Source: Shewanella loihica PV-4 (lineage in GTDB: Bacteria; Pseudomonadota; Gammaproteobacteria; Enterobacterales; Shewanellaceae). Taken from it: 64,000 nucleotides of DNA. Numbering within the stretch: position 1 is the stretch's first letter; every line of letters begins with the position of its first letter. A model generated the notes under the pieces. It did no database searches and was not told the DNA's origin. It saw only the letters and a list, made by a program, of their open reading frames with translations. The position numbers were made by a program, and so were the translations under genes. Below are positions 1-64,000 of the stretch, piece after piece. The DNA lies in NCBI RefSeq assembly GCF_000016065.1, contig NC_009092.1, forward strand, positions 2,790,001 through 2,854,000, given 5' to 3'.

Positions 1-183
1 CCTAGCACAGCATCGTTACACGCCCCTCTCAACGATCAATAACGCCTTGTATCGTAGATAATTTCGGCTATCTTGGGACTGTTTTCGCGAGCCAGGTCGA
101 TAAAACGACATAGACTTGATGTCCTCAGCAGGGGATCGGGCTAGAGTGGATGGCATTTCACTCACTCAAGCGTCAGGACTCTG

Positions 184-1251
184 ATGGACTTTTACCAATC
201 GCCGAAACAGATATCGGCATTTGATGCCAAATTTGAAGCACAAAAAATCGCATTCGCTCCAATAACCTTCCAGGTTGCCCGTTGCCTGCTGAAATTCGAT
301 CTATTAGCCCAAATCGAAGCTAAACCTGGCTCGAGCCGCCCACAGCTCGCGAGTCTGGTTGATCTATCAGACTATGCCGTCGGTGTCCTGCTGGATATGG
401 CCCTGAGCATGGGACTCGTCTGGCAAGATGATCAAGGCTTTCACCTGGACAAGATAGGCCACTTCCTGCTTCACGATGAGATGTCCAGAGTCAACCTTAA
501 CTTCAACCATGACGTTTGTTATCAAGGGATGTTCGAGCTCGACAAGGCATTGGAGAATGGCGAAGCCAGTGGTCTGAAGGTGTTTGGCGATTGGCAGACC
601 ATCTATCCTGGCCTAAGCCAGCTGCCACCGGCGGCCAAGCAGAGCTGGTTCGAATTCGACCACTTCTATTCCGATCACGCCTTTGGCACTGTGCTGCCAC
701 TGATCTTTAAGGCCGAGCCGAAGACACTGGTGGATATAGGTGGTAACACGGGAAAATGGGCACTCGCCTGCACCCGCTACGATGCCGAGGTCGAAGTCAC
801 CATCATGGATCTCCCGGGTCAGCTGAAGGTCGCCATGGAAAATGCCAAAGACAAGGGCTTGAGTGACCGTATCCATGGCTTCGAATGCGATCTGTTAAAG
901 GCAGATACGCCCTTCTTTAAGGGAGGGGATCTTTACTGGATGAGTCAGTTCTTAGATTGCTTCTCCGAGGAGCAGATACTGACCATATTAAAACTAGCCG
1001 CCGCCAATATGGCTTCCCATAGCGAACTCTGTATCTTAGAGACCTTCTGGGACAGACAACCCTGCGAAGCCGGTGCCTATTGTGTCAATGCCACCTCGCT
1101 CTACTTCACTGCCATGGCAAACGGCAATAGCCGCATGTACCACTCGAAAGATCTGCTCAAGCTGATCTCATCGGCGGGCCTCTATGTCGACGAGGATATC
1201 GATAACATAGGACTAGGTCATACCTTGCTGCGCTGTCGTAGAAAGCCTTAA
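184..1251 (+). CDS. SAM-dependent methyltransferase, O-methyltransferase-like
   Basis: A 355-residue class I methyltransferase. The N-terminal ~110 residues look like the winged-helix dimerisation part of the O-methyltransferase_2 family. The SAM-binding loop VDIGGNTGKWA lies near residue 183 and is followed by the second-strand acidic motif IMDLPGQ. The C-terminal third has the usual late strand (CILETFWD). The start ATG follows AGGA at a good distance. It stands alone on this strand. The substrate cannot be read from the sequence; a small-molecule or secondary-metabolite methyl acceptor is an inference from the family. The stop codon is followed by a run of degenerate CTTAAA-type repeats. 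Confidence 0.8.
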   Translation: MDFYQSPKQISAFDAKFEAQKIAFAPITFQVARCLLKFDLLAQIEAKPGSSRPQLASLVDLSDYAVGVLLDMALSMGLVWQDDQGFHLDKIGHFLLHDEMSRVNLNFNHDVCYQGMFELDKALENGEASGLKVFGDWQTIYPGLSQLPPAAKQSWFEFDHFYSDHAFGTVLPLIFKAEPKTLVDIGGNTGKWALACTRYDAEVEVTIMDLPGQLKVAMENAKDKGLSDRIHGFECDLLKADTPFFKGGDLYWMSQFLDCFSEEQILTILKLAAANMASHSELCILETFWDRQPCEAGAYCVNATSLYFTAMANGNSRMYHSKDLLKLISSAGLYVDEDIDNIGLGHTLLRCRRKP

Positions 1252-1310
1252 ATACTTAAACCTAAATTCTTAAATCTTTAACCTTAAATCTTTAACCTTA
1301 AAAATCTTAG
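1247..1310. repeat. Degenerate CTTAAA-type tandem repeat after a stop codon
   Basis: Seven or more units of about 7-8 bases of the form CTTAAAY run directly from the TAA of the methyltransferase gene, and a 14-base unit (AAATCTTTAACCTT) occurs twice. It belongs to a class of stop-adjacent repeats seen at several gene ends here. Confidence 0.6.
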
Positions 1311-1344
1311 GTAGACCAATGACCTCAGGTATGCGGTCTACCTA
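1308..1344. terminator. Possible hairpin terminator downstream of the methyltransferase
   Basis: A perfect 10-base inverted repeat, TAGGTAGACC and GGTCTACCTA, encloses a 17-base loop. The downstream tract is pyrimidine-rich (CTCTCGACTTTCTCT) but not a clean T run, so termination is plausible rather than certain. Confidence 0.35.
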
Positions 1345-2230
1345 GCTCTCGACTTTCTCTAGTCTCTATAGTACCGATGTGTACTCTGTTAAATAGCGCT
1401 AGGTTTGGGTTAATAGATGTATAGACGCTAGATTAATTAGCTTAATAGCCAATTCGACAGGGCCAACTGTGTTGCTAAGCACCTTCTCAGCCAACAAACC
1501 GTCGCCCGTCAAAGTGACTTCTCTTTCCCTTTCCCTTTCCCTTTTCCTTCCTTTTGCCCTCTCATTGGTGCAAATAGTCGAGCGGAAAAGAGCAACACAG
1601 ATTTAACAAGCCTAACCCTCAAACTTAATAATAATGACTTATCATGAGCGCCAAATAGACCATGAATTAAGAAAAACACCGCACATTAGTATTAGAATTT
1701 AATCCCCTCACACCTTGCCGTTAACAATATACAAACAATTAAACAGACATGAATAGCGGTGATTTTGGTCACAAACAAATCATTTCCACAATATTTTTCA
1801 TATTTTTTGTATTTTTTTTAAATAACAAACAGCACAAGTAAAAAACAACTAGACACAAAAACAAAAACAAATGAAAAACAAATAATCGCACAAGATTTCA
1901 CGCCACCTTTACAAGCGACCACAAAAAATAACATTAGGAAGCGTTTTGAAATAAATCGCTTATTTAACACCCATCTTGCAATGTTAATTGTTTTTTCTTT
2001 GTTAAAAAAAGGATAAAAATCTAAGTGCGTGAGTAGGCGTATCGGCTGTAGCCACCTTGTTGCAGTTGTTACCTCTCTATGATTATATCGAGCACGAGGT
2101 AAAGATTTATCAATATAAGTAAATATTTGAAAAGTTTTTACTAAATAAAGATCGACACTTAGATCGAATACAAACGGTCAGTCCATAAGTGTTAAATCAA
2201 AAATTAAAATAAGTCTCAGGGAGAAACACA
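1345..2230. other. Long AT-rich leader upstream of the TonB-dependent receptor
   Basis: About 890 bases without a credible gene. It holds a TTTCCC-repeat pyrimidine tract near 1520-1550 and a strongly A/T-rich section from 1740 to 2220 with many A and T runs. The receptor start is preceded by AGGGAGAAACACA. Such an AT-rich leader is suggestive of nucleoid-protein binding and complex regulation, but no defined operator or riboswitch was recognised. Confidence 0.5.
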
Positions 2231-4918
2231 ATGCAGCCTAATTCTATATTGGCTAAAGCTGTTCGTTTCGCATTAATTGGTGGTGCCGCGACGGCAGCAC
2301 TAAGCGTACCTGCCGTTTATTCGGCGGACGAAGACAGCGTAGAACGTATTCAAGTAACAGGTTCACGTATTAAGCGTACCGATATGGAAACGGCTACACC
2401 TGTTACCGTCATGAGCGCAGAAGACATGGCGAAACAGGGTTTCACTAACGTTCAAGATGCGTTGGAAAGCCTAACTTCAACCACCAGTGCAATGACCACC
2501 CAGTCAGTTCATGGTTTCACACCAGCCGCCTCATCTATCAGTCTACGTGGCGCCGGTGCTAACCGTACTTTGACACTGATCAATGGTAAGCGTCTAAACC
2601 AATATCCAAAGCCATCTGGTGGTACCGATAACTTCGTAGATACTGCTAACCTACCTATGGAAGCGGTACAACGTATCGAAGTACTGCAATCTGGTGGTTC
2701 TGCTATTTACGGTGCTGACGCCGTTGGTGGTGTGATCAACATCATCCTGAAAAAAGACTTCGAAGGTGTAGCACTTAAGTACCGTCACGGTGACACCACA
2801 AACGGTGGCGGCGGAAGTGACCGTATCGCGCTTTCTCTAGGTGCTTCATCTGATCGCGGTAACGTATCGACTTTCATCGAATTTACCGATAACGAGCAGC
2901 TAAAAGCGACTGATCGTGAAAACTTCGGTCTACACACTGACAAAGTACCATACAGCGAATTTTCTGCTTACAGCTCATACGGTGCTCGCATCGTAGGTTC
3001 TGGTACTGGCGCACGTCAACTGACTGAAGAAGAATGTACCGCTGGCGGTTACCTGTGGACTGGCTCTCTGTGTGGTTTCGACCGTTCAGAATGGCGCGAC
3101 CTACAACCTAAGAGCTCACGTTTCATCAGCTCAACCAACTTCAACTATGAGCTGGCCGATGACATTAGCTTCGTAGGTCGTTTAGATTTCGCCGAAGCGA
3201 AATCTACCACTAACATCGAGCCTATGGCGATCAATGACTACGACATCAAAGTCGCAGGCAACAGCGTCACCGTAAGCAATGGCGATCTAAGCAAGACTTT
3301 CAACGACAAGACTACTGCCCTAGGCGGTGACTTCGCCAACGCAACCGATGGTGATTACAACTACCTACGTCGTCTACACGAGTTCAGCAACCGTGCTGGC
3401 GAGACTAAGACGCGTAACTACTTCTTCACCGCTGGTCTGGAAGGCACACTGGCTGATGAATACAGCTGGGATGCATCAGTTAACTACGGCCGTACTAACG
3501 TAGACGTGTTCCGCAGTGGCTATGCTACTGTTGGCGGCATGTTCGACTACATCACTGCCGGTGAAAACGGCAACTCTCTGCTGAAGAACATGAGCGCAGA
3601 AGATGTAGAACAAGCCTCTTACTCACCATTTGAGAAGGCTCAGTCTACTCAGAAGAACATCCAGGCTAACATCTCTGGTATGGCGTTCGAAATGCCAGCG
3701 GGTGACGCTCAGTTTGCATTCGGTGCTGAGTACACAGAGCAAGACTATGAAACCAACACAGATTCAGAGTCTAAGAAAGGTAACATCCTTACCACTGGTG
3801 GTTCTTCAGGTGCCGGTGAGCGTTCTTTCTGGGCAACTTATGCCGAATTGAGCCTACCTGTTCTTGACGTACTGACTGTCGACGCGGCACTACGTTATGA
3901 CCGCTACGATGATTTCGGTGGCAACCTGTCTCCACAGTTGACTATTGAATACCGTCCACTAAGCGAACTATTGGTTCGTGGTTCTATCAGCTCAGTATTC
4001 CGCGCACCAGACATGCATCGTGTATATGGTGATGCGACTAAGGGCTTCTCTACTGTTATCGATTTCAAACAGTGTCAAGCACTTGGTGGTATTCCAGGTC
4101 AGGGCTACCCAGGCGATGAAACACTGAATGCTGTTTGTAAGGAACTTCACGTAGACACTACAACAGGTGCTAACAAAGATCTGGAAGCCGAAACTGGTTA
4201 CACAGCTAACATAGGCGCGGTATGGGGCGGTGATGCACTCAACGCATCATTCGACCTATGGGAATGGAAACTGGATGACATGGTTAGCGACATCAGCGCT
4301 AGCAAGGCTGCTCGTGAATACGAACAGTACGAAAGCATGCTGACTCGTGATGCAAGCGGCACTATCACTCACGTGAACGCCGTTGCACAGAACCTGGCAT
4401 TCCAAAAAGTACGTGGTTTAGATATCACTGCTGGTTATAGCTGGGATCTGGACAACATTGGTGAGCTGAAGCTTAACTTCACCGGTACTTACATCCTGTT
4501 GTCTGAGTACCAACTGTCACCAACTGATCCAGTTGAAGACGATCTAGAAAACGGTGGTCTGCCACAGTACCGTGCAAACGTTGTACTGGGTTACTACATC
4601 GATGACTTCGAAGCGACCTTAGGTGCTTACCACACTGCGCGTATGCACGGTGTTCAATACAAGACGTTCAAGCAATCTGCTATCGACAACAACGAAGCAT
4701 TCGACGAAAGCGCACACGAAGTGGCATCACAAACTAAGTGGAACCTGACTGCAGGTTACAACATCACTGATGCTATCAAGGTGAAAGCTGGCGTAGTTAA
4801 CCTGTTCGATGCAGGTCCTAACTTTGACCCAACCGATACTTCTTGGCCGCACTACCCACGTTCAGTGTACAACGCACGTGGTCGTGAGTGGTTCCTAGAA
4901 GGTGAAGTGAAGTTCTAA
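2231..4918 (+). CDS. TonB-dependent outer membrane receptor
   Basis: An 895-residue outer-membrane transporter. The N-terminus is a signal peptide ending near VPAVYSA. The plug domain follows, with IQVTGSRIKR, the LRGAGANRTLTLINGKR segment and the conserved IEVLQSGGSAIYGADAVGGVINI block (roughly residues 35-180). The rest is a 22-strand type barrel ending in an aromatic terminal residue (GEVKF), as expected for BAM-assembled proteins. The length fits the large Alteromonadales receptors for sugars, oligopeptides or other nutrients rather than classic siderophore receptors, but the ligand is unknown. It is transcribed alone and ends at a strong terminator. Codon use looks highly biased, hinting at high expression. 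Confidence 0.92.
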   Translation: MQPNSILAKAVRFALIGGAATAALSVPAVYSADEDSVERIQVTGSRIKRTDMETATPVTVMSAEDMAKQGFTNVQDALESLTSTTSAMTTQSVHGFTPAASSISLRGAGANRTLTLINGKRLNQYPKPSGGTDNFVDTANLPMEAVQRIEVLQSGGSAIYGADAVGGVINIILKKDFEGVALKYRHGDTTNGGGGSDRIALSLGASSDRGNVSTFIEFTDNEQLKATDRENFGLHTDKVPYSEFSAYSSYGARIVGSGTGARQLTEEECTAGGYLWTGSLCGFDRSEWRDLQPKSSRFISSTNFNYELADDISFVGRLDFAEAKSTTNIEPMAINDYDIKVAGNSVTVSNGDLSKTFNDKTTALGGDFANATDGDYNYLRRLHEFSNRAGETKTRNYFFTAGLEGTLADEYSWDASVNYGRTNVDVFRSGYATVGGMFDYITAGENGNSLLKNMSAEDVEQASYSPFEKAQSTQKNIQANISGMAFEMPAGDAQFAFGAEYTEQDYETNTDSESKKGNILTTGGSSGAGERSFWATYAELSLPVLDVLTVDAALRYDRYDDFGGNLSPQLTIEYRPLSELLVRGSISSVFRAPDMHRVYGDATKGFSTVIDFKQCQALGGIPGQGYPGDETLNAVCKELHVDTTTGANKDLEAETGYTANIGAVWGGDALNASFDLWEWKLDDMVSDISASKAAREYEQYESMLTRDASGTITHVNAVAQNLAFQKVRGLDITAGYSWDLDNIGELKLNFTGTYILLSEYQLSPTDPVEDDLENGGLPQYRANVVLGYYIDDFEATLGAYHTARMHGVQYKTFKQSAIDNNEAFDESAHEVASQTKWNLTAGYNITDAIKVKAGVVNLFDAGPNFDPTDTSWPHYPRSVYNARGREWFLEGEVKF

Positions 4919-4935
4919 TCTAACTGAACTTTAAT

Positions 4936-4967
4936 GAAAAAACGGCATCCTAGGATGCCGTTTTTTA
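4936..4967. terminator. Bidirectional Rho-independent terminator
   Basis: AACGGCATCC and GGATGCCGTT form a near-perfect stem with an A run on the left and T6 on the right. It can stop both the receptor gene (+) and the convergent YfcC-family gene (-). Confidence 0.9.
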
Positions 4968-4990
4968 TTGCCAAAATTAAAAACTTGCTC

Positions 4991-6520
4991 TTAGACAAAG
5001 CCGAGATAATGAGCGGCGACTACCACTAGGCTAGAGACCAAAAACAGCGCTAGCATGAAACGCCAGATAAACTTGACCCAAATACCCCAATCGACACGGC
5101 ATACCCCTAATGTGGCCATCAACGACGCCGACGTCGGCACCAGCACATTGGTGAAGCCATCCCCCAACTGAAAGGCCAACACGGCCACCTGACGCGACAC
5201 GCCGACGATATCGGCAAGGGGCGCCATCAAGGGCATGGTCAAGGCGGCCTGGCCCGATCCCGAGGTCACAAAGAAGTTAAACACCGACTGGAACAGCAAC
5301 ATAAACCAGGCCGAGGCGACCGCAGGTAATTGGCCAATCAAGCTGCCTGCGCTGTTGAGTAAAGTGTTGAGTACGCTAGGTTCATCAGGCTTACCGCCAC
5401 CGAGAAGCAGCAAGATCCCCGAGGCGCAGCCTACCAGCAGAGCTGGCTCAAGCATGGTGCCAGCACCTTGCTTGAAGCTGGTCGCCATACGATTCAGCGT
5501 CATACCATTGAGCCTGAAGATCACCGCAATCATCCCCACCACAATCCCCATGGCAAAGAACTGACTAGCAATTTCAGGAATAAACCAGGCGTTAGCGACA
5601 ACGCCCCAAATCACCCAGATAACCGTTAGCAAGATGGTGAGCAGCACCAGACTATCGCCAAGGTTAAACCGGCTCTGTAACTCGTTCGCTCCATGATGCT
5701 CGCGAAAATATCTGTCCGACTCATAACAGAGTGAGCTTTGGGGGTTGGCCTGGATCTTGGCGCCGTAGCGCATGGTGAAGATCACCCCCATCAGGGTGAA
5801 GCCTGCCCACATGACGCCCCTCACCCCAGCGCCGGAAAGCACTGGAATCCCAGCGATGCCCTGGGCAATCGCCACGCTGAAGGGATTCATCCAAGAGCTG
5901 GCAAAGCCCACCTGAGTCGCCACATAGGTCACCATCACTGTGGTGATGCCGTCGAACCCTAAACGTATCATCAAAGGGCAGATGATGATGGCAAAGGCGA
6001 TCGCCTCCTCCCCCATGCCAAACACGGCGCCGCCAAGGGAGAACAGGATAAAGAGCACGGGAATGAAGAGGCGCTCGTTACCCTGGGTCTTATCAATAAG
6101 CCTTATGATGCCGTTATCTATGGTGCCAGTCTCCATCACTATGCCGAAGGCGCCGCCTATCACCAGCATAAACATGATCACCCCTATGGCGGTGCCCCAT
6201 TTAGAACCCGAGGTTAAGCCTTCGAAGGCAAAGTTAAAGAAACCTACGCCTCCCCCTCCCTCAAATAGGGCTACCGGTTGCTTGAGATGCTCTCCGGCCT
6301 CATCCAGGCTAAAGCGAAACGAGTTCGGGTCGACCACACTACGCTGTTTTTCGACGCCATCGGCAAGATAATGGATCTCCTGGGTCTCGAAGGAGCCAAC
6401 AGGTACCAGATAGGTCAACAACATGGCGGCTAGCGCCACGAAGAAGATGATCACTAAAGTATCGGGTAAAGGAATTTTCTTTTGCGGGTTCACCGCCGGG
6501 GAAGGCGCTTGATTTGCCAT
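4991..6520 (-). CDS. YfcC/DcuC-family membrane carrier
   Basis: A 509-residue polytopic inner-membrane protein of the YfcC branch of the DcuC (C4-dicarboxylate carrier) superfamily. It shows about 12 hydrophobic segments, an N-terminal helix starting LPDTLVIIFFVALAAMLLTYLVPVG (quoted here in part: LPDTLVIIFF), a periplasmic loop, and glycine-rich hairpin segments such as LLLGGGKPDEPS and FFVTSGSGQAALTMPLMAP. The reading frame extends upstream to a TTG at 6565, but the ATG at 6520 has GGA about seven bases ahead and is preferred. It is divergent from a LysR gene, which probably controls it. The substrate is unknown; dicarboxylates, amino acids or peptides are possible for the family. Confidence 0.85.
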   Translation of the reverse strand: MANQAPSPAVNPQKKIPLPDTLVIIFFVALAAMLLTYLVPVGSFETQEIHYLADGVEKQRSVVDPNSFRFSLDEAGEHLKQPVALFEGGGGVGFFNFAFEGLTSGSKWGTAIGVIMFMLVIGGAFGIVMETGTIDNGIIRLIDKTQGNERLFIPVLFILFSLGGAVFGMGEEAIAFAIIICPLMIRLGFDGITTVMVTYVATQVGFASSWMNPFSVAIAQGIAGIPVLSGAGVRGVMWAGFTLMGVIFTMRYGAKIQANPQSSLCYESDRYFREHHGANELQSRFNLGDSLVLLTILLTVIWVIWGVVANAWFIPEIASQFFAMGIVVGMIAVIFRLNGMTLNRMATSFKQGAGTMLEPALLVGCASGILLLLGGGKPDEPSVLNTLLNSAGSLIGQLPAVASAWFMLLFQSVFNFFVTSGSGQAALTMPLMAPLADIVGVSRQVAVLAFQLGDGFTNVLVPTSASLMATLGVCRVDWGIWVKFIWRFMLALFLVSSLVVVAAHYLGFV

Positions 6521-6804
6521 TGTTTTTCCATGGTTATTCTTGGAATCTAAGTTGTTGCCCGCCAATATAAACCAATTCCCTTTTCACTGCACAAGAATCC
6601 CCCGCGCTGGCCAATAATGGATAACCCTCAGACCAGGCGGCCATATTGCTCAAGCATCCCTGGATAGGATTCACGTATTGGTCAAAATTGTCATGGGGCG
6701 CACAAGACGCCGCCAAAGAGTGAGGCAGGTCGAGTAACTTAGATAAAATCAACGCTTTACTTGTGAAAGCACTCGGTCGCTCATACAATCAATATCACAC
6801 AAGC

Positions 6805-6819
6805 ATCAATTTTATTGAT
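6805..6819. promoter_or_regulatory. Candidate LysR operator
   Basis: ATCAAT-TTT-ATTGAT is a perfect 6-base palindrome with a 3-base centre and contains the T-N11-A pattern of LysR-type sites. It lies 44 bases before the lysR start, in the divergent yfcC/lysR interval. Inference only. Confidence 0.4.
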
Positions 6820-6862
6820 AGTTTTCTTTATTGTTTAAATCAGTTAGGACGCCAAAAGCTCG

Positions 6863-7777
6863 ATGAAGTACTCACTAAAACAAATCATGGTGTTCGATGC
6901 CGTAGCCAGCCTGGAAAGTGTGAGTGCCGCGGCGCGAAAACTGTCGATGACTCAGTCTGCAGTCAGCATGTCCCTTGGCCAGTTGGAAAACCTGCTCGGC
7001 CGCCCGCTGTTTATCAGACAGGGCAATCGCCTCACCCTCAGCCACTGGGGAAACTGGTTACGCCCAAGGGCAAGACGCCTGCTGCAAGATGCACAACAGA
7101 TCGAACTAGGCCTTCACGAACAACACCTTATAAGTGGTCGTTTCCGTTTATGCTCGAGTCAGACGGCCGCCGAACATCTGCTGCCTGAGCTCATCAGTAA
7201 AATCGATACCGATTTTCCTGAACTTAGGATCGAGCTCACAGTGGAGAATACCGAGAACGTGGTCGAGGGCTTACTTAATTACGAATATGACTTTGGCATC
7301 ATAGAAGGCCGCAACGACGACAGCCGTCTCTATCAGGAGCAATGGTTAGACGATCATCTGGTGGTAGTCGCCTCGCCTCACCACCCCTACGCCAAGCAAA
7401 CCAACATCAGCCTGGCGCAGCTTGAACAGGCAAGATGGGTGCTGCGCGAACAAGGCGCCGGGACCCGCCGCATCTTCGAGGGAGCCATCCACGGCGTCAT
7501 CGAAAAGCTTCACGTATGGAAAGAGTATGAGCATGTCTCCCTGCTCAAGGCCTTGGTGAAAAATGGCCCCTATCTGAGTAGCCTGCCTTTCCTGGATGTG
7601 GAGAAAGAGGTCGCCGCCGGCGAGCTGGTTATCTTACCAACGCCGCAACTCAATATGCAGAGGCACCTCTCTTTCGTGTGGCGCTGCGATTCAGGCGAGA
7701 ATCCGCTACGTGACTGCGTGATCACCGAGGCCAGACGCCTGAGCAAACATCGCCAGCACGCCAAAGGCAATAAATAG
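6863..7777 (+). CDS. LysR-family transcriptional regulator
   Basis: A 304-residue regulator. The N-terminal winged helix-turn-helix is clear (VSAAARKLSMTQSAVSMSL, residues ~19-37), followed by the linker helix and a periplasmic-binding-like effector domain from about residue 90 (FRLCSSQTAAEHLLPELI). The segment WVLREQGAGTRRIFE resembles the YeiE/CysB-like subgroup. It is divergent from the YfcC-family carrier, so local control of that carrier is the simplest reading. The effector is unknown. Confidence 0.88.
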   Translation: MKYSLKQIMVFDAVASLESVSAAARKLSMTQSAVSMSLGQLENLLGRPLFIRQGNRLTLSHWGNWLRPRARRLLQDAQQIELGLHEQHLISGRFRLCSSQTAAEHLLPELISKIDTDFPELRIELTVENTENVVEGLLNYEYDFGIIEGRNDDSRLYQEQWLDDHLVVVASPHHPYAKQTNISLAQLEQARWVLREQGAGTRRIFEGAIHGVIEKLHVWKEYEHVSLLKALVKNGPYLSSLPFLDVEKEVAAGELVILPTPQLNMQRHLSFVWRCDSGENPLRDCVITEARRLSKHRQHAKGNK

Positions 7778-7862
7778 CGAATTTGGTTAGTTGCACAACT
7801 CACTGCCTGCTTAACTCATAGGTAATATGAGTAGGCAATTCGGCTAGCTGTTCGGTAAACAT

Positions 7863-7889
7863 TAAAAAGGGGCATTCGCCCCTTTTTAA
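7863..7889. terminator. Bidirectional terminator between lysR and focA-CBS
   Basis: TTAAAAAGGGGC-ATTC-GCCCCTTTTTAA is a perfect stem-loop with A and T tracts on both sides, placed between two convergent genes. Confidence 0.92.
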
Positions 7890-7911
7890 TGTTTACAGCT
7901 GGTCTTGGACA

Positions 7912-9438
7912 CTATTCGTAGATGGCGCATACCTTGGCTACGATGGACTCTCGGTTAATCACCCCAACTAACTTGCCTTCACTGACCACAGGAAAACAGC
8001 TGGGCTTACTGGCGCTGGCATGGCGCAGTCGCTCCTCGTAACTGGCATAGGTATGGCCAGTCAGCACCCCCATGTCACTCACGGGAAACAGCTTGTCACG
8101 GTCTACCACCATCACCTCAATAAGATCGGCCACCGCATCATCAGGGGTTACCGTCAGCACCCTGGTCTGCATCAGATCGGCCACCTTGTAGCTAATGCCA
8201 CGAACAAACTCTTCTGACCATAGGCTACGCAGCAGATCTTGCTGAGAGACAAACCCCAGCAGGCGTTGCTTAGCATCAACCACGGGCGCGCCGCGGAGCT
8301 GCTTCTCGTTGAGCTGCTTAAGCCCCTCATATACAGACAGCTCGGGGGCTAGGGTAAAAGGTGTCTGCTCCATCAGCACGCTGACATTTAATTTTTGAAT
8401 CGATTTAGGCATTTGGGTCTCTCCCCTGCAAGCTTTACTAGATAATATTGAGATTGAATTTGCAGCGAGTTCGCTGCCGTTGTCCTGTCTGTTACTCTGA
8501 TCACTGCGGCTTAACACAGGTTCGAGATGCACCGTCATAGATGTCACCTGAGCGAGTGGGCCAACATGTGCCTTACTTGAATCTATCCACCAGTAACCCA
8601 GCCCCACCACTAGGCCACCGCCGACGATATTGCCCGCGGTCACAGGGATAAGGTTATTGGTCAGAAAATGAAGCAGCGTCAGATCACTAAATTGCTCGGC
8701 GGTAAATCCGGGGATCTGATACCAGTCCCAGATGGCCAACTGCTTAATGGCGATCCCCAGCGGCACCATGAAGAGATTGGCTATGCTGTGCTCGAAGCCG
8801 CTGCTGACAAACATCGCCACGGGTAGCATCAACAAGATGGCCTTAGTCAGCGCCTCCTTACTGGCGAAGGTCATCCAAACCCCTAAACAAACCAGCATGT
8901 TACATAAGATGCCCAGTGCGAACGCCTGGCCCCAGGAGTGGTGCAGCTTATGTTGGGCGACCTTCAAGGCGTTGAGTCCCCAGAGTCCACCGTCTAACAG
9001 ATACATCTTGGCACTGAGGATCAAAGCCAGCATGATCATGGCGCCGCAAAAGTTACCCAGATAGACGCGTCCCCAACAGGCCAGCAGCTCCCGCGTGCTG
9101 ACACGTTTCTGCGCCCAGGCGACGCTGCTCAGTACGCTACTGGTAAACAGCTCACCACCACAGATCACCACCAACATCAGCCCCAAGCTAAAGGCCAGGC
9201 CGCCAACGAGTCGTACCATGCCCCAATCGCCAGATGCCCCCGTGGTAACGGTGAGATAAAACACGAAGGCGAGCGCGATAAAGGCGCCGGCAAACATCGC
9301 CTGGCCGATAGACTGCATCGCCTGCTTAGTTACCTTCTCCTGACCATAAGTCGCGACGCGTTGACACAGACTAGGCTCGCTCGAAGGCGCTGGCTCGACC
9401 CGCCTGGCTGCAAGTGGCACTAGATTAGGTATCGTCAT
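7912..9438 (-). CDS. Formate/nitrite (FocA-type) channel fused to a CBS-domain pair
   Basis: A 508-residue protein. Residues ~35-290 are a FocA-type FNT channel: GGELFTSSV, GFEHSIANLF (with the conserved pore histidine at about 216) and the GNIVGGGLVVG segment. After a polar linker (~291-342) come two CBS motifs, ~350-410 and ~417-508, typically adenylate-binding regulatory modules. E. coli FocA has 285 residues and no CBS part. Methionine 343 starts the CBS part and is preceded by AGGGGAGAG six bases upstream, so a free CBS protein could also be made. The gene neighbours pflB, matching a role in moving formate across the inner membrane, with CBS control by energy state as an inference. Confidence 0.88.
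   Translation of the reverse strand: MTIPNLVPLAARRVEPAPSSEPSLCQRVATYGQEKVTKQAMQSIGQAMFAGAFIALAFVFYLTVTTGASGDWGMVRLVGGLAFSLGLMLVVICGGELFTSSVLSSVAWAQKRVSTRELLACWGRVYLGNFCGAMIMLALILSAKMYLLDGGLWGLNALKVAQHKLHHSWGQAFALGILCNMLVCLGVWMTFASKEALTKAILLMLPVAMFVSSGFEHSIANLFMVPLGIAIKQLAIWDWYQIPGFTAEQFSDLTLLHFLTNNLIPVTAGNIVGGGLVVGLGYWWIDSSKAHVGPLAQVTSMTVHLEPVLSRSDQSNRQDNGSELAANSISILSSKACRGETQMPKSIQKLNVSVLMEQTPFTLAPELSVYEGLKQLNEKQLRGAPVVDAKQRLLGFVSQQDLLRSLWSEEFVRGISYKVADLMQTRVLTVTPDDAVADLIEVMVVDRDKLFPVSDMGVLTGHTYASYEERLRHASASKPSCFPVVSEGKLVGVINRESIVAKVCAIYE
8412..8428 (-). promoter_or_regulatory. Internal ribosome-binding site and ATG inside focA-CBS
   Basis: On the minus strand AGGGGAGAG is followed after six bases by an in-frame ATG at 8412. 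Translation from here would give a 166-residue protein consisting of the CBS pair only. Confidence 0.55.
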
Positions 9439-9611
9439 GGCGCGTCCATCTCCAGCCGAGCGTAAAACAGGGGTGAAATTTCATTAACATCATCTCCGCA
9501 AGTGCCAAGTCCCGAAAGACGGCTATTGATTAATAAATGTTTTTACAAAGAGTTAGCCTATTGCTTCACTCTCTGATGCCGAGATTAGCCATTAAAAAGG
9601 CGAAATAAAAT

Positions 9612-9625
9612 TTGATAATAATGAA
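9612..9625. promoter_or_regulatory. Possible FNR/EtrA-type site upstream of focA-CBS
   Basis: TTGAT-AATA-ATGAA matches nine of ten conserved bases of the FNR consensus TTGAT-N4-ATCAA. It lies about 175 bases before the focA-CBS start, on a strand-independent site. Anaerobic activation of formate-handling genes by FNR proteins is well known; the assignment here is inference. Confidence 0.35.
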
Positions 9626-9735
9626 TGAAACAATCAGTAAAATTGATAACCAAACCTGGAGGTAATCAAGTTGTTAAGTCAGCAACAAATAACCTTTAAA
9701 ACGATTAAATACAATAAGTTATAAGAAAACATGTG

Positions 9736-10122
9736 TTAATTAGGAAAATAGAGATAAAAGCGCCCATGAGGTGTAAAGGCGTGCGGCTCACCAAGCAAAC
9801 TGGCAACTAACCACCTATTGCCTAAGCTATAAGGCATCTTGATTAACATCCCTGGCGAGTCCTTTGTGTGGGCGCGCTGGAGGCGAAGCGGCAGACGCAG
9901 ATGAGCATTTTCGAGACGCGACGCACATCGCACAGGCTTTTTGTGAAGCCTGCCCCAGCCAAAAATGTGAGCCGTGCGAGGCATCTCTAATTTGCTGAGA
10001 ATGGGGGGAGTGGCTCCCAAAAGTGACAAAAGGCGCGATCCATATCCAAACGCAATATATATGCCTAATGTAAAAATTGATCTGAAATGGCGATACAAGA
10101 TGTTAACTAGCTCCCAAATCAT
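9736..10122 (-). CDS. Doubtful hypothetical protein in a GC-rich intergenic block
   Basis: A 128-codon open frame inside the focA/DUF3360 interval. I recognise no domain. The residue composition is rich in Arg, Leu, His and Pro and lacks typical folding patterns. Its DNA from about 9840 to 10030 is much more GC-rich than both flanks. The frame may be a chance translation of an interspersed repeat rather than a gene; no convincing ribosome-binding site was seen. Kept at low confidence. Confidence 0.15.
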   Translation of the reverse strand: MIWELVNILYRHFRSIFTLGIYIAFGYGSRLLSLLGATPPILSKLEMPRTAHIFGWGRLHKKPVRCASRLENAHLRLPLRLQRAHTKDSPGMLIKMPYSLGNRWLVASLLGEPHAFTPHGRFYLYFPN

Positions 10123-10192
10123 CTAATCACCAGTTTCAAGTTTATTGATAGTTAATGTCAGGTGAAATTCACTATGTTAAGATTTATGAGGT

Positions 10193-10211
10193 AAATTGGT
10201 CAGACCAATTT
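10193..10211. promoter_or_regulatory. PdhR-type operator upstream of the DUF3360 gene
   Basis: AAATTGGTCAGACCAATTT is a perfect 8-base inverted repeat with a 3-base centre and fits the PdhR consensus AATTGGT-N3-ACCAATT exactly. It follows TATG-type -10-like sequence and lies 188 bases before the DUF3360 start, a layout compatible with repression relieved by pyruvate. Confidence 0.72.
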
Positions 10212-10398
10212 TAAACAGCGTTAGGGATGCAACTGCTCGCCGGATTTAGGGTGTTTTATCCATTCTAGGGGGCGGACAAGTTACTCGAGTGGCACCTGGG
10301 GGTTTTTCAACAAACGACACTCGCTGACTTGCAAGGATTACCTCTAAGTCTTCATCGAATTGATGAGTCAATAAGTTCTTTTCGGAGAATGAGAAATT

Positions 10399-11931
10399 AT
10401 GTCAGAAACAGTCAAAAAAGAAGAGATGGAAGCCTCTGAGCTGACTTACAAGGCGCTTCACCGTCCTGCCAGCGAGTTTGCCACTCGTGAAGAATATTTA
10501 GACCACGAATTACAGATCATGAAGCCCAGACGTTGGGGCCTCAACCTGCCGGGACGCGACTTCCGCTTCGAGTGGGAAGACTTAGTACCCGCCATCGCTG
10601 GTACTATCGGCATCACGGTAATGTATTCCGCCGTAATGGCCGCCTGGGCTTCGGGCCTGAGTGAGCGCTGGGAACACATCAACCTGGGCGCCGAATTCGC
10701 CATTCAGGTGGTTCGCGTCGAAATGCTCATCCCCGCCCTGCTCTTCTGTATCATCAGTTCCGGCTTTATCAACCCTCGCGCTAACCTTGGCGGCAACCAC
10801 GGCCCCATGATCCCACTTATCGGTACCATCGCCTTAGCTGGCGCGCACCCATTAGCGCTTGCGATCCTACTGGGTATCTTTGGTCTGTTGCTCAGTTACT
10901 TTAAAGGTGGCTCCAGGTTGGTGAACCTCACCTCCAGCGGCGTCGCGGGGGGACTCTTGGTCTTCCTGGGCTTCATGGGCGCCAAGAGTCAGATCACCTC
11001 GCTGTTTGACTGGGCCGGTGGCCTGCAGGCCAAGCACGCCCTGGACTATAGCCTGGGTTATGTTGCCTTCTTCATCCTCTTGGTGAACGTTGTCCTGTAC
11101 GCCTATCTGGCCAAGGTGGGTAAACGCTGGCTGGCTATTCCGCTTTGTTCAATCGCGGCAATTGCGCTGGCCTTCGCCCTCGGCGCCGGCTTAGATCTGC
11201 AGTTTGTTACCGCACCTGGCATCCCTAACCTGAACCCAGTGTACTGGTGGGGCTCTACCGAACACGGCTGGCAGCTAGGCTTACCTAACTTCGAGCACTT
11301 CATCGCGTCGCTGCCTTTCGCCATCCTGGCGGTTGCCATGTGGTCACCAGACTTCCTCGGTCACCGTATCTTCCAAGAGCTGAACTACCCTAAAGGCACA
11401 GAGAAAGTGCTGATGGATGTGGATGACACCATGACCACCTGCTCACTACGTCAAATCGTCGGTACGGCTGTGGGTGGCGGTAACATCACCTCTTCATGGG
11501 GTACCTATATGATCCCGGCGGCGATCGCTAAGCGTCCTATTCCTGCCGGCGCCATCTTACTGGGCAGCCTGTGTATCATAGTCGCGGTACTGGGTTACCC
11601 AATGGATGTCACCGTATGGCGTCCAGTAATGTCAATCGCGCTGCTGGTTGGCGTATTCCTGCCACTACTGGAAGCCGGCATGCAGATGGTGAAAGACACC
11701 CAAAGCAGCCAGGCGGCGGGGATCTGTATCTTCGCCTCATTCGTCGCCAACCCTGTGCTGGCCTGGGCGCTTACCATGCTATTAGACAATAACGGCCTGA
11801 TTGGTGATAAAGAACGTGCCGCTAGCCTGAGCCTAGCCGACAGGCTGATCATTCCGGGTCTGGCCTTTGTTATCTGTCTCGCCGCCATGCTCGCGGTGGG
11901 GATGATTCAAGGGATCCCGGCGCTACTTTAA
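10399..11931 (+). CDS. DUF3360 family multi-spanning membrane protein
   Basis: A 510-residue inner-membrane protein with about 12-14 hydrophobic segments after a ~65-residue charged cytoplasmic N-terminus (MSETVKKEEMEASE). It matches my recollection of the DUF3360 family of Shewanella and Vibrio. Segments such as GFINPRANLGGNHGPMIPL and LTSSGVAGGLLVFLGF recall the UraA/SulP 7+7 transporter fold; that is inference. It carries its own PdhR-type operator and terminator and sits between focA-CBS and pflB, so transport of pyruvate, formate, lactate or another fermentation-linked anion is a reasonable hypothesis. No function is established from the sequence. Confidence 0.8.
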   Translation: MSETVKKEEMEASELTYKALHRPASEFATREEYLDHELQIMKPRRWGLNLPGRDFRFEWEDLVPAIAGTIGITVMYSAVMAAWASGLSERWEHINLGAEFAIQVVRVEMLIPALLFCIISSGFINPRANLGGNHGPMIPLIGTIALAGAHPLALAILLGIFGLLLSYFKGGSRLVNLTSSGVAGGLLVFLGFMGAKSQITSLFDWAGGLQAKHALDYSLGYVAFFILLVNVVLYAYLAKVGKRWLAIPLCSIAAIALAFALGAGLDLQFVTAPGIPNLNPVYWWGSTEHGWQLGLPNFEHFIASLPFAILAVAMWSPDFLGHRIFQELNYPKGTEKVLMDVDDTMTTCSLRQIVGTAVGGGNITSSWGTYMIPAAIAKRPIPAGAILLGSLCIIVAVLGYPMDVTVWRPVMSIALLVGVFLPLLEAGMQMVKDTQSSQAAGICIFASFVANPVLAWALTMLLDNNGLIGDKERAASLSLADRLIIPGLAFVICLAAMLAVGMIQGIPALL

Positions 11932-11947
11932 TCGCGCAAACGACAAC

Positions 11948-11976
11948 GAAGAGGGCTTAGGCCCTCTTCATTTTTA
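11948..11976 (+). terminator. Rho-independent terminator after the DUF3360 gene
   Basis: GAAGAGGGC-TTAG-GCCCTCTTC followed by ATTTTTATC. Confidence 0.9.
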
Positions 11977-12495
11977 TCTCCCCTATACTTACATCAAACT
12001 TGCTGATAACAGGCATCAATATGCCCTATGGGCATGGTGCTCATAACGCCAGGGAATCGCCCTTATCCTCGATGTCATTGGCAGTCATACAAAGGTGTGA
12101 ACCACCTCGCGCAAATAACCGACTCTTAGGTGAGATGCAAACGAAATTTTGCGCCAAAAATGATAACCCGATAGCAATTTTGGCATTAACTCGGGCAAAA
12201 GCGGACCGATTCAGATGCAGCGTCTAGGGAGATATGGTACTATGCACATGGTTAATTGGTCTTACCAATTTAACGATAACCGAATCGATTTAGACAGTGA
12301 GTGTCAAACGGCTTCGGATATCGCGTAAAACAGATTCAAATCGACACGGTTTACCGGTTCGATAATTCAGTTCCCATCATCCGGGTAATACATTGAAGGG
12401 AGCTGCGAAGAATAGCTATTGGTGTATCGCAACGTCTGCAGTGACAGCCTCTCGATAACCAATAACCTTTATCTCAAACAGAAGGTATTAGTACG
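11977..12495. other. pflB promoter and leader region
   Basis: About 520 bases before pflB with no credible gene. It contains a TACTAT-like -10 near 12238, a PdhR-type palindrome immediately after it, and then some 220 bases of leader to the pflB start. No clear FNR site was found by eye. Confidence 0.5.
12254..12270. promoter_or_regulatory. PdhR-type operator upstream of pflB
   Basis: AATTGGTCTTACCAATT matches AATTGGT-N3-ACCAATT in all fourteen defined positions. It lies just after a -10-like TACTAT, so PdhR bound here would block pflB transcription when pyruvate is low. Confidence 0.75.
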
Positions 12496-14778
12496 ATGAC
12501 CGAAAAAACTGAGCTGTTCACCAAAGCGTGGGAAGGTTTTACTCCTGGTGATTGGAAGTCTGAAGTAAATGTACGCGACTTTATTCAAAAGAACTACAAG
12601 CCCTATGAAGGAGACGAATCTTTCCTAGCAGGCGCCACCGAAGCGACCAGTGCGCTTTGGGACAAAGTGATGGAAGGTATCAAACAGGAAAACCGCACCC
12701 ACGCGCCGGTTGATTTCGATACCGACAAAGTCTCTACCATTACCTCTCATGCTGCAGGTTACATCGACCAAGATCTTGAAACCATTGTCGGTCTACAAAC
12801 AGACGCGCCACTTAAGCGTGCCATGTTACCCAATGGCGGTATCCGCATGGTCGAAGGTTCATGCGCTGCCTATGGTCGTGAACTGGATCCAAACATCAAA
12901 TATGTCTACTCAGAGCTGCGCAAGACCCACAACCAAGGCGTGTTCGACATCTACACCCCTGAGATCATGCGCTGCCGTAAGTCTGGCGTACTGACAGGTC
13001 TGCCAGATGCTTACGGCCGTGGTCGTATCATTGGTGACTACCGTCGTATCGCCCTGTACGGTATCGATTATCTGATGCAGGAAAAATTTGCCCAGTTCAG
13101 CTCACTGCAGGCGCAGTTTGAAGCGGGTGAAGATCTTTCAGCCACCATGCAACTACGCGAAGAGATCGCCGAGCAGCACAAAGCCCTGGGTCAGATGAAG
13201 CAGATGGCTGCCAGCTACGGCTGTGACATCTCAGGTCCTGCAACCAACGCTAAAGAAGCGATTCAGTGGACTTACTTCGGCTACCTGGCCGCAGTGAAGA
13301 GCCAAAACGGCGCCGCCATGTCTCTTGGCCGTACCTCTAGCTTCCTGGATATCTACATCGAGCGTGACATCAACAATGGCGTGTTGACCGAACAACAAGC
13401 CCAGGAGATGGTTGACCATTTCGTGATGAAGCTACGTATGGTGCGCTTCCTACGTACCCCTGAGTACGACGAGCTATTCTCTGGCGACCCAATCTGGGCT
13501 ACCGAGTCTATCGCGGGTATGGGTCTTGATGGCCGTACTCTGGTGACTAAGTCTAGTTTCCGCTTCCTGCACACCCTATACAACATGGGTCCAAGCCCTG
13601 AGCCAAACATCACAGTGCTTTGGTCAGAGAAGCTACCACTTAACTTCAAGAAGTACTGCGCTAAGGTCTCTATCGATACCAGCTCTATTCAGTACGAAAA
13701 CGATGACCTGATGCGTCCAGATTTCGATTCTGACGACTACGCCATCGCCTGTTGTGTGAGCCCTATGGTTGTTGGTAAGCACATGCAGTTCTTCGGTGCC
13801 CGCGCCAACCTGGCCAAGACCATGCTTTACGCCATCAACGGCGGTGTGGATGAGAAGCTTAAGACACAGATCGGCCCTAAATTTGAGCCAATCAAAGATG
13901 AAGTGCTGGACTTTGACGATGTGATGGGCCGCCTGGACACCATGATGGAGTGGTTAGCCACCCAATATGTGTCTGCACTGAACGCTATCCACTACATGCA
14001 CGACAAGTACTCTTACGAAGCGGCCCTGATGGCGCTACATGACAGAGACGTACGTCGCACCATGGCTTGTGGTATCGCTGGTCTGTCTATTGCTGCCGAC
14101 TCACTGTCTGCCATCAAGTTTGCCAAGGTTAAGCCAATTCGTGACGAAAACGGCATCGCCGTCGATTTCGACATCGAAGGTGAATATCCTAAGTTTGGTA
14201 ACAACGATGCACGCGTCGATGACCTGGCTACCGAGCTGGTTGAGCGCTTCATGGCTAAGATCCGTCACAAGAAGATGTACCGTAACGCGATCCCGACTCA
14301 GTCTATCCTCACCATCACCTCAAACGTGGTTTATGGTAAGAAGACAGGGACGACACCAGACGGTCGTCCAGCCGGCGCGCCATTTGCACCGGGCGCAAAC
14401 CCAATGCACGGCCGTGACGAGAAAGGCGCTATCGCCTCACTGACTTCAGTTGCCAAGCTGCCATTTGCTCACGCACAGGACGGTATCTCTTATACCTTCT
14501 CTATCGTGCCAAATGCCCTGGGTAAAGATGACGACGGTCGCCGCGCTAACCTGGCTGCGCTGATGGATGGTTACTTCGCTCACAATGAGACCCGCGAAGG
14601 TGGTCAGCACCTGAACGTGAACGTGATGAACCGCGAAATGCTGGAGGATGCAGTGGTTAACCCTGACAAATATCCACAGCTGACTATCCGTGTTTCTGGT
14701 TACGCCGTGCGCTTCAACGCACTGACACCAGAGCAGCAACAGGACGTCATTACACGTACTTTCACCAAAGGGATGTAA
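12496..14778 (+). CDS. pflB: Pyruvate formate-lyase
   Basis: A 760-residue cytoplasmic enzyme, the same length as E. coli PflB, converting pyruvate and CoA to formate and acetyl-CoA by a glycyl-radical mechanism. The active-site cysteine pair is at 419-420 in IACCVSPM and the radical glycine is at 735 in RVSGYAVRF, both at the positions known in E. coli counting Met1. The start ATG follows AGAAGG. It is followed by pflA after a 103-base gap containing a stem-loop. Upstream lies a PdhR-type operator, so regulation by pyruvate is expected. Confidence 0.98.
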
Positions 14779-14826
14779 TTTCCGTCAATCGAGCGGTCAA
14801 ACGCTAGATTTTTGGTGAATATAAGC

Positions 14827-14855
14827 TAGGCTGTGCACTAATTTAGCACAGCCTA
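14827..14855 (+). terminator. Intercistronic stem-loop between pflB and pflA
   Basis: TAGGCTGTGC and GCACAGCCTA form a 10-base perfect stem with a 9-base loop, followed by CTTTAATTG rather than a strong T run. It may act as a partial terminator or as a 3-prime stabiliser that makes pflB mRNA outnumber pflA. Confidence 0.55.
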
Positions 14856-14881
14856 CTTTAATTGAAGTTTTCGGAGTCACA

Positions 14882-15622
14882 ATGACAGTAAAAGGGCGGA
14901 TTCACTCACTGGAATCCTTTGGCACAGTTGACGGTCCCGGCATTCGGTTTATCACCTTTATGCAAGGCTGTTTGATGCGCTGCCAATACTGCCATAATCG
15001 TGATACCTGGGATCTTCACGGTGGACATGAAATCGAGGTCGACGTGCTGATGGAACAGATCATCAGCTATCGACCTTTTCTCGAGTCCAGCGGCGGAGGC
15101 GTCACCGCCAGTGGCGGCGAAGCCATACTGCAAGCCGAATTTGTCGCGGCCCTGTTCAAGGCCTGCAAAGCGCAAGGCATACACACCTGCCTAGACACCA
15201 ACGGCTTCGTACGTAAATACACACCTGTTATCGATGAACTCCTCGATAACACAGACTTGGTGCTGCTCGATATCAAACATATCGATGACGACCAACACAT
15301 CGCCTTAACCCATGTCAGCAATCATCGCACGCTGCAATTTGCCCAGTATCTCCAAAAACGCCAACAAAAAGTGTGGATACGCTATGTGGTCGTGGGCGGC
15401 TATACAGATGATATTGCTTCGGCAAAGGGCTTGGCAGAATTTATTAAACCTATGACCAACGTGGAGAAGGTGGAGCTACTGCCCTACCACGAGCTAGGAA
15501 AACACAAATGGGAAGCCATGGGCGAAGAGTACACCCTCAAGGATATCTCTCCCCCATCGCGCGAAACCATGGAACAGATTAAACAGGTGTTTGTGGAAGC
15601 CGGCATAACTGCCGTGTACTAA
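14882..15622 (+). CDS. pflA: Pyruvate formate-lyase activating enzyme (radical SAM)
   Basis: A 246-residue radical-SAM activase that installs the glycyl radical on PflB. The iron-sulfur cluster motif CLMRCQYC (C-x3-C-x2-C) lies near residue 30, followed by HNRDTWD, and the GGE motif appears in [10 protein letters not shown]. The length equals that of E. coli PflA. The start ATG has CGGAG a few bases ahead. It is convergent with yfbV with six bases between the stops. Confidence 0.97.
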
Positions 15623-15628
15623 CAAAGG

Positions 15629-16081
15629 TTAGAGCGCTTCCCAGTAGTGTTTATCGAGACGCTCGAAGGCCATCTTCAAGATGACCGCCATGTCCAGATA
15701 ACAGGCACTAGCACCTAGCGGGGGACAAGCCACCCCCATCCCCTGGAGCTTGGCGGACAGATTATTGCCCCAATCCAGCAGAGAAAGTGGCAGCGGATGC
15801 TTAGCGCGCCAACCGAGCCAAAGCAAGCCTTGAATAGGCAAGCTGATAAAGAATAAGGCGATGGTGATAGCCTGAGGTAACCAGGCCCAGCCATACAGAT
15901 AGAGTTGACTGCCGCCGGCCAGCAGGGCCAGCAGAGGCATCAAGCGAATCGCCAGAGCCGTCGCGCGGATCACGCGATACTCTGGAAAATAAAAACTAAG
16001 TTGTCTAACCATAGGCCAAGTCTTCATATAGCGACGACCGACCCCTAAGGTTTTTAACACTTGAACAGTCAATGATGACAC
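15629..16081 (-). CDS. yfbV: YfbV family inner-membrane protein (UPF0208)
   Basis: A 150-residue protein with two central hydrophobic segments (around LMPLLALLAGGSQLYLYGWAW and AITIALFFISLPIQGLLWLG, quoted in part) and the family features YxxxWP near the N-terminus (RRYMKTWPM) and a conserved C-terminal region. Next to ackA in E. coli as here. Its role is still poorly defined; yfbV in E. coli has been linked to terminus-region chromosome organisation and envelope balance. The start ATG at 16081 is divergent from ackA. Confidence 0.88.
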   Translation of the reverse strand: MSSLTVQVLKTLGVGRRYMKTWPMVRQLSFYFPEYRVIRATALAIRLMPLLALLAGGSQLYLYGWAWLPQAITIALFFISLPIQGLLWLGWRAKHPLPLSLLDWGNNLSAKLQGMGVACPPLGASACYLDMAVILKMAFERLDKHYWEAL

Positions 16082-16225
16082 CTAACACTTAAGAGACTGT
16101 CTTTACCATAGCACAAGGCGAGCGTCAGCCCCAAGCGACATCGCCTTGGCAGAGACCGAATCTTAATCTCAGGAACGAGAATTTAAAGCGACACCGGCCC
16201 TAGGCTTTGTGGTCATTTAATTTTG

Positions 16226-16244
16226 GTGAATGCCAGTCATTCAC
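16226..16244. promoter_or_regulatory. Palindrome in the ackA leader
   Basis: GTGAATG-CCAGT-CATTCAC is a perfect 7-base inverted repeat with a 5-base centre, ending 23 bases before the ackA ATG. It matches no regulator consensus that I can name with confidence; it could be an operator or a leader hairpin. Confidence 0.3.
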
Positions 16245-16267
16245 TCACTTTGCAAAAGGTTTTAAAC

Positions 16268-17464
16268 ATGTCTAACAAACTGGTTTTGGTACTAAACTGC
16301 GGCAGCTCATCACTGAAGTTCGCCATTATCGACGCGCTTACGGGTGACGACCAGATCTCAGGTCTAGCAGAGTGCTTTGGTCTGGAAGATTCACGCATCA
16401 AGTGGAAAGTCGATGGCAACAAATTCGAGTCTAAGCTAGGGGCCTTCACCGCCCACCGCGAGGCGGTCGAGTTTATCGTTAAAGAGATTCTGGGCCAGTA
16501 TCCTGACGTCGCCGCCCAGATCCAGGCAATCGGTCACCGTGTGGTTCACGGTGGTGAGAAGTTTACCCATTCGGTGGTGATCGATGACAGCGTGATTGCG
16601 GGTATCGAAGATTGTGCCGCCCTGGCACCGCTACACAACCCAGCGCACCTTATCGGTATTCGCGCCGCCCAGGCCTCTTTCCCTGGCCTGCCACAGGTTG
16701 CCGTATTTGACACCGCCTTCCACCAAACCATGCCAGAGCGCGCCTTCGTGTATGCCCTGCCCTACAAACTCTATCGCGAACATGGCATCCGTCGCTACGG
16801 CATGCATGGCACCAGCCACCTGTTCGTGAGCCGCGAAGCCGCCAAGGCGCTGGGTAAAGAGTTAGCCGACACCAACGTCATCTGTGCCCACCTGGGTAAC
16901 GGCGCGTCTGTCACCGCGGTTAAAGGCGGTAAGAGTGTCGATACCTCTATGGGTCTGACACCGCTCGAAGGTCTGGTCATGGGTACCCGCTGTGGTGACA
17001 TCGACCCATCTATCATCTACCACCTGGTAGATCGTCTGGGTTACACCTTAGATGAAGTCAACAACCTGATGAACAAGCAGAGCGGTCTGCTGGGCATCTC
17101 TGAGCTGACTAACGACTGTCGCGGCATCGAAGAAGGCTACGCCGAAGGCCACAAGGGCGCGACGCTGGCGCTTGAGATCTTCTGCTACCGTCTGGCCAAA
17201 TATATCGCCTCTTACACTGTGCCACTGGGTCGTCTGGACGCCTTGGTATTCACCGGCGGTATCGGTGAGAACTCAGATCTTATCCGTGAGAAGGTGCTTA
17301 ACCTGCTCGCTATCTTCAACTTCGAAGTGGATCCAGCACGTAACCAGGCGGCACGCTTTGGTAACCAGGGTCAGATCACCACAGACAATGGCCCAGTTGC
17401 CATGGTGATCCCAACCAACGAAGAGTGGGTGATCGCCGAAGACGCCGTTTCACTGCTAAAGTAA
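16268..17464 (+). CDS. ackA: Acetate kinase
   Basis: A 398-residue cytoplasmic kinase that makes ATP from acetyl phosphate and ADP, the second step of the Pta-AckA route. The phosphate motif [12 protein letters not shown] lies at the N-terminus, [11 protein letters not shown] and the YGMHGTSH segment are in the middle, and the FTGGIGENS signature near the C-terminus. An upstream TTG at 16223 is in frame, but the ATG at 16268 with AAAGG ahead gives the family's normal N-terminus. It is followed by pta after 96 bases and is probably cotranscribed with it. Confidence 0.97.
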
Positions 17465-17560
17465 TGTTACCGAAGCAGTAAATGCTATCGCGGCGCCCTG
17501 CGCCGCCACCAATTTTGACAAGACCCGGCCGTATGTCTGGCCGGGGCATAAGAGGTAACT

Positions 17561-19699
17561 ATGTCTCGCAATATTATGCTCATCCCCAATGGTACCGGCG
17601 TCGGCCTGACTTCTATCAGTCTAGGCATGGTACGCGCGCTGGAGCGCCACGGGGTAAAGGTGAGATTCTTCAAGCCTATCGCCCAGCAGCGCCCAACCGA
17701 TAAGGGCCCTGAGCGTTCGACCACCATCCTAAGCAAGTCGCCGACGGTTAACCCGCTCGAGCCTTTCGACATGGCTCACGCCGAGCACTTGATCCGCACC
17801 GATCAGACAGATGTCCTGATGGAGCAGATCATCGCCCGCGCCACCGAGTGTGCCGACCCAAGCGAAACCCTGATCGTCGAAGGTCTGGTACAAACCCGCA
17901 ACCACCCTTTCTCTGACGACATCAACTACGAGATCGCCAAGGCGCTGGATGCTGACATCATCTTCGTCGCCGCGCCGGGTAACGAAACCCCGACCGCCTT
18001 GATGAACCGTCTCGAAATCGCCCACAACGCCTGGGGTGGCAGCAAGAACAAACGTCTCATCGGCGCCATCATCAACAAGATTGGTGCCCCGGTAGACGAT
18101 GAAGGCCGCGCCCGCCCGGATCTGTCAGAGGTGTTCGATCACCAGGATGTGCAGCGTCCAGACGCCGCTAGCATGTTCCAGCTTCCCGGTAAGAGTAAGC
18201 TGCGTATCCTAGGCAGCGTGCCATATAACTTGAATCTGGTCGCACCACGCGCCTCAGATTTGGCCAAGCACTTGAGTGCCCGCATCATCAACGCCGGCGA
18301 GATGAATACCCGTCGTCTGCGCAAGGTCACCTTCTGCGCCCGCAGTATTCCTAACATGGTTACCCACATCAAGACAGACTCTCTGCTGGTGACCTCGGGC
18401 GACCGCTCAGACGTTATCGTCTCTGCCTGTCTGGCGGCGATGAACGGCGTCAAGGTGGGTGCACTGCTGCTGACAGGTAGCTACGAGCCAGAGCCTGAGA
18501 TCATGGCCCTGTGTGAGCAAGCCTTCGAGACAGGTTTGCCGGTATTCTTGATCGACACCAACACCTGGCAGACCTCGCTCAATATCCAGCGCTTCGACCA
18601 TGAGGTGCCTGTGGATGATGCCGTGCGTATCGAAGAGGTGCAGGAATACGTTGCCAGCCATATCGACCAGAGCTGGGTAGAAAGCGTCACCATGAACTCA
18701 CCGCGTGAGCACAGACTGTCGCCACCTGCGTTCCGCTATAAGCTCACCGAGCTTGCCCGCGCCGCGGCCAAGACAGTGGTACTGCCTGAGGGTGACGAAC
18801 CAAGAACCATCGAAGCGGCCGCCATCTGCGCCGAACGTGGCATTGCCCGCTGTGTGCTGATTGGAAACCCTGAAGAGATCCAGCGTATCGCCAGCCAACA
18901 GGGTGTAACCCTGGGCGAAGGCGTTGAAATCATCGAGCCTGAAACCGCTCGTGAGCGCTATGTTGCGCCTATGGTTGAACTGCGTCGACACAAAGGCATG
19001 ACAGAAGTGGTCGCCCGTGAGCAGCTGGAAGATAACATGGTACTGGGTACCATGATGCTGGCACAGGGTGAAGTCGACGGTATCGTCTCTGGTGCAGTAA
19101 ACACCACGGCCAACACCATACGTCCGCCACTACAGCTGATCAAGACGGCGCCGGGTTCTAGCTTGGTTTCCTCTATCTTCTTCATGCTGATGCCGGATCA
19201 GGTACTGGTTTATGGTGACTGTGCCATCAACCCAGATCCAAACGCCGAGCAGCTGGCGGATATCGCCATTCAGTCGGCAGATAGCGCCGCGGCCTTCGGC
19301 ATCGAGCCTAAGGTAGCCATGATCAGCTACTCAACCGGTAGCTCAGGCACAGGTTCAGACGTTGATAAGGTACGCGAAGCAACCCGTATCGCCAAGGAGA
19401 AACGCCCTGAGCTGGTGATCGACGGCCCATTGCAATATGACGCCGCCGTGATGCCAAACGTAGCTCAATCTAAGGCGCCAAACAGCCCAGTGGCCGGTCA
19501 GGCAACCGTGTTCGTCTTCCCGGATCTGAACACAGGTAACACCACCTACAAGGCGGTTCAGCGTAGTGCGGATCTGATCAGTATCGGCCCTATGCTACAA
19601 GGTATGCGCAAGCCGGTTAACGATCTGTCTCGTGGCGCCCTGGTAGACGACATCGTCTACACCATCGCACTGACGGCGATTCAAGCCTCACAGAACTAA
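17561..19699 (+). CDS. pta: Phosphate acetyltransferase
   Basis: A 712-residue enzyme of the long Pta type (E. coli 714), interconverting acetyl-CoA and acetyl phosphate. It has an N-terminal P-loop-like/BioD-like region ([18 protein letters not shown]), a central DRTGG domain (~residues 215-330), and the C-terminal catalytic PTA_PTB domain with [16 protein letters not shown] and [10 protein letters not shown]. The start follows AAGAGGTAACT. A strong terminator follows, closing the ackA-pta unit. Confidence 0.97.
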
Positions 19700-19720
19700 T
19701 CTGTACTCGCCATAAGATCG

Positions 19721-19751
19721 AAAAAGCCTGTCACAAGACAGGCTTTTTTTA
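19721..19751 (+). terminator. Rho-independent terminator after pta
   Basis: AAAAAGCCTGTC-ACAA-GACAGGCTTTTTTT. Confidence 0.93.
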
Positions 19752-19874
19752 TACTCAAACGGTTTGGAAAGATTAAAAAATATTCAGAGATGCACAATGC
19801 GTCAAAAAATGACCACACAAATTTACCAATTAAGTTCAGTCACTTAAGAGTTATGCATCGACTCTTCAACATAC

Positions 19875-19897
19875 TTGTCCACAGATTCTGTGGATAA
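19875..19897. promoter_or_regulatory. Inverted pair of DnaA-box-like sequences
   Basis: TTGTCCACA and the reverse complement of TTATCCACA face each other across five bases; the second matches the E. coli DnaA box exactly. The core CCACAGA-T-TCTGTGG is also a perfect palindrome, so another regulator is possible. It lies 130 bases before the lipoprotein gene. Confidence 0.45.
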
Positions 19898-20026
19898 CCG
19901 TAACAATTTGTTCATTCAGATATGCCAGCCCAGCTCCTAAGAGTCAAGTACTTTTGACTGACGCGCCCCGCTTGCCAAGGCTTTAGAGAATCGCGATACT
20001 AGGCCAAAGCCTTTCGATTAAACCCT

Positions 20027-20458
20027 ATGAAAAAATTACTCTTTATCTTCATTTTATTCTTAACGGCCTGCAGCCCAGACTCGGAAACCGTGTCGGGCGT
20101 CATGACACCTGAGCAGGTCTCATTAGGATTCTTTCGCGCTATCTATGTCGACAGAGATGTCGAGAAGGCCAAGCAGTTTGTCGATGAGCCGATGCAGAAG
20201 GTGCTGTCGCACTACTATATCGCCGCCTCGGTGCAGCGCCACGTGTTAAACCTTTCCATGCGCGACGTGACCCTGGAGATCGAAGAGATAGATATCGACT
20301 TCTTCCGCAAATTTACCAAGGATGTCACGGTGATCGTCAAGATGACGGGACTCAAGGGCGGCCAACCTTGGATAGACGATCGCACCATACGCCTGCACAA
20401 GGTTAATAAACGCTGGGTGATAGTGGAAATTTTGCCGGAGAAAGGCAACCTCAACTAA
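20027..20458 (+). CDS. Small predicted lipoprotein of unknown function
   Basis: A 143-residue protein with a clear lipoprotein signal (MKKLLFIFILFLTAC, modified cysteine at 15). The mature part has an alpha-helical start (PEQVSLGFFRAIYVDRDVEKA) followed by alternating strands, a pattern like small NTF2-like or DUF4878-like folds; this is inference. An aspartate at +2 would retain it in the inner membrane, but the residue here is serine, which favours outer-membrane sorting. It is monocistronic and its last codons begin a degenerate repeat. Confidence 0.75.
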   Translation: MKKLLFIFILFLTACSPDSETVSGVMTPEQVSLGFFRAIYVDRDVEKAKQFVDEPMQKVLSHYYIAASVQRHVLNLSMRDVTLEIEEIDIDFFRKFTKDVTVIVKMTGLKGGQPWIDDRTIRLHKVNKRWVIVEILPEKGNLN

Positions 20459-20595
20459 GCGCTAGTCTCTTCAAGCCCTAATCTCAACAAGCACTGGTCT
20501 CAACAACCTCTTGTCTCAACCTGAGTGGCCGATGCCAGAGTTCTAGCTTTGGAGGCCTAGCTTTAGAGACAGACCTAGCTTAGAGATCGAGCCTA
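20450..20595. repeat. Degenerate ~16-base tandem repeats starting at the lipoprotein stop
   Basis: The last codons CTCAACTAA start a run of roughly 16-base units (beginning CTCAAC or CTCTTC, with AAT/GGT/TGT ends) through about 20526. A second set of CTAGCTTT-type units runs from about 20540 to 20595. Confidence 0.6.
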
Positions 20596-20650
20596 CACAC
20601 GGGCAATAGTGTCGCCCATAAAGCGGCAAAACAATTAGCGTCACAACCAC

Positions 20651-20681
20651 AAAAAAGAGCAGCCCTAGGGCTGCTCTTTCT
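20651..20681 (-). terminator. Terminator for the minus-strand mini-gene
   Basis: GAGCAGCCCTAGGGCTGCTC is a perfect 20-base palindrome. Read on the minus strand it is followed by TTTTTT, so it serves the mini-gene at 20754-20852. Confidence 0.85.
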
Positions 20682-20753
20682 GTCTGAAGACTCTCACCTT
20701 AACGCACCCAGTTAGACTCGGCACCTAAGTGAAAATTCAGTTTGGATATTTCC

Positions 20754-20852
20754 TTAATCCAAAAACGCTTCGTCATCCATCTCAACGGGTAATGACTCAA
20801 TTACTTCATCTTGTACTTGGTAATAAGCGCTCTCGTATTCACGGGCTTCCAT
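20754..20852 (-). CDS. Acidic 32-residue mini-protein
   Basis: A short frame, MEAREYESAYYQVQDE then VIESLPVEMDDEAFLD, preceded by CTGGAG five bases before the ATG and followed about 73 bases later by a perfect terminator on the same strand. It is strongly acidic and has no transmembrane segment. The combination of good ribosome-binding site and dedicated terminator supports a real gene, although no family is recognised. Confidence 0.6.
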   Translation of the reverse strand: MEAREYESAYYQVQDEVIESLPVEMDDEAFLD

Positions 20853-21188
20853 AACGACTCCAGATTTTTGTGTAGGGTACAGGCATGCTTTTTTATTGGT
20901 GCATTTTGCCTTGGGTATAAGCTGCAACTATCTGCTAACTCATGGGCGCTAGTGTAACACTAAAAAAGTGGGACTTACAGAAAACTTTCAGTATTGTGGC
21001 CACATTTAGCAAAAAAATGCCTAAAAGTGTCAATATTCAATGAACAGGGTGAAAGTCTTTCATTTTTTTACTGCTGCAAAAACTAAAAAACATTTTCTTT
21101 ACAATAAAACGATCTAATGACTCAAATGAGAACTGCTATCAATTAATTAATAGCGAATCGTTTGCGCAAGCAGGAGTGAGGTGATGCA
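20853..21188. other. AT-rich promoter interval
   Basis: About 335 bases between the divergent mini-gene and the 74-residue gene. It contains A/T runs and a TACAAT sequence near 21098, but no recognised operator. Confidence 0.4.
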
Positions 21189-21413
21189 ATGAACACGCTG
21201 ATCGAATTTGAGGCCCAAAGGCTAGCCGACCTGTTTACGCAGGGAGACACCTTATCTATCCACCTATTCATGGACTCGATGTCCATGCCCTTTGACGTAC
21301 AAGAGAAACTGTTTAACGAAATTTCGGCATTAAAAAACCTGGACCACCAACAGATAGCCCAGGTCATCGAATCTCACGGTCAGTCCTTGATTCAGGAACT
21401 CTACCGCTACTAA
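21189..21413 (+). CDS. Hypothetical 74-residue protein
   Basis: A small soluble protein, mostly predicted helical (FEAQRLADLFTQGDT, VQEKLFNEISALKNLD, QIAQVIESHGQSLIQEL), with no cysteine and no membrane segment. The ATG has AGGAGTGAGGTGATGCA upstream. The sequence looks like a genuine, conserved Alteromonadales small protein but I recognise no named family. Its last five codons (LYRY-stop) start a 15-base tandem repeat. Confidence 0.65.
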   Translation: MNTLIEFEAQRLADLFTQGDTLSIHLFMDSMSMPFDVQEKLFNEISALKNLDHQQIAQVIESHGQSLIQELYRY

Positions 21414-21458
21414 CTCTAACGCTAATAACTCTACCCCTACTAACTCTGCCGCTACAAA
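21399..21458. repeat. Four 15-base tandem units copying a gene end with its stop codon
   Basis: CTCTACCGCTACTAA (the end of the preceding gene) is followed directly by CTCTAACGCTAATAA, CTCTACCCCTACTAA and CTCTGCCGCTACAAA. The first three end in TAA in register. Confidence 0.9.
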
Positions 21459-21516
21459 CTAGAGGCTCATGGCTTGAATAGATCTGGCCATGAGCGCGGC
21501 TCATTAGCCCTATAGT

Positions 21517-22434
21517 TTATACTGCTTGGCGCTGACGATAGCGCAGCACCTTCAAGGCCTTGTCGGGATCTTTATCCAGGAATACCTCGGGATTAGCCAG
21601 CTGCTCAACAAACTCCAGCGTCGGACTCTGCTCTGCCACCTGCTGTTTGAGAAAATCTATGCCAAGCTCGGGCGCGTTGAGACACAGCAGGACTTCGCCT
21701 TGCGGCGCCAACAGTTGAGGCAGACGGCGCAGCAGGCGCGCATAATCCTTAGTCGCCACGAAGCTGCCGCGCTGATTACTCGGCGGATCGGCGATGATGA
21801 GATCATAAGGCCCCATCTTGGTTAGCTTGCCCCAAGACTTGAAGATATCGTGCCCCAGGAAGCGTGCACCATGGGGGAACTCGTTGAGCAGATGGTTCTG
21901 CTTGCCTATGGCTAACGCCCCCTTGCTCATGTCGATATTGACCACCTGATCCGCACCGCCCTGCAGCGCCATAACAGAGAAGCCGCAGGTATAGGCAAAC
22001 AGGTTGAGCACATTGGCCTGGGCGGCATTAGCCTTCACCCAGGCGCGCCCGGCGCGCATATCGAGAAACAGGCCATGGTTTTGCCCGCGCAGCAGATGGA
22101 TCTGAAAACGCGCCCCGTTTTCACTCACCAGATGTGGCTCAGGCACCTCACCATATAGCAGATGGGTCTGGGTCTGCCCAGCGCATCTGTGCTGGAATAC
22201 CAGGTTAAAGCCCTGCTCTCCCTGCTCTTCTCTCCAACGCGCCTGAATCGCCTGAGTTAGCTCCTCAAGCGCCGCCTCATCGATCTCTTTGAAACTGGTG
22301 AGCAGGAGCACAGGGGGAAACCAGTCGAGACACAGATGCTCGGCGCCCTCATAACGACCACCACGGCCATGGAACAGCCGCTCGGCCTCGTCAGAGAATT
22401 GCACCTGCTGTATTGCTTGCTTAAATGACTCCAT
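21517..22434 (-). CDS. SAM-dependent methyltransferase, RlmI/RlmK-like
   Basis: A 305-residue protein. The second half is a class I methyltransferase with the SAM loop VLNLFAYTCGFSVMAL (about residues 144-159), VVNIDMSKGAL, and the catalytic-type IIADPPS motif near residue 221. These features are typical of the RlmI/RlmK rRNA cytosine/guanine methyltransferases. It lacks the N-terminal PUA domain of RlmI (396 residues in E. coli), so it is a shorter relative; the RNA target is not known. It follows the AI-2E-family gene on the same strand. Confidence 0.8.
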   Translation of the reverse strand: MESFKQAIQQVQFSDEAERLFHGRGGRYEGAEHLCLDWFPPVLLLTSFKEIDEAALEELTQAIQARWREEQGEQGFNLVFQHRCAGQTQTHLLYGEVPEPHLVSENGARFQIHLLRGQNHGLFLDMRAGRAWVKANAAQANVLNLFAYTCGFSVMALQGGADQVVNIDMSKGALAIGKQNHLLNEFPHGARFLGHDIFKSWGKLTKMGPYDLIIADPPSNQRGSFVATKDYARLLRRLPQLLAPQGEVLLCLNAPELGIDFLKQQVAEQSPTLEFVEQLANPEVFLDKDPDKALKVLRYRQRQAV

Positions 22435-22497
22435 CTAACGCTATTTACCTATTACTTTATGCTTTAACTAATGCTATTTGCTTTATCGAATAATGAA

Positions 22498-23667
22498 CTA
22501 CTTTTCCACGTCGGCTTGTTCGCCGGCATCGGTTTGCTTGCTGGCCTTGCCACTTACCTGAGCATCGGCGTTAACCTGTACCTCAGCGTTAACCTGTACC
22601 TTGGCATTAACCTGTGCATCGGCGTTAACCAGGGTCTCATCGACGCGATCGGCCAGTAAGATGGCCAGCCAACCACCGCTCTGACTCGACTCTAGCGCTA
22701 TCTTGACGATCATGGTCAGCGGCACAGAGAGCAACATGCCCACAGAGCCCAGCAGCCAGCCCCAGAAGATCAAGGAGAGGAACACCACCAGGGTCGAGAG
22801 TCCCAGGCCGCGCCCCATATATTTGGGCTCGACGATATTCCCCATCACGGTATTGGTCGCCAGATAGAGCAGCGCCGTGCCCCCCGCCCCCGCAGGGCCG
22901 AGTTGAATAAAGGCCAGCAGCACAGGCGGAATCGCGGCGATGATAGAGCCTATGTTGGGAATATAGTTAAACAGGAAGGCGACAACGGCCCAGAGCAAGG
23001 CGTAATCGACGCCCATCAGCGCCAAGCCCGTCCCGACCACCACGCCGGTCCCCACGCTCACCAACGTCTTGATCACCATATATTGGTTAACTGACTGCAG
23101 GAACTTGTCTATCTGCTTGATGCGCATGTCAGGATCGTCCAGCGCGAAATGCAGCTTCTTGGGCAAGTCCTGAGCCTCAAACAACATAAACACTACGGTC
23201 AGAATGATCAGAAACAGGTTAGCCATCACGCCGCCGACACTGGACAACATGTTGGTGGTCATCGACAGCGCAATACCCGGGTCGAAATAGGCCAAGATCT
23301 GCTCCTTGGAGACCTCGATATTCAGCGCCTGTAACTTGGTCAATACCCAGGAAAACTGCTCCACCAGCTGATCCCGATAAAGGGGCAACTGACGGGAAAA
23401 TTCGTTGATTGAGCTCCCCACCAAGGAGGCCAGCCAGAGCCCCATCAGCACGATAAATACCATCATGATGGCCACCGCCAATGCGCGGGGCAGCTTAAGG
23501 CGGGTCATGCCATTGATTGCCGGGTTGCAGATCACCGCAATAAAGGCCGACAACACAAAGGGAACCACGATAGGGCTGGCGGCTTTTATCCCTGCCAGAA
23601 TCACGACGATAAACGCCATGATGGCAAAGCCTTTAAACGCGACCCCCTGATTATCAAATCGAGTCAT
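22498..23667 (-). CDS. AI-2E family (PerM/UPF0118) membrane transporter with repetitive tail
   Basis: A 389-residue polytopic membrane protein. Seven to eight hydrophobic segments and the family's signature IPNIGSIIAAIPPVLLAF and GNIVEPKYMGRGLGLS are present. Members export small molecules or act as Na+/H+ antiporters; the substrate is unknown. The last ~45 residues form a polar cytoplasmic tail with repeats of VNADAQ/VNAKVQ type, encoded by 18-base repeats. The start ATG at 23667 has AAGGACTTTATTTAG upstream. The gene is divergent from folX. Confidence 0.85.
   Translation of the reverse strand: MTRFDNQGVAFKGFAIMAFIVVILAGIKAASPIVVPFVLSAFIAVICNPAINGMTRLKLPRALAVAIMMVFIVLMGLWLASLVGSSINEFSRQLPLYRDQLVEQFSWVLTKLQALNIEVSKEQILAYFDPGIALSMTTNMLSSVGGVMANLFLIILTVVFMLFEAQDLPKKLHFALDDPDMRIKQIDKFLQSVNQYMVIKTLVSVGTGVVVGTGLALMGVDYALLWAVVAFLFNYIPNIGSIIAAIPPVLLAFIQLGPAGAGGTALLYLATNTVMGNIVEPKYMGRGLGLSTLVVFLSLIFWGWLLGSVGMLLSVPLTMIVKIALESSQSGGWLAILLADRVDETLVNADAQVNAKVQVNAEVQVNADAQVSGKASKQTDAGEQADVEK
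22562..22633. repeat. Four 18-base tandem repeats in the coding tail
   Basis: On the plus strand the units are GCATCGGCGTTAACCTGT, ACCTCAGCGTTAACCTGT, ACCTTGGCATTAACCTGT and GCATCGGCGTTAACCAGG. They keep the frame and encode the six-residue V-N-A-x-x-Q pattern. Confidence 0.9.
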
Positions 23668-23742
23668 CTAAATAAAGTCCTTCTGAATTACCCATAATAT
23701 TGATAGGCTTAACTTAAATCTTACACAAGAAAAATTACGATC

Positions 23743-24108
23743 ATGAAACCAGAAATCGCCATCATTCGAATTAAAAATCTCCGTCTTCGTACCTACATTG
23801 GCATCAAGGAAGATGAGATCAACAACAAACAGGACGTCACCATCAACGCAGAAATCCATTACTGCGCCGCTAAGGCCCGTAACAGCGATAACATGCAAGA
23901 CGCCCTGAATTATCGCACGATAACGAAAAAAATCATTGCTTTAGTTGAAAACAATCGCTTCTCACTGCTCGAACACCTCACGGATCAGGTGTTAAGCATT
24001 GCCAGCGATCATGAATGGGTCGATTTCGCCTCGGTCGAGATAGACAAGCCCCATGCCCTGAGATTTGCCGATTCGGTCTCGATGCAGCTCTGCTACCAAA
24101 AGGGCTAA
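23743..24108 (+). CDS. folX: Dihydroneopterin triphosphate 2'-epimerase
   Basis: A 121-residue protein of the FolB/FolX family. The N-terminus [19 protein letters not shown] and the segments [22 protein letters not shown] and [13 protein letters not shown] align closely with E. coli FolX (120 residues) rather than FolB. It epimerises 7,8-dihydroneopterin triphosphate; FolX also feeds monapterin synthesis. As in E. coli it is followed by yfcH. Confidence 0.93.
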
Positions 24109-24204
24109 GCCTCACCCATTCCCTAATTACCTGCCGCCTAAAAGTGATCCGAATCCCTCGCTATGGTGTATATTTTTGATATCCCCTAAAAAATTGGAGT
24201 CGGC

Positions 24205-25134
24205 ATGCGGATTTTGATCACCGGCGGAACCGGATTCATAGGCAAGGCCTTGGTGAAGGCCTTGGAAGGCGAACATCAACTCACCTTGCTCACCCGCTCG
24301 GCCGGCAAGGCCCACCTCACCCTTGGCAACCAACATAAGTTACTGGGTAACCTCAGCGCCCTGGCCAATCTCGACGGCTTCGATGCCGTCATCAACCTGG
24401 CGGGCGAACCCATTGCCGATAAGCGCTGGAGCCTGGAGGTAAAGCAGAAGATCTGTGACAGTCGCTGGGATACCACAGCGCGTCTGGCCAAACTCTTCGA
24501 GGCCAGCAAGACGCCGCCTAAGGTCTTCATCAGCGGCTCTGCCATCGGCATCTATGGCGATCATGACAAGCAGGTGCACCTGGATGAGAGTTTCGACCTC
24601 GCCCACTTCAAAGACACAGGCAAGGAGGAGAAATTCCCCCATAGCGTCTGCGCCAAATGGGAAGAGTTAGCCCTGCAGTGCCAAGGGCTGACCCGAGTCT
24701 GTGTGATGCGTATCGGCCTGGTGCTCGGTTTAAACGGCGGCGCGCTGAAGAAGATGTTGCTGCCCTTCAAGCTGGGCGCTGGCGGCGTGGTGGGCTCGGG
24801 CAAACAGGGGATGAGCTGGATCCACAGAGAAGATCTTATCGCTATCATACTGTTTCTGTTAAATAACGAGCAGTGCCAGGGGATCTATAACGCCACCGCC
24901 CCTAACCCGGTCAGCAATCGCGAATTTACCAACTCTTTGGGCACCGCCCTGAGCCGCCCCACCCTGCTGCCTATGCCTGCCCCTATCCTAAGCCTGGCCT
25001 TAGGTGAGATGTCTCAGCTCTTGCTTGAAGGCCAATATGTCTACCCCGATCGGCTAACCCAGGCGGGCTTTAGTTTTCACTACACTCATCTGGATGACGC
25101 GCTGACAAATCTATTTGGCGCCTCCAAAAGCTAA
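24205..25134 (+). CDS. yfcH: TIGR01777-type NAD(P)-binding epimerase/oxidoreductase
   Basis: A 309-residue extended SDR protein with the Rossmann motif ITGGTGFIG at the N-terminus, VINLAGEP, the SGSAIGIYGD segment and a C-terminal domain (LPMPAPILSLALGEMSQLLLEGQ, quoted in part) typical of the YfcH/TIGR01777 group. The reaction is unknown. It lies downstream of folX as in E. coli and starts at an ATG with GGAG ahead. It is followed by a long stop-adjacent repeat. Confidence 0.9.
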   Translation: MRILITGGTGFIGKALVKALEGEHQLTLLTRSAGKAHLTLGNQHKLLGNLSALANLDGFDAVINLAGEPIADKRWSLEVKQKICDSRWDTTARLAKLFEASKTPPKVFISGSAIGIYGDHDKQVHLDESFDLAHFKDTGKEEKFPHSVCAKWEELALQCQGLTRVCVMRIGLVLGLNGGALKKMLLPFKLGAGGVVGSGKQGMSWIHREDLIAIILFLLNNEQCQGIYNATAPNPVSNREFTNSLGTALSRPTLLPMPAPILSLALGEMSQLLLEGQYVYPDRLTQAGFSFHYTHLDDALTNLFGASKS

Positions 25135-25222
25135 AGTCTTACCCCTCGAGCCTTAAAGGCTTAAACCCTGAACCTTGAGCCTTGAGCCTTGAGCCTTGAA
25201 CTTTGAACTTTGAACTTTGAAC
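25132..25222. repeat. 7-base tandem repeats after yfcH
   Basis: After the TAA the sequence becomes imperfect CCTTAAA/CTTAAAC units, then several CCTTGAG units, then CTTTGAA units, ending at about 25222. Confidence 0.75.
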
Positions 25223-25268
25223 TAGCGGCGCGCTAACCACTCGCGCCGCTCTGCTCTTTTACTTCCCG

Positions 25269-27719
25269 CTAGCCCTGCAGGAGTTGTCGACAGGACTTCT
25301 GCAATAGCTGACGACAACGCCAGGTGCCGAGCAGCGCGACGATGGCCGCGCCGGCAAGCGGCGCCAACAGCCACCAGTCCCAATGCATATAGACCACCAG
25401 CTCAAACACCTGGGTCTTCAGCAGGTAGATGGTAAACTCGGCGACTATGGCGGCAAGCAGGCCGGCGATCAGCCCAAGCAGGGCAAACTCCAGTGCGGTG
25501 GCCATACGCAGCAGCCAGCCAGAGGCTCCGAAGGTGCGCAGTACCGCCAGCTCGCGCTGACGCGTCGCCATTCCCGCCTCGGTCTGCGCTATCATCACCA
25601 GGCTGCTGGCCAGCAGGACCAGTACCAGCACCAGGGTCAGCGACAGGGAGACCTGATCGATGATCTGCCTAAGCTGCTTCACCATGGCGCCGACATCTAT
25701 GATGGATACCGTGGGGAAGCGTTTGATCAACTCGATCACCATAGGTCGCTTGCTATCGTCCAGATAGAAGCTGGCCATAGAGGTATAGGCAAAGGGCGCC
25801 AGGGCGTCGGGGTGGAAGATCATGAAGAAGTTAGGCTGCATCGTCTCCCAGTGTACGGCGCGAATGCTGGCAACTTTCACCGTTAGCGGCTGATTGTCGA
25901 TCACATAACTGAGCTCATCCCCCAAGCCTATGCCGAGACGCTCGGCCACGCCGGACTCCACCGACACCTCATCGGCCTTTTGGTTAAAGTGACCCGATAG
26001 CAGCTCGTTATTGGGTGGCAGAGAGGTACGCCAGGTCAGATTCAGCTCGCGGGAAATCCCTACTCGGCCTTGGGCCCCCTCATCTGCCTGCTCGGCAGAG
26101 ATCAGCTTCTCGCCATTGATCGCCACCAGACGGCCACGGATCACTGGATAGATATCGGTCGCCTTGACGCGGTTGTCGCTAAAATAGGCCTCCAGCGGCG
26201 CCTGCTCCTCGGGCGCTATGTTGACCAGGAAGTAGTTGGGCGACTGTTCGGGCAGCTGTTTATGCCACTCATCGAGCAGGTCTTGCCTAAGCGCTATGAT
26301 GGTCAGCAGCAACACCAGGGCGCTGCTAAAGCCCACAAGCTGCACCGCATTTTGCCTGGCGCGGCGTCTGAGCCCCGCCAAGGCCAGCTGCATAGGGTTG
26401 GTGGTCTTCATGCCTACGCTGTGACCGGCGCGGATCAACAAGAAACCAAACAGACTCAGCAAGACACCGAGCAACATCACGGCAGCAACCACGGTTAGGG
26501 TGAGCACCAGACTCTGTGAGTAAAGATACCCCAGCAGTGCCATCGCCGATAGACTAAGCACCAGGTGCAGCCACATCCCCAGCTGAATTCCTTCTAGCTG
26601 GCGCTGCAACACCCTAAGGGGCGGAATGGCCAGCAGTCTCATCAGCGGATAGGCCGAGAACATGAAGGCCGAGATAAGCCCAGTGGCGACCCCTAAGGCG
26701 ATAGGCCTAAACAGCGGCGGCGAGTACGCCGAGATCGAGGCTGGCAGATAGGCGCTGATCAACGTATCAAGCAGGAAACCGCCGATGAGCCCCAATGCGA
26801 TACCCGCAAGGGTGACCAACAGCAGATGCAGGCCAAAGAGAATACGGATCTGACGGCTGGAAGCGCCGAAGGTCTTGAGCATGGCCACCACGTCGAAATG
26901 GCGCTGACAGTAGCGCTGGGCGGCGATCCCTATGGCGGCGCAGGCAAGCGCTATCCCCAGCAGGCTGGCGAGCAGCAAGAAGCGCTCGGCCCGTTTGACC
27001 GCACCAGCGATGGGCGAATCCCCCGACTGCACATCGACCCAGCGCTGACTGTTGTTAAGCAGCGGCTTAACTTCGGCCTCGAAGGCCTTGAGCTGGTCAG
27101 CCTCTCCAGCGAACTGATGGATATAACTCACCCGGCTGCCAGGTTGAATCACCCCAGTCTTGGGCACATCTTGAAGTCGCATCAGCACCACGGGCGATGA
27201 AGCGAAGGGATTAAAGCCCGCATCGGGCAGCCTGGCTATCTCGGCGCTCAGGCTGAAGTTGGCATTACCTAGCTCGAGCTGCTTGGGATAACCCAAGATC
27301 CCCCCCAGGCGGGTCTCGTACCAGAGCTGGTCCGCCTTGGGCAGCTTATCGGTCGGGCCATCGCTCAGCTCTATCACGCCTTTTAAGGGGTAACCTTCGC
27401 CAACCGCCTTTACCGTCACCAACTGAAAGGCATCACCTGCATAAGCCATGGAGTTAAACTGCATGCTGGCAACGTGTCTGAGCCCCAGCGCATCGGCCTT
27501 GGCTAAGATCTTGTCATCCAGCGGAACCGGCGAATTGATGATGCGATCGGCGGCGATAAACTTAGAGGCCTGGCCATTAATGGCCAGCTGCAGGCGCTCG
27601 CTCACCCGCGCAAGGCCAGATACCGAAAAGACCGCCAGGGTGATCGCCAATATGATGAGTAACAGCTGTCCCTGCAGCAGCTCTCGTTTAAACAACTTCC
27701 ATGCGATGCGAGACTCCAT
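25269..27719 (-). CDS. ybbP: ABC transporter permease, YbbP/FtsX family
   Basis: An 816-residue membrane protein. It contains an N-terminal transmembrane helix, a periplasmic MacB-like domain (~50-240), a four-helix FtsX block (~250-430), a second periplasmic domain (~480-690) and a final FtsX block (SLTLVLVLVLLASSLVM onward). This double-FtsX architecture and size match E. coli YbbP (804). Its ATG shares one base with the stop of the ATPase gene (TAATG), so translation is probably coupled. Next to tesA as in E. coli; envelope lipid or toxic-compound transport is suggested for the family, unproven. Confidence 0.92.
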   Translation of the reverse strand: MESRIAWKLFKRELLQGQLLLIILAITLAVFSVSGLARVSERLQLAINGQASKFIAADRIINSPVPLDDKILAKADALGLRHVASMQFNSMAYAGDAFQLVTVKAVGEGYPLKGVIELSDGPTDKLPKADQLWYETRLGGILGYPKQLELGNANFSLSAEIARLPDAGFNPFASSPVVLMRLQDVPKTGVIQPGSRVSYIHQFAGEADQLKAFEAEVKPLLNNSQRWVDVQSGDSPIAGAVKRAERFLLLASLLGIALACAAIGIAAQRYCQRHFDVVAMLKTFGASSRQIRILFGLHLLLVTLAGIALGLIGGFLLDTLISAYLPASISAYSPPLFRPIALGVATGLISAFMFSAYPLMRLLAIPPLRVLQRQLEGIQLGMWLHLVLSLSAMALLGYLYSQSLVLTLTVVAAVMLLGVLLSLFGFLLIRAGHSVGMKTTNPMQLALAGLRRRARQNAVQLVGFSSALVLLLTIIALRQDLLDEWHKQLPEQSPNYFLVNIAPEEQAPLEAYFSDNRVKATDIYPVIRGRLVAINGEKLISAEQADEGAQGRVGISRELNLTWRTSLPPNNELLSGHFNQKADEVSVESGVAERLGIGLGDELSYVIDNQPLTVKVASIRAVHWETMQPNFFMIFHPDALAPFAYTSMASFYLDDSKRPMVIELIKRFPTVSIIDVGAMVKQLRQIIDQVSLSLTLVLVLVLLASSLVMIAQTEAGMATRQRELAVLRTFGASGWLLRMATALEFALLGLIAGLLAAIVAEFTIYLLKTQVFELVVYMHWDWWLLAPLAGAAIVALLGTWRCRQLLQKSCRQLLQG

Positions 27720-28459
27720 TAACTCGCCTCCGCTGCGCTCGAACGGGCCATCTCTTGCTCGCCGCTGTTGTCAGTTTCGCTCATCACCTCACTTAACTGC
27801 CCCGCCTGCATGTTCAGGCGGCGCTGACAACGATTGGCCAGCTGGAGATCATGGGTCACCAGCACCAGGGTGGTGTCACTCTCGCGGTTGAGCTCAAACA
27901 GCATGTCCGCCACCCTGTCGCTGTTGGCCCCATCCAGGTTTCCCGTCGGCTCGTCGGCAAACAGCACCTTAGGCTCACAGATGAAGGCCCTGGCGATGGC
28001 GACACGCTGCTGCTCGCCGCCTGAGAGCTGGTTGGGGAAATGGTTGAGTCTGTGGCTTAGGCCCACACGCTCGAGCATCTGCTGCGCCTTCTGCTTGGCG
28101 TTACTGATCCCAGATAGCTCGGCCGGTAGCATGACGTTCTCCAGGGCGTTGAGGGTATCGACCAGCATGAAAGACTGAAAGATAAAGCTGACTTTCTGTT
28201 TACGCAGTGCGGCCTTGCCTTCCTCATCCAAACCATTGAGGGTCACGCCATCGAGGACTATCTCCCCCTTGGTGGGCGAGTCGAGCGCCGCCAGCAGTCC
28301 GAGCAGGGTCGACTTACCCGAACCCGAGGGGCCAAGAATCGCCACACTCTCCCCCGACTTGACATCCAGATTGATGCCATTGAGGATAGTAAGCTCTCCC
28401 TCTTGGGTAGTTACCGATTTATAGAGATCACTGACCTTGATAGCACTATTTTCTAACAT
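27719..28459 (-). CDS. ybbA: ABC transporter ATP-binding protein, YbbA/LolD family
   Basis: A 246-residue ATPase with Walker A GPSGSGKSTLL (~41-51), the signature LSGGEQQRVAIARA, Walker B VLFADEP and the switch histidine in LVTHD. It partners YbbP in an inner-membrane extrusion-type transporter. It overlaps the divergent tesA frame by 23 bases if the tesA frame is read from its TTG. Confidence 0.95.
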   Translation of the reverse strand: MLENSAIKVSDLYKSVTTQEGELTILNGINLDVKSGESVAILGPSGSGKSTLLGLLAALDSPTKGEIVLDGVTLNGLDEEGKAALRKQKVSFIFQSFMLVDTLNALENVMLPAELSGISNAKQKAQQMLERVGLSHRLNHFPNQLSGGEQQRVAIARAFICEPKVLFADEPTGNLDGANSDRVADMLFELNRESDTTLVLVTHDLQLANRCQRRLNMQAGQLSEVMSETDNSGEQEMARSSAAEAS

Positions 28460-29087
28460 AAATTCCTTCTCGCTTCGTCGCTTAAGCCGATTGGTGCAAG
28501 CCGCTTGCCTGCTTGTCTTCTTCTTGATCCCCCAGGCCCATGCTAACCCGATATTGATCTTAGGTGATAGCCTAAGCGCAAGCTACGGCATGGAACAAGA
28601 CAAGGGCTGGGTGCATCTATTGCAGCAACAATCCCCCGAGGTCACCATCATCAATGGCTCGGTGAGCGGTGAGACCTCGGCCGGCGGTCTGCGCCGACTG
28701 CCCGCCCTGCTTGACTCGACCAAGGCCAAGCGGGTCTTTATCGAGCTTGGCGGCAACGACGGTCTGCGCGGATTTTCGCCTAAGCAATTGAAAAATAATC
28801 TTACAAAAATGATACTGCTCGCCAAGGACTCAGGCGCCGAGGTGCTGCTCAGTGAGGTGATGGTGCCGCCCAACTATGGCCCGCGTTACGCCAAACAATT
28901 TACCCAGGTCTATCAGGAGCTATCGAGCGAGCAAGGGGTCACCTTGGTGCCCTTCTTCATGACAGAAATAGCCATTCATCCCGAGCTGATGCAGGCCGAC
29001 GGCATACACCCCAACGAGCAGGCACAGCCACAGATCGTCAGCTTTATCCGCCCCTGGCTTATCGATACGCAGCAACCGAGTGAATAG
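28437..29087 (+). CDS. tesA: Arylesterase / lysophospholipase L1, TesA
   Basis: A periplasmic SGNH hydrolase. After a signal peptide ending PQAHA it carries block I GDSLSASYG (Ser nucleophile), block III ELGGNDGLRGF and block V DGIHPN (Asp-His). The mature part aligns well with E. coli TesA. No ATG precedes the signal peptide: the frame opens with TTG at 28437, inside the divergent ybbA start, and a downstream GTG (28493) is an alternative that would lose the basic n-region. The exact start is uncertain; an arginine-rich n-region (SLRRLSRL) supports an upstream start. Divergent tesA/ybbA-ybbP is conserved. Confidence 0.93.
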   Translation: MIALFSNINSFSLRRLSRLVQAACLLVFFLIPQAHANPILILGDSLSASYGMEQDKGWVHLLQQQSPEVTIINGSVSGETSAGGLRRLPALLDSTKAKRVFIELGGNDGLRGFSPKQLKNNLTKMILLAKDSGAEVLLSEVMVPPNYGPRYAKQFTQVYQELSSEQGVTLVPFFMTEIAIHPELMQADGIHPNEQAQPQIVSFIRPWLIDTQQPSE

Positions 29088-29656
29088 GATCACCTGAAGC
29101 ACGCACCTGGGCAGACTATCCCGGTATGCTGATCTGTTCACCTGGGGGCATAGCTATTACGCCGAGTGCTGACCGTCTTCTCCGACTGTACACTTGGCGT
29201 TTCCCATTTTCTTTTGTTCAAACTGTTCAAACCTGCGCCCAGACTTCTCCAAGGCTCTGCTTGGTCAAGCCCATGCTAAATACCCCTCTGCCTATCGGTG
29301 GCTCGCCACAAATTGCCGCAAATGGCTTATAGCCTATATCCAGCCCTACCCGCTAAGCCCCAAGCCCCAAGCAACAGCCCCAAAACAACGGCCCCAAGGC
29401 TAACGGTTTAGGCTCCCTATCAGGCTTGAATGCTAAAATCAACTCCTCCTACCAGTTGAGTATCGCAAAATTTACCGTTTGATAAATTACACACCTCACT
29501 GTTTTCCCTCAATTTTATCTCAAACGCCTGTTTAAAAAATGTACTAAGCCACTGATTGTTACGGATGTTAAAAGTTTGTTGGCCAGATTTCACATTGCTT
29601 ATCTAGTACGCCAGTGCAATCTAGAGTGGGAATAATAACAATAAGTAGGAGATACT
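29088..29656. other. Intergenic region upstream of the beta-helix cytochrome gene
   Basis: About 570 bases. It contains a TGTTCAAAC direct repeat near 29215 and an AGCCCCAA-type short repeat near 29350-29400. Short open frames occur on the plus strand but have neither ribosome-binding sites nor recognisable domains. The last 200 bases are AT-rich and should hold the promoter for the next gene, whose start is preceded by TAGGAG. Confidence 0.4.
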
Positions 29657-32308
29657 ATGTTCAACAAGATGCCTTCGTGGCTGCTCCCAAGTCTAGTGGC
29701 CAGTGCAGTGGCCCTCTCCATCACCGCCTGTTCCTCAGATGATGAAGATACCCCTAACGTCGAGACACCACCTGTTACCACCACACCAACGGATCCCGGC
29801 CCAAGCTTTCCGGTCGGTGCCATCATCATCGAAGATGGCGAGAATCTGACCACCCGCATTCAGGAAGCCCTGATCAACGCCCAGAGCAATGATGTGATCG
29901 TGCTGCCTAAGGGACACTTTAAGATAGAGTCGACCCTGCTATTTGACGGCGACGTGGACGGTGACGGTGCCTATGCCAAGAACATCACCATCATGGGCTA
30001 CGGCATGGAAGAGACCGTGCTGGACTTCTCCGAATCGATCACCGGCGATGGTATCTTCGTGCAGAACGCCGTTAACATCACTATCCAGGATCTCTCGGTC
30101 AATGAGGCCAAGAACAACGGCATCAAGCTGAAAAACACCAACGGCATCATCTTAAGACGCCTGGCCACCGTATGGGAAGGTGCACTGGATGAAGATAACG
30201 GCGCCTACGGCCTCTATCCGGTGGAGTGTGAAAACATCCTCATCGAAGACACCTATGTACGCGGCAGCGCCGATGCCGGTATCTATGTGGGTCAGTCTGA
30301 GTACATAGTGGTTCGCCGTAACATCGCCAAAGAAAACGTCGCCGGTATCGAGATTGAAAACTCTAAATACGCCGACGTCTACGACAACGAAGCCATGGGC
30401 AACACGGGCGGCATCCTGGTATTCGATCTGCCGATCAACAACCACAGATATGGCTCCAGTGTGCGTATCTTCAACAACAAGGTGTATAACAACAATACCC
30501 CTAACTTCGCCAACGCCTCCTCTAACCCTGCCGGGGTACATATCGTGCCGCCGGGCACTGGGGTGATCATCCTCTCCACCAACGATGTGGAGATCTTCAA
30601 CAACGAGATCACCGGCCACGACACATTAGGGGTGACCGTCTCCAGCTTCTTCATCGCCGAACCGGATATGACCAGCTTTGTAGGCAACTATGGCCAGCCG
30701 GGCCAGCCCATTGAAGATGGCTGGCGCCCGACACCACGCAACATCTATCTGCATGACAACGTCATCACAGACTATGGCAAGAAGCCTAATGGCTATCTGA
30801 TTGAAGATATCATCAAGGCCTACCTGCTGAGCCACGGCGCCTTCCCTGGGATCCTCTACGATGGCCTGGGCGAGATGCTCTCCAACAACGGCACCGCCGC
30901 CTATCTGGGGCTTAAGGAGTTGCCTTTTGCCGATGATGGCAGCGACAACATCTGTGCCCGCGATAACGGCGATGTCTCCTTCGGTCGTCTCTATGCCAAC
31001 AACAACACAGATATCAGCATCGCCGACGTCCTCTATGAGAAGACCCAGGATAAGATCATGAACTGTGCCCAGGTCAGTTTGCCTGTGCACACTGTCACCT
31101 TTGGCGATCAGATCTTCGGTTGCGGCGTGGATGACGATGTCGAGGGCTGTGACGGCGGCAACCTGGTCGGTGGTGGTGGCACCATAGGCGAAGGTGAAGG
31201 TGGTCTGGTGGGCGATGGTGACCTTAGCCTGTGTAGCACCACCCCCCCAGGCGTAAATTGGGATGCGCTGCTGGGCGCCAACTGCCCTAACCTCTCAGAC
31301 TATCAGCTGTTTGCCGATACCAAGGATCCGAGCACTGGGGCGAACTCAGGCGGCATCCCTTACGATCTCAACACTCAGCTGTTTACCGACTATGCCAGCA
31401 AGTATCGCTTCGTCTTCGTGCCAGAGGACAAGGTGGCCAACTACTCGACCAACGAGAGCATGGACTTCCCGGTCGGTACCGTGATCACTAAGACCTTCGC
31501 CCTGCCAAGCGACACCAGCAAGCGCGGCGTGGCCAACGAGACACTGGTCGAGACCCGACTGCTTATTAAACGCGCCACAGGTTGGTCGGCCCTGCCCTAT
31601 GTGTTTAACGCAGAGCAGACAGATGCGGTGCTGGCCAAGGCCGGTGCCATCCAGGCCAAGCAGGTGGTTCACAACGGTAAGACGCTGGACTTCGACTATG
31701 TGGTCCCCAGCATGAACCAGTGTAAGCAGTGCCACCAGTTCAAGAGTGACGATGCAAGTAACGCGGTATTCGTGCCAATCGGCCCTAAGGCGCGTCATCT
31801 GAACAAGGACTATGCCTATAGCGACGGCACCATGAATCAGCTGATGAAGTGGCAGGCCGCCGGTATCTTGCAGGGCGTGCCAGACAAGGCAAGCATCCCT
31901 ACAGTACCCGCCTTCCACGATGGCGACGAGGCTAAGGTGGCTGCCATGACAGATGCCGAGTTGATGCAAACCGCCAAGGGCTACCTGGATATCAACTGCG
32001 CCCACTGTCACCGCCCAGAAGGCAACGCCTCTAACACTGGCCTGAAGCTGGAGTACTGGCGCACCTACGAGGAGGATAGCGGCTATTCTCACGGTACCTG
32101 TAAGTCGCCAATCGCCTATGGCGGTGGCTCGCTGAGCTACGATGTGGTGCCTGGCTCGAGCGAGACCTCTATCCTGCACTTCCGCATGGATAGCACGACA
32201 CCTGGCGATCGCATGCCAGAGATAGGTCGCAGCCTGTCCCACACCGAAGGCACGGCCTTGATTGCCGAGTGGATCAAGCGACTACCGCTGGCCACCTGCT
32301 CTCAATAA
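29657..32308 (+). CDS. Lipoprotein fusing a parallel beta-helix domain to a diheme SO2930-type cytochrome domain
   Basis: An 883-residue lipoprotein (signal ending LSITAC, modified cysteine 25). Residues ~50-490 form a right-handed parallel beta-helix (repeated N/D-rich turns such as IKLKNTNGIILRRLA), as in the TIGR03805 beta_helix_1 family. After a glycine-rich linker (~500-530), residues ~535-883 match the SO2930 diheme cytochrome family (TIGR03806): heme motifs CKQCH (689-693) and CAHCH (781-785). The C-terminal part is paralogous to the next gene. The role is probably periplasmic or outer-membrane electron transfer coupled to an extracellular-substrate enzyme, but this is inference; the pair of domains is usually in neighbouring genes. 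Confidence 0.85.
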   Translation: MFNKMPSWLLPSLVASAVALSITACSSDDEDTPNVETPPVTTTPTDPGPSFPVGAIIIEDGENLTTRIQEALINAQSNDVIVLPKGHFKIESTLLFDGDVDGDGAYAKNITIMGYGMEETVLDFSESITGDGIFVQNAVNITIQDLSVNEAKNNGIKLKNTNGIILRRLATVWEGALDEDNGAYGLYPVECENILIEDTYVRGSADAGIYVGQSEYIVVRRNIAKENVAGIEIENSKYADVYDNEAMGNTGGILVFDLPINNHRYGSSVRIFNNKVYNNNTPNFANASSNPAGVHIVPPGTGVIILSTNDVEIFNNEITGHDTLGVTVSSFFIAEPDMTSFVGNYGQPGQPIEDGWRPTPRNIYLHDNVITDYGKKPNGYLIEDIIKAYLLSHGAFPGILYDGLGEMLSNNGTAAYLGLKELPFADDGSDNICARDNGDVSFGRLYANNNTDISIADVLYEKTQDKIMNCAQVSLPVHTVTFGDQIFGCGVDDDVEGCDGGNLVGGGGTIGEGEGGLVGDGDLSLCSTTPPGVNWDALLGANCPNLSDYQLFADTKDPSTGANSGGIPYDLNTQLFTDYASKYRFVFVPEDKVANYSTNESMDFPVGTVITKTFALPSDTSKRGVANETLVETRLLIKRATGWSALPYVFNAEQTDAVLAKAGAIQAKQVVHNGKTLDFDYVVPSMNQCKQCHQFKSDDASNAVFVPIGPKARHLNKDYAYSDGTMNQLMKWQAAGILQGVPDKASIPTVPAFHDGDEAKVAAMTDAELMQTAKGYLDINCAHCHRPEGNASNTGLKLEYWRTYEEDSGYSHGTCKSPIAYGGGSLSYDVVPGSSETSILHFRMDSTTPGDRMPEIGRSLSHTEGTALIAEWIKRLPLATCSQ

Positions 32309-32317
32309 TCCCAATCC

Positions 32318-32345
32318 AAGGGCCGCCATCTGGCGGCCCTTTTTC
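32318..32345 (+). terminator. Terminator between the two diheme-cytochrome genes
   Basis: AGGGCCGCC-ATC-TGGCGGCCCTTTTTC; the stem is GC-rich with a T5 tail. It separates the two paralogous genes, so the second needs read-through or its own promoter. Confidence 0.8.
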
Positions 32346-32360
32346 TCACGAGCCGAAACT

Positions 32361-33596
32361 ATGTTAACCAGCCCAGTAAAAGGTTTGCTGCCGCTTTCGA
32401 GCCCAGTTTTATTAGCTCTCTTGCTGCTATGCCTCACGGCCTGCGGCGGCAGCGATGACTCCTCGATCAATCCAACAGGCACAGACACCAACCAGCCTGG
32501 CACACCTGTGACCCCGCCGACGGGCGGCACAGATCCCTCTACGGATATCTGCGATAGCCAGGAGGGGGAGATCAACTGGCAGGCACTGATGGAGCAAGAT
32601 TGTCAGCTTCTGTCCCAATATCGGCTATTTCAGCAGCCTGATAAACCAACCACAGCTCCTAATGGCCCAGGTTTTAGCTACGAACTCTCGAGCCAACTGT
32701 TTACCGACTACGCCCATAAATACCGTTTCATCTTCCTGCCCGATGGCAGCCAGATCGACTATCATCCGAGCGACACCTTCGACCTGCCGGTAGGCGCCGT
32801 GCTGGTCAAAACCTTTGCCCTGCCAAGCGACACCCAGCTCACAGGGGAAGCCAACGAGACCCTGGTCGAGACCCGTCTGCTTATCCACCGCGAGAGCGGC
32901 TGGACGGCACTACCCTATCTCTGGCAAGGCGGCGAGGCGCGCCTCGCCGTTGCCGGCGCCAATCAGGCCCACAGCCTGACGCGTCAGGGCGAGCAGCTGG
33001 AGTTCACCTACCATGTGCCCAGCCGGGCAGAATGTAAGGTGTGCCATCAACGCGCTGGTGACGGAGGCGCCAAGATCTATCCCATAGGCCTCAAACCCTA
33101 CCTGCTTAACCATGAGGTGTTAGTCGAGAATCAGACGGTGAATCAGCTCGAACATTGGCGCGACAAGGGACGCTTGAACGGCCTGCCACAGCACGGCGCC
33201 CCAGATTCGGCGCCGGCGATCACAGATGAGAGTGGCGATCTGACCACCAGGGCTAAGGGATATTTGGATATCAACTGCGCCCACTGTCACAGGGCCGAAG
33301 GCTTTGCCAGCATCTCGGGGCTGCGCCTGGGTTTCTATGTGGAGCACACCAGCTATCAATATGGGATCTGTAAGCAGCCACCGGGCTGGGACGGCGGCGA
33401 AAAGGGTCTCTCCTACGACATCATTCCCGGCGATGGCGAGCACTCCATCTTGCTCTATCGCCAGATGCTAGATGCCCCCAAAGATCGCATGCCGCCTATT
33501 GGCCGAAGCCTTAGCCATGTGGAGGCATTGACAATCCTACAAAGCTGGATAGATAGCCTGTCGCCAAGTTTAGGCAACTGCCAGCATGGGGGCTAG
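32361..33596 (+). CDS. SO2930-type diheme c-type cytochrome lipoprotein
   Basis: A 411-residue lipoprotein (LLCLTAC, modified cysteine 28). It carries heme motifs CKVCH (225-229) and CAHCH (306-310) and follows the same order as the C-terminal half of the preceding gene: SSQLFTDYAHKYRFIFLP, LVKTFALPSDT, LVETRLLIHRESGW. The frame opens further upstream but the ATG at 32361 gives a good lipoprotein signal. Its stop overlaps the stop of the convergent AraC gene (CTAG). Likely a periplasmic-facing electron-transfer protein; partner unknown. Confidence 0.85.
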   Translation: MLTSPVKGLLPLSSPVLLALLLLCLTACGGSDDSSINPTGTDTNQPGTPVTPPTGGTDPSTDICDSQEGEINWQALMEQDCQLLSQYRLFQQPDKPTTAPNGPGFSYELSSQLFTDYAHKYRFIFLPDGSQIDYHPSDTFDLPVGAVLVKTFALPSDTQLTGEANETLVETRLLIHRESGWTALPYLWQGGEARLAVAGANQAHSLTRQGEQLEFTYHVPSRAECKVCHQRAGDGGAKIYPIGLKPYLLNHEVLVENQTVNQLEHWRDKGRLNGLPQHGAPDSAPAITDESGDLTTRAKGYLDINCAHCHRAEGFASISGLRLGFYVEHTSYQYGICKQPPGWDGGEKGLSYDIIPGDGEHSILLYRQMLDAPKDRMPPIGRSLSHVEALTILQSWIDSLSPSLGNCQHGG

Positions 33597-34606
33597 ATCT
33601 TGCGAATAAACTGGCCTGGCGGCAAGCCAAGCCAGTGTTTGAAGCTCTGACGGAAATGGCTCACATCGCCGAACCCCATGATGTCAGCGATATCCACTAT
33701 GCTCTTGTCACCCTGAACGATGAGACCAATAGCCGTCTGGCAGCGCACCTGATCCACCAGCTTCTGATAGCTGGTGCCGGCACTCGCCAGGTGTCGCCTC
33801 AGGGTGCGATCGCTCATGTTGAGTCTCAGCGCCATCGACTCCAGCTTAGGATTATTGGGAAAATCCTGGTTTAGTATGGCCAGCACCTTCTCGATCAAGG
33901 AGGTGTCATGCAGGGCCTGCTTATCAAGTTGTAGCAGAGAGAAGTCATACACAACAGGCAGCGAAAGCATTTCATGGGAGATGGCCCACTCGAAGAACTC
34001 GCCGTCGAAACCAACATCGGCCTGGCAAAAGGCCGCCAGGAACTCACTGTCATGGGCCGGGGTGGCCAGCTGCACCCGCTCGAGTGTCACCATCTGACCC
34101 GTGAGCTGACGCGCCAGGGCTAACATAGAGCAGACGCTGTTTTGAAACTGCAGGCTGAAATAGGGCGCCGAGATCTTCGCCGTATTGAGCCAGCGAAAAT
34201 AGAGGCTTCGCTCGCCATGGCTCACTAGGGTATCCGAGACACTGCCCACCAGCTCGGGATGGGCGATAACAAACTCAAGGCATTCACCTAAGGTCTGACA
34301 CTTGGCCAGATAGGGCCAGATAAGCGCCAGCTCTTCCACCTTGTAGGTCTCGCCGAGCCGCGCGCCTATCTGAGGGTCATCGGCTAAGTTCCCCAGAAAC
34401 GCCATGGCATAGTCCACCTGCCAGACATAGACAAAGTTTAACTTGGCCAGCTCGTTAAGCCCCAGGCCTATCTCCTGACATAGCTGCTCGGCATGATGCT
34501 CGCCGTAACGCTCGGCCATGAAATGAACCAGGCTTCTCAGTTCATAGGCGGGATAAGATTGATCGCCAACTTTTAATGTCGCCTGATAGCGGGTATTACT
34601 CGTCAT
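33593..34606 (-). CDS. AraC-family transcriptional regulator
   Basis: A 337-residue regulator with an OruR/ArcR-like N-terminal domain (PF12625-type, no cupin signature) and a C-terminal pair of helix-turn-helix motifs (ALRLNMSDRTLRRHLASAG, then KSIVDIADIMGFGDVSHF). It lies directly after the diheme-cytochrome pair in convergent orientation and upstream of sohB in the same orientation. It may control the neighbouring cytochrome or lipase genes, but no operator was identified. Confidence 0.9.
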   Translation of the reverse strand: MTSNTRYQATLKVGDQSYPAYELRSLVHFMAERYGEHHAEQLCQEIGLGLNELAKLNFVYVWQVDYAMAFLGNLADDPQIGARLGETYKVEELALIWPYLAKCQTLGECLEFVIAHPELVGSVSDTLVSHGERSLYFRWLNTAKISAPYFSLQFQNSVCSMLALARQLTGQMVTLERVQLATPAHDSEFLAAFCQADVGFDGEFFEWAISHEMLSLPVVYDFSLLQLDKQALHDTSLIEKVLAILNQDFPNNPKLESMALRLNMSDRTLRRHLASAGTSYQKLVDQVRCQTAIGLIVQGDKSIVDIADIMGFGDVSHFRQSFKHWLGLPPGQFIRKI

Positions 34607-34698
34607 CTCATCATTACAACGTCCAAGGATAATAGTATTTTGTATAAGATTTTAGGGACGAGTAAAAGCCCAGTAGGGATAAAAAGTTACAAATATGT

Positions 34699-34723
34699 AA
34701 AAACCCGCCGAGGGCGGGTTTTT
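34699..34723. terminator. Terminator downstream of sohB
   Basis: AAACCCGCC-GAGG-GCGGGTTTTT with A and T runs on the two sides. On the minus strand it follows the sohB stop. Confidence 0.9.
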
Positions 34724-34744
34724 ATCCGGTGAAAGTCGCAACCC

Positions 34745-35776
34745 TTAGTTAAGCGGTTGATTCTTTTCCGCCAAGCGATTGAACACGGCATTGACCGCCA
34801 GTGAGGCGCTGTGGGCAAGCTTGTCGGCAATCTTCTTCTTCAGCTGATAGCGAACCTTGATCACTGTCTTCTCTTCGGCAAGCTTCATCACCACGTCATC
34901 ACTGGTAGAGAGGCCATCGACCAGACCAAGATCCAACGCCTGCTGACCATACCAGTGCTCACCGGTCGCCACCTTGGCGATGTCCAATGTAGGACGGTAC
35001 TTGCTGATGAAGGCTTTAAACAGTACATGGGTCTCTTCCAGCTCTTCCTGGAACTTCTGTCTTCCTTCGTCGGTGTTTTCACCAAACAGGGTCAGGGTAC
35101 GCTTGAAGTCACCGGCGGTGTGCTGCTCATAATCGATATCATGCTTCTTCAGCAGACGATTGAAGTTAGGGATCTGCGCGACCACACCGATAGAACCTAC
35201 GATGGCAAAGGGTGCGGCATAGATGGTATTGGCCACACAGGCCATCATATAGCCACCGCTCGCGGCCACCTTGTCGACACAGATGGTCAATGGGATCTCG
35301 GCGCTGCGCAGTCTGTCGAGCTGGCTGGCTGCCAAGCCATAGCCATGGACCATGCCGCCGCCACTCTCGACGTTGACCACCACTTCGTCGCCTGGCTCGG
35401 CAATAGCCAGGATGGCGCTGATCTCTTCTCGCAGTGACGCCACCTCATGTGCATCTATGCTGCCCTTGAAGTCGATAACAAATACGCGAGGCGTAGGCGC
35501 GGCTTCGCCATCGGCCTTCTCAGCCTTCTCCTTGGCCTTCGCCTCAGCCTTGAGGCCCTTCTCGTAGGCCTTAAACTGTTTCTTGCTCAGCAGTTCTTCC
35601 TTCAAGTCATGTTTGAGGTCCTTAAGCTCCTCAGACACATTGGTCAGCTTAAGCTCACCCTTATCGGCCTTCTGCTTCACCGCCGATGCCAGCACCAACA
35701 CCACAACGGCGACGATAGCCACCACTATGGTGACGGCTTTTGCCAGAAAGAGTCCATACTCGTACAAAAATTCCAA
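34745..35776 (-). CDS. sohB: Inner-membrane serine protease SohB
   Basis: A 343-residue SppA/SohB-family (S49) peptidase. It has an N-terminal transmembrane helix (VTIVVAIVAVVVLVLASAV) and a lysine/glutamate-rich coiled region (~40-95), then the protease domain with the nucleophile serine in VDKVAASGGYMMACVAN and the general-base lysine in AGDFKRTLTLFG. The start codon is TTG; GGAG lies seven bases upstream. E. coli SohB has 349 residues. It acts as a periplasm-facing peptidase. Confidence 0.95.
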   Translation of the reverse strand: MEFLYEYGLFLAKAVTIVVAIVAVVVLVLASAVKQKADKGELKLTNVSEELKDLKHDLKEELLSKKQFKAYEKGLKAEAKAKEKAEKADGEAAPTPRVFVIDFKGSIDAHEVASLREEISAILAIAEPGDEVVVNVESGGGMVHGYGLAASQLDRLRSAEIPLTICVDKVAASGGYMMACVANTIYAAPFAIVGSIGVVAQIPNFNRLLKKHDIDYEQHTAGDFKRTLTLFGENTDEGRQKFQEELEETHVLFKAFISKYRPTLDIAKVATGEHWYGQQALDLGLVDGLSTSDDVVMKLAEEKTVIKVRYQLKKKIADKLAHSASLAVNAVFNRLAEKNQPLN

Positions 35777-35852
35777 AATTCAGCTCCGTGATCAGGCCTT
35801 TAAAATCTGGCCGCTATTCTATCAGCCCTGAGGGCAATAACAAATCCAGCCA

Positions 35853-35882
35853 TAAAAAAACCCAGCCAGGCTGGGTTTTTAT
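35853..35882 (-). terminator. Terminator downstream of the lipase gene
   Basis: AAAAAAACCCAGCC-AG-GCTGGGTTTTTAT; functional on the minus strand after the lipase stop at 35905. Confidence 0.9.
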
Positions 35883-35904
35883 TTAGTCCTTTTTGGATTT
35901 AGGC

Positions 35905-38391
35905 TTAGTTAGCTGGCACCGCGCAAGGCTGAATCACTGAATCATCCTGCACCAGTACGCTTGCCTGGCCCTTACCCGCAGTCAGGGCAAACGCGGCAAC
36001 TTGCTGCTGCATCTCAACCGTAGCCGCGGCGGCGCTACCATCTGTCACGCCTGGGATCTCACTTGGGCTAATCAGCGAGCTGTGATGACCTTTGCTAAAG
36101 CGCACCGCGCCAGAGCCAACAGTTGTAGTATCAATACATTCAAGACCCAGGTTGGCAATCAGCGGCTCGGTACCCGCCACAGGGAACTTGTCAACGCGAT
36201 TCGGTAGCACCTGATCCCCTAGGTTGCTGCCATCCCCCACGACTTCAATCAGATGTACAGGCAGGCCAGTCGATTTAAGCGTCGCTGCATGGTTGATAGG
36301 ATCCGCACCATCTACCGCAGTTTGCACCGCGAAGGCGAAGGTTGGAATGAACTCGGCGTACACTGCCTGAACCAGGGCCGCATACTCTGGCGTACCAGGC
36401 TCATAACCGGCAACGTTAGCCTCATCCACCAATGCCTTGAAGGTATCGCTGGCGGTTACGTTTTCAAACAGCAGCGGGCCGAAGGTGGCAGAGCCGATGA
36501 AGGTGCCCGATAAGCCACCAGTTGGCGCAACCAGAGAAACCGCATTGAGCTTATGCACATAGCTAAGGTCCGCACCGTTAGCCGGATGGCTCAGGCCAGA
36601 GTTAGCATAGGTAGCAAAGTCGGTACCAACGATGGCACCAAGACTTAGGCCCTGTGCGCTGATCTTGGTGATATCGAACATCTGCGGCATCTGCGCGGCG
36701 GCCAGGCCACCGGCAAGCCCTGTGAGGGCGGCGCGAAGCGCTAGATGGTCAACCGTTGCCTGTCTGAAGTTATCACGTACCGCCAGAGTGCTCGCTATGT
36801 TAACAAACACCAAGGGGTTACCATTCTTAAACGCATCTGGGTTACCTATCACAGCGCCAAATGCTGGATCTGAAGCCGATACCTCATAGATGCCGTCACC
36901 GTTGGCGTCGAATGAGCGAGCGCCGTGCAGCGGCATATCGATGGCGATAGTGGCAACGCCCATGGCGGCATAACTACCGGCATAGGCCAGTGACATCTCT
37001 TTACCGCCGCCTAGGCCATGCATGGCGATGGTGGTCGGCCAACCACCAGTTGGCGGCGTAAAAGGTAGTCCCTGAGAGGCGTAAAACTGCGCCAGACGCT
37101 CGGCGTTTGGCATAGAGATCAACACTGGAACCTTCTCTGCACCGGTTGGTGCAGGGATAGGGTTGAACTTAGTCAGGTGCTTGGCCTTATCGGCCGGCGT
37201 GCCATCATCGAGTAGCCATGCCTTACCCGCCAACAGGGCAGGATCGGCCAGACCCGCTGCGGGGTCGATACCGTGCGCCACGGCCTGAGCGCCGTAATTT
37301 TGCTGACTCAGGGTACCCGATTGCAGGGCTAGCAATACGGCTACAGGGCTGTCGCCCAGCGCATGCCAGTTGCCGTTGATGCCATTACACATCACAGAGT
37401 TACAGGCGCCATAAGTAGGCAGGGTCAGTTCGGCAACATAAACATCGGCCAGGCTAGAGACCACATAGGCCACGCCATCGGCAGGTGTCAGGCCAGCCGC
37501 CTGGGCAACCGTGATCCCCAGCGGATGCGGCTGAGGCACAGAGATAGACGGCGCAAAAGGTGTGCCCTCTTGCAGCATCAGTAACTTAGTCGTTTCATAG
37601 ACATCGTTGATCGCCTGGGTAGTAAACAGGCCCGCATAGCTGATAGTCGCGCTATCTACGCCGTGGGCGGCAGCCATGCCCTTCTCATAACTGTTCACCA
37701 GCGTTTGCAGCATCAGCTGATCGGGTGTCTGCAGCGGCTTGGTCTCGATATCGAGTTTCAGCGTGGCATAGGTGGTCGACGGCGCAATAGGACGGCCAGC
37801 CGAGTCTTGAATCAGGTCTGTGGTGGCATACACATAAGATTGGCCCGCCTTGAGTGGCTTGAGCGGTACGATAGCGATAGTGTTGCCCGAGGCGCTGGCG
37901 ACAAAGTCGACGCCAAACTGAAGCTCGTTGCCTATCTTACAGGCTGACACAGATGGTGCAGACTGACACTCGGGATCCGATGATAGCGGACCACCTACAG
38001 TGGCTTCGAACATACGCACCGCGCCAGGCTGTGCCACAGAGGCCGCCGCCAGCGTCAGCATGGTGCCGTCATGGTCGGTAGCAGGTTCAACCGTGATAGA
38101 GATAGGAGAGGTGGTAGACCAACCGTCCAGTGCGCCCAGCGCCATCTGAGGGTCGGTGTAATCGCTTGAGCCGTCGGCTTTTTCGCCCGGCATAGTCAGG
38201 GTACCGTCAGTGGTACCGCTAAAGAGTAGATCGTTGGGTAATGGTACCTTGCTGTTAGCAGGATCGAATACCATGTGTGAAAGAGGGATTAGCGGCTCAG
38301 TCTTCTCTGCGAGTTGATCGACGCTATCTTCGCTACAACCAGCCATTCCCAATGCGGATGCAATTGCGACACCCAAAAAGAGTCTTTTCAT
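35905..38391 (-). CDS. Pla-1/cef (VolA-like) family lipase lipoprotein
   Basis: An 828-residue lipoprotein; the ATG at 38391 has GGAAAAAAG just ahead and gives a clear signal ending LGMAGC. The N-terminal third is a beta-rich domain; the alpha/beta-hydrolase part holds the nucleophile elbow GLSLG near residue 580, and the GHHSSL segment near the C-terminus supplies the likely catalytic histidine. This matches the VolA/Pla-1/cef family of surface lysophospholipases in Vibrio and Shewanella. It probably acts on extracellular lipids and feeds fatty acids to beta-oxidation. The frame extends to 38499 but the upstream part lacks a signal peptide. Confidence 0.9.
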   Translation of the reverse strand: MKRLFLGVAIASALGMAGCSEDSVDQLAEKTEPLIPLSHMVFDPANSKVPLPNDLLFSGTTDGTLTMPGEKADGSSDYTDPQMALGALDGWSTTSPISITVEPATDHDGTMLTLAAASVAQPGAVRMFEATVGGPLSSDPECQSAPSVSACKIGNELQFGVDFVASASGNTIAIVPLKPLKAGQSYVYATTDLIQDSAGRPIAPSTTYATLKLDIETKPLQTPDQLMLQTLVNSYEKGMAAAHGVDSATISYAGLFTTQAINDVYETTKLLMLQEGTPFAPSISVPQPHPLGITVAQAAGLTPADGVAYVVSSLADVYVAELTLPTYGACNSVMCNGINGNWHALGDSPVAVLLALQSGTLSQQNYGAQAVAHGIDPAAGLADPALLAGKAWLLDDGTPADKAKHLTKFNPIPAPTGAEKVPVLISMPNAERLAQFYASQGLPFTPPTGGWPTTIAMHGLGGGKEMSLAYAGSYAAMGVATIAIDMPLHGARSFDANGDGIYEVSASDPAFGAVIGNPDAFKNGNPLVFVNIASTLAVRDNFRQATVDHLALRAALTGLAGGLAAAQMPQMFDITKISAQGLSLGAIVGTDFATYANSGLSHPANGADLSYVHKLNAVSLVAPTGGLSGTFIGSATFGPLLFENVTASDTFKALVDEANVAGYEPGTPEYAALVQAVYAEFIPTFAFAVQTAVDGADPINHAATLKSTGLPVHLIEVVGDGSNLGDQVLPNRVDKFPVAGTEPLIANLGLECIDTTTVGSGAVRFSKGHHSSLISPSEIPGVTDGSAAAATVEMQQQVAAFALTAGKGQASVLVQDDSVIQPCAVPAN

Positions 38392-38436
38392 CTTTTTTCC
38401 CCAAATCTTGTTGTAATAATTTTGTTTTCCCCAAAA

Positions 38437-38469
38437 ATTGGTCACAATAGTCTTCCTTGCGTGACCAAT
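38437..38469. promoter_or_regulatory. Long inverted repeat upstream of the lipase gene
   Basis: ATTGGTCAC and GTGACCAAT form a perfect 9-base inverted repeat separated by 15 bases, 46 bases before the lipase ATG. TTTTCCCCAAA occurs twice between it and the gene. It may be an operator pair or a leader hairpin. Confidence 0.4.
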
Positions 38470-38651
38470 AGGACTTTTAGAGTCCTTATGGCTACTCAAG
38501 TTAACGCAAAATTATTGAGTTAGCTACAATTTTGTCACACACAAACAACAGAACGATGGTCATTAATCAGTCATTTGTTTTAAACATTCGTTTCAGGCTC
38601 AAATAAATCATAGAAATGGCGGGGAATTCCGCTAACAGGAAAAATTGACTC

Positions 38652-39389
38652 ATGTTGGAATATCAGGCAGCAAAAGATTTACTTAAAGATAAAACGATAC
38701 TGGTCACAGGCGCCGGAGATGGTATTGGTCGCGCCGCTGCTCTGGCCTACGCTGAACATGGTGCCACGGTGATCTTGCTGGGCAAGACAGTCAAGAAACT
38801 GGAAGCCGTCTATGACGAGATAGAACAGGCCGGCTACCCTACTCCCGCTATCGTGCCACTCGATCTCAAAGGCGCCACAGAGCAAAACTATCAGGACATG
38901 GCCGAAACCATAGAGCAGCAGTTTGGTCACCTCGACGGCCTGCTGCACAACGCCAGCCTGCTAGGCGTGCTAGGCCCGTTCGAACATATCTCGATGGATT
39001 CGGTCAAGGAAGTACTACAGGTTAACCTGGTCGCCGAGATCATGATGACCAAGGCGCTGCTTCCCGTGATGAAGAAAGCTCCTGCAGCCTCAATCCTGTT
39101 CACCTCCAGCAGTGTTGGCCGTCAGGGACGCGCCTTCTGGGGCGAGTATGCCATCTCAAAATTTGCCACCGAAGGCATGATGCAGTCTCTGGCCCACGAA
39201 TATGAAGACAGCAACCTGAGAGTCAACAGCATCAATCCTGGCGCCACCCGCACCAAGATGCGCGCCAATGCCTACCCTGCCGAGAACCCACAGGATCTCA
39301 AGGCGCCAGAAGAGATCATGGCGACCTATCTCTACCTCATGGGTGACGATGCTAAGGGCGTCACGGGCCAGCAGTTTAACGCCCAGTAG
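38652..39389 (+). CDS. yciK: YciK-type short-chain dehydrogenase
   Basis: A 245-residue SDR protein. The cofactor loop is TGAGDGIG at the N-terminus, the active-site serine is in SSSVGRQGRAFWGEY and the YxxxK motif appears as YAISK. Sequence and length match E. coli YciK. The physiological substrate is unknown. The start ATG follows AGGAAAAATTGACTC. The gene's stop lies inside the first unit of a four-copy 15-base repeat. Confidence 0.9.
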   Translation: MLEYQAAKDLLKDKTILVTGAGDGIGRAAALAYAEHGATVILLGKTVKKLEAVYDEIEQAGYPTPAIVPLDLKGATEQNYQDMAETIEQQFGHLDGLLHNASLLGVLGPFEHISMDSVKEVLQVNLVAEIMMTKALLPVMKKAPAASILFTSSSVGRQGRAFWGEYAISKFATEGMMQSLAHEYEDSNLRVNSINPGATRTKMRANAYPAENPQDLKAPEEIMATYLYLMGDDAKGVTGQQFNAQ

Positions 39390-39443
39390 TTTAAGACTCA
39401 GTAGTTTAAGACTTGGTAGTTTAAAGCTTGGTGGTTTAAGCCT
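39384..39443. repeat. Four 15-base tandem units spanning the yciK stop codon
   Basis: CAGTAGTTTAAGACT (containing the TAG stop) is repeated as CAGTAGTTTAAGACT, TGGTAGTTTAAAGCT and TGGTGGTTTAAGCCT. Confidence 0.88.
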
Positions 39444-39452
39444 CAGTCATCA

Positions 39453-39482
39453 AAAACACGCCCGTATTTATGGGCGTGTTTC
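39453..39482 (+). terminator. Terminator after yciK
   Basis: AAACACGCCC-GTATTTAT-GGGCGTGTTT, with T-rich sequence after. Confidence 0.85.
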
Positions 39483-39519
39483 ACTTTTTATCAGTAAGAT
39501 GACCAGCAGAAGCTAGACA

Positions 39520-39550
39520 CAAAAAAGGGAAGCATCTGCTTCCCTTTTCT
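39520..39550 (-). terminator. Terminator after fabB
   Basis: AAAAAAGGGAAGC-ATCT-GCTTCCCTTTTCT, read on the minus strand after the fabB stop at 39576. Confidence 0.88.
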
Positions 39551-39575
39551 AATGACTGTCAAAACAGATGAGCGA

Positions 39576-40787
39576 TTACTTGTACTTGCGCATAACCAGG
39601 GTAGCGTTTGTGCCACCGAAGCCGAAGCTGTTGCTCATGATAGTGTTAAGCTCGGCATCGCGATATTCGGTCACGATAGGCATACCTTGGGCCTTCTCGT
39701 CGAGAGTATCGATGTTGATGCTTGGTGCGATGAAGCTGTTCTCCATCATGATCAGGCTGTAGATCGCCTCATGCACTCCCGCGGCGCCCAGTGCGTGACC
39801 AGTCAGAGACTTGGTCGATGCGATAGCTGGCAGGTTGTCACCGAAGGTTTCGGCTAAGGCTTCCAGCTCACGCATGTCGCCAACAGGCGTTGAAGTACCA
39901 TGAGTGTTGATGTAGTCGATTGGTGTGTCTACACCTTCGAGCGCCATCTTCATGCAACGCACCGCGCCTTCGCCCGATGGCGCAACCATGTCGTAACCAT
40001 CTGAAGAAGCGCCGTAACCGATCACTTCGGCATAGATCTTAGCGCCGCGAGCGAGCGCATGCTCAAGCTCTTCGACAACCACGATTCCGCCGCCGCCAGA
40101 GATAACGAAACCATCACGGTCCGCGTCATAGGTACGAGAAGCCTTCTCAGGGCAGTCGTTATACTTAGTCGACAGTGCGCCCATGGCGTCGAAGCCCATA
40201 GTCAGGGTCCAATCCACCTCTTCTGCACCACCGGCGAAGACCATGTCTTGCTTACCCATCTGAATCAACTCGACCGCATGGCCGATACAGTGAGCACTGG
40301 TGGCACAAGCCGAACTGATTGAGTAGTTCATGCCCTTGATCTTAAATGGCGTGGCCAAACAGGCGCTGGCCGTGCTCGACATGATGCGTGGCACGATATA
40401 AGGACCAACGCGCTTCACACCTTTCTCACGCAGGGTATCGGCAGCCTGAACCTGGTTAGCCGATGACGCGCCGCCAGTACCGGCAATGATACCGACGCGG
40501 TGATTTGAATATTGTTCTTCGGTGAGGCCAGCATCGGCTATCGCTTGCTCCATGGCAATATAAGCGTATGCGGCTGCATCACCCATAAAACGTAATGCTT
40601 TACGGTCGATATGTTCTTTAGGGTCTAACTTAATGTCGCCCCAAACATGGCTACGAAGCTTCATTTCTTCAAACTGATCTGAGTGGGTAATACCACTGCG
40701 ACCCGCTTTGAGTGACTCGGTGACTTCTTGCTTGTTGTTACCGATACTTGACACTATGCCAAGGCCGGTGATCACGACTCTTTTCAT
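39576..40787 (-). CDS. fabB: 3-oxoacyl-ACP synthase I
   Basis: A 403-residue condensing enzyme. The active-site cysteine is in [10 protein letters not shown], the two histidines in [11 protein letters not shown] and [10 protein letters not shown], and the C-terminus has the [11 protein letters not shown] loop. Length and sequence fit FabB rather than FabF. It elongates acyl-ACPs, including unsaturated ones, and is divergent from mnmC as in E. coli. No clear FabR or FadR operator was identified in the divergent interval. Confidence 0.97.
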
Positions 40788-40890
40788 TATTTACTATCCA
40801 TTCCGTACGTCTAGTACCAATTTAGCTGCGCCAATAGTATCGCTTTTACTGCATTTAAGTGGTCAGCTTTCCATAAAGGCAGGTAAAATA

Positions 40891-42951
40891 ATGCCTAATA
40901 TCCCCTTGAGAGTAAATTCATTGGCCACCGAACACCCGAATAACGCACAAAATAGTGACAAAATGCCTACATTCGACGCAATTTTCAGCCATTTATCGGC
41001 GATAGCGAGTCACAACTCTCACCAAATTATCGCCCTACTCCCAAGCAGCGATGCCAACTGGCCTGCCGCGCTTATAGCAGAGCGACTAACACAAGCCGGT
41101 TCAAAGCAACACCTTCAAAAGCAGCATCTTCATCTACACCTGTTTGCCCAGCATCAGGCAAGCTGGCTTAAGGCCCTAGCCGAGAGTGAAACCCTGGCGT
41201 CACCAGCCAAAGAACAGATTAAGGCGATTTGCGACGCTCGGGTGTCGGGCAGTCACAGGCTCAAGCTGGTAAATGCGCGGCTTATCATCGACATCCATCT
41301 TGGCGATCCGCTTACCCAACTCAAAGACTTAGTCTCCCCAAGCCTAGCAAGTCAAGCAATCCAAGGCTGGCTGGCGAATACCCAGGCTACCGATGAGGCG
41401 CTTATCTGGCAGATGGCGCGCCTCAGCCAAGATAACGCCGAGTTTCTCCTTCTCGAGAATAACGACGTCAATCTAGACAAGACCTCAAATAACGCCAATA
41501 CCAACTTACTGACTCAGTTGATCATCAAGGCGGGTTTTACCTGCTATCGCCTTAACTTATCTCTAAAAGATGACCAGCTCGTGACTCTGGCCGAAAAACC
41601 AAGTCTAGCGTCGCTGGAAATCGCCATGGTGGAGCGGCGCGCCCTCAGACGCCAACAATTAGATAAGTTTGCCTTCAACCCCTTAACACAAGGTCGTGAG
41701 GGAGAAACCGCCATCATAGGTGGTGGGGTCGCCAGCGCGAACCTGGCGCTATCGCTGGCCGAGCGCGGCAAAAAGGTTAGCTTCTTCTGTATGGATAAAG
41801 CGCCGGGCGAGCAGGCATCGGGCAACAAACAGGGCGCTATCTATCCCCTGCTCACCCCAGAGCATGGCAGCCTGAGTCACTATTTTCTGCTGGGTTACCT
41901 CTTTAGTCGTCAAAGGATCAAGCAGCTCCTTGAGTCGGGCCATGAGATCCCCCATGATTTTTGCGGCGTGCTGCAGACCGGTCACGATGAGCGCAGCCAT
42001 AAGCGCCTCACTAAGATAATCAACGCCCAGCCCTGGGCGGAATCTATCGCTCGCCCTGTCGATGCCCTCCAGGCCACGGCGCTCGCCGGGGTCACCATAG
42101 AACACCAGGGGATCTACTATCCGCTCGCTGGCTGGGTGTCGCCACAAGCCTTTACCCGCGCGGCCATCAGCCAGGCCGAACGGTTAGGTAAACAGACCAG
42201 CCACTACCAATGCCAAATCACGGCGATTAGATTCGAGAACCAGCAATGGTATCTCAGCGCCATTCAAGATGGTCAAAAAGTCGAATTTGGCCCCTATGCC
42301 AATCTGGTGCTGGCCAATGGCCGCCACCTGACCGATTTCGCCCAAACCGACCACTTACCCATCAGCGGTTTTCGCGGCCAGGTCAGCCATATTCCAGAAA
42401 GAGCGCCACTTAAGGATCTTAAGACGGTGCTCTGCGCCCACGGCTACCTAACCCCTGCCCACGATAAGCTGCACTGCACAGGGGCCAGCTATGTGAAAGA
42501 CGCCAGTAACCTCGATTACAGCGCGGTGGAGCAGGTGGAAAATTTAGACAAGATCCGCACCAGCTACGGCGGCGAGTGGACCAAGGCGGTGGATATCACA
42601 GGCCATAGCGCTCGCGTAGGCGTGCGTATGGTCACACGGGATCACGCCCCCATGATGGGCTGTGCCCCTGACTTTGAGGCGATATCGGCTACCTATATCA
42701 GCCATCAGCAAACCAAAAAGAGCACCAAGGAGAGCGCCAAGTGTTGGCAGACGACAAGCGCCCCCGTGCATCAGGGACTGTTTATTCTCGGCGGACTCGG
42801 ATCGCGGGGCCTCACCTCTGGCCCGCTGGCGGCAGAGATCTTAGCCGCCCAGCTTTGCGGCGAGCTCCTGCCCGCCACTCAGGATATTTTAGCCCTGCTC
42901 AACCCCAACCGTATGTGGATGAGAAAGCTGATTAAGGGTAAGGCGCTGTAA
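40891..42951 (+). CDS. mnmC: tRNA 2-thiouridine-34 modification protein MnmC with degenerate methyltransferase half
   Basis: A 686-residue protein. The FAD-dependent oxidoreductase half begins near residue 274 (AIIGGGVASANLALSLAERG) and is intact (CMDKAPGEQASGNKQGAIYPL). The N-terminal half aligns with MnmC1/MnmD in order (SHRLKLVNARLIIDIHLGD) but lacks the SAM-binding GFGTGLN loop and the catalytic DGFAP segment, here replaced by WLANTQATDEALIW. It therefore probably only removes the carboxymethyl group from cmnm5(s2)U34. The frame opens upstream at 40708, overlapping fabB; the ATG at 40891 with AGGTAAAATA ahead is preferred. Confidence 0.88.
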   Translation: MPNIPLRVNSLATEHPNNAQNSDKMPTFDAIFSHLSAIASHNSHQIIALLPSSDANWPAALIAERLTQAGSKQHLQKQHLHLHLFAQHQASWLKALAESETLASPAKEQIKAICDARVSGSHRLKLVNARLIIDIHLGDPLTQLKDLVSPSLASQAIQGWLANTQATDEALIWQMARLSQDNAEFLLLENNDVNLDKTSNNANTNLLTQLIIKAGFTCYRLNLSLKDDQLVTLAEKPSLASLEIAMVERRALRRQQLDKFAFNPLTQGREGETAIIGGGVASANLALSLAERGKKVSFFCMDKAPGEQASGNKQGAIYPLLTPEHGSLSHYFLLGYLFSRQRIKQLLESGHEIPHDFCGVLQTGHDERSHKRLTKIINAQPWAESIARPVDALQATALAGVTIEHQGIYYPLAGWVSPQAFTRAAISQAERLGKQTSHYQCQITAIRFENQQWYLSAIQDGQKVEFGPYANLVLANGRHLTDFAQTDHLPISGFRGQVSHIPERAPLKDLKTVLCAHGYLTPAHDKLHCTGASYVKDASNLDYSAVEQVENLDKIRTSYGGEWTKAVDITGHSARVGVRMVTRDHAPMMGCAPDFEAISATYISHQQTKKSTKESAKCWQTTSAPVHQGLFILGGLGSRGLTSGPLAAEILAAQLCGELLPATQDILALLNPNRMWMRKLIKGKAL

Positions 42952-42986
42952 GCGCTAAATTGAGAGATTAGGGGTAAACAATGAGT

Positions 42987-43014
42987 ACCAAGGGCGAGTC
43001 GTTAAGCCCTTGGT
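42987..43014. terminator. Hairpin between convergent mnmC and TrmH-like genes
   Basis: ACCAAGGGC and GCCCTTGGT form a 9-base stem around a 10-base loop. There is no T run, so it is a weak or Rho-assisted terminator candidate. Confidence 0.4.
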
Positions 43015-43033
43015 AAGTGATCCACCAGATGAG

Positions 43034-43558
43034 TTAGGCTTTGACCTTAACGCGGTTGTTGGTGTCACGGCTGGCGCGAATAAGGTCATCGCCCGAGAGA
43101 TGTTCTCCCTTGGCCAACCTGTCATAGAGCAGCACATTGACCGAGGAGGCCAGATTCATGCAGCCCACGGTCGGGACATAGACAACCTCATCGGCGCAGT
43201 CGATAAGCGCCTGATCTAGAGTGCCATCTTCGGGGCCGAATAGGTAGATGGCCTTCTGCGGATGGCTAAAGGCCGGCAGCGGCGTGGCGCCTTCCACCAG
43301 ATCGACGCAGATCACCTTGGTATCGGCATCGAGTGAGTCAAGCAGCGACTCTACGCCATTGAGGGGAATATGCTGACTCACCCGCTTGGTGTCGGTATTG
43401 TACTGCTCGCCCCTGTGCTGGGCGGCCAGCGCATAACGTTTACCCGTGTAACGCACCTCATCGGCGCGATAACAGCCGGCGGCGCGCATCACGCCGCCCA
43501 CGTTCGTCGGGCTCTTTGGGTTTTGCAGCCCGATGATCACCTTGCTTGCATTAGCCAT
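43034..43558 (-). CDS. SpoU/TrmH-family RNA methyltransferase
   Basis: A 174-residue SPOUT methyltransferase with the three family motifs: NPKSPTNVGGVMRAAGC near the N-terminus, YLFGPEDGTLDQ, and the C-terminal knot motif VPTVGCMNLASSVNVLLYDRL. Only the catalytic core is present, without an N-terminal substrate-binding domain. The target RNA is unknown. It follows yfcL by two bases and ends the minus-strand series. Confidence 0.9.
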   Translation of the reverse strand: MANASKVIIGLQNPKSPTNVGGVMRAAGCYRADEVRYTGKRYALAAQHRGEQYNTDTKRVSQHIPLNGVESLLDSLDADTKVICVDLVEGATPLPAFSHPQKAIYLFGPEDGTLDQALIDCADEVVYVPTVGCMNLASSVNVLLYDRLAKGEHLSGDDLIRASRDTNNRVKVKA

Positions 43559-43560
43559 GA

Positions 43561-43842
43561 CTAGGCGTTTGCCACCTGAGCCATCTTCTCGCGCAGCTCT
43601 GCCCAGGCATTAACCACCAGGGCAAGATCGGCAGGCTCGAGCTCTGACTTGGCCGTTTCCAGACAGGTCTGCATCTTAGCCTCCAGCGCCTCACAGTCTT
43701 GCGCCGTTTCCTGCTCGAGCTCTGACAGCACCACGGCCACATGCCCTTGCAGGTAACCACTGGCAAAGAGTTGGTCGTCATCACCGCCTGCCACCTTAGT
43801 GGCGATCCACTCGTCTAATGCTTGCTCATACTGCTCTAACAT
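43561..43842 (-). CDS. yfcL: YfcL family protein
   Basis: A 93-residue protein matching E. coli YfcL, including the DDDQLFASGYLQGHVAVVLSE segment (E. coli DDELFASGYLRGHL). The open frame extends to 43881, but the ATG at 43842 has TTGGAGACACA directly ahead. No function is known. It lies between the kinase-like gene and the TrmH-like gene with very short gaps, so cotranscription is likely. Confidence 0.88.
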   Translation of the reverse strand: MLEQYEQALDEWIATKVAGGDDDQLFASGYLQGHVAVVLSELEQETAQDCEALEAKMQTCLETAKSELEPADLALVVNAWAELREKMAQVANA

Positions 43843-43864
43843 TGTGTCTCCAATTGTCATCTTG

Positions 43865-45031
43865 CTACTCAGGCTGCCCAACTACATCTGGGCTGACTAA
43901 ATCTAGGCTGATTAGGTCAGGATTAGCCACCTGATACATCACATAATCGTGGTAGCCGGTCACGACTTTATAATAACCACATAATTCGCTGTCTAACTCT
44001 GGGTCGCCACTATCCACAATTAAGGGCCGACCTTCAAGTGCTTTTAACTTAGTTTTTGTCGCCAGGATGATAATATTCTCTTTGCCCACCTGACGAATAA
44101 GCGCCGGCGACAACTGTTGGTTGCCCCGCCCCAGGATATGCCCCTGGCCGCCGATGAGGGTAATCACTAACTTACACTCACGGCCTAAGGTTGCCTCGAG
44201 CAGTGCTTTAGCGCTGAGATCGCTAGCAAGCAGCTCACCCGCGTCAATCAGATCCACTCCCAGCAGGGTGTTATCCAGCCCAAGTTCCTCCATCACGGCG
44301 GCGACTGTGCTGCCCGAGCCCATGATGGCGAGCCCGTCGTCTATCTGCTCAATCGCTTCGGCGGCGATATCCGCCAGCACCAACTCATCGACCTCTTTAC
44401 CGCCCATCTTAACCGCCTGAATGTAGCGTGGCTCGGCGGGCACCTGCATCTCGCCGAATCGGCGCGCCCTTACCACACCTTGCCTGAAGGCCACCTCGTC
44501 GATATCCATCACATCGGCGGACATCAGGCTCACCAAAGCGCCCTCGAGCAGCAACTTGACCACCATGCCCGAGGCGTGCGGCGTGATGCCGTAGACACCC
44601 GAGTGAATCTTCACCCCGGCCGGCACGCCCAGCACAGGCTGAGTCTCATCGATCACCTCAAACAGATCCCGCGCCGTTCCGTCGCCACCGGCAAACAGCA
44701 AGAGATCCACGCCAGCGGCCTGCAGCGCCTTGGCAGCGGCTTGGGTATCGCTGGCGGCGGTTGTATCACCTGCCTGATAAACCACCTGATGGTTAAATCC
44801 CATCTGCGCGGCTAAATCGGCGCCCATGGCACCGGAGGCGGTAACGACAGTGATCTTATCCAGATAAGGTTTAATCACCTCTAGCGCCTGGGCCATTCTC
44901 AGATGAGCCTTAGGCTCGGCGCCGCGGGCTATCGCCTCATCCGCCACGCCATCGCTCCCCTTGAGTGCCACACTGCCCCCAAGGCCTGCCAGAGGATTGA
45001 TGATCACGCCGAGGCGAAATGTCTGTTTCAT
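43865..45031 (-). CDS. ATP-NAD/AcoX kinase family protein
   Basis: A 388-residue protein with GVIINPLAGLGG at the N-terminus and the NAD-kinase-like phosphate motif LLFAGGDGTARDLFE (about residues 110-124). It belongs to the long ATP-NAD/AcoX branch, distinct from the essential NadK. The substrate is not established. Its last ~15 codons (DLISLDLVSPDVVG) are encoded by a degenerate 15-base repeat. It follows the MFS gene closely. Confidence 0.85.
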   Translation of the reverse strand: MKQTFRLGVIINPLAGLGGSVALKGSDGVADEAIARGAEPKAHLRMAQALEVIKPYLDKITVVTASGAMGADLAAQMGFNHQVVYQAGDTTAASDTQAAAKALQAAGVDLLLFAGGDGTARDLFEVIDETQPVLGVPAGVKIHSGVYGITPHASGMVVKLLLEGALVSLMSADVMDIDEVAFRQGVVRARRFGEMQVPAEPRYIQAVKMGGKEVDELVLADIAAEAIEQIDDGLAIMGSGSTVAAVMEELGLDNTLLGVDLIDAGELLASDLSAKALLEATLGRECKLVITLIGGQGHILGRGNQQLSPALIRQVGKENIIILATKTKLKALEGRPLIVDSGDPELDSELCGYYKVVTGYHDYVMYQVANPDLISLDLVSPDVVGQPE

Positions 45032-45051
45032 GGATATTTCCTTATCATCTC

Positions 45052-46260
45052 TTATTGTTTTGCAACTTCGCGCGTCTTAGGGATTAACAGTACCGCAAGC
45101 ATGGACAGCAAAGCACAAACGGCGGCCGCCAACCAGCTCAGCCATGCCTGGGAACCGTCCCCCCAGATAAAGCCGCACAGCCAGGTGCCCAGCGCGCCGC
45201 CGACACCGAAACTTAGGCTGGCATAGAGCGCCTGCCCCTTACTGCGGTGGCGCACGTCGAATCTTTGATGAACGAACTGAATCGAGGCCGCATGCACCAG
45301 ACCAAAGGTAAAGGCATGCAGCAGCTGACTAACCCCGAGCCAGACCATGTTGCTGGCACAAAAGGCCATGAGTAGCCACCGCACCGCCGTGAAGCCGATA
45401 GAGAGCACCAGCAAGGCACTGACCCCATATCGACCCAACAATCTCGGCGCAAACATAAACATCACTATCTCGGCCAGCACCCCAAGAGCGACATAGATGC
45501 CGGCACTGGACTCGCTGTAACCCACCTGTTTCAGATACAGCACAAAAAAGCCGTAGAAAGGTCCGGCGCTCATCTGCAATAACATGGCCGATAGCAAGAA
45601 CCAGATGATACCCGCATCTAGCTTTAGCGGCGTGGGGACCTGGCTCTTGTCGACCTTCACCCGGGTACTTGGCAGAGACAGGGAGCAGCCCAGCAAGCCA
45701 AGGAACAGAGCCAGACCGACGAAGGGCAAGATCTCTGTGCCGAACTGGCTGATGGCAAAGCCTACGCTGACAACGAACACCAGATAACCCAGGCTGCCGA
45801 AGCTGCGGATCTTACCATAACCCCCGGTGTTCTCCCCCAGGGTCTCTAGGGTGATCACCTCGAGTTGGGCCAAGATAGCGTTCCAGAAGAAGGTATAGAT
45901 GCTGAGGCTGATGGCCAGATAGACAAAGCCACCGTGATAGAAGAAGCTCATGAAGGTGACCGCCGAACATGCCGCCCCCATCTTCACCAGCTGGCCGCGC
46001 ATACCTGTCTTATCGGCAACCATGGCCCAGATATTGGGGGCTATGATGCGCGTCGCCATCAAGATGGCGAGCAAAAAGCCAATCTGCTGGGCATCGAAGC
46101 CCCGGTTCTCGAAGAAGACCCCGAGATAAGGTACCAGCACGCCGAGGATCGCGAAGAAGAAAAAGTAACAGGCGCTAATCCAGTGCAGTTGGTGTTGTGG
46201 ATCAGACTGTTGCATGCCGTTAGGCGACATACTCGTAGATGACTGGGCGTTGGACGACAT
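45052..46260 (-). CDS. MFS transporter, HcaT-like
   Basis: A 402-residue major-facilitator protein with 12 hydrophobic segments. The opening YFFFFAILGVLVPYLGVFF and the late HAFTFGLVHAASIQFVHQRF segment are characteristic of the phenylpropionate/nucleoside-like MFS_1_like branch (HcaT family). The substrate is unknown. It starts the kinase-yfcL-TrmH series and is separated from aroC by a terminator. Confidence 0.88.
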   Translation of the reverse strand: MSSNAQSSTSMSPNGMQQSDPQHQLHWISACYFFFFAILGVLVPYLGVFFENRGFDAQQIGFLLAILMATRIIAPNIWAMVADKTGMRGQLVKMGAACSAVTFMSFFYHGGFVYLAISLSIYTFFWNAILAQLEVITLETLGENTGGYGKIRSFGSLGYLVFVVSVGFAISQFGTEILPFVGLALFLGLLGCSLSLPSTRVKVDKSQVPTPLKLDAGIIWFLLSAMLLQMSAGPFYGFFVLYLKQVGYSESSAGIYVALGVLAEIVMFMFAPRLLGRYGVSALLVLSIGFTAVRWLLMAFCASNMVWLGVSQLLHAFTFGLVHAASIQFVHQRFDVRHRSKGQALYASLSFGVGGALGTWLCGFIWGDGSQAWLSWLAAAVCALLSMLAVLLIPKTREVAKQ

Positions 46261-46400
46261 TTGTGTAGGGCTATTCCTATGTATAGGGCGATTTCTAGCA
46301 GGGTTACTATCTGCTCTCGATATGACTCGGAGCGACTTCTTATAATGACTTTATTCTGACTTTTTATTCTGACTGGAACCCATAGCATTAATGGCTCCCA

Positions 46401-46426
46401 TAAAAGAAGGCACATTTCTGTGCCCT
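46401..46426 (-). terminator. Terminator after aroC
   Basis: GGCACA-TTTC-TGTGCC; on the minus strand the stem is followed by TTCTTTTAT after the aroC stop. Confidence 0.75.
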
Positions 46427-46446
46427 CTTATTCGCTCAATTGCGTC

Positions 46447-47541
46447 TTACTTCATCCCAATCACTGGGGTGATGCTCTCAACATTCATGTTTTGTGCCCT
46501 GTGTCTGAGAAGATGATCCATCAAGACGATGGCCAACATGGCCTCGGCAATCGGCACGGCGCGAATGCCTACGCAGGGGTCGTGACGTCCCTTAGTGACC
46601 ACCTCGGCGCGCTCACCCTGCACCGTCATACTCTCTCCCGGCACGCTGATGCTGGAAGTCGGCTTCATGGCGATATGCGCGACGATTGGCTGACCCGACG
46701 AGATCCCGCCGAGAATACCGCCCGCATGGTTAGAGGCGAACCCCTCGGGCGACATCAGATCTCTGTGCTCTGAGCCCTTCTGGTTTACCACGGCAAAGCC
46801 ATCGCCAATCTCCACCCCTTTAACGGCATTGATCCCCATCAGGGCGTGAGCGATATCGGCATCGAGACGGTCGAACACCGGCTCGCCCAGTCCCACAGGC
46901 ACATTAGTCGCCACCACAGACACCTTAGCGCCTATGGAGTCACCGCTCTTTTTCAGCTCACGCATATACTCGTCGAGTTGCTCGAGCTTGGCAGCATCGG
47001 GAAAGAAGAAGGCATTGTGCTCAACCTGATCAAAATCCAGTATCTCGGCGCAGATAGGCCCAAGCTGCGACAGATAACCCTTGATCTCTATGCCGTGCAC
47101 CTGTTTTAGATACTTCTTGGCCACAGCGCCGGCCGCTACACGCATGGCGGTTTCCCGCGCCGATGAGCGCCCGCCACCGCGATAATCTCGCAGGCCATAC
47201 TTTTGCTGATAAGTGTAGTCGGCGTGACCTGGACGGAACTGATCTTTGATATTGGAGTAATCCTGGCTACGTTGATCGGTATTCTCGATCACTAAGCCGA
47301 TGGAAGTACCAGTGGTCTGCCCCTCGAACACCCCCGAGAGGATCTTCACCTGATCCGGCTCACGTCTGGCTGTGGTATAACGCGAAGTGCCCGGACGGCG
47401 CCTGTCGAGATCATGCTGCATATCGGCTTCATCGATCGCCAGACCCGGAGGGCAGCCATCGATAATACAACCTAAGGCTTTACCATGGCTCTCACCAAAA
47501 GTCGTCACCACAAAATTTTGACCGATACTGTTACCCGACAT
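46447..47541 (-). CDS. aroC: Chorismate synthase
   Basis: A 364-residue enzyme making chorismate from EPSP with reduced FMN. Signatures: [18 protein letters not shown], the [16 protein letters not shown] segment, [19 protein letters not shown] and [17 protein letters not shown]. Length is within a few residues of E. coli AroC (361). It follows prmB as in E. coli, with 131 bases between. Confidence 0.98.
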
Positions 47542-47672
47542 TCGCTTACTTCACCTCTACTTGATTATTTGCCTCAGCATAACCTATAGCCGCCACTGGC
47601 TATATTCCTAAATCGGCTTAGTCATTCTAAGCCGACAAAACATTGGCCAATCAGACTCTAGCCGACCATACA

Positions 47673-48617
47673 TTATTCACTATCTTTGTAGATGGCGAAA
47701 AGTGATTCATTTTCAACTAACTGATCGCGAGTCAGCACAAACACGCCGTCACCGCCATGTTCGAAGTTAACCCAGGTAAATGGCACCTCGGGGAACTGCT
47801 CCATAAGGTGAACCATAGAGTTACCCACCTCGACCACCAACAGGCCATCTTGAGTCAGGTAATCCGCGGCATTGGCAAGGATGCGCTTGGTGAGATCCAG
47901 ACCATCGCGACCCGAGGCTAAGCCTAGCTCTGGCTCGTGGTGATATTCCTCTGGCATGTCACCGATATCTTCGGCGTCAACATAAGGCGGATTAGAGACG
48001 ATCAGATCGTATTGCGGTCCCTTAGGGATGGCGGCAAACATGTCAGACTCGATAGGGAATACCCTGTCCATCACGCCTAATGATTCAATGTTGATCTGCG
48101 CCACTTCCAGCGCATCACTGCTAATGTCGATAGCATCAACCTCGGCATCTTCAAACTCATAGGCACAGGCGATAGCGATACAGGCGCTGCCGGTACAGAG
48201 ATCCAGAATACGGTTGACCGGCTTGTTATAGAGCCAAGGGCTGAAACGGTTGGCGATCATCTCGGCGATCGGCGAGCGCGGCACCAACACCCTGTCGTCC
48301 ACATAGAACTCTAGGCCAGCAAAGAAGGCGCGATTGGTCAAATAAGGCACAGGCAGACGCTCGCGTACCCGGCGAATGATGAGCTCGACAATCTTATGCT
48401 TTTCGCTGCTGGTGAGATTGCTATGGATCACCTGCTGACCAATCTCTTCTGGCAGATGCAGCGCATGGAATACGAGAGCGATGGCTTCATCCCATGCGTT
48501 ATCGGTACCATGACCATAGTAGATATTGGCATCGTTAAAGCGGCTCACCGCCCAACGTAACATATCGCCGATTGTACGTAATTCCGTCACGGCTTCATCA
48601 ACAAAAATCTTGTCCAA
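47673..48617 (-). CDS. prmB: Ribosomal protein L3 glutamine methyltransferase
   Basis: A 314-residue HemK-family methyltransferase with the SAM loop [26 protein letters not shown] and the catalytic motif [11 protein letters not shown]. The N-terminal [14 protein letters not shown] segment fits PrmB. Same neighbours as in E. coli (aroC downstream, smrB divergent). Confidence 0.96.
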
Positions 48618-48696
48618 AACTGGCTCCCGCTAGATAGTTCCGCCTCATTGTAACTGAACTCTATTCATATGGCATCGGATTCAATAAAATAGCGCC

Positions 48697-49224
48697 ATGA
48701 ATAAAGAAAATGATGATGAATTGGCGCTTTTTTCGGCGTTAACCAAAGGGATAAAGCCGCTTAAACAGGATAAGCGTCATTTCGCCGCGCCGCAAAAACC
48801 GAAGCGAGAGCTGGAGATAGCCACCACCCAGCTGCACGCCGACAGCTATTTTTCCGATACCTACCAGCCCCTGCTGCCGCTAGAAGGCGCCATGCGCTGG
48901 TCACGGGATGATGTCGACAGCCACGAGCTCAAAAGGCTCAGACGCGGCGACTATCAGCCGGACCTACTGCTGGACCTACACGGCATGCGCCAAACCGAGG
49001 CCAAGCTCGAACTTGCGGCCCTGATCCAGGCCTGTGTTAAACAGCACAGCCACTGCTGCTGCGTCATGCATGGCCATGGCACCGGCATCTTAAAACAGAA
49101 TCTTCCCATGTGGCTTGCCCAGCACCCTCAGGTAAAGGCCTTTCACAAGGCGCCTAAGGAATGGGGCGGCGATGCGGCCCTCTTGGTGTTGATTGACGTT
49201 GGCGAGTTACCGAGCTGGGATTAA
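48697..49224 (+). CDS. smrB: SmrB endonuclease (collided-ribosome mRNA cleavage)
   Basis: A 175-residue protein with the Smr motif LLDLHGMRQTEAKLEL, CCVMHGHGTGILKQNLPMWL and the downstream APKEWGGDAALLVLI segment. Length and sequence match E. coli SmrB (183), which cuts mRNA between collided ribosomes. It is divergent from prmB and ends before a strong terminator. Confidence 0.95.
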   Translation: MNKENDDELALFSALTKGIKPLKQDKRHFAAPQKPKRELEIATTQLHADSYFSDTYQPLLPLEGAMRWSRDDVDSHELKRLRRGDYQPDLLLDLHGMRQTEAKLELAALIQACVKQHSHCCCVMHGHGTGILKQNLPMWLAQHPQVKAFHKAPKEWGGDAALLVLIDVGELPSWD

Positions 49225-49322
49225 TCCTTTGTCTTTTGGGAATGTGACCGGCGGAAACGATTAAGCTCACTGGTTGATTGACGAGATGACTGAAGTGCCG
49301 CCTTCTTATTTCTGTAGAGATC

Positions 49323-49349
49323 AAAAAGGACGCCGAGGCGTCCTTTTGT
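49323..49349 (+). terminator. Terminator between smrB and sixA
   Basis: AAAAAGGACGCC-GA-GGCGTCCTTTTG with T-rich tail; convergent position. Confidence 0.88.
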
Positions 49350-49397
49350 TTATGTGGTCAACTGTTACGCAAATGCGTTAATGCACTTTTCTATGAG

Positions 49398-49868
49398 TTA
49401 GCTCACCGTATGAGGTGTGTGCTGCCAGCTGAGCGAACCACGCTCACCATGACGATCAATAAGGGTCACTCCTGAGGTCGCAAACAGCGGCGGCTCTATG
49501 CCTGGCACCAACTCGCTCACCATATAACCTAGCAGCGGCATGTGGGCAATCACTAACACACTGTCTGCCTTATACTGTTCTGCATAGGCCAGGGTCAGAT
49601 CGGCCGCCAGGCCCGGCTCGGCCGATGGAGTCAGCTCGTCTAATACCAGCCACTTTCTCGGTTCGGGAAAGTGCTTACTCACTTCCTGCCATGTTTGCTG
49701 CGCACGCAGATAGGGACTCACCAACACGAGATCGAACTCGGTCACATCACGGGCCAACCAATTACTCATCAATTCAGTCTGATAACGGCCGATTTCTGTC
49801 AGTACTCGTTCTCGATCTGAGTGGGCGTGATAACCCGCCTCGCCATGTCGCATCAAATATAGCTTCAT
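49398..49868 (-). CDS. sixA: Phosphohistidine phosphatase SixA
   Basis: A 156-residue histidine phosphatase with the active-site motif MRHGEAGYHA at the N-terminus, VSPYLRAQQT and the second histidine in VIAHMPLLGYM. It matches E. coli SixA (161), which dephosphorylates HPt domains and PtsN-pathway proteins. Divergent from the M16 peptidase gene. Confidence 0.94.
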   Translation of the reverse strand: MKLYLMRHGEAGYHAHSDRERVLTEIGRYQTELMSNWLARDVTEFDLVLVSPYLRAQQTWQEVSKHFPEPRKWLVLDELTPSAEPGLAADLTLAYAEQYKADSVLVIAHMPLLGYMVSELVPGIEPPLFATSGVTLIDRHGERGSLSWQHTPHTVS

Positions 49869-50079
49869 ACTACTCTCGCTATGATTATTCTTGTTCTACT
49901 ATGAATTGTAGCGTTAAAGTGCAGCGCAACAAACCTTAACCCTGTTATTAATTAGTCGAATAATGGATAAGATATTTGCCAAAGTCTTTTTTGAGGCTCA
50001 ATATGTAGGCTTACCGCTTTAGTCGCCTAAACTCCGATGAATATCATACGTTTGTCCAGCATAAGGATGGAGCCAGCCA

Positions 50080-52869
50080 TTGCAAACATCTATGCCGATC
50101 ACTAAAAGCCCCAACGATCATCGCCAGTATCAGTATCTGCAGCTGGACAATGGGCTACGTGTATTGCTAGTGGAAGATCTCCAGGCGCAACAGGCTGCCG
50201 CATCGATGGCGGTCAACGTCGGCCATTTTGACGATCCCGCTTCGCGTCCTGGCATGGCGCATTTTCTCGAACATATGCTGTTTCTGGGCACGGAAAAATA
50301 CCCCAAGTCTGGCGAGTACCATGCCTTCATCAATCAACACGGCGGCAGCAACAACGCCTGGACAGGCACGGAGCAGACCAACTTCTTCTTCTCCATCGAC
50401 GCCGAGGTGTTCGAGGAGTCGTTGGATCGCTTTAGCCAGTTTTTTATCGCGCCCTGCTTCGATCTTGAGCTGGTCGATAGAGAGCGCCACGCCATCGAGT
50501 CCGAATTTAGCCTTAAGCTCAAAGATGATATCCGCCGCACCTATCAGGTACAGAAGGAAACGGTTAATCCGGCTCATCCCTTTTCAAAGTTTTCGGTTGG
50601 CAATCTCAAGACCTTAGACGGCGATGAGAAAACACTGAGGCAAGAGCTGCTGGATTTCTATCAGACCCATTACAGCGCCAACCTTATGACCCTGTGTCTG
50701 GTAGCACCCTTACCACTAGATGAACTCTTGGCATTGGCCGAGAGCTATTTTGTGCCGATTGAAAACCGCAAGCTGGCAAAGCAATACCCAAATGTGGCCA
50801 TCTATGAAGCGGCTCAGCTTGGCCAACAGATCAACATAGTACCGCTGAAAGAGCAGCGCCGCGTGGCGATCACCTTTCCTCTACCCGCCATCGACCGCTT
50901 CTACAAGCGCAAGCCGCTGACCTTTATCAGTCATCTATTGGGCTATGAGGGCAAGGGCAGCCTGCTGAGTCACCTAAAGGATCAGGGACTGGCCATCAAT
51001 CTCTCGGCCGGTGGCGGGGTCAACGGCTATAACTTTAAAGACTATAACATCAGTATTCAGCTGACCGAGAAAGGCCTGCTACAGCTCGATGATGTGATTC
51101 AGGCGAGCTTCGAATACCTGAAACTCATTAAGACCCAGGGCATGCAGGCCTGGCGCTATCAAGAGCGAGCCAACCTGCTCAAGCTTGCCTTCAAATATCA
51201 GGAACAGATAAAACCACTGGATCTGGCCAGTCATCTCAGCATCAACATGCACCATTACGAGGTATCTGATCTCATCTATGGTGACTATCGCATGGATGGT
51301 TTGGATGTAGCTCAGGTCACCGAATTGCTGGACCTGATGAGCCCGGATAATTTGCGTATTCAGCTGATCTCACCTGATTTAGACACAGAGAAACAGGCCT
51401 CCTGGTATCACTCACCCTATCAGATGAAGCCCATAGATGCACAGCGACTCAAGCATTGGCGCGAGCCTGAGATTCGAGAGGCACTTAAACTGCCGGAGCC
51501 TAACCCCTTTATTATCGAAGACTCGATCGCCAGAGACGTTAAGAGTGACCATCCGGTGCCTGTCGTCGTCTGTCAGGAAACCGGCTATCGTATTTGGCAC
51601 AAGAAAGATGACGAATTTAACGTGCCTAAGGGGCATATGTACTTGTCCCTGGATTCACACCAGGCCGCCGCAACCCCAAAACACGCGGCGCTGACCCGCC
51701 TCTACGTGGAGATGTTGCTCGATTATCTGACCGAGTTTACGTATCCGGCCGAAGTCGCAGGGCTCAGCTACAACATCTACCCTCACCAGGGGGGGATCAC
51801 TCTGCATCTGACCGGATTAACCGGTAAACAAGAGGCTCTGCTGTCACTGCTGATAAACAAAGCCAGAGAACGTAACTTTACCCAGGACAGGTTTAAGCAG
51901 ATAAAGAAACAGATCCTACGCAACTGGTTTAACCAGAGCCGCGCAAAGCCCATCTCTCAGCTATTTACCAGCCTGACGGTGACGCTGCAGAAACGCAGTT
52001 TCGAGCCGCAACGTATGGCTGAGGAGCTAGAAGACATTACCCTGGACGACCTTCACAACCATGTTCGGGCCTTCTATGAGAAGATCCATCTCGAGGGTCT
52101 TGTCTATGGCGACTGGCTGACCGAAGAGGCTCAGGCCTTGGGTAAGCGACTCGACCATATTCTCTCTCTAGTATCTTCACCCAGCGGTGAGTCCGAACGA
52201 GAGCTGATAAAACTTGAAAATGTCGGCACCCTGATGCGTGAGGTCAGCGTTAATCATCAGGACAGTAGCATCATAGTCTACTATCAGTCGGCCCAGGCAA
52301 CACCGCTGAAGATGGCGCTGTTTAGCCTGTTAAATCACACTATGTCTTCGACTTTCTTCCACGAGTTGAGAACCAAGCGTCAGTTAGGCTACATGGTGGG
52401 CACAGGTTATCTGCCACTCAATCGTTACCCAGGGATGATCTTCTATGTGCAGTCTCCCACCGCAGGTCCTTTAAAACTGCTGGAGGCCATTGACGAGTTT
52501 ATTGCCGACTTTAACTACGCTGTCATGCAGATCACCAATGATCAATGGGAACTCACCAAGCAAGGACTCATCAACCAGATCATGGAACACGACCCCAACC
52601 TTAAGACCCGGGGACAGAGATATTGGTCGAGCATTGGAAACAAAGACTACGACTTTAATCAGCGAGAACTGGTCGCCGAGCAAATTGGTGAGCTCACCCG
52701 TTCGGATCTGATTAAGTTTATGATGCAGAAAATGCGTACCAAACACGGCGACCGCCTGATCCTCTTCACCACAGGGGAGCAACACAGAAATCAGGAACAG
52801 CTAACCTCAGACAATATGATCACAGATCTGAGAAGCTTTAAACAGCGAGCTGCTAAGTTTAGCTATTAG
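50080..52869 (+). CDS. M16 family zinc metallopeptidase (pitrilysin/insulinase type)
   Basis: A 929-residue peptidase of the pitrilysin family. The inverted zinc site HFLEH is at residues 61-65 and the third ligand glutamate lies in RERHAIESEF about 75 residues later; the WTGTEQTNFFFSI substrate-binding strand is intact. The C-terminal half is the usual inactive domain (HELRTKRQLGYMVGTGYLP). No signal peptide is apparent, so it may be cytoplasmic, unlike E. coli pitrilysin. The start is TTG, supported by GGATGGAG seven bases upstream. Confidence 0.93.
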   Translation: MQTSMPITKSPNDHRQYQYLQLDNGLRVLLVEDLQAQQAAASMAVNVGHFDDPASRPGMAHFLEHMLFLGTEKYPKSGEYHAFINQHGGSNNAWTGTEQTNFFFSIDAEVFEESLDRFSQFFIAPCFDLELVDRERHAIESEFSLKLKDDIRRTYQVQKETVNPAHPFSKFSVGNLKTLDGDEKTLRQELLDFYQTHYSANLMTLCLVAPLPLDELLALAESYFVPIENRKLAKQYPNVAIYEAAQLGQQINIVPLKEQRRVAITFPLPAIDRFYKRKPLTFISHLLGYEGKGSLLSHLKDQGLAINLSAGGGVNGYNFKDYNISIQLTEKGLLQLDDVIQASFEYLKLIKTQGMQAWRYQERANLLKLAFKYQEQIKPLDLASHLSINMHHYEVSDLIYGDYRMDGLDVAQVTELLDLMSPDNLRIQLISPDLDTEKQASWYHSPYQMKPIDAQRLKHWREPEIREALKLPEPNPFIIEDSIARDVKSDHPVPVVVCQETGYRIWHKKDDEFNVPKGHMYLSLDSHQAAATPKHAALTRLYVEMLLDYLTEFTYPAEVAGLSYNIYPHQGGITLHLTGLTGKQEALLSLLINKARERNFTQDRFKQIKKQILRNWFNQSRAKPISQLFTSLTVTLQKRSFEPQRMAEELEDITLDDLHNHVRAFYEKIHLEGLVYGDWLTEEAQALGKRLDHILSLVSSPSGESERELIKLENVGTLMREVSVNHQDSSIIVYYQSAQATPLKMALFSLLNHTMSSTFFHELRTKRQLGYMVGTGYLPLNRYPGMIFYVQSPTAGPLKLLEAIDEFIADFNYAVMQITNDQWELTKQGLINQIMEHDPNLKTRGQRYWSSIGNKDYDFNQRELVAEQIGELTRSDLIKFMMQKMRTKHGDRLILFTTGEQHRNQEQLTSDNMITDLRSFKQRAAKFSY

Positions 52870-52959
52870 GCTAACGCCCTTCCCTAGAGTCTGGCAGCTT
52901 AGTGTTTAAGCATTTGCAGTTTGGGCTTTGAACCTAAATAGCCACAGTGTTAAGGCACT

Positions 52960-53073
52960 TTACTTGAGGTAGAGTTCTTCTAATAGTGTGCTAAAGAGCT
53001 TTTTCTTGCTGGATACTAGTTCACTCTGGGTGTTTAAGATTGAGTTGCTGGCCTCAGTACTTGATACATTCAT
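52960..53073 (-). CDS. Candidate 37-residue mini-protein
   Basis: A short frame, MNVSSTEASNSILNTQ then SELVSSKKKLFSTLLEELYLK, with AAAGGATTTAAG directly before the ATG. The second half would form an amphipathic helix with a lysine cluster. It lies in the otherwise empty interval before the GGDEF/EAL gene. Unrecognised; supported only by its ribosome-binding site and biased composition. Confidence 0.4.
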   Translation of the reverse strand: MNVSSTEASNSILNTQSELVSSKKKLFSTLLEELYLK

Positions 53074-53465
53074 CTTAAATCCTTTGGTTAGTTCTTGTGT
53101 TTTAAACCCCCTATCTGATCCACTACGAGACTACGGGAAGAATCGTTAACAGATCGAACCTATTTTTACGTCACAGCGCCGACCCAACATTACCCCAACG
53201 CCAGGACACTGATTGTTAGCGTCTTTTTTGCTCCAATTGCCAAAACACTCGATATAGTACGAACGCCTGATTGGCACGCACACAACAGACAAAGCCTAAT
53301 CACTCAGAAGATTTAGCAGTACAAAGCCCTAAAAGACAATGAAAATGAAAGTAATTTGCAAACAAGAAAATTCAGTGTTCTTTTGACAAATCCCCCTATT
53401 TCTGAATAAAGTAGGTTAAATAACTGTTGCCTATGCATTATTGGCTAATAATCAAACTAATAATT
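53074..53465. other. Promoter interval of the GGDEF/EAL gene
   Basis: About 390 bases with a purine-rich stretch near 53330-53365 and a TTTTGACA sequence near 53382 that would suit a -35 element, followed by TATTTCTGAATAAAGT. No operator was recognised. Confidence 0.35.
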
Positions 53466-56400
53466 ATGCCTAAAATCCTCTCAAGATTGCTACTCTCACT
53501 GCTAATGGCCCTGACTGTCTCCAGCTATGTCTCCGCTAGTGAAATACCAAGCAACGCGCCGATCTTAAAGGTCGATCACTATAACGTTCCCGAAGGCTTA
53601 TCGCAGAGTACTGTCACCTCCATCGTCGAAGATGAGCATGGTTATATATGGATTGGTACGTTAAATGGCCTTAATCGCTTTGATGGCACCCAATTTAAAC
53701 AATATTTTGCCGAAGGGGTAGATGGGTCATTACCAAGTTCATTCATTAGAAGCCTGTATATAGACGATAGTAGTAGATTACTAGTTGGTACAGACAAAGG
53801 GTTAGTCATCTACAATGATGATTTAGACAATTTTGAAAGCTTTGAAAACCAACTAATAAAAGAGCAAGCAATCTGGTCTATTAGTGAAGATAAAAAATCA
53901 ATTTTGATTGGAACAGAAAGTAACTTAATTGAAATAAACAAATCAGAAAACAAAGTTCAACTGCTAACAAATTATGATTTTGGCGGTATAAAAAAGACTA
54001 TTTCACTCAACGACAAAATATACCTTAGAAATTATGATGGTGAAATCTATGAGTACACCAAAGGAAGGGTTAACTTAGTCACTAAAAATTCAATAGGGTT
54101 ACTTTTATTTAAAAACAGTATTTTCACCCTACAAAAATACAACCTCGTCAATATATTAACAAAAGAAAAAGTACTATTCCCAAGCGAAATCACGAGCATT
54201 TCAGAAAACAACTCAACTCCGGTAATCTTAACAGATAATCTAATTACGACTATTGATAACAACCTAAAAGTAGAGGTAATAGGAACATTAAAAACTGACT
54301 CAGCGACAACTTACCCACCGCTAGTTTATTCAAGTAATAAAGGGATCTACATTGCAACAATAAACAACGGGATAACGATCATAAAACATGATAGAAACCT
54401 AATAAAGAACTACATATCAAACAAAAATGTATGGTCAATTGACAGCTATAATAAAGAGAAATTGATTGTCGCTTCAGACTCACCTTTAATAGAAGTATTT
54501 GATAAGAACTTAACATTAATTAATAGTTATGACTCGAAAATTGCAGGTCCAAAGTCTGCGATAATAAAGAACAATAAGATATACATTGCTTCCACCGAAG
54601 GGCTACAATCAATAGACATCTCAAGCAGAGAGCATAAAGTTCTGAGCAACAATAGATTTTTGATTGTTAGAAGTGATAAGGATAAGAATAGAATTATCAC
54701 TGGCTCATTTGATGGTAAAGTATTTTTTTATAGCCTAGATGACGAAATTACAACGCCAGTCACTATTGATAGTGGCAATCCGATATATGATATAAAAATA
54801 AAAAAAGACACTACTTGGGTGGCAACTCAGAGCGGTTTATTTTCATTGAATTCTGGCGTGGTCTCTAAAGTCGTTGCCGCCGACCTAGTTAGTAGCATTT
54901 TTATAGATGAGAACACAGTATACTTTACAACTCGAAATTCACTTTCAAAATATGACACTTTAACAAATCTCGTAACAGAAATATTTAAAAGTAGCAAGCC
55001 TATTTATGCCATTGAAAAATCAGGTGACAACATAATAGCTTCTTCAAATGCTGAAATCTTTTTGATCACAAACGATCACGATATGTACTCATTCCCTTCA
55101 TCTTATGGTAGCCAAGATGAATATAACTCTCAGGCCATCTCCAGCTTAGACGAAACAATTTACATAGGTGGTATAAATGGATTAAGCGTTTTAAATACAA
55201 GAAAAATTTCTAACTTCTTAACAGAAAGAATACCTCCAAAAGTAATTGTGGACACCTTGTTAGTTTTTAATGTACCAGAAAAAGTAAACGGTGGCATATT
55301 AAAGAAACAACTACCTAAGACCCAGAGGATAAGTCTAAAGTATTCTGATTATCCATTTACACTGAAATTTAGTACCCCAGGAAACATAGATAAAACATTA
55401 GAATATGCCTATCAGTTGGAGGGACTTTCAGATACATGGATAAACTCTAAAGGCATTAACTCCGCGACTTACACTAATTTATCACCAGGTGAATACTATT
55501 TTAAGGTACACACCATAGACCCCTTAACAAAAAAATTAGGTATTACACAAAGTCTTTCAATTGAAATCACCCCTCCTTGGTGGTTATCGATTCAAGCTAA
55601 AGTCGTCTACCTGCTTATTACCCTCTTGATCACGGGCGTCATAGTCAAGGCAGCGCTTAGAAGAAGAGAGGTACAGCGTCAGATCGCTAAGTCTGAAGAA
55701 CGGTTGAAACTCTCCCTGTGGGGGAGTGGTGATGAGATGTGGGACTGGGATATTGAAACAGGTCAAATCTACCGCTCTAACATCTGGGGGTCCCTCGAGT
55801 TTCCACGGGATGGTCAGCGCTCCGGTGAGGAAGGTGAAGAGAGTAACATTCACCCTATGGATCAAGAACGTGTTAACACGGCGCTGAATAAACACTTCTA
55901 CGGTGAAACCGATCACTTCGAGGCAGCCTATCGCGTTAAGGGCAAAGATGACCAGTGGATCTGGATCTTGGACAGGGCAAAGATCGTTGAACGCGATGAA
56001 GAAGATAAAGCCCTGCGTATGACAGGTACAATCAAAAACATCAGCAACTTTAAGCAAGCCGAGGAGCAGCTAAGACTGTTCGAACGCGCCATCGAGAACA
56101 TCTCAGAAGGCATGTTCATCCTGGACAACAAATTTAAGTTTGTTGAAGTCAACGAAGCCTGCTGCGATCTGTGTGAGAAGAGTCGTAATGACTTTATTGG
56201 CGAGCTGTTTAAGTTTGACCTTTATCCCGAGAGCTACTCAGAGCAGATTCGCCATATTCTGCAGCAACAAGGTAGCTGGAGTAACGAAGTTGAGTCCGCC
56301 AAGGGCGACGGCAGCAGCTTCCTGATGGAGCTAACCGTCGATGCGATTTACGATGAACAAGGTGTCCTCTCCCACTATGTAGGGGTGTTCTCTGATATCT

Positions 56401-57746
56401 CCCGTCGTAAGCAACAGGAAGAAGAGTTACGCAAACTAACCAACAACGATCTACTCACCAGCCTGCCAAACCGCTCTAGCCTCATGGTCACCCTAGGTAA
56501 CTTGGTGAAGAAAGATACCCATCACACCCTGATGGTTTTGGACTTAGATAACTTTAAGAAGATCAATGACTCACTTGGGCATCAGGTGGGTGATGAGCTA
56601 TTAATCAAAGTAGCGAGACGCATCGAATCCACGGTGCCTTACCATACGAGTATCTATCGTCTGGGCGGCGATGAGTTCGCCATACTGGTCGATAACAATC
56701 CAGATATTGGCTCCAGTGCCGTCATCGCCAATCATGTAGTCGATGCCTTCTCAAGCCCATTCGAGCTCACCAAAGACAGAGTCGTTGTCGGGGTGAGTAT
56801 AGGCATAGTGCTCTACCCAGAAGACGATCAGAATGAACAGGCGCTTCTGCGTAAGGCAGACATTGCCATGTATCACGCAAAATCTGCCGGTGGCAATCGT
56901 TATCAATTCTATTCGGAATCACTCAATCGCAATGCCATTCGCCAGCTGGAAGTGGAGAACCTTATCCGCGAAGGTTTAAGGGACGATCTCTTCGAAGTCT
57001 ACTATCAACCTAAAATTGACCTCAGAACCAGTAAGATGGCCGGTATGGAGGCCCTGGTAAGATTAAATCATCCTGAACACGGTCTCATTCCGCCGGGCGA
57101 CTTTATCCCACTGGCCGAAGAGAATGGACTCATCGTCGAAATTGGCGAGGTCGTTCTACGTAAAGCCTGCTTCGCGGCACAAAATTGGCGTCGTCAAAAT
57201 TTGTTCAACGGTCGGGTCGCTGTCAATTTATCATCACAACAATTCGCTCTTCCGGACCTACAACAACGGATAGAGTCAATTTTACGTCTAACTCAACTGC
57301 CCGCAGCCAACCTTGAGCTTGAAATTACCGAAGGCACCGTCATAAAACAGCCAGAAAAAGCGATAAAGGTGATGATGCAACTCTCTAAGATGGGCGTCAG
57401 CCTTGCGTTAGACGACTTTGGCACCGGATATTCGTCACTGTCATATTTAAAGCGCTTCCCAATTGACACCCTAAAAATCGATAAGGCTTTTGTTGACGAC
57501 ATAGATAAATCTGACAGAGATCTAAAGATGGTCGACTCTATTATCACTATTGCCCATAACATGGGCCTATCTGTGGTCGGTGAAGGCGTCGAGGAAGCCT
57601 CTCAGCTTAGCATCTTGAAAGCATTGAAATGCGAAGAAATACAAGGATTTATTTACAGCAAGGCAGTAAATGAAACCAGCTTCACCGAGCTACTAAAACA
57701 GGAGAGTTTTACCTACACACCTGTCTCACAACACAAGAAAGCCTAG
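53466..57746 (+). CDS. Periplasmic-propeller sensor with PAS, GGDEF and EAL domains
   Basis: A ~1426-residue inner-membrane c-di-GMP enzyme. After a signal peptide (MPKILSRLLLSLLMALTVSS) comes a beta-propeller of Reg_prop repeats (HGYIWIGTLNGLNRFDG is the clearest), a Y_Y_Y domain (YAYQLEGLSDTWI), one transmembrane helix (~residues 710-730), two PAS regions, an intact GGDEF site (YRLGGDEFAIL) and an intact EAL site (MEALVRLNH, with LDDFGTGYSSLSYLK). Both cyclase and phosphodiesterase activity are possible. The frame opens upstream at 53427 (TTG). The sensor half is much more AT-rich than the cytoplasmic half. A repeat-protein gene follows 150 bases later. Confidence 0.9.
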   Translation: MPKILSRLLLSLLMALTVSSYVSASEIPSNAPILKVDHYNVPEGLSQSTVTSIVEDEHGYIWIGTLNGLNRFDGTQFKQYFAEGVDGSLPSSFIRSLYIDDSSRLLVGTDKGLVIYNDDLDNFESFENQLIKEQAIWSISEDKKSILIGTESNLIEINKSENKVQLLTNYDFGGIKKTISLNDKIYLRNYDGEIYEYTKGRVNLVTKNSIGLLLFKNSIFTLQKYNLVNILTKEKVLFPSEITSISENNSTPVILTDNLITTIDNNLKVEVIGTLKTDSATTYPPLVYSSNKGIYIATINNGITIIKHDRNLIKNYISNKNVWSIDSYNKEKLIVASDSPLIEVFDKNLTLINSYDSKIAGPKSAIIKNNKIYIASTEGLQSIDISSREHKVLSNNRFLIVRSDKDKNRIITGSFDGKVFFYSLDDEITTPVTIDSGNPIYDIKIKKDTTWVATQSGLFSLNSGVVSKVVAADLVSSIFIDENTVYFTTRNSLSKYDTLTNLVTEIFKSSKPIYAIEKSGDNIIASSNAEIFLITNDHDMYSFPSSYGSQDEYNSQAISSLDETIYIGGINGLSVLNTRKISNFLTERIPPKVIVDTLLVFNVPEKVNGGILKKQLPKTQRISLKYSDYPFTLKFSTPGNIDKTLEYAYQLEGLSDTWINSKGINSATYTNLSPGEYYFKVHTIDPLTKKLGITQSLSIEITPPWWLSIQAKVVYLLITLLITGVIVKAALRRREVQRQIAKSEERLKLSLWGSGDEMWDWDIETGQIYRSNIWGSLEFPRDGQRSGEEGEESNIHPMDQERVNTALNKHFYGETDHFEAAYRVKGKDDQWIWILDRAKIVERDEEDKALRMTGTIKNISNFKQAEEQLRLFERAIENISEGMFILDNKFKFVEVNEACCDLCEKSRNDFIGELFKFDLYPESYSEQIRHILQQQGSWSNEVESAKGDGSSFLMELTVDAIYDEQGVLSHYVGVFSDISRRKQQEEELRKLTNNDLLTSLPNRSSLMVTLGNLVKKDTHHTLMVLDLDNFKKINDSLGHQVGDELLIKVARRIESTVPYHTSIYRLGGDEFAILVDNNPDIGSSAVIANHVVDAFSSPFELTKDRVVVGVSIGIVLYPEDDQNEQALLRKADIAMYHAKSAGGNRYQFYSESLNRNAIRQLEVENLIREGLRDDLFEVYYQPKIDLRTSKMAGMEALVRLNHPEHGLIPPGDFIPLAEENGLIVEIGEVVLRKACFAAQNWRRQNLFNGRVAVNLSSQQFALPDLQQRIESILRLTQLPAANLELEITEGTVIKQPEKAIKVMMQLSKMGVSLALDDFGTGYSSLSYLKRFPIDTLKIDKAFVDDIDKSDRDLKMVDSIITIAHNMGLSVVGEGVEEASQLSILKALKCEEIQGFIYSKAVNETSFTELLKQESFTYTPVSQHKKA

Positions 57747-57814
57747 TCATAGAATGGGAAATCACACACTTAAAGAGGAATATGTTTAACTAAAATTAAG
57801 CTAAAAATAAAAAT

Positions 57815-57830
57815 TGGCATAACACCTGCA
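57815..57830 (+). promoter_or_regulatory. Possible sigma-54 promoter before the repeat-protein gene
   Basis: TGGCATAACACCTGCA matches nine of twelve defined bases of TGGCACG-N4-TTGCW and has GG and GC at exactly the required 10-base spacing. It would start RNA near 57841, about 55 bases before the ATG. Confidence 0.45.
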
Positions 57831-57847
57831 ATACATCTCTCAGACGT

Positions 57848-57860
57848 CAACAAATTGTTG
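57848..57860. promoter_or_regulatory. Small palindrome upstream of the repeat-protein gene
   Basis: CAACAA-A-TTGTTG is a perfect 6-base inverted repeat around one base, next to GGCACTATAAC, where a sigma-70 -10 (TATAAC) could also lie. Operator role is unproven. Confidence 0.3.
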
Positions 57861-57896
57861 GCACTATAACTTCAATAACCCTGAGAGATAAAGACA

Positions 57897-58532
57897 ATGA
57901 TTAACGGACTAGTTACTGCCATCGCTTTAGCAACAAGCTTAACAACTGCAAACATTAATACAGACGAAGTGTCGATTGTGTCAGATATTGCGGTGCAAAA
58001 GACCGAGCAATTAGCAGTAACTGGCTACCCACATGTTAAGTTTAAACCTGTAGAAGTCGCTGGCTATCCACACGTTAAGTTTAAGCCTTTAGAAGTCGCT
58101 GGCTACCCACACGTTAAGTTCAAGCCTGTAGAAGTCGCTGGCTACCCACACGTTAAGTTCAAGCCTGTAGAAGTCGCTGGCTACCCACACGTGAAGTTCA
58201 AGCCTCTAGAAGTCGCTGGCTACCCACACGTTAAGTTCAAGCCTCTAGAAGTCGCTGGCTACCCACACGTTAAGTTCAAGCCTCTAGAAGTTGCCGGCTA
58301 CCCACACGTTAAATTCAAGCCTGTAGAAGTTGCTGGCTACCCACACGTTAAGTTCAAGCCAGTGGAAGTCGCTGGCTACCCACACGTTAAGTTCAAGCCT
58401 GTCGAAGTTGCCGGCTACCCACACGTTAAATTCAAGCCTGTAGAAGTCGCTGGCTACCCACACGTTAAATTCAAGCCTGTAGAAGTCGCTGGCTACCCAC
58501 ACGTCAAATTCATCAACTCAGCCGTTGCTTAA
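57897..58532 (+). CDS. Tandem-repeat protein with 13 GYPHVKF motifs
   Basis: A 211-residue protein. Residues 1-~22 are hydrophobic (MINGLVTAIALATSLTTAN) and resemble a signal peptide, though without a basic n-region. Residues ~23-42 are a short acidic spacer. Residues 43-211 are exactly 13 units of 13 residues, GYPHVKFKPVEVA, with V/L alternation at position 10 and a final unit ending INSAVA. There is no cysteine. The 39-base DNA units are nearly identical with mostly synonymous differences. The ATG follows CTGAGAGATAAAGACA. Function unknown; a secreted fibre, a metal-binding or multi-core peptide precursor are alternatives. It is followed by a mini-gene and a terminator. Confidence 0.85.
   Translation: MINGLVTAIALATSLTTANINTDEVSIVSDIAVQKTEQLAVTGYPHVKFKPVEVAGYPHVKFKPLEVAGYPHVKFKPVEVAGYPHVKFKPVEVAGYPHVKFKPLEVAGYPHVKFKPLEVAGYPHVKFKPLEVAGYPHVKFKPVEVAGYPHVKFKPVEVAGYPHVKFKPVEVAGYPHVKFKPVEVAGYPHVKFKPVEVAGYPHVKFINSAVA
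58024..58530. repeat. Thirteen in-frame 39-base tandem repeats
   Basis: The unit is GGCTACCCACACGTTAAGTT plus CAAGCCTGTAGAAGTCGCT (39 bases), repeated 13 times without spacers. Because 39 is a multiple of three, copy-number change would keep the frame. Confidence 0.95.
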
Positions 58533-58550
58533 GTCTTAAGGAGAATGATT

Positions 58551-58670
58551 ATGTTAGATTCATTGAAAAAAGCTCTAGGACTTACTCACAAACCAGAGCG
58601 CAAAAAAGTACAGCTTCCAGAAGGCCTGAATCACTTAGAGGTGATCCCAGCAAAAGGTTGGTGGAACTAA
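58551..58670 (+). CDS. 39-residue basic mini-protein downstream of the repeat protein
   Basis: MLDSLKKALGLTHKPERKKV then QLPEGLNHLEVIPAKGWWN. A perfect AAGGAG lies seven bases before the ATG and only six bases after the repeat-protein stop, so the two are almost certainly cotranscribed. It has a short amphipathic N-terminal helix, a basic middle and a WWN end. No family recognised. A strong terminator follows. Confidence 0.75.
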   Translation: MLDSLKKALGLTHKPERKKVQLPEGLNHLEVIPAKGWWN

Positions 58671-58704
58671 TTGACTTCAAACGTCTTTCGAAAACCAGAC
58701 ACAT

Positions 58705-58736
58705 AAAAAAGGAGCTCTAACAGGCTCCTTTTTTTA
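58705..58736 (+). terminator. Terminator of the repeat-protein operon
   Basis: AAAAAAGGAGC-TCTAACA-GGCTCCTTTTTTT, a short GC stem flanked by A6 and T7. Confidence 0.9.
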
Positions 58737-58963
58737 TCTGACTTATCTATCTGATTTTTTTTATCGAATTCTTTATCTGAACTGGCTATTGTCCGAGATG
58801 TAGATAACTAGGTCAGCACCTAGACGACTCTATCCGAGCAGAGAAGATGGCATCTGCTAGCACTTCAAACTTGCTGATACGCCGCCCATATTCACCGCTG
58901 CTCAAAATCTTGATAGCGCGACGCCAAGATAGCGCTATCAGATAGCCTTATACCTAAATAGCT
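58737..58963. other. Intergenic interval with TTTATCTGA repeats
   Basis: Immediately after the terminator TTTATCTGA/TTATCTATCTGA-type repeats run to about 58785; the rest shows no gene or clear signal. Confidence 0.4.
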
Positions 58964-59170
58964 CTATACCTTAATAGACATGCTTTGCTTGCCCTGCGCC
59001 CGCTTCTGCGCGAATCGCTTGTGAGTGCTAAATAGCGGATAGGCGACCGGCCCTATGATGAGTCCTAGCATGGCCCAGCGTTTCACCCCTAGCCCGGCGC
59101 GAAATGCCATATTGCCCATCGCCACACTACTCACCATCAACACACCAAGAATGTAAATCACCACAGACAC
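58964..59170 (-). CDS. Small membrane protein, unknown
   Basis: A 68-residue frame with two hydrophobic segments (VIYILGVLMVSSVAMGNMAF and WAMLGLIIGPVAYPLF) and a basic tail (KRFAQKRAQGKQ). It starts at GTG; GAGG lies close upstream, and the GTG at codon 3 has better spacing. The pattern fits a real two-helix membrane protein, but no family is recognised. Confidence 0.5.
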   Translation of the reverse strand: MSVVIYILGVLMVSSVAMGNMAFRAGLGVKRWAMLGLIIGPVAYPLFSTHKRFAQKRAQGKQSMSIKV

Positions 59171-59281
59171 TACCTCACAACAACGGCGCCAATAAGGCTA
59201 AAAACAGCCAAAACGAGCCCAGCATGATAACCGAATTCACGCCTTTGATGAACAAAAAACAGGCACAAATAATCCTCAGGC

Positions 59282-59312
59282 AAAAAAAATGCGGCATTAT
59301 GTTGCCGCATTG
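59282..59312 (-). terminator. Terminator of the fadIJ operon
   Basis: AAAAAAAATGCGGC-ATTATGTT-GCCGCATT; on the minus strand it ends in T8 after the fadJ stop. Confidence 0.9.
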
Positions 59313-59328
59313 TTAAATGTGAATAGGG

Positions 59329-61449
59329 CTATTCGTAGAACTTACTGCCCGATTCGGCCATCTCGACTAGGCGATCACATGGCGCGAAACGATCCCCGAA
59401 TTGATCTTGATAACGTTTCAAGGTCTCAACTAAGTGCTTGGCACCCAAGGAGTCCATGTAACGGAAAGGTCCACCCAAGAATGGCGGGAAGCCGATACCA
59501 AATATAGCGCCGATATCACCGTCTCGTGGCGAGGCAATAATCCCCTCCTCCAGACAACGAACCGCTTCATTAAGCATCTGCACCACACATCGCTCGGCCA
59601 ACGCTATTGGCTCGCCGTCGGCGCCAGGTGTTAACCCAAGCACACCATAGACGCTCTCATCCACCAGCTTCTTCTTCGACTTAGCGCCATATTGATAGAA
59701 GCCCTTACCATTCTTACGGCCTTTACGGTCATCGGCCAAAAGCTTGTCAAAGGCGGCGGGTGCCTTAAAGCGCTCACCCAACTCCTTCTCCAGAATCGGC
59801 GAGATCTTGGCGCCCACATCTATGCCGACCTCATCGAGCAGCGTCATAGGACCAACGGGGAAACCAAACTTCACTAGCGCCTTATCTAGATGATCTACAC
59901 TCTGACCTTCCAGCAGCAGATTCGCCGCCTCGTTCATGTAGAGCGCCAGAATACGGTTAACATAGAAACCGGCACCATCTTTCACCACGATAGGCGTCTT
60001 ACCCTGCTTGCGAGCAAAGGCAACTGTAGTGGCGATAGTCTGTGGTGAGGTCTTGTCATGGGCGATCACCTCGACCAGTGGCATCTTCTCTACCGGTGAG
60101 AAGTAGTGCAGGCCAATCACATTCTCTGGACGCTCGGCGGCCTCGGCGATCTGCTTGATGGGTAAGGATGAGGTGTTAGAGGCAAAAATCGTATGCTCGC
60201 CACATTCACGCTCGACATCCTTCACCATCTGATGCTTGAGGTTTAAATCTTCAAACACAGCTTCCACCACCATGTCTGCATCCTTGATCCCTTTATACTC
60301 TGTGGTGGTGGTCATCAGCGCCATCAGATTGTCGCGCACCGCAGGCGTCATGTGACGACGTTTTACCCCTTTGGCCAGCAACTTATAGGCATAGGCCAGT
60401 GCATTGCTTAAACCTATCTCGCTGATATCTTTCACCCGCACAGGGATCTTCGCCTTGGTGGTGGTCACAGAGGCGATACCGCCACCCATCAGGCCACCGC
60501 CCAGTACCATCACCTTGTTGACGGCCTTTGGCGATACATCACCGGCACCAGACTCTTTCTTCATCTCAGTGGTTGCAAAGAAGATGCTGCGCAGGGCCTC
60601 TGACTCATTGGAGACCACGAGGTCGCCAAAGTGCTGCGCCTCAACCTCTAGGCCTTTCACTATGCCTTTGGTCACGCCCTGACGCACACAGTCGATGATC
60701 TTCTCCGGCGCAGGATAGTTACCCTGAGTCTTCTTATTGACCTGCTTAAGCGCCTGTTCGAAGATGATGTTGCGACCAACAGGCGTGCCCTCAAGCAGCT
60801 TCTCTACCGTCGACAGCTTTGGTTTCTTCGCCGGACGCGCTCCGGCCAGCGCCATCTCTATCGCCGTCTGCAAAAGAATCGATTCCGGCACCACATCGTC
60901 AACTAGCCCCATCTTCAACGCCTGCTTGGCGCGCAGCTGCTTACCGGTGAGCATCATATCCAGCGACTTGGCAATACCCACTAAACGTGGCAGACGCTGA
61001 GTCCCGCCGCCACCTGGCAGCAGGCCAAGTTGCACCTCGGGCAGCCCCAACATTGTCTTGTTGCTGTCGGTACAGACGCGCTGATGACAGGCCAGGGCCA
61101 GTTCTAATCCCCCACCGAGACAGGCGCCATTGATGGCGGCTACCACGGGAATCGAGAGCGACTCCAACGCAAAAAACACTTCGTGGCCCTGCTTAGACAG
61201 CTCCCTGGCATCTTCGGCGGTAGCGCAGGCATCCAGCATAGAGATATCGGCGCCCGCCACGAAGGAGTCCTTCTTACCCGAGATGATCACCACACCGCGA
61301 ATCCCGGCATCGGCCTTTATCTCGGCCAACATCTCACAGATCTCGGGGCCAAACTCGGCTCTAAGGGTATTCATTGTCTCGCCAGGCACATCCATGGTGA
61401 GCACGGCAATGCCGTTGTCGAGACGATTTAATGTAAAACTCTTATCCAT
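59329..61449 (-). CDS. fadJ: Fatty-acid oxidation complex alpha subunit (anaerobic type)
   Basis: A 706-residue bifunctional enzyme. The N-terminal crotonase part has [16 protein letters not shown] and [20 protein letters not shown] with both catalytic glutamates; the C-terminal part is 3-hydroxyacyl-CoA dehydrogenase ([28 protein letters not shown]). Length matches FadJ (714). Gene order fadI-fadJ with five bases between and the SixA/SmrB neighbourhood support FadJ over FadB. Confidence 0.96.
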
Positions 61450-61453
61450 GAGA

Positions 61454-62764
61454 TCACTCCACTTCTACTATCATAGCTGCACCTAAACCACCCGCTGCAC
61501 AGGCCGTTGCCAGGCCGGTACCGCCGCCACGGCGTTTCAGCTCGCGACACACCTGAGTGATCAAACGCGTCCCGGTCGCCGCAAAGGGGTGACCATAGGC
61601 CAAGGAGCCGCCTAAGACGTTGAACTTAGTCATGTCGATCTCACCTATGGCGCGGTCGCGACCCAGTTTCTCCTTGGCAAACTTCTTCGAGGCAAACATC
61701 TGCATGTTGGCCAGGGTCTGCGCCGCAAAGGCTTCATGCATCTCGATAAGGGTAAGATCCTCAAGCTCCATGCCGGCACGCTTAAGCGCCAACGGCGTCG
61801 CATAGGAAGGGCCCATCAACATATCCTGCCACACGTCGATAGCGCTAAAGGCGTAACTCTTAATGTAACCAATCGGCTCATAACCCAGGGCCTTGGCACG
61901 GCTCTCGCTCATCAGGAGGACCGCCGAGGCGCCATCGGTCAGTGGCGTACTGTTGGCCGCCGTCACGGAGCCGTGTTTACGGTCGAAGGCTGGACGCAGC
62001 TTGGCGTAAGAGTCGAGCGAAGAGTTTTCGCGAATGTTGTTATCTCTGTCGATGAATGATTTGTATGGCGGCACGTGCGCCACCATCACCTCATCACGCA
62101 GGTGGCCCGAATCCCAGGTTTCTGTCGCCAGGGTATGTGAGCGATGCGCCAGGGCATCTTGATCGGCGCGGCTAATGTTATAGGTCTTGGCCATCTGCTC
62201 GGCGGTCTGTCCCATAGAAAGGCCAGTCGAGTATTCCGCAACCGCAGGGGGCACAGGGAGCAGATCTTTCAGTCCAAGACGGCGAATGATGGCCCATTTC
62301 TGACCAAAGCTGCGCGCCTTATTGAGATCCACCAGGGCGTGAGCCAGCTTCTTCGACACGCCGATTGGCAATACAGATGATGAATCGGCGCCGCCGGCAA
62401 TCCCTATCTCTATATTACCCGTCATGATGGACTCGGCCACATTGACTGTCGACTGGAAACTAGTAGCGCAGGCACGTGTCACGCTATAGGCATCGGTGGA
62501 CACATTCATGCCAGTACCCAGGACTATCTCGCGGGCGATGTTGGGCGCCGCTGGCATCTGTACTACCTGACCATAAACGAGCTGTTCAATCTCTTTCGGG
62601 TCGAGTTCCGAGCGAGACAGGAGTTCGTTCACCACCATCTTGCCCATATCCAATGCCGACACCCCATGAAACGCGGTAGCCTGCTTCGCAAAGGGGGTTC
62701 TAAGCCCCATCACTATCGCGATGCGATCGCCCTTTGCGTTCCTTACTTGCTGTAATTCACTCAT
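61454..62764 (-). CDS. fadI: 3-ketoacyl-CoA thiolase (anaerobic type)
   Basis: A 436-residue thiolase, the same length as E. coli FadI. The nucleophile cysteine is in [12 protein letters not shown], the catalytic histidine in [11 protein letters not shown] and the C-terminal cysteine in [13 protein letters not shown]. It forms the FadI2-FadJ2 complex. FadR- and PsrA-type operators lie upstream. Confidence 0.97.
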
Positions 62765-62859
62765 CTTTTGCCCTCGTGACGCGTCTGATAGAAACGCTTC
62801 TACTAACGCCGTTATTATTCTTCCCTACCCCGTTGCCGGGTATCTCGCTACACTCTCGC

Positions 62860-62876
62860 AACAGGTCAGACCATCA
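62860..62876. promoter_or_regulatory. FadR-type operator upstream of fadIJ
   Basis: AACAGGTCAGACCATCA keeps the core GGTC-N-GACC and the AAC flank of the FadR consensus AACTGGTC-N-GACCAGTT, about 95 bases before fadI. Confidence 0.55.
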
Positions 62877-62914
62877 AAGTGTGATCTGATTCTAACTTCT
62901 TATTTCAAGGTTTT

Positions 62915-62927
62915 AAACACCTGTTTG
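62915..62927. promoter_or_regulatory. PsrA-type operator upstream of fadIJ
   Basis: AAAC-ACCT-GTTTG fits the PsrA pattern GAAAC-N(4)-GTTTC/G in its core and lies in the fadI promoter interval. Confidence 0.45.
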
Positions 62928-63172
62928 GTTTTTAAACGACAAATATCGAAAAAGATGTTGATTAACAATGTTTAATAAAAGCAAAATTAGCCATTAAAGC
63001 CAGTTTAAATCCCGGTTTAAGCATGCTAACTTATTTTGCTGATTGAAATTTGGCGCCGCCAAGCCCACAAGGTCATCCAACTCACCTAAGGCTGAGGTAA
63101 GGCGTTTATCACTGAATTTTTTACCAGATACGCTGTCTACAGCTCACACAATAGATAATACCGAGTAGCATC

Positions 63173-64000
63173 ATGCCCTTAAGTCGATTTCATGCATTAC
63201 GTGAATACCTGGATAAAGTGATCCTGGGTCAACCCACTCTTACCGAAAACTTATTGATCGCACTGATTGCCGATGGTCACTTACTGGTAGAGGGCCCACC
63301 TGGCCTAGCCAAGACGCGAGCGGTCAAGGCGCTGAGCGATGGTGTAGAGGGGGACTTTCACCGTATTCAGTTTACCCCGGACTTGCTCCCTGCGGATCTC
63401 ACTGGCACCGACATCTATCGCGCCCAGACGGCCACCTTCGAGTTTGAGGCAGGCCCTATCTTTCACAACCTTATCCTGGCCGATGAGATCAACCGTGCGC
63501 CAGCTAAGGTACAGTCGGCGCTACTGGAAGCCATGGCCGAGGGCCAGGTTACCGTGGGTAAACAGAGCTACAAGCTGCCAAAGCTATTTCTGGTGATGGC
63601 AACACAAAACCCGCTGGAAAACGAAGGCACCTATCCCCTGCCCGAGGCGCAGCTTGACCGCTTCCTGATGCACCTGAATCTTGACTACCCCAGCGCCGCC
63701 ACCGAATTTGAGATCATGCGCCTGTCCCGCAGCGAAGCCCTCACCCAGGAGCTGCCAAAGGTTGAGCCTATCGCCCAGGAAGAGGTATTCGCCGCCCGTA
63801 AGGCCGCGCTGGATATCTATCTCGCCGAGCCGCTGGAGCAGTATATTGTCAACATCGTGATGGCCACCCGCCAGCCACAGCAATACAGCGATCAACTGGC
63901 TAACTGGCTGGAGTATGGCGTCAGCCCGCGTGCGACCATCTCCATCGAGCGCTGCGCCCGCGCCCGCGCCTGGCTGATGGAACGCGACTTTGTCTCGCCG
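63173..64000 (+). CDS. MoxR-family AAA+ ATPase, truncated by the window end
   Basis: The first 276 codons of a MoxR ATPase, running off the window without a stop. Visible motifs: Walker A EGPPGLAKTRAVKAL, the FTPDLLPADLTGTDIY segment, Walker B NLILADEINRAPAKVQSALL, sensor 1 VMATQNP and the arginine-finger-side segment PLPEAQLDRF. MoxR proteins usually act as chaperones with a VWA-domain partner encoded downstream, beyond this window. The start ATG at 63173 is preceded only by a weak CCGAG. Confidence 0.92.
   Translation, partial: MPLSRFHALREYLDKVILGQPTLTENLLIALIADGHLLVEGPPGLAKTRAVKALSDGVEGDFHRIQFTPDLLPADLTGTDIYRAQTATFEFEAGPIFHNLILADEINRAPAKVQSALLEAMAEGQVTVGKQSYKLPKLFLVMATQNPLENEGTYPLPEAQLDRFLMHLNLDYPSAATEFEIMRLSRSEALTQELPKVEPIAQEEVFAARKAALDIYLAEPLEQYIVNIVMATRQPQQYSDQLANWLEYGVSPRATISIERCARARAWLMERDFVSP

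Follow-up and report, generated by a model that had tools for sequence, protein, structure and literature searches.

A tandem peptide array beside a hypervariable propeller-GGDEF-EAL sensor in Shewanella: a candidate multi-copy ligand precursor

Polymorphic peptide signalling is mainly a Gram-positive theme, represented by the peptide-pheromone systems agr and ComQXPA of Gram-positive bacteria, and the multi-copy pheromone precursor of yeasts is alpha-factor. Curli and Fap are functional amyloids. The propeller sensors with the solved structures 4a2l, 3v9f and 3ott presumably come from Bacteroides-type hosts and respond to glycan ligands, and we know of no ligand for most c-di-GMP sensors. For PdeB, a GGDEF-EAL sensor of Shewanella with a PAS domain, the published account describes the periplasmic domain as less conserved, and its authors suggest a small molecule or peptide as the signal (PMC9061725).

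The locus described here lies in a window of 64,000 nucleotides, the whole stretch of DNA analysed, from Shewanella loihica PV-4 (NC_009092.1, positions 2,790,001 to 2,854,000), and its features are collected in Table 1. Comparison of the locus across the genus makes it probable that the repeat array is a Sec-exported multi-copy peptide ligand of the adjacent propeller-GGDEF-EAL receptor, with matched alleles of the two exchanged between species and the c-di-GMP half of the receptor conserved. The hypervariable receptor, the sigma54-type promoter, the structured leader and the downstream 39-residue peptide lie outside the repeat frame treated in the sequence-only reading of this stretch.

Table 1. 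Features of the repeat-array locus in the window
Feature	Coordinates	Strand	Basis or remark
M16 insulinase-type peptidase, PqqF-like C-terminal domain (Pfam)	50080-52869		upstream of sensor
Sensor gene, proposed receptor	53466..57746	+	signal peptide, propeller, Y_Y_Y, one membrane helix, two PAS, GGDEF, EAL
Hypervariable periplasmic propeller of sensor, residues 38-633	53538..55325	+	low identity across sensors
Sigma54-type (-24/-12) promoter TTGGCATAACACCTGCA	57814..57830	+	site conserved across loci
Structured 5' leader	57838..57896	+	UCUCAG pairs with CUGAGA, which holds the ribosome-binding site; MFE -10.6 kcal/mol, z -1.76
Putative exported multi-copy peptide precursor, 211 aa	57897..58532	+	signal-peptide-like N-terminus, variable leader to 58022, then units
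Twelve full 13-residue units GYPHVKFKP[V/L]EVA	58023..58490	+	unit reading; position statistics across species
Thirteenth unit GYPHVKFINSAVA, protein end Ala	58491..58529	+	core kept, spacer not kept
WW peptide gene, 39 aa	58551..58670	+	homologues across genus; not variable with unit type
Possible intrinsic terminator, GGAGC...GCTCC then T tract	58711..58735	+	read from sequence; not listed by simple scanner

The repeat array and its neighbourhood

The sequence-only reading had described an exported protein with a leader of about 42 residues and exactly 13 units of 13 residues. The frame and its length were found as claimed, and 42 residues precede the first unit. Tandem Repeats Finder gives the array (58021-58512, period 39, 12.6 copies) a score of 823; among the program's 16 rows for the window the runner-up scores 97. 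The same program lists nine copies of the 7-mer CTTGAAC at 25160-25222, which are unrelated to the array. The unit count holds for twelve full units, in which position 10 is V in eight and L in four, but not for the thirteenth, which has the core and another spacer. The DNA copies had been called equally uniform; however, the twelve full units comprise 10 DNA versions against two protein versions, and of the 11 nucleotide positions that vary among them 10 are the third of a codon. It is thus at the protein level that the copies are uniform, and the constraint on the array of the window acts on the protein. Recent expansion or homogenisation, offered earlier as a source of this uniformity, was rejected as its sole cause since silent sites have diverged among the copies. 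The protein is rich in Gly and Pro and, in agreement with the earlier statement that it holds no known domain, matches Pfam and NCBIfam models only below their cut-offs; a protein-database search with the array returned a single fragment.

The repeat protein was matched in 34 of 60 genomes (its own and relatives), all of them in Shewanella, of which 36 genomes were searched, so that homologues carrying the repeat occur across the genus. Arrays were measurable at 96 of the 117 loci read by script, and all 96 lie directly upstream of the gene for a small peptide ending in two tryptophans (the WW peptide). The 21 loci left out of the array statistics contain ambiguous bases (10 loci) or have no open reading frame or fewer than four cores in the chosen frame, and several of them are frame-shifted or lie at contig ends. 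Two of the 119 genus loci were missed by the peptide pattern of the script and were read by eye. One of these (L251, genome G017) has a divergent array with units AGLPIVRHEPIQV, a His at position 7 where others are hydrophobic and a unit-free C-terminal tail. In L253 (G689) and L199 (G707) the reading frame of the array shifts partway. The contigs of draft genomes (e.g. L158, L180, L231 and L237) often stop inside the array, and short-read assemblies therefore under-report it.

A Shewanella array consists of a core followed by a spacer ending in Ala, and the protein itself ends in Ala in 94 of the 96 measured arrays. The unit is 13 residues long in 90 of these and 9, 14 or 15 in the rest. Core numbers, compared among Shewanella in 89 complete-looking arrays, run from 4 to 34 with a median of 12, arrays of fewer than four cores falling outside the measurement; a single unit is found at L236. 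Unit lengths are mixed in L258 (11/13) and L113 (13/19). Two unit types alternate in L213, L215 and L258 (VPGVKVLDAQ/IPGVRVLESQ; 11- and 13-residue units), which suggests higher-order duplication or two ligands in one precursor.

Within an array the mean identity is 0.959 for protein and 0.911 for DNA, while 13-residue consensus units are 0.477 identical between species and the 96 arrays hold 78 distinct consensus units. Alleles other than GYPHVKFKPVEVA are, for example, GFPHVKVKPVEVA and GHPYVKFKPFEVA. The functional constraint proposed for the units is borne out by the ratio pN/pS within arrays, which falls from 0.10 in the spacer to 0.02 in the core. In 13-residue units, compared over 90 species, Lys or Arg occupies position 6 in all 90 and Ala position 13 in 89; position 5 is V, I or L and position 7 hydrophobic or aromatic, the Pro at position 3 being constant by construction of the core search pattern (P-x-[VILFMN]-[KRN]-hydrophobic). 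Metal binding through the His of the unit, one of the functions first considered, was rejected: position 4 is His in only 24 of the 90 species units and otherwise N, Y, G, A, W, V or R.

The repeat protein is probably exported, judging from its N-terminus across loci. In 99 of 117 loci a start could be selected with a hydrophobic stretch between it and the first core, hydrophobicity being itself the criterion of selection; Lys or Arg occurs among the first six residues in 84 of these 99, and a permissive small-residue site at -3/-1 in 98. Export, as claimed earlier, is thus plausible, though the precursor of the window has no Lys or Arg near its start.

Scored with the general sigma54-type promoter consensus, 97 of 98 usable loci carry such a site, placed 62-110 nt upstream of the start codon; of 4247 background windows taken from these loci, 8 have one. 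The other 19 of the 117 loci were unusable, as the count needs a usable start and enough upstream DNA. The sole locus scored as lacking the site carries TTGGCATAACAATTGA. Sigma54 itself is encoded in the genome of the window. The transcribed leader forms a pairing of which similar versions occur in many of 100 folded leaders, in some clades with the stem upstream of the ribosome-binding site, and 13 loci form a group with a constant closing stem and an inner hairpin of changing sequence. Compared with Rfam, the leader comes near the gathering score of no family. Translation of the repeat gene may be regulated by this structure, to judge from its predicted folding.

Only the precursor and the WW peptide genes lie between the sensor and fadJ. 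The WW peptide has 38-39 residues with the core V.LPEGL..LEV..A..WW, belongs to no Pfam or NCBIfam family and has homologues in 119 of 129 genus genomes; its 61 loci in named genomes are all in Shewanella. It was found in 26 of 295 genomes of the order, 21 of these 26 belonging to the genus, and in a class-wide sample of 369 genomes it was found in its own genome only. The peptide is identical in the window, L158 and L159 despite three different units. Several species (e.g. those of G004, G016, G019, G032 and G708) have two tandem copies of it. Upstream of the sensor, the M16 peptidase is a conceivable candidate for processing or turnover of the peptide by its family; a signal peptide is not visible in its frame. 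In L268 and L269, too, a frame resembling this peptidase precedes the sensor, the difference there being confined to the downstream side. A scan of eight neighbours gave no AgrB- or ComQ-like family and no usual RiPP tailoring family, although a RiPP precursor is still conceivable in view of the PqqF-like domain of the upstream peptidase, and neither these eight nor the interval between sensor and fadJ contain a secretion channel gene.

Joint variation of unit and sensor propeller

The sensor frame directly upstream of the array is open from the TTG at 53427 and comprises 1439 residues, with Reg_prop, Y_Y_Y, PAS, GGDEF and EAL above the Pfam cut-offs; the signal peptide and the membrane helix were judged by eye. 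Its periplasmic half matches the solved propeller sensors 4a2l (E 1.5e-77), 3v9f and 3ott, whereas the enzymatic half resembles solved GGDEF-EAL proteins, 4rnh ('Motility regulator', E 2.3e-99) most of all. The GGDEF and EAL signature residues are intact in the translation. Full-length sensors from 93 of 115 loci were aligned (22 loci have no full sensor), of which four were dropped before distances were taken, for having fewer than three cores or by name (L070). Averaged over the remaining 89, identity amounts to 0.81 in the cytoplasmic half and to 0.32 in the propeller.

The difference between the two halves is visible in the nearest relative compared, L299. Its cytoplasmic half is 100% identical to that of the window in the compared stretch and 0.999 identical over the whole half, whereas the propellers are 41% identical and the units read GYPHVKF and GFPHVKV. 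In DNA the flanks and the cytoplasmic half are 90% identical, and 53800-55338 is left unaligned. Measured at silent sites, the two are 0.10 apart in the cytoplasmic half, 0.53 apart in the periplasmic half and 0.21 apart in the peptidase gene upstream. A single further Y_Y_Y protein, to judge from its sequence a histidine kinase, was found in the two genomes and served as a control; its identity over 1017 columns, propeller included, is 97.8%.

Across the genus, change in the unit is accompanied by change in the propeller. Among the 116 pairs of sensors with a cytoplasmic distance of at most 0.05, the 20 pairs with the same core have propeller distances of 0.003-0.366 (median 0.243), the median rising to 0.472 in the 19 pairs with one core change and to 0.621 in the 77 pairs with at least two. 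When 33 disjoint pairs were taken (cytoplasmic distance up to 0.06), the propeller median was 0.082 in the seven same-core pairs and 0.585 in the 26 different ones (P=1.4e-5). Permutation of core labels within clades, confined to the 10 clades of three or more members, reached the observed difference of 0.403 in none of 5000 rounds, the corresponding statistic for the cytoplasmic half being 0.013. The only different-core pair with a propeller distance below 0.25 at this close range is L082/L084, with near-identical propellers and with two unit types mixed in both arrays. At longer range, identical cores also occur with unrelated propellers, as in the window and L311 (0.602). A global partial Mantel correlation for the propeller gave r 0.22, or 0.378 in a second run; however, it is also positive for Y_Y_Y and PAS and, given silent distance, reaches 0.356 in the cytoplasmic half. 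Because this cytoplasmic control also correlates, the partial Mantel result is not used as main evidence and the close-range pairs are relied on.

Silent distances point the same way. In the 50 different-core pairs with a cytoplasmic silent distance below 0.5, the median is 0.659 in the propeller, near saturation, and 0.38 in the cytoplasmic half, the propeller being silently closer in two of the 50. The 13 same-core pairs within this limit have a propeller median of 0.338, and in seven of them, clearly in four, the propeller is closer than the cytoplasmic half (e.g. 0.069 against 0.224, and in L075/L081 0.108 against 0.487); in three others (L062/L071, L063/L071 and L345/L347) it is much farther, at 0.53-0.60 against 0.15-0.37. 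Same-core pairs that are most alike in the propeller, as some of these are, would be expected of recently shared alleles, and matched alleles thus appear to have been exchanged between species. Both polymorphic segments lie within about 5 kb, and linkage therefore helps their joint change.

This proximity, together with the recombination that evidently replaces alleles here, could also be read as hitch-hiking, in which two independently hypervariable segments are imported as one recombination block. The roughly 2 kb of the cytoplasmic half between the segments nevertheless stays low in silent distance, as in the comparison of the window with L299 above, and the match holds across clades, so that hitch-hiking is a very doubtful account of the data. 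A ligand and receptor changing in matched pairs is the reading followed below.

Short-precursor relatives and the proposed function

Ten of the 129 genus genomes are without the WW peptide. Four of these (G018, G758, G759 and G762) form a clade with an orthologous sensor, a sigma54-type site and an exported open reading frame of about 59 residues with one terminal core (RIPIVIF, RFPIVIF, QFPIVVF and RFPIVIF). Their sensors are 57% identical, G762 reaching 71% over the larger part; in G762 (L270) the sensor is split over two frames. The other six have no clear sensor orthologue, their best matches being GGDEF-EAL proteins 35-41% identical, in surroundings that were partly read. In a second family of the order, all five genomes searched have the sensor and the WW peptide, together with an exported frame 40-48 residues long that bears one or two motifs at its C-terminus and ends in EEGVAI, DEEVGI, IDDQVEM, IEDQVGL (present twice) or IDDRISQ, and three of the five have a canonical sigma54-type site. 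A third family has short arrays ending at the core in four of seven genomes (RIPVRF, VIIRY, IPIRF and IQIRI). In these groups, too, the periplasmic half of the receptor is more variable than the cytoplasmic half.

These relatives bear on two of the functions raised in the sequence-only reading, a secreted fibre and a precursor of many copies of one peptide. A structural polymer, whether fibre, elastomer, matrix component or adhesin, with its state of assembly monitored by the adjacent sensor, would account for a repetitive, exported protein of this composition, and c-di-GMP enzymes often adjoin matrix genes. However, the receptor is kept with precursors of 40-59 residues bearing one or two motifs, and with the single unit of L236, which makes a structural fibre unlikely; the unit, moreover, varies through all the lengths given above, mixed ones included, and so has no fixed geometry. 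A polymer is thus highly improbable, and a small exported peptide with a C-terminal motif fits a ligand precursor rather than a fibre. The arrays look like amplification of that C-terminal motif, and the second of the two functions gains support from the unit constraint and the single-motif relatives.

In the mechanism proposed for the ligand reading, sigma54-dependent transcription would yield the precursor, which would be exported by the Sec route, and the short peptide with the core xPx[VI][KR][F/V/L/Y] would be the cognate ligand. The units, either cut out, perhaps by cleavage after the unit-final Ala, or still in the chain, would bind the sensor propeller directly, and binding would change c-di-GMP turnover by the GGDEF-EAL half, in whichever direction. 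The peptide may be released from the cell, and each cell would respond to its own allele type and not to others.

Signalling could be confined to one cell, as the outer membrane may be a barrier to a 13-mer or polymer. In an alternative reading the array is a cis-acting periplasmic partner that binds and gates the propeller of its own cell, allelic diversity arising from an arms race, for instance with phage or competitors exploiting the pair. It would produce the same linkage and matched polymorphism, the signal peptide delivers the protein to the periplasm, where the propeller sits, and no outer-membrane exporter gene accompanies the array among the neighbouring frames. An internal contact gives, however, no obvious reason for many alleles or for as many as 34 copies, and the alternative is considered unlikely.

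Extended to populations, the ligand-receptor reading leads to a Gram-negative pherotype system, put forward here tentatively as a possibility that falls somewhat short of being probable: almost every Shewanella, and members of two other families of the order, would secrete an allele-specific peptide, in up to 34 copies per precursor, to which no propeller but the matching one of a c-di-GMP enzyme responds, such that decisions on biofilm or motility follow the local density of cells of the same allele, a kin-type-specific form of signalling. If the ligand-receptor reading itself is right, a genetically encoded, allele-matched peptide ligand would be in hand for a large c-di-GMP receptor of a much-studied genus, and dozens of natural ligand-receptor allele pairs would be at hand for experiments on specificity. 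It would also explain an exported protein that is near-constant within a genome and different in most species.

Comparison with described systems

The locus is apparently undescribed: titles and abstracts of the open literature in PubMed Central, a scope outside which most subscription papers fall, gave no description of it among the matches listed, and none of five presumed locus tags of the neighbourhood in MR-1 is present in PMC3409153. Within Shewanella, PdeB differs from the sensor described here in having a HAMP domain and, flanked by two membrane regions, a periplasmic domain without striking homology, and the word propeller is absent from that text (PMC9061725). The hybrid two-component sensors of Bacteroides type share the Reg_prop periplasmic propellers and Y_Y_Y; however, the solved examples (4a2l, 3v9f and 3ott) are titled sensor histidine kinase/response regulator, whereas the output here is GGDEF-EAL, the propeller is hypervariable and a peptide gene is adjacent. 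Curli and Fap resemble the array as exported repeat proteins but differ from it in that the array has no secretion channel gene beside it, no fixed repeat length and single-copy relatives. The yeast alpha-factor precursor has the same plan of a signal peptide followed by tandem identical peptides with spacers, although no dibasic cleavage site of the Kex2 type occurs in the units of the window and the receptor here is a bacterial c-di-GMP sensor.

The closest likeness is to agr and ComQXPA. There, as here, an exported peptide (in the present case an open reading frame of 40-59 residues or an array, with a presumed role as ligand) is encoded beside a membrane receptor, and the ligand and the sensing region change in step, the output region being conserved, with the exceptions given above for the present locus. 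In agr and ComQXPA the receptor is a histidine kinase, whereas the output here is PAS-GGDEF-EAL; this locus showed no AgrB- or ComQ-like gene among the eight neighbours scanned and is set apart by its Gram-negative host, Sec-type signal peptide, tandem copies and sigma54-type promoter. Because the locus has no histidine kinase, which sets it outside the pheromone cassettes, and because the precursor and the WW peptide are in no Pfam or NCBIfam family, the system is regarded as new. By analogy, the locus would represent a new kind of system, with a function we infer, that may work in the manner of the polymorphic pheromone cassettes.
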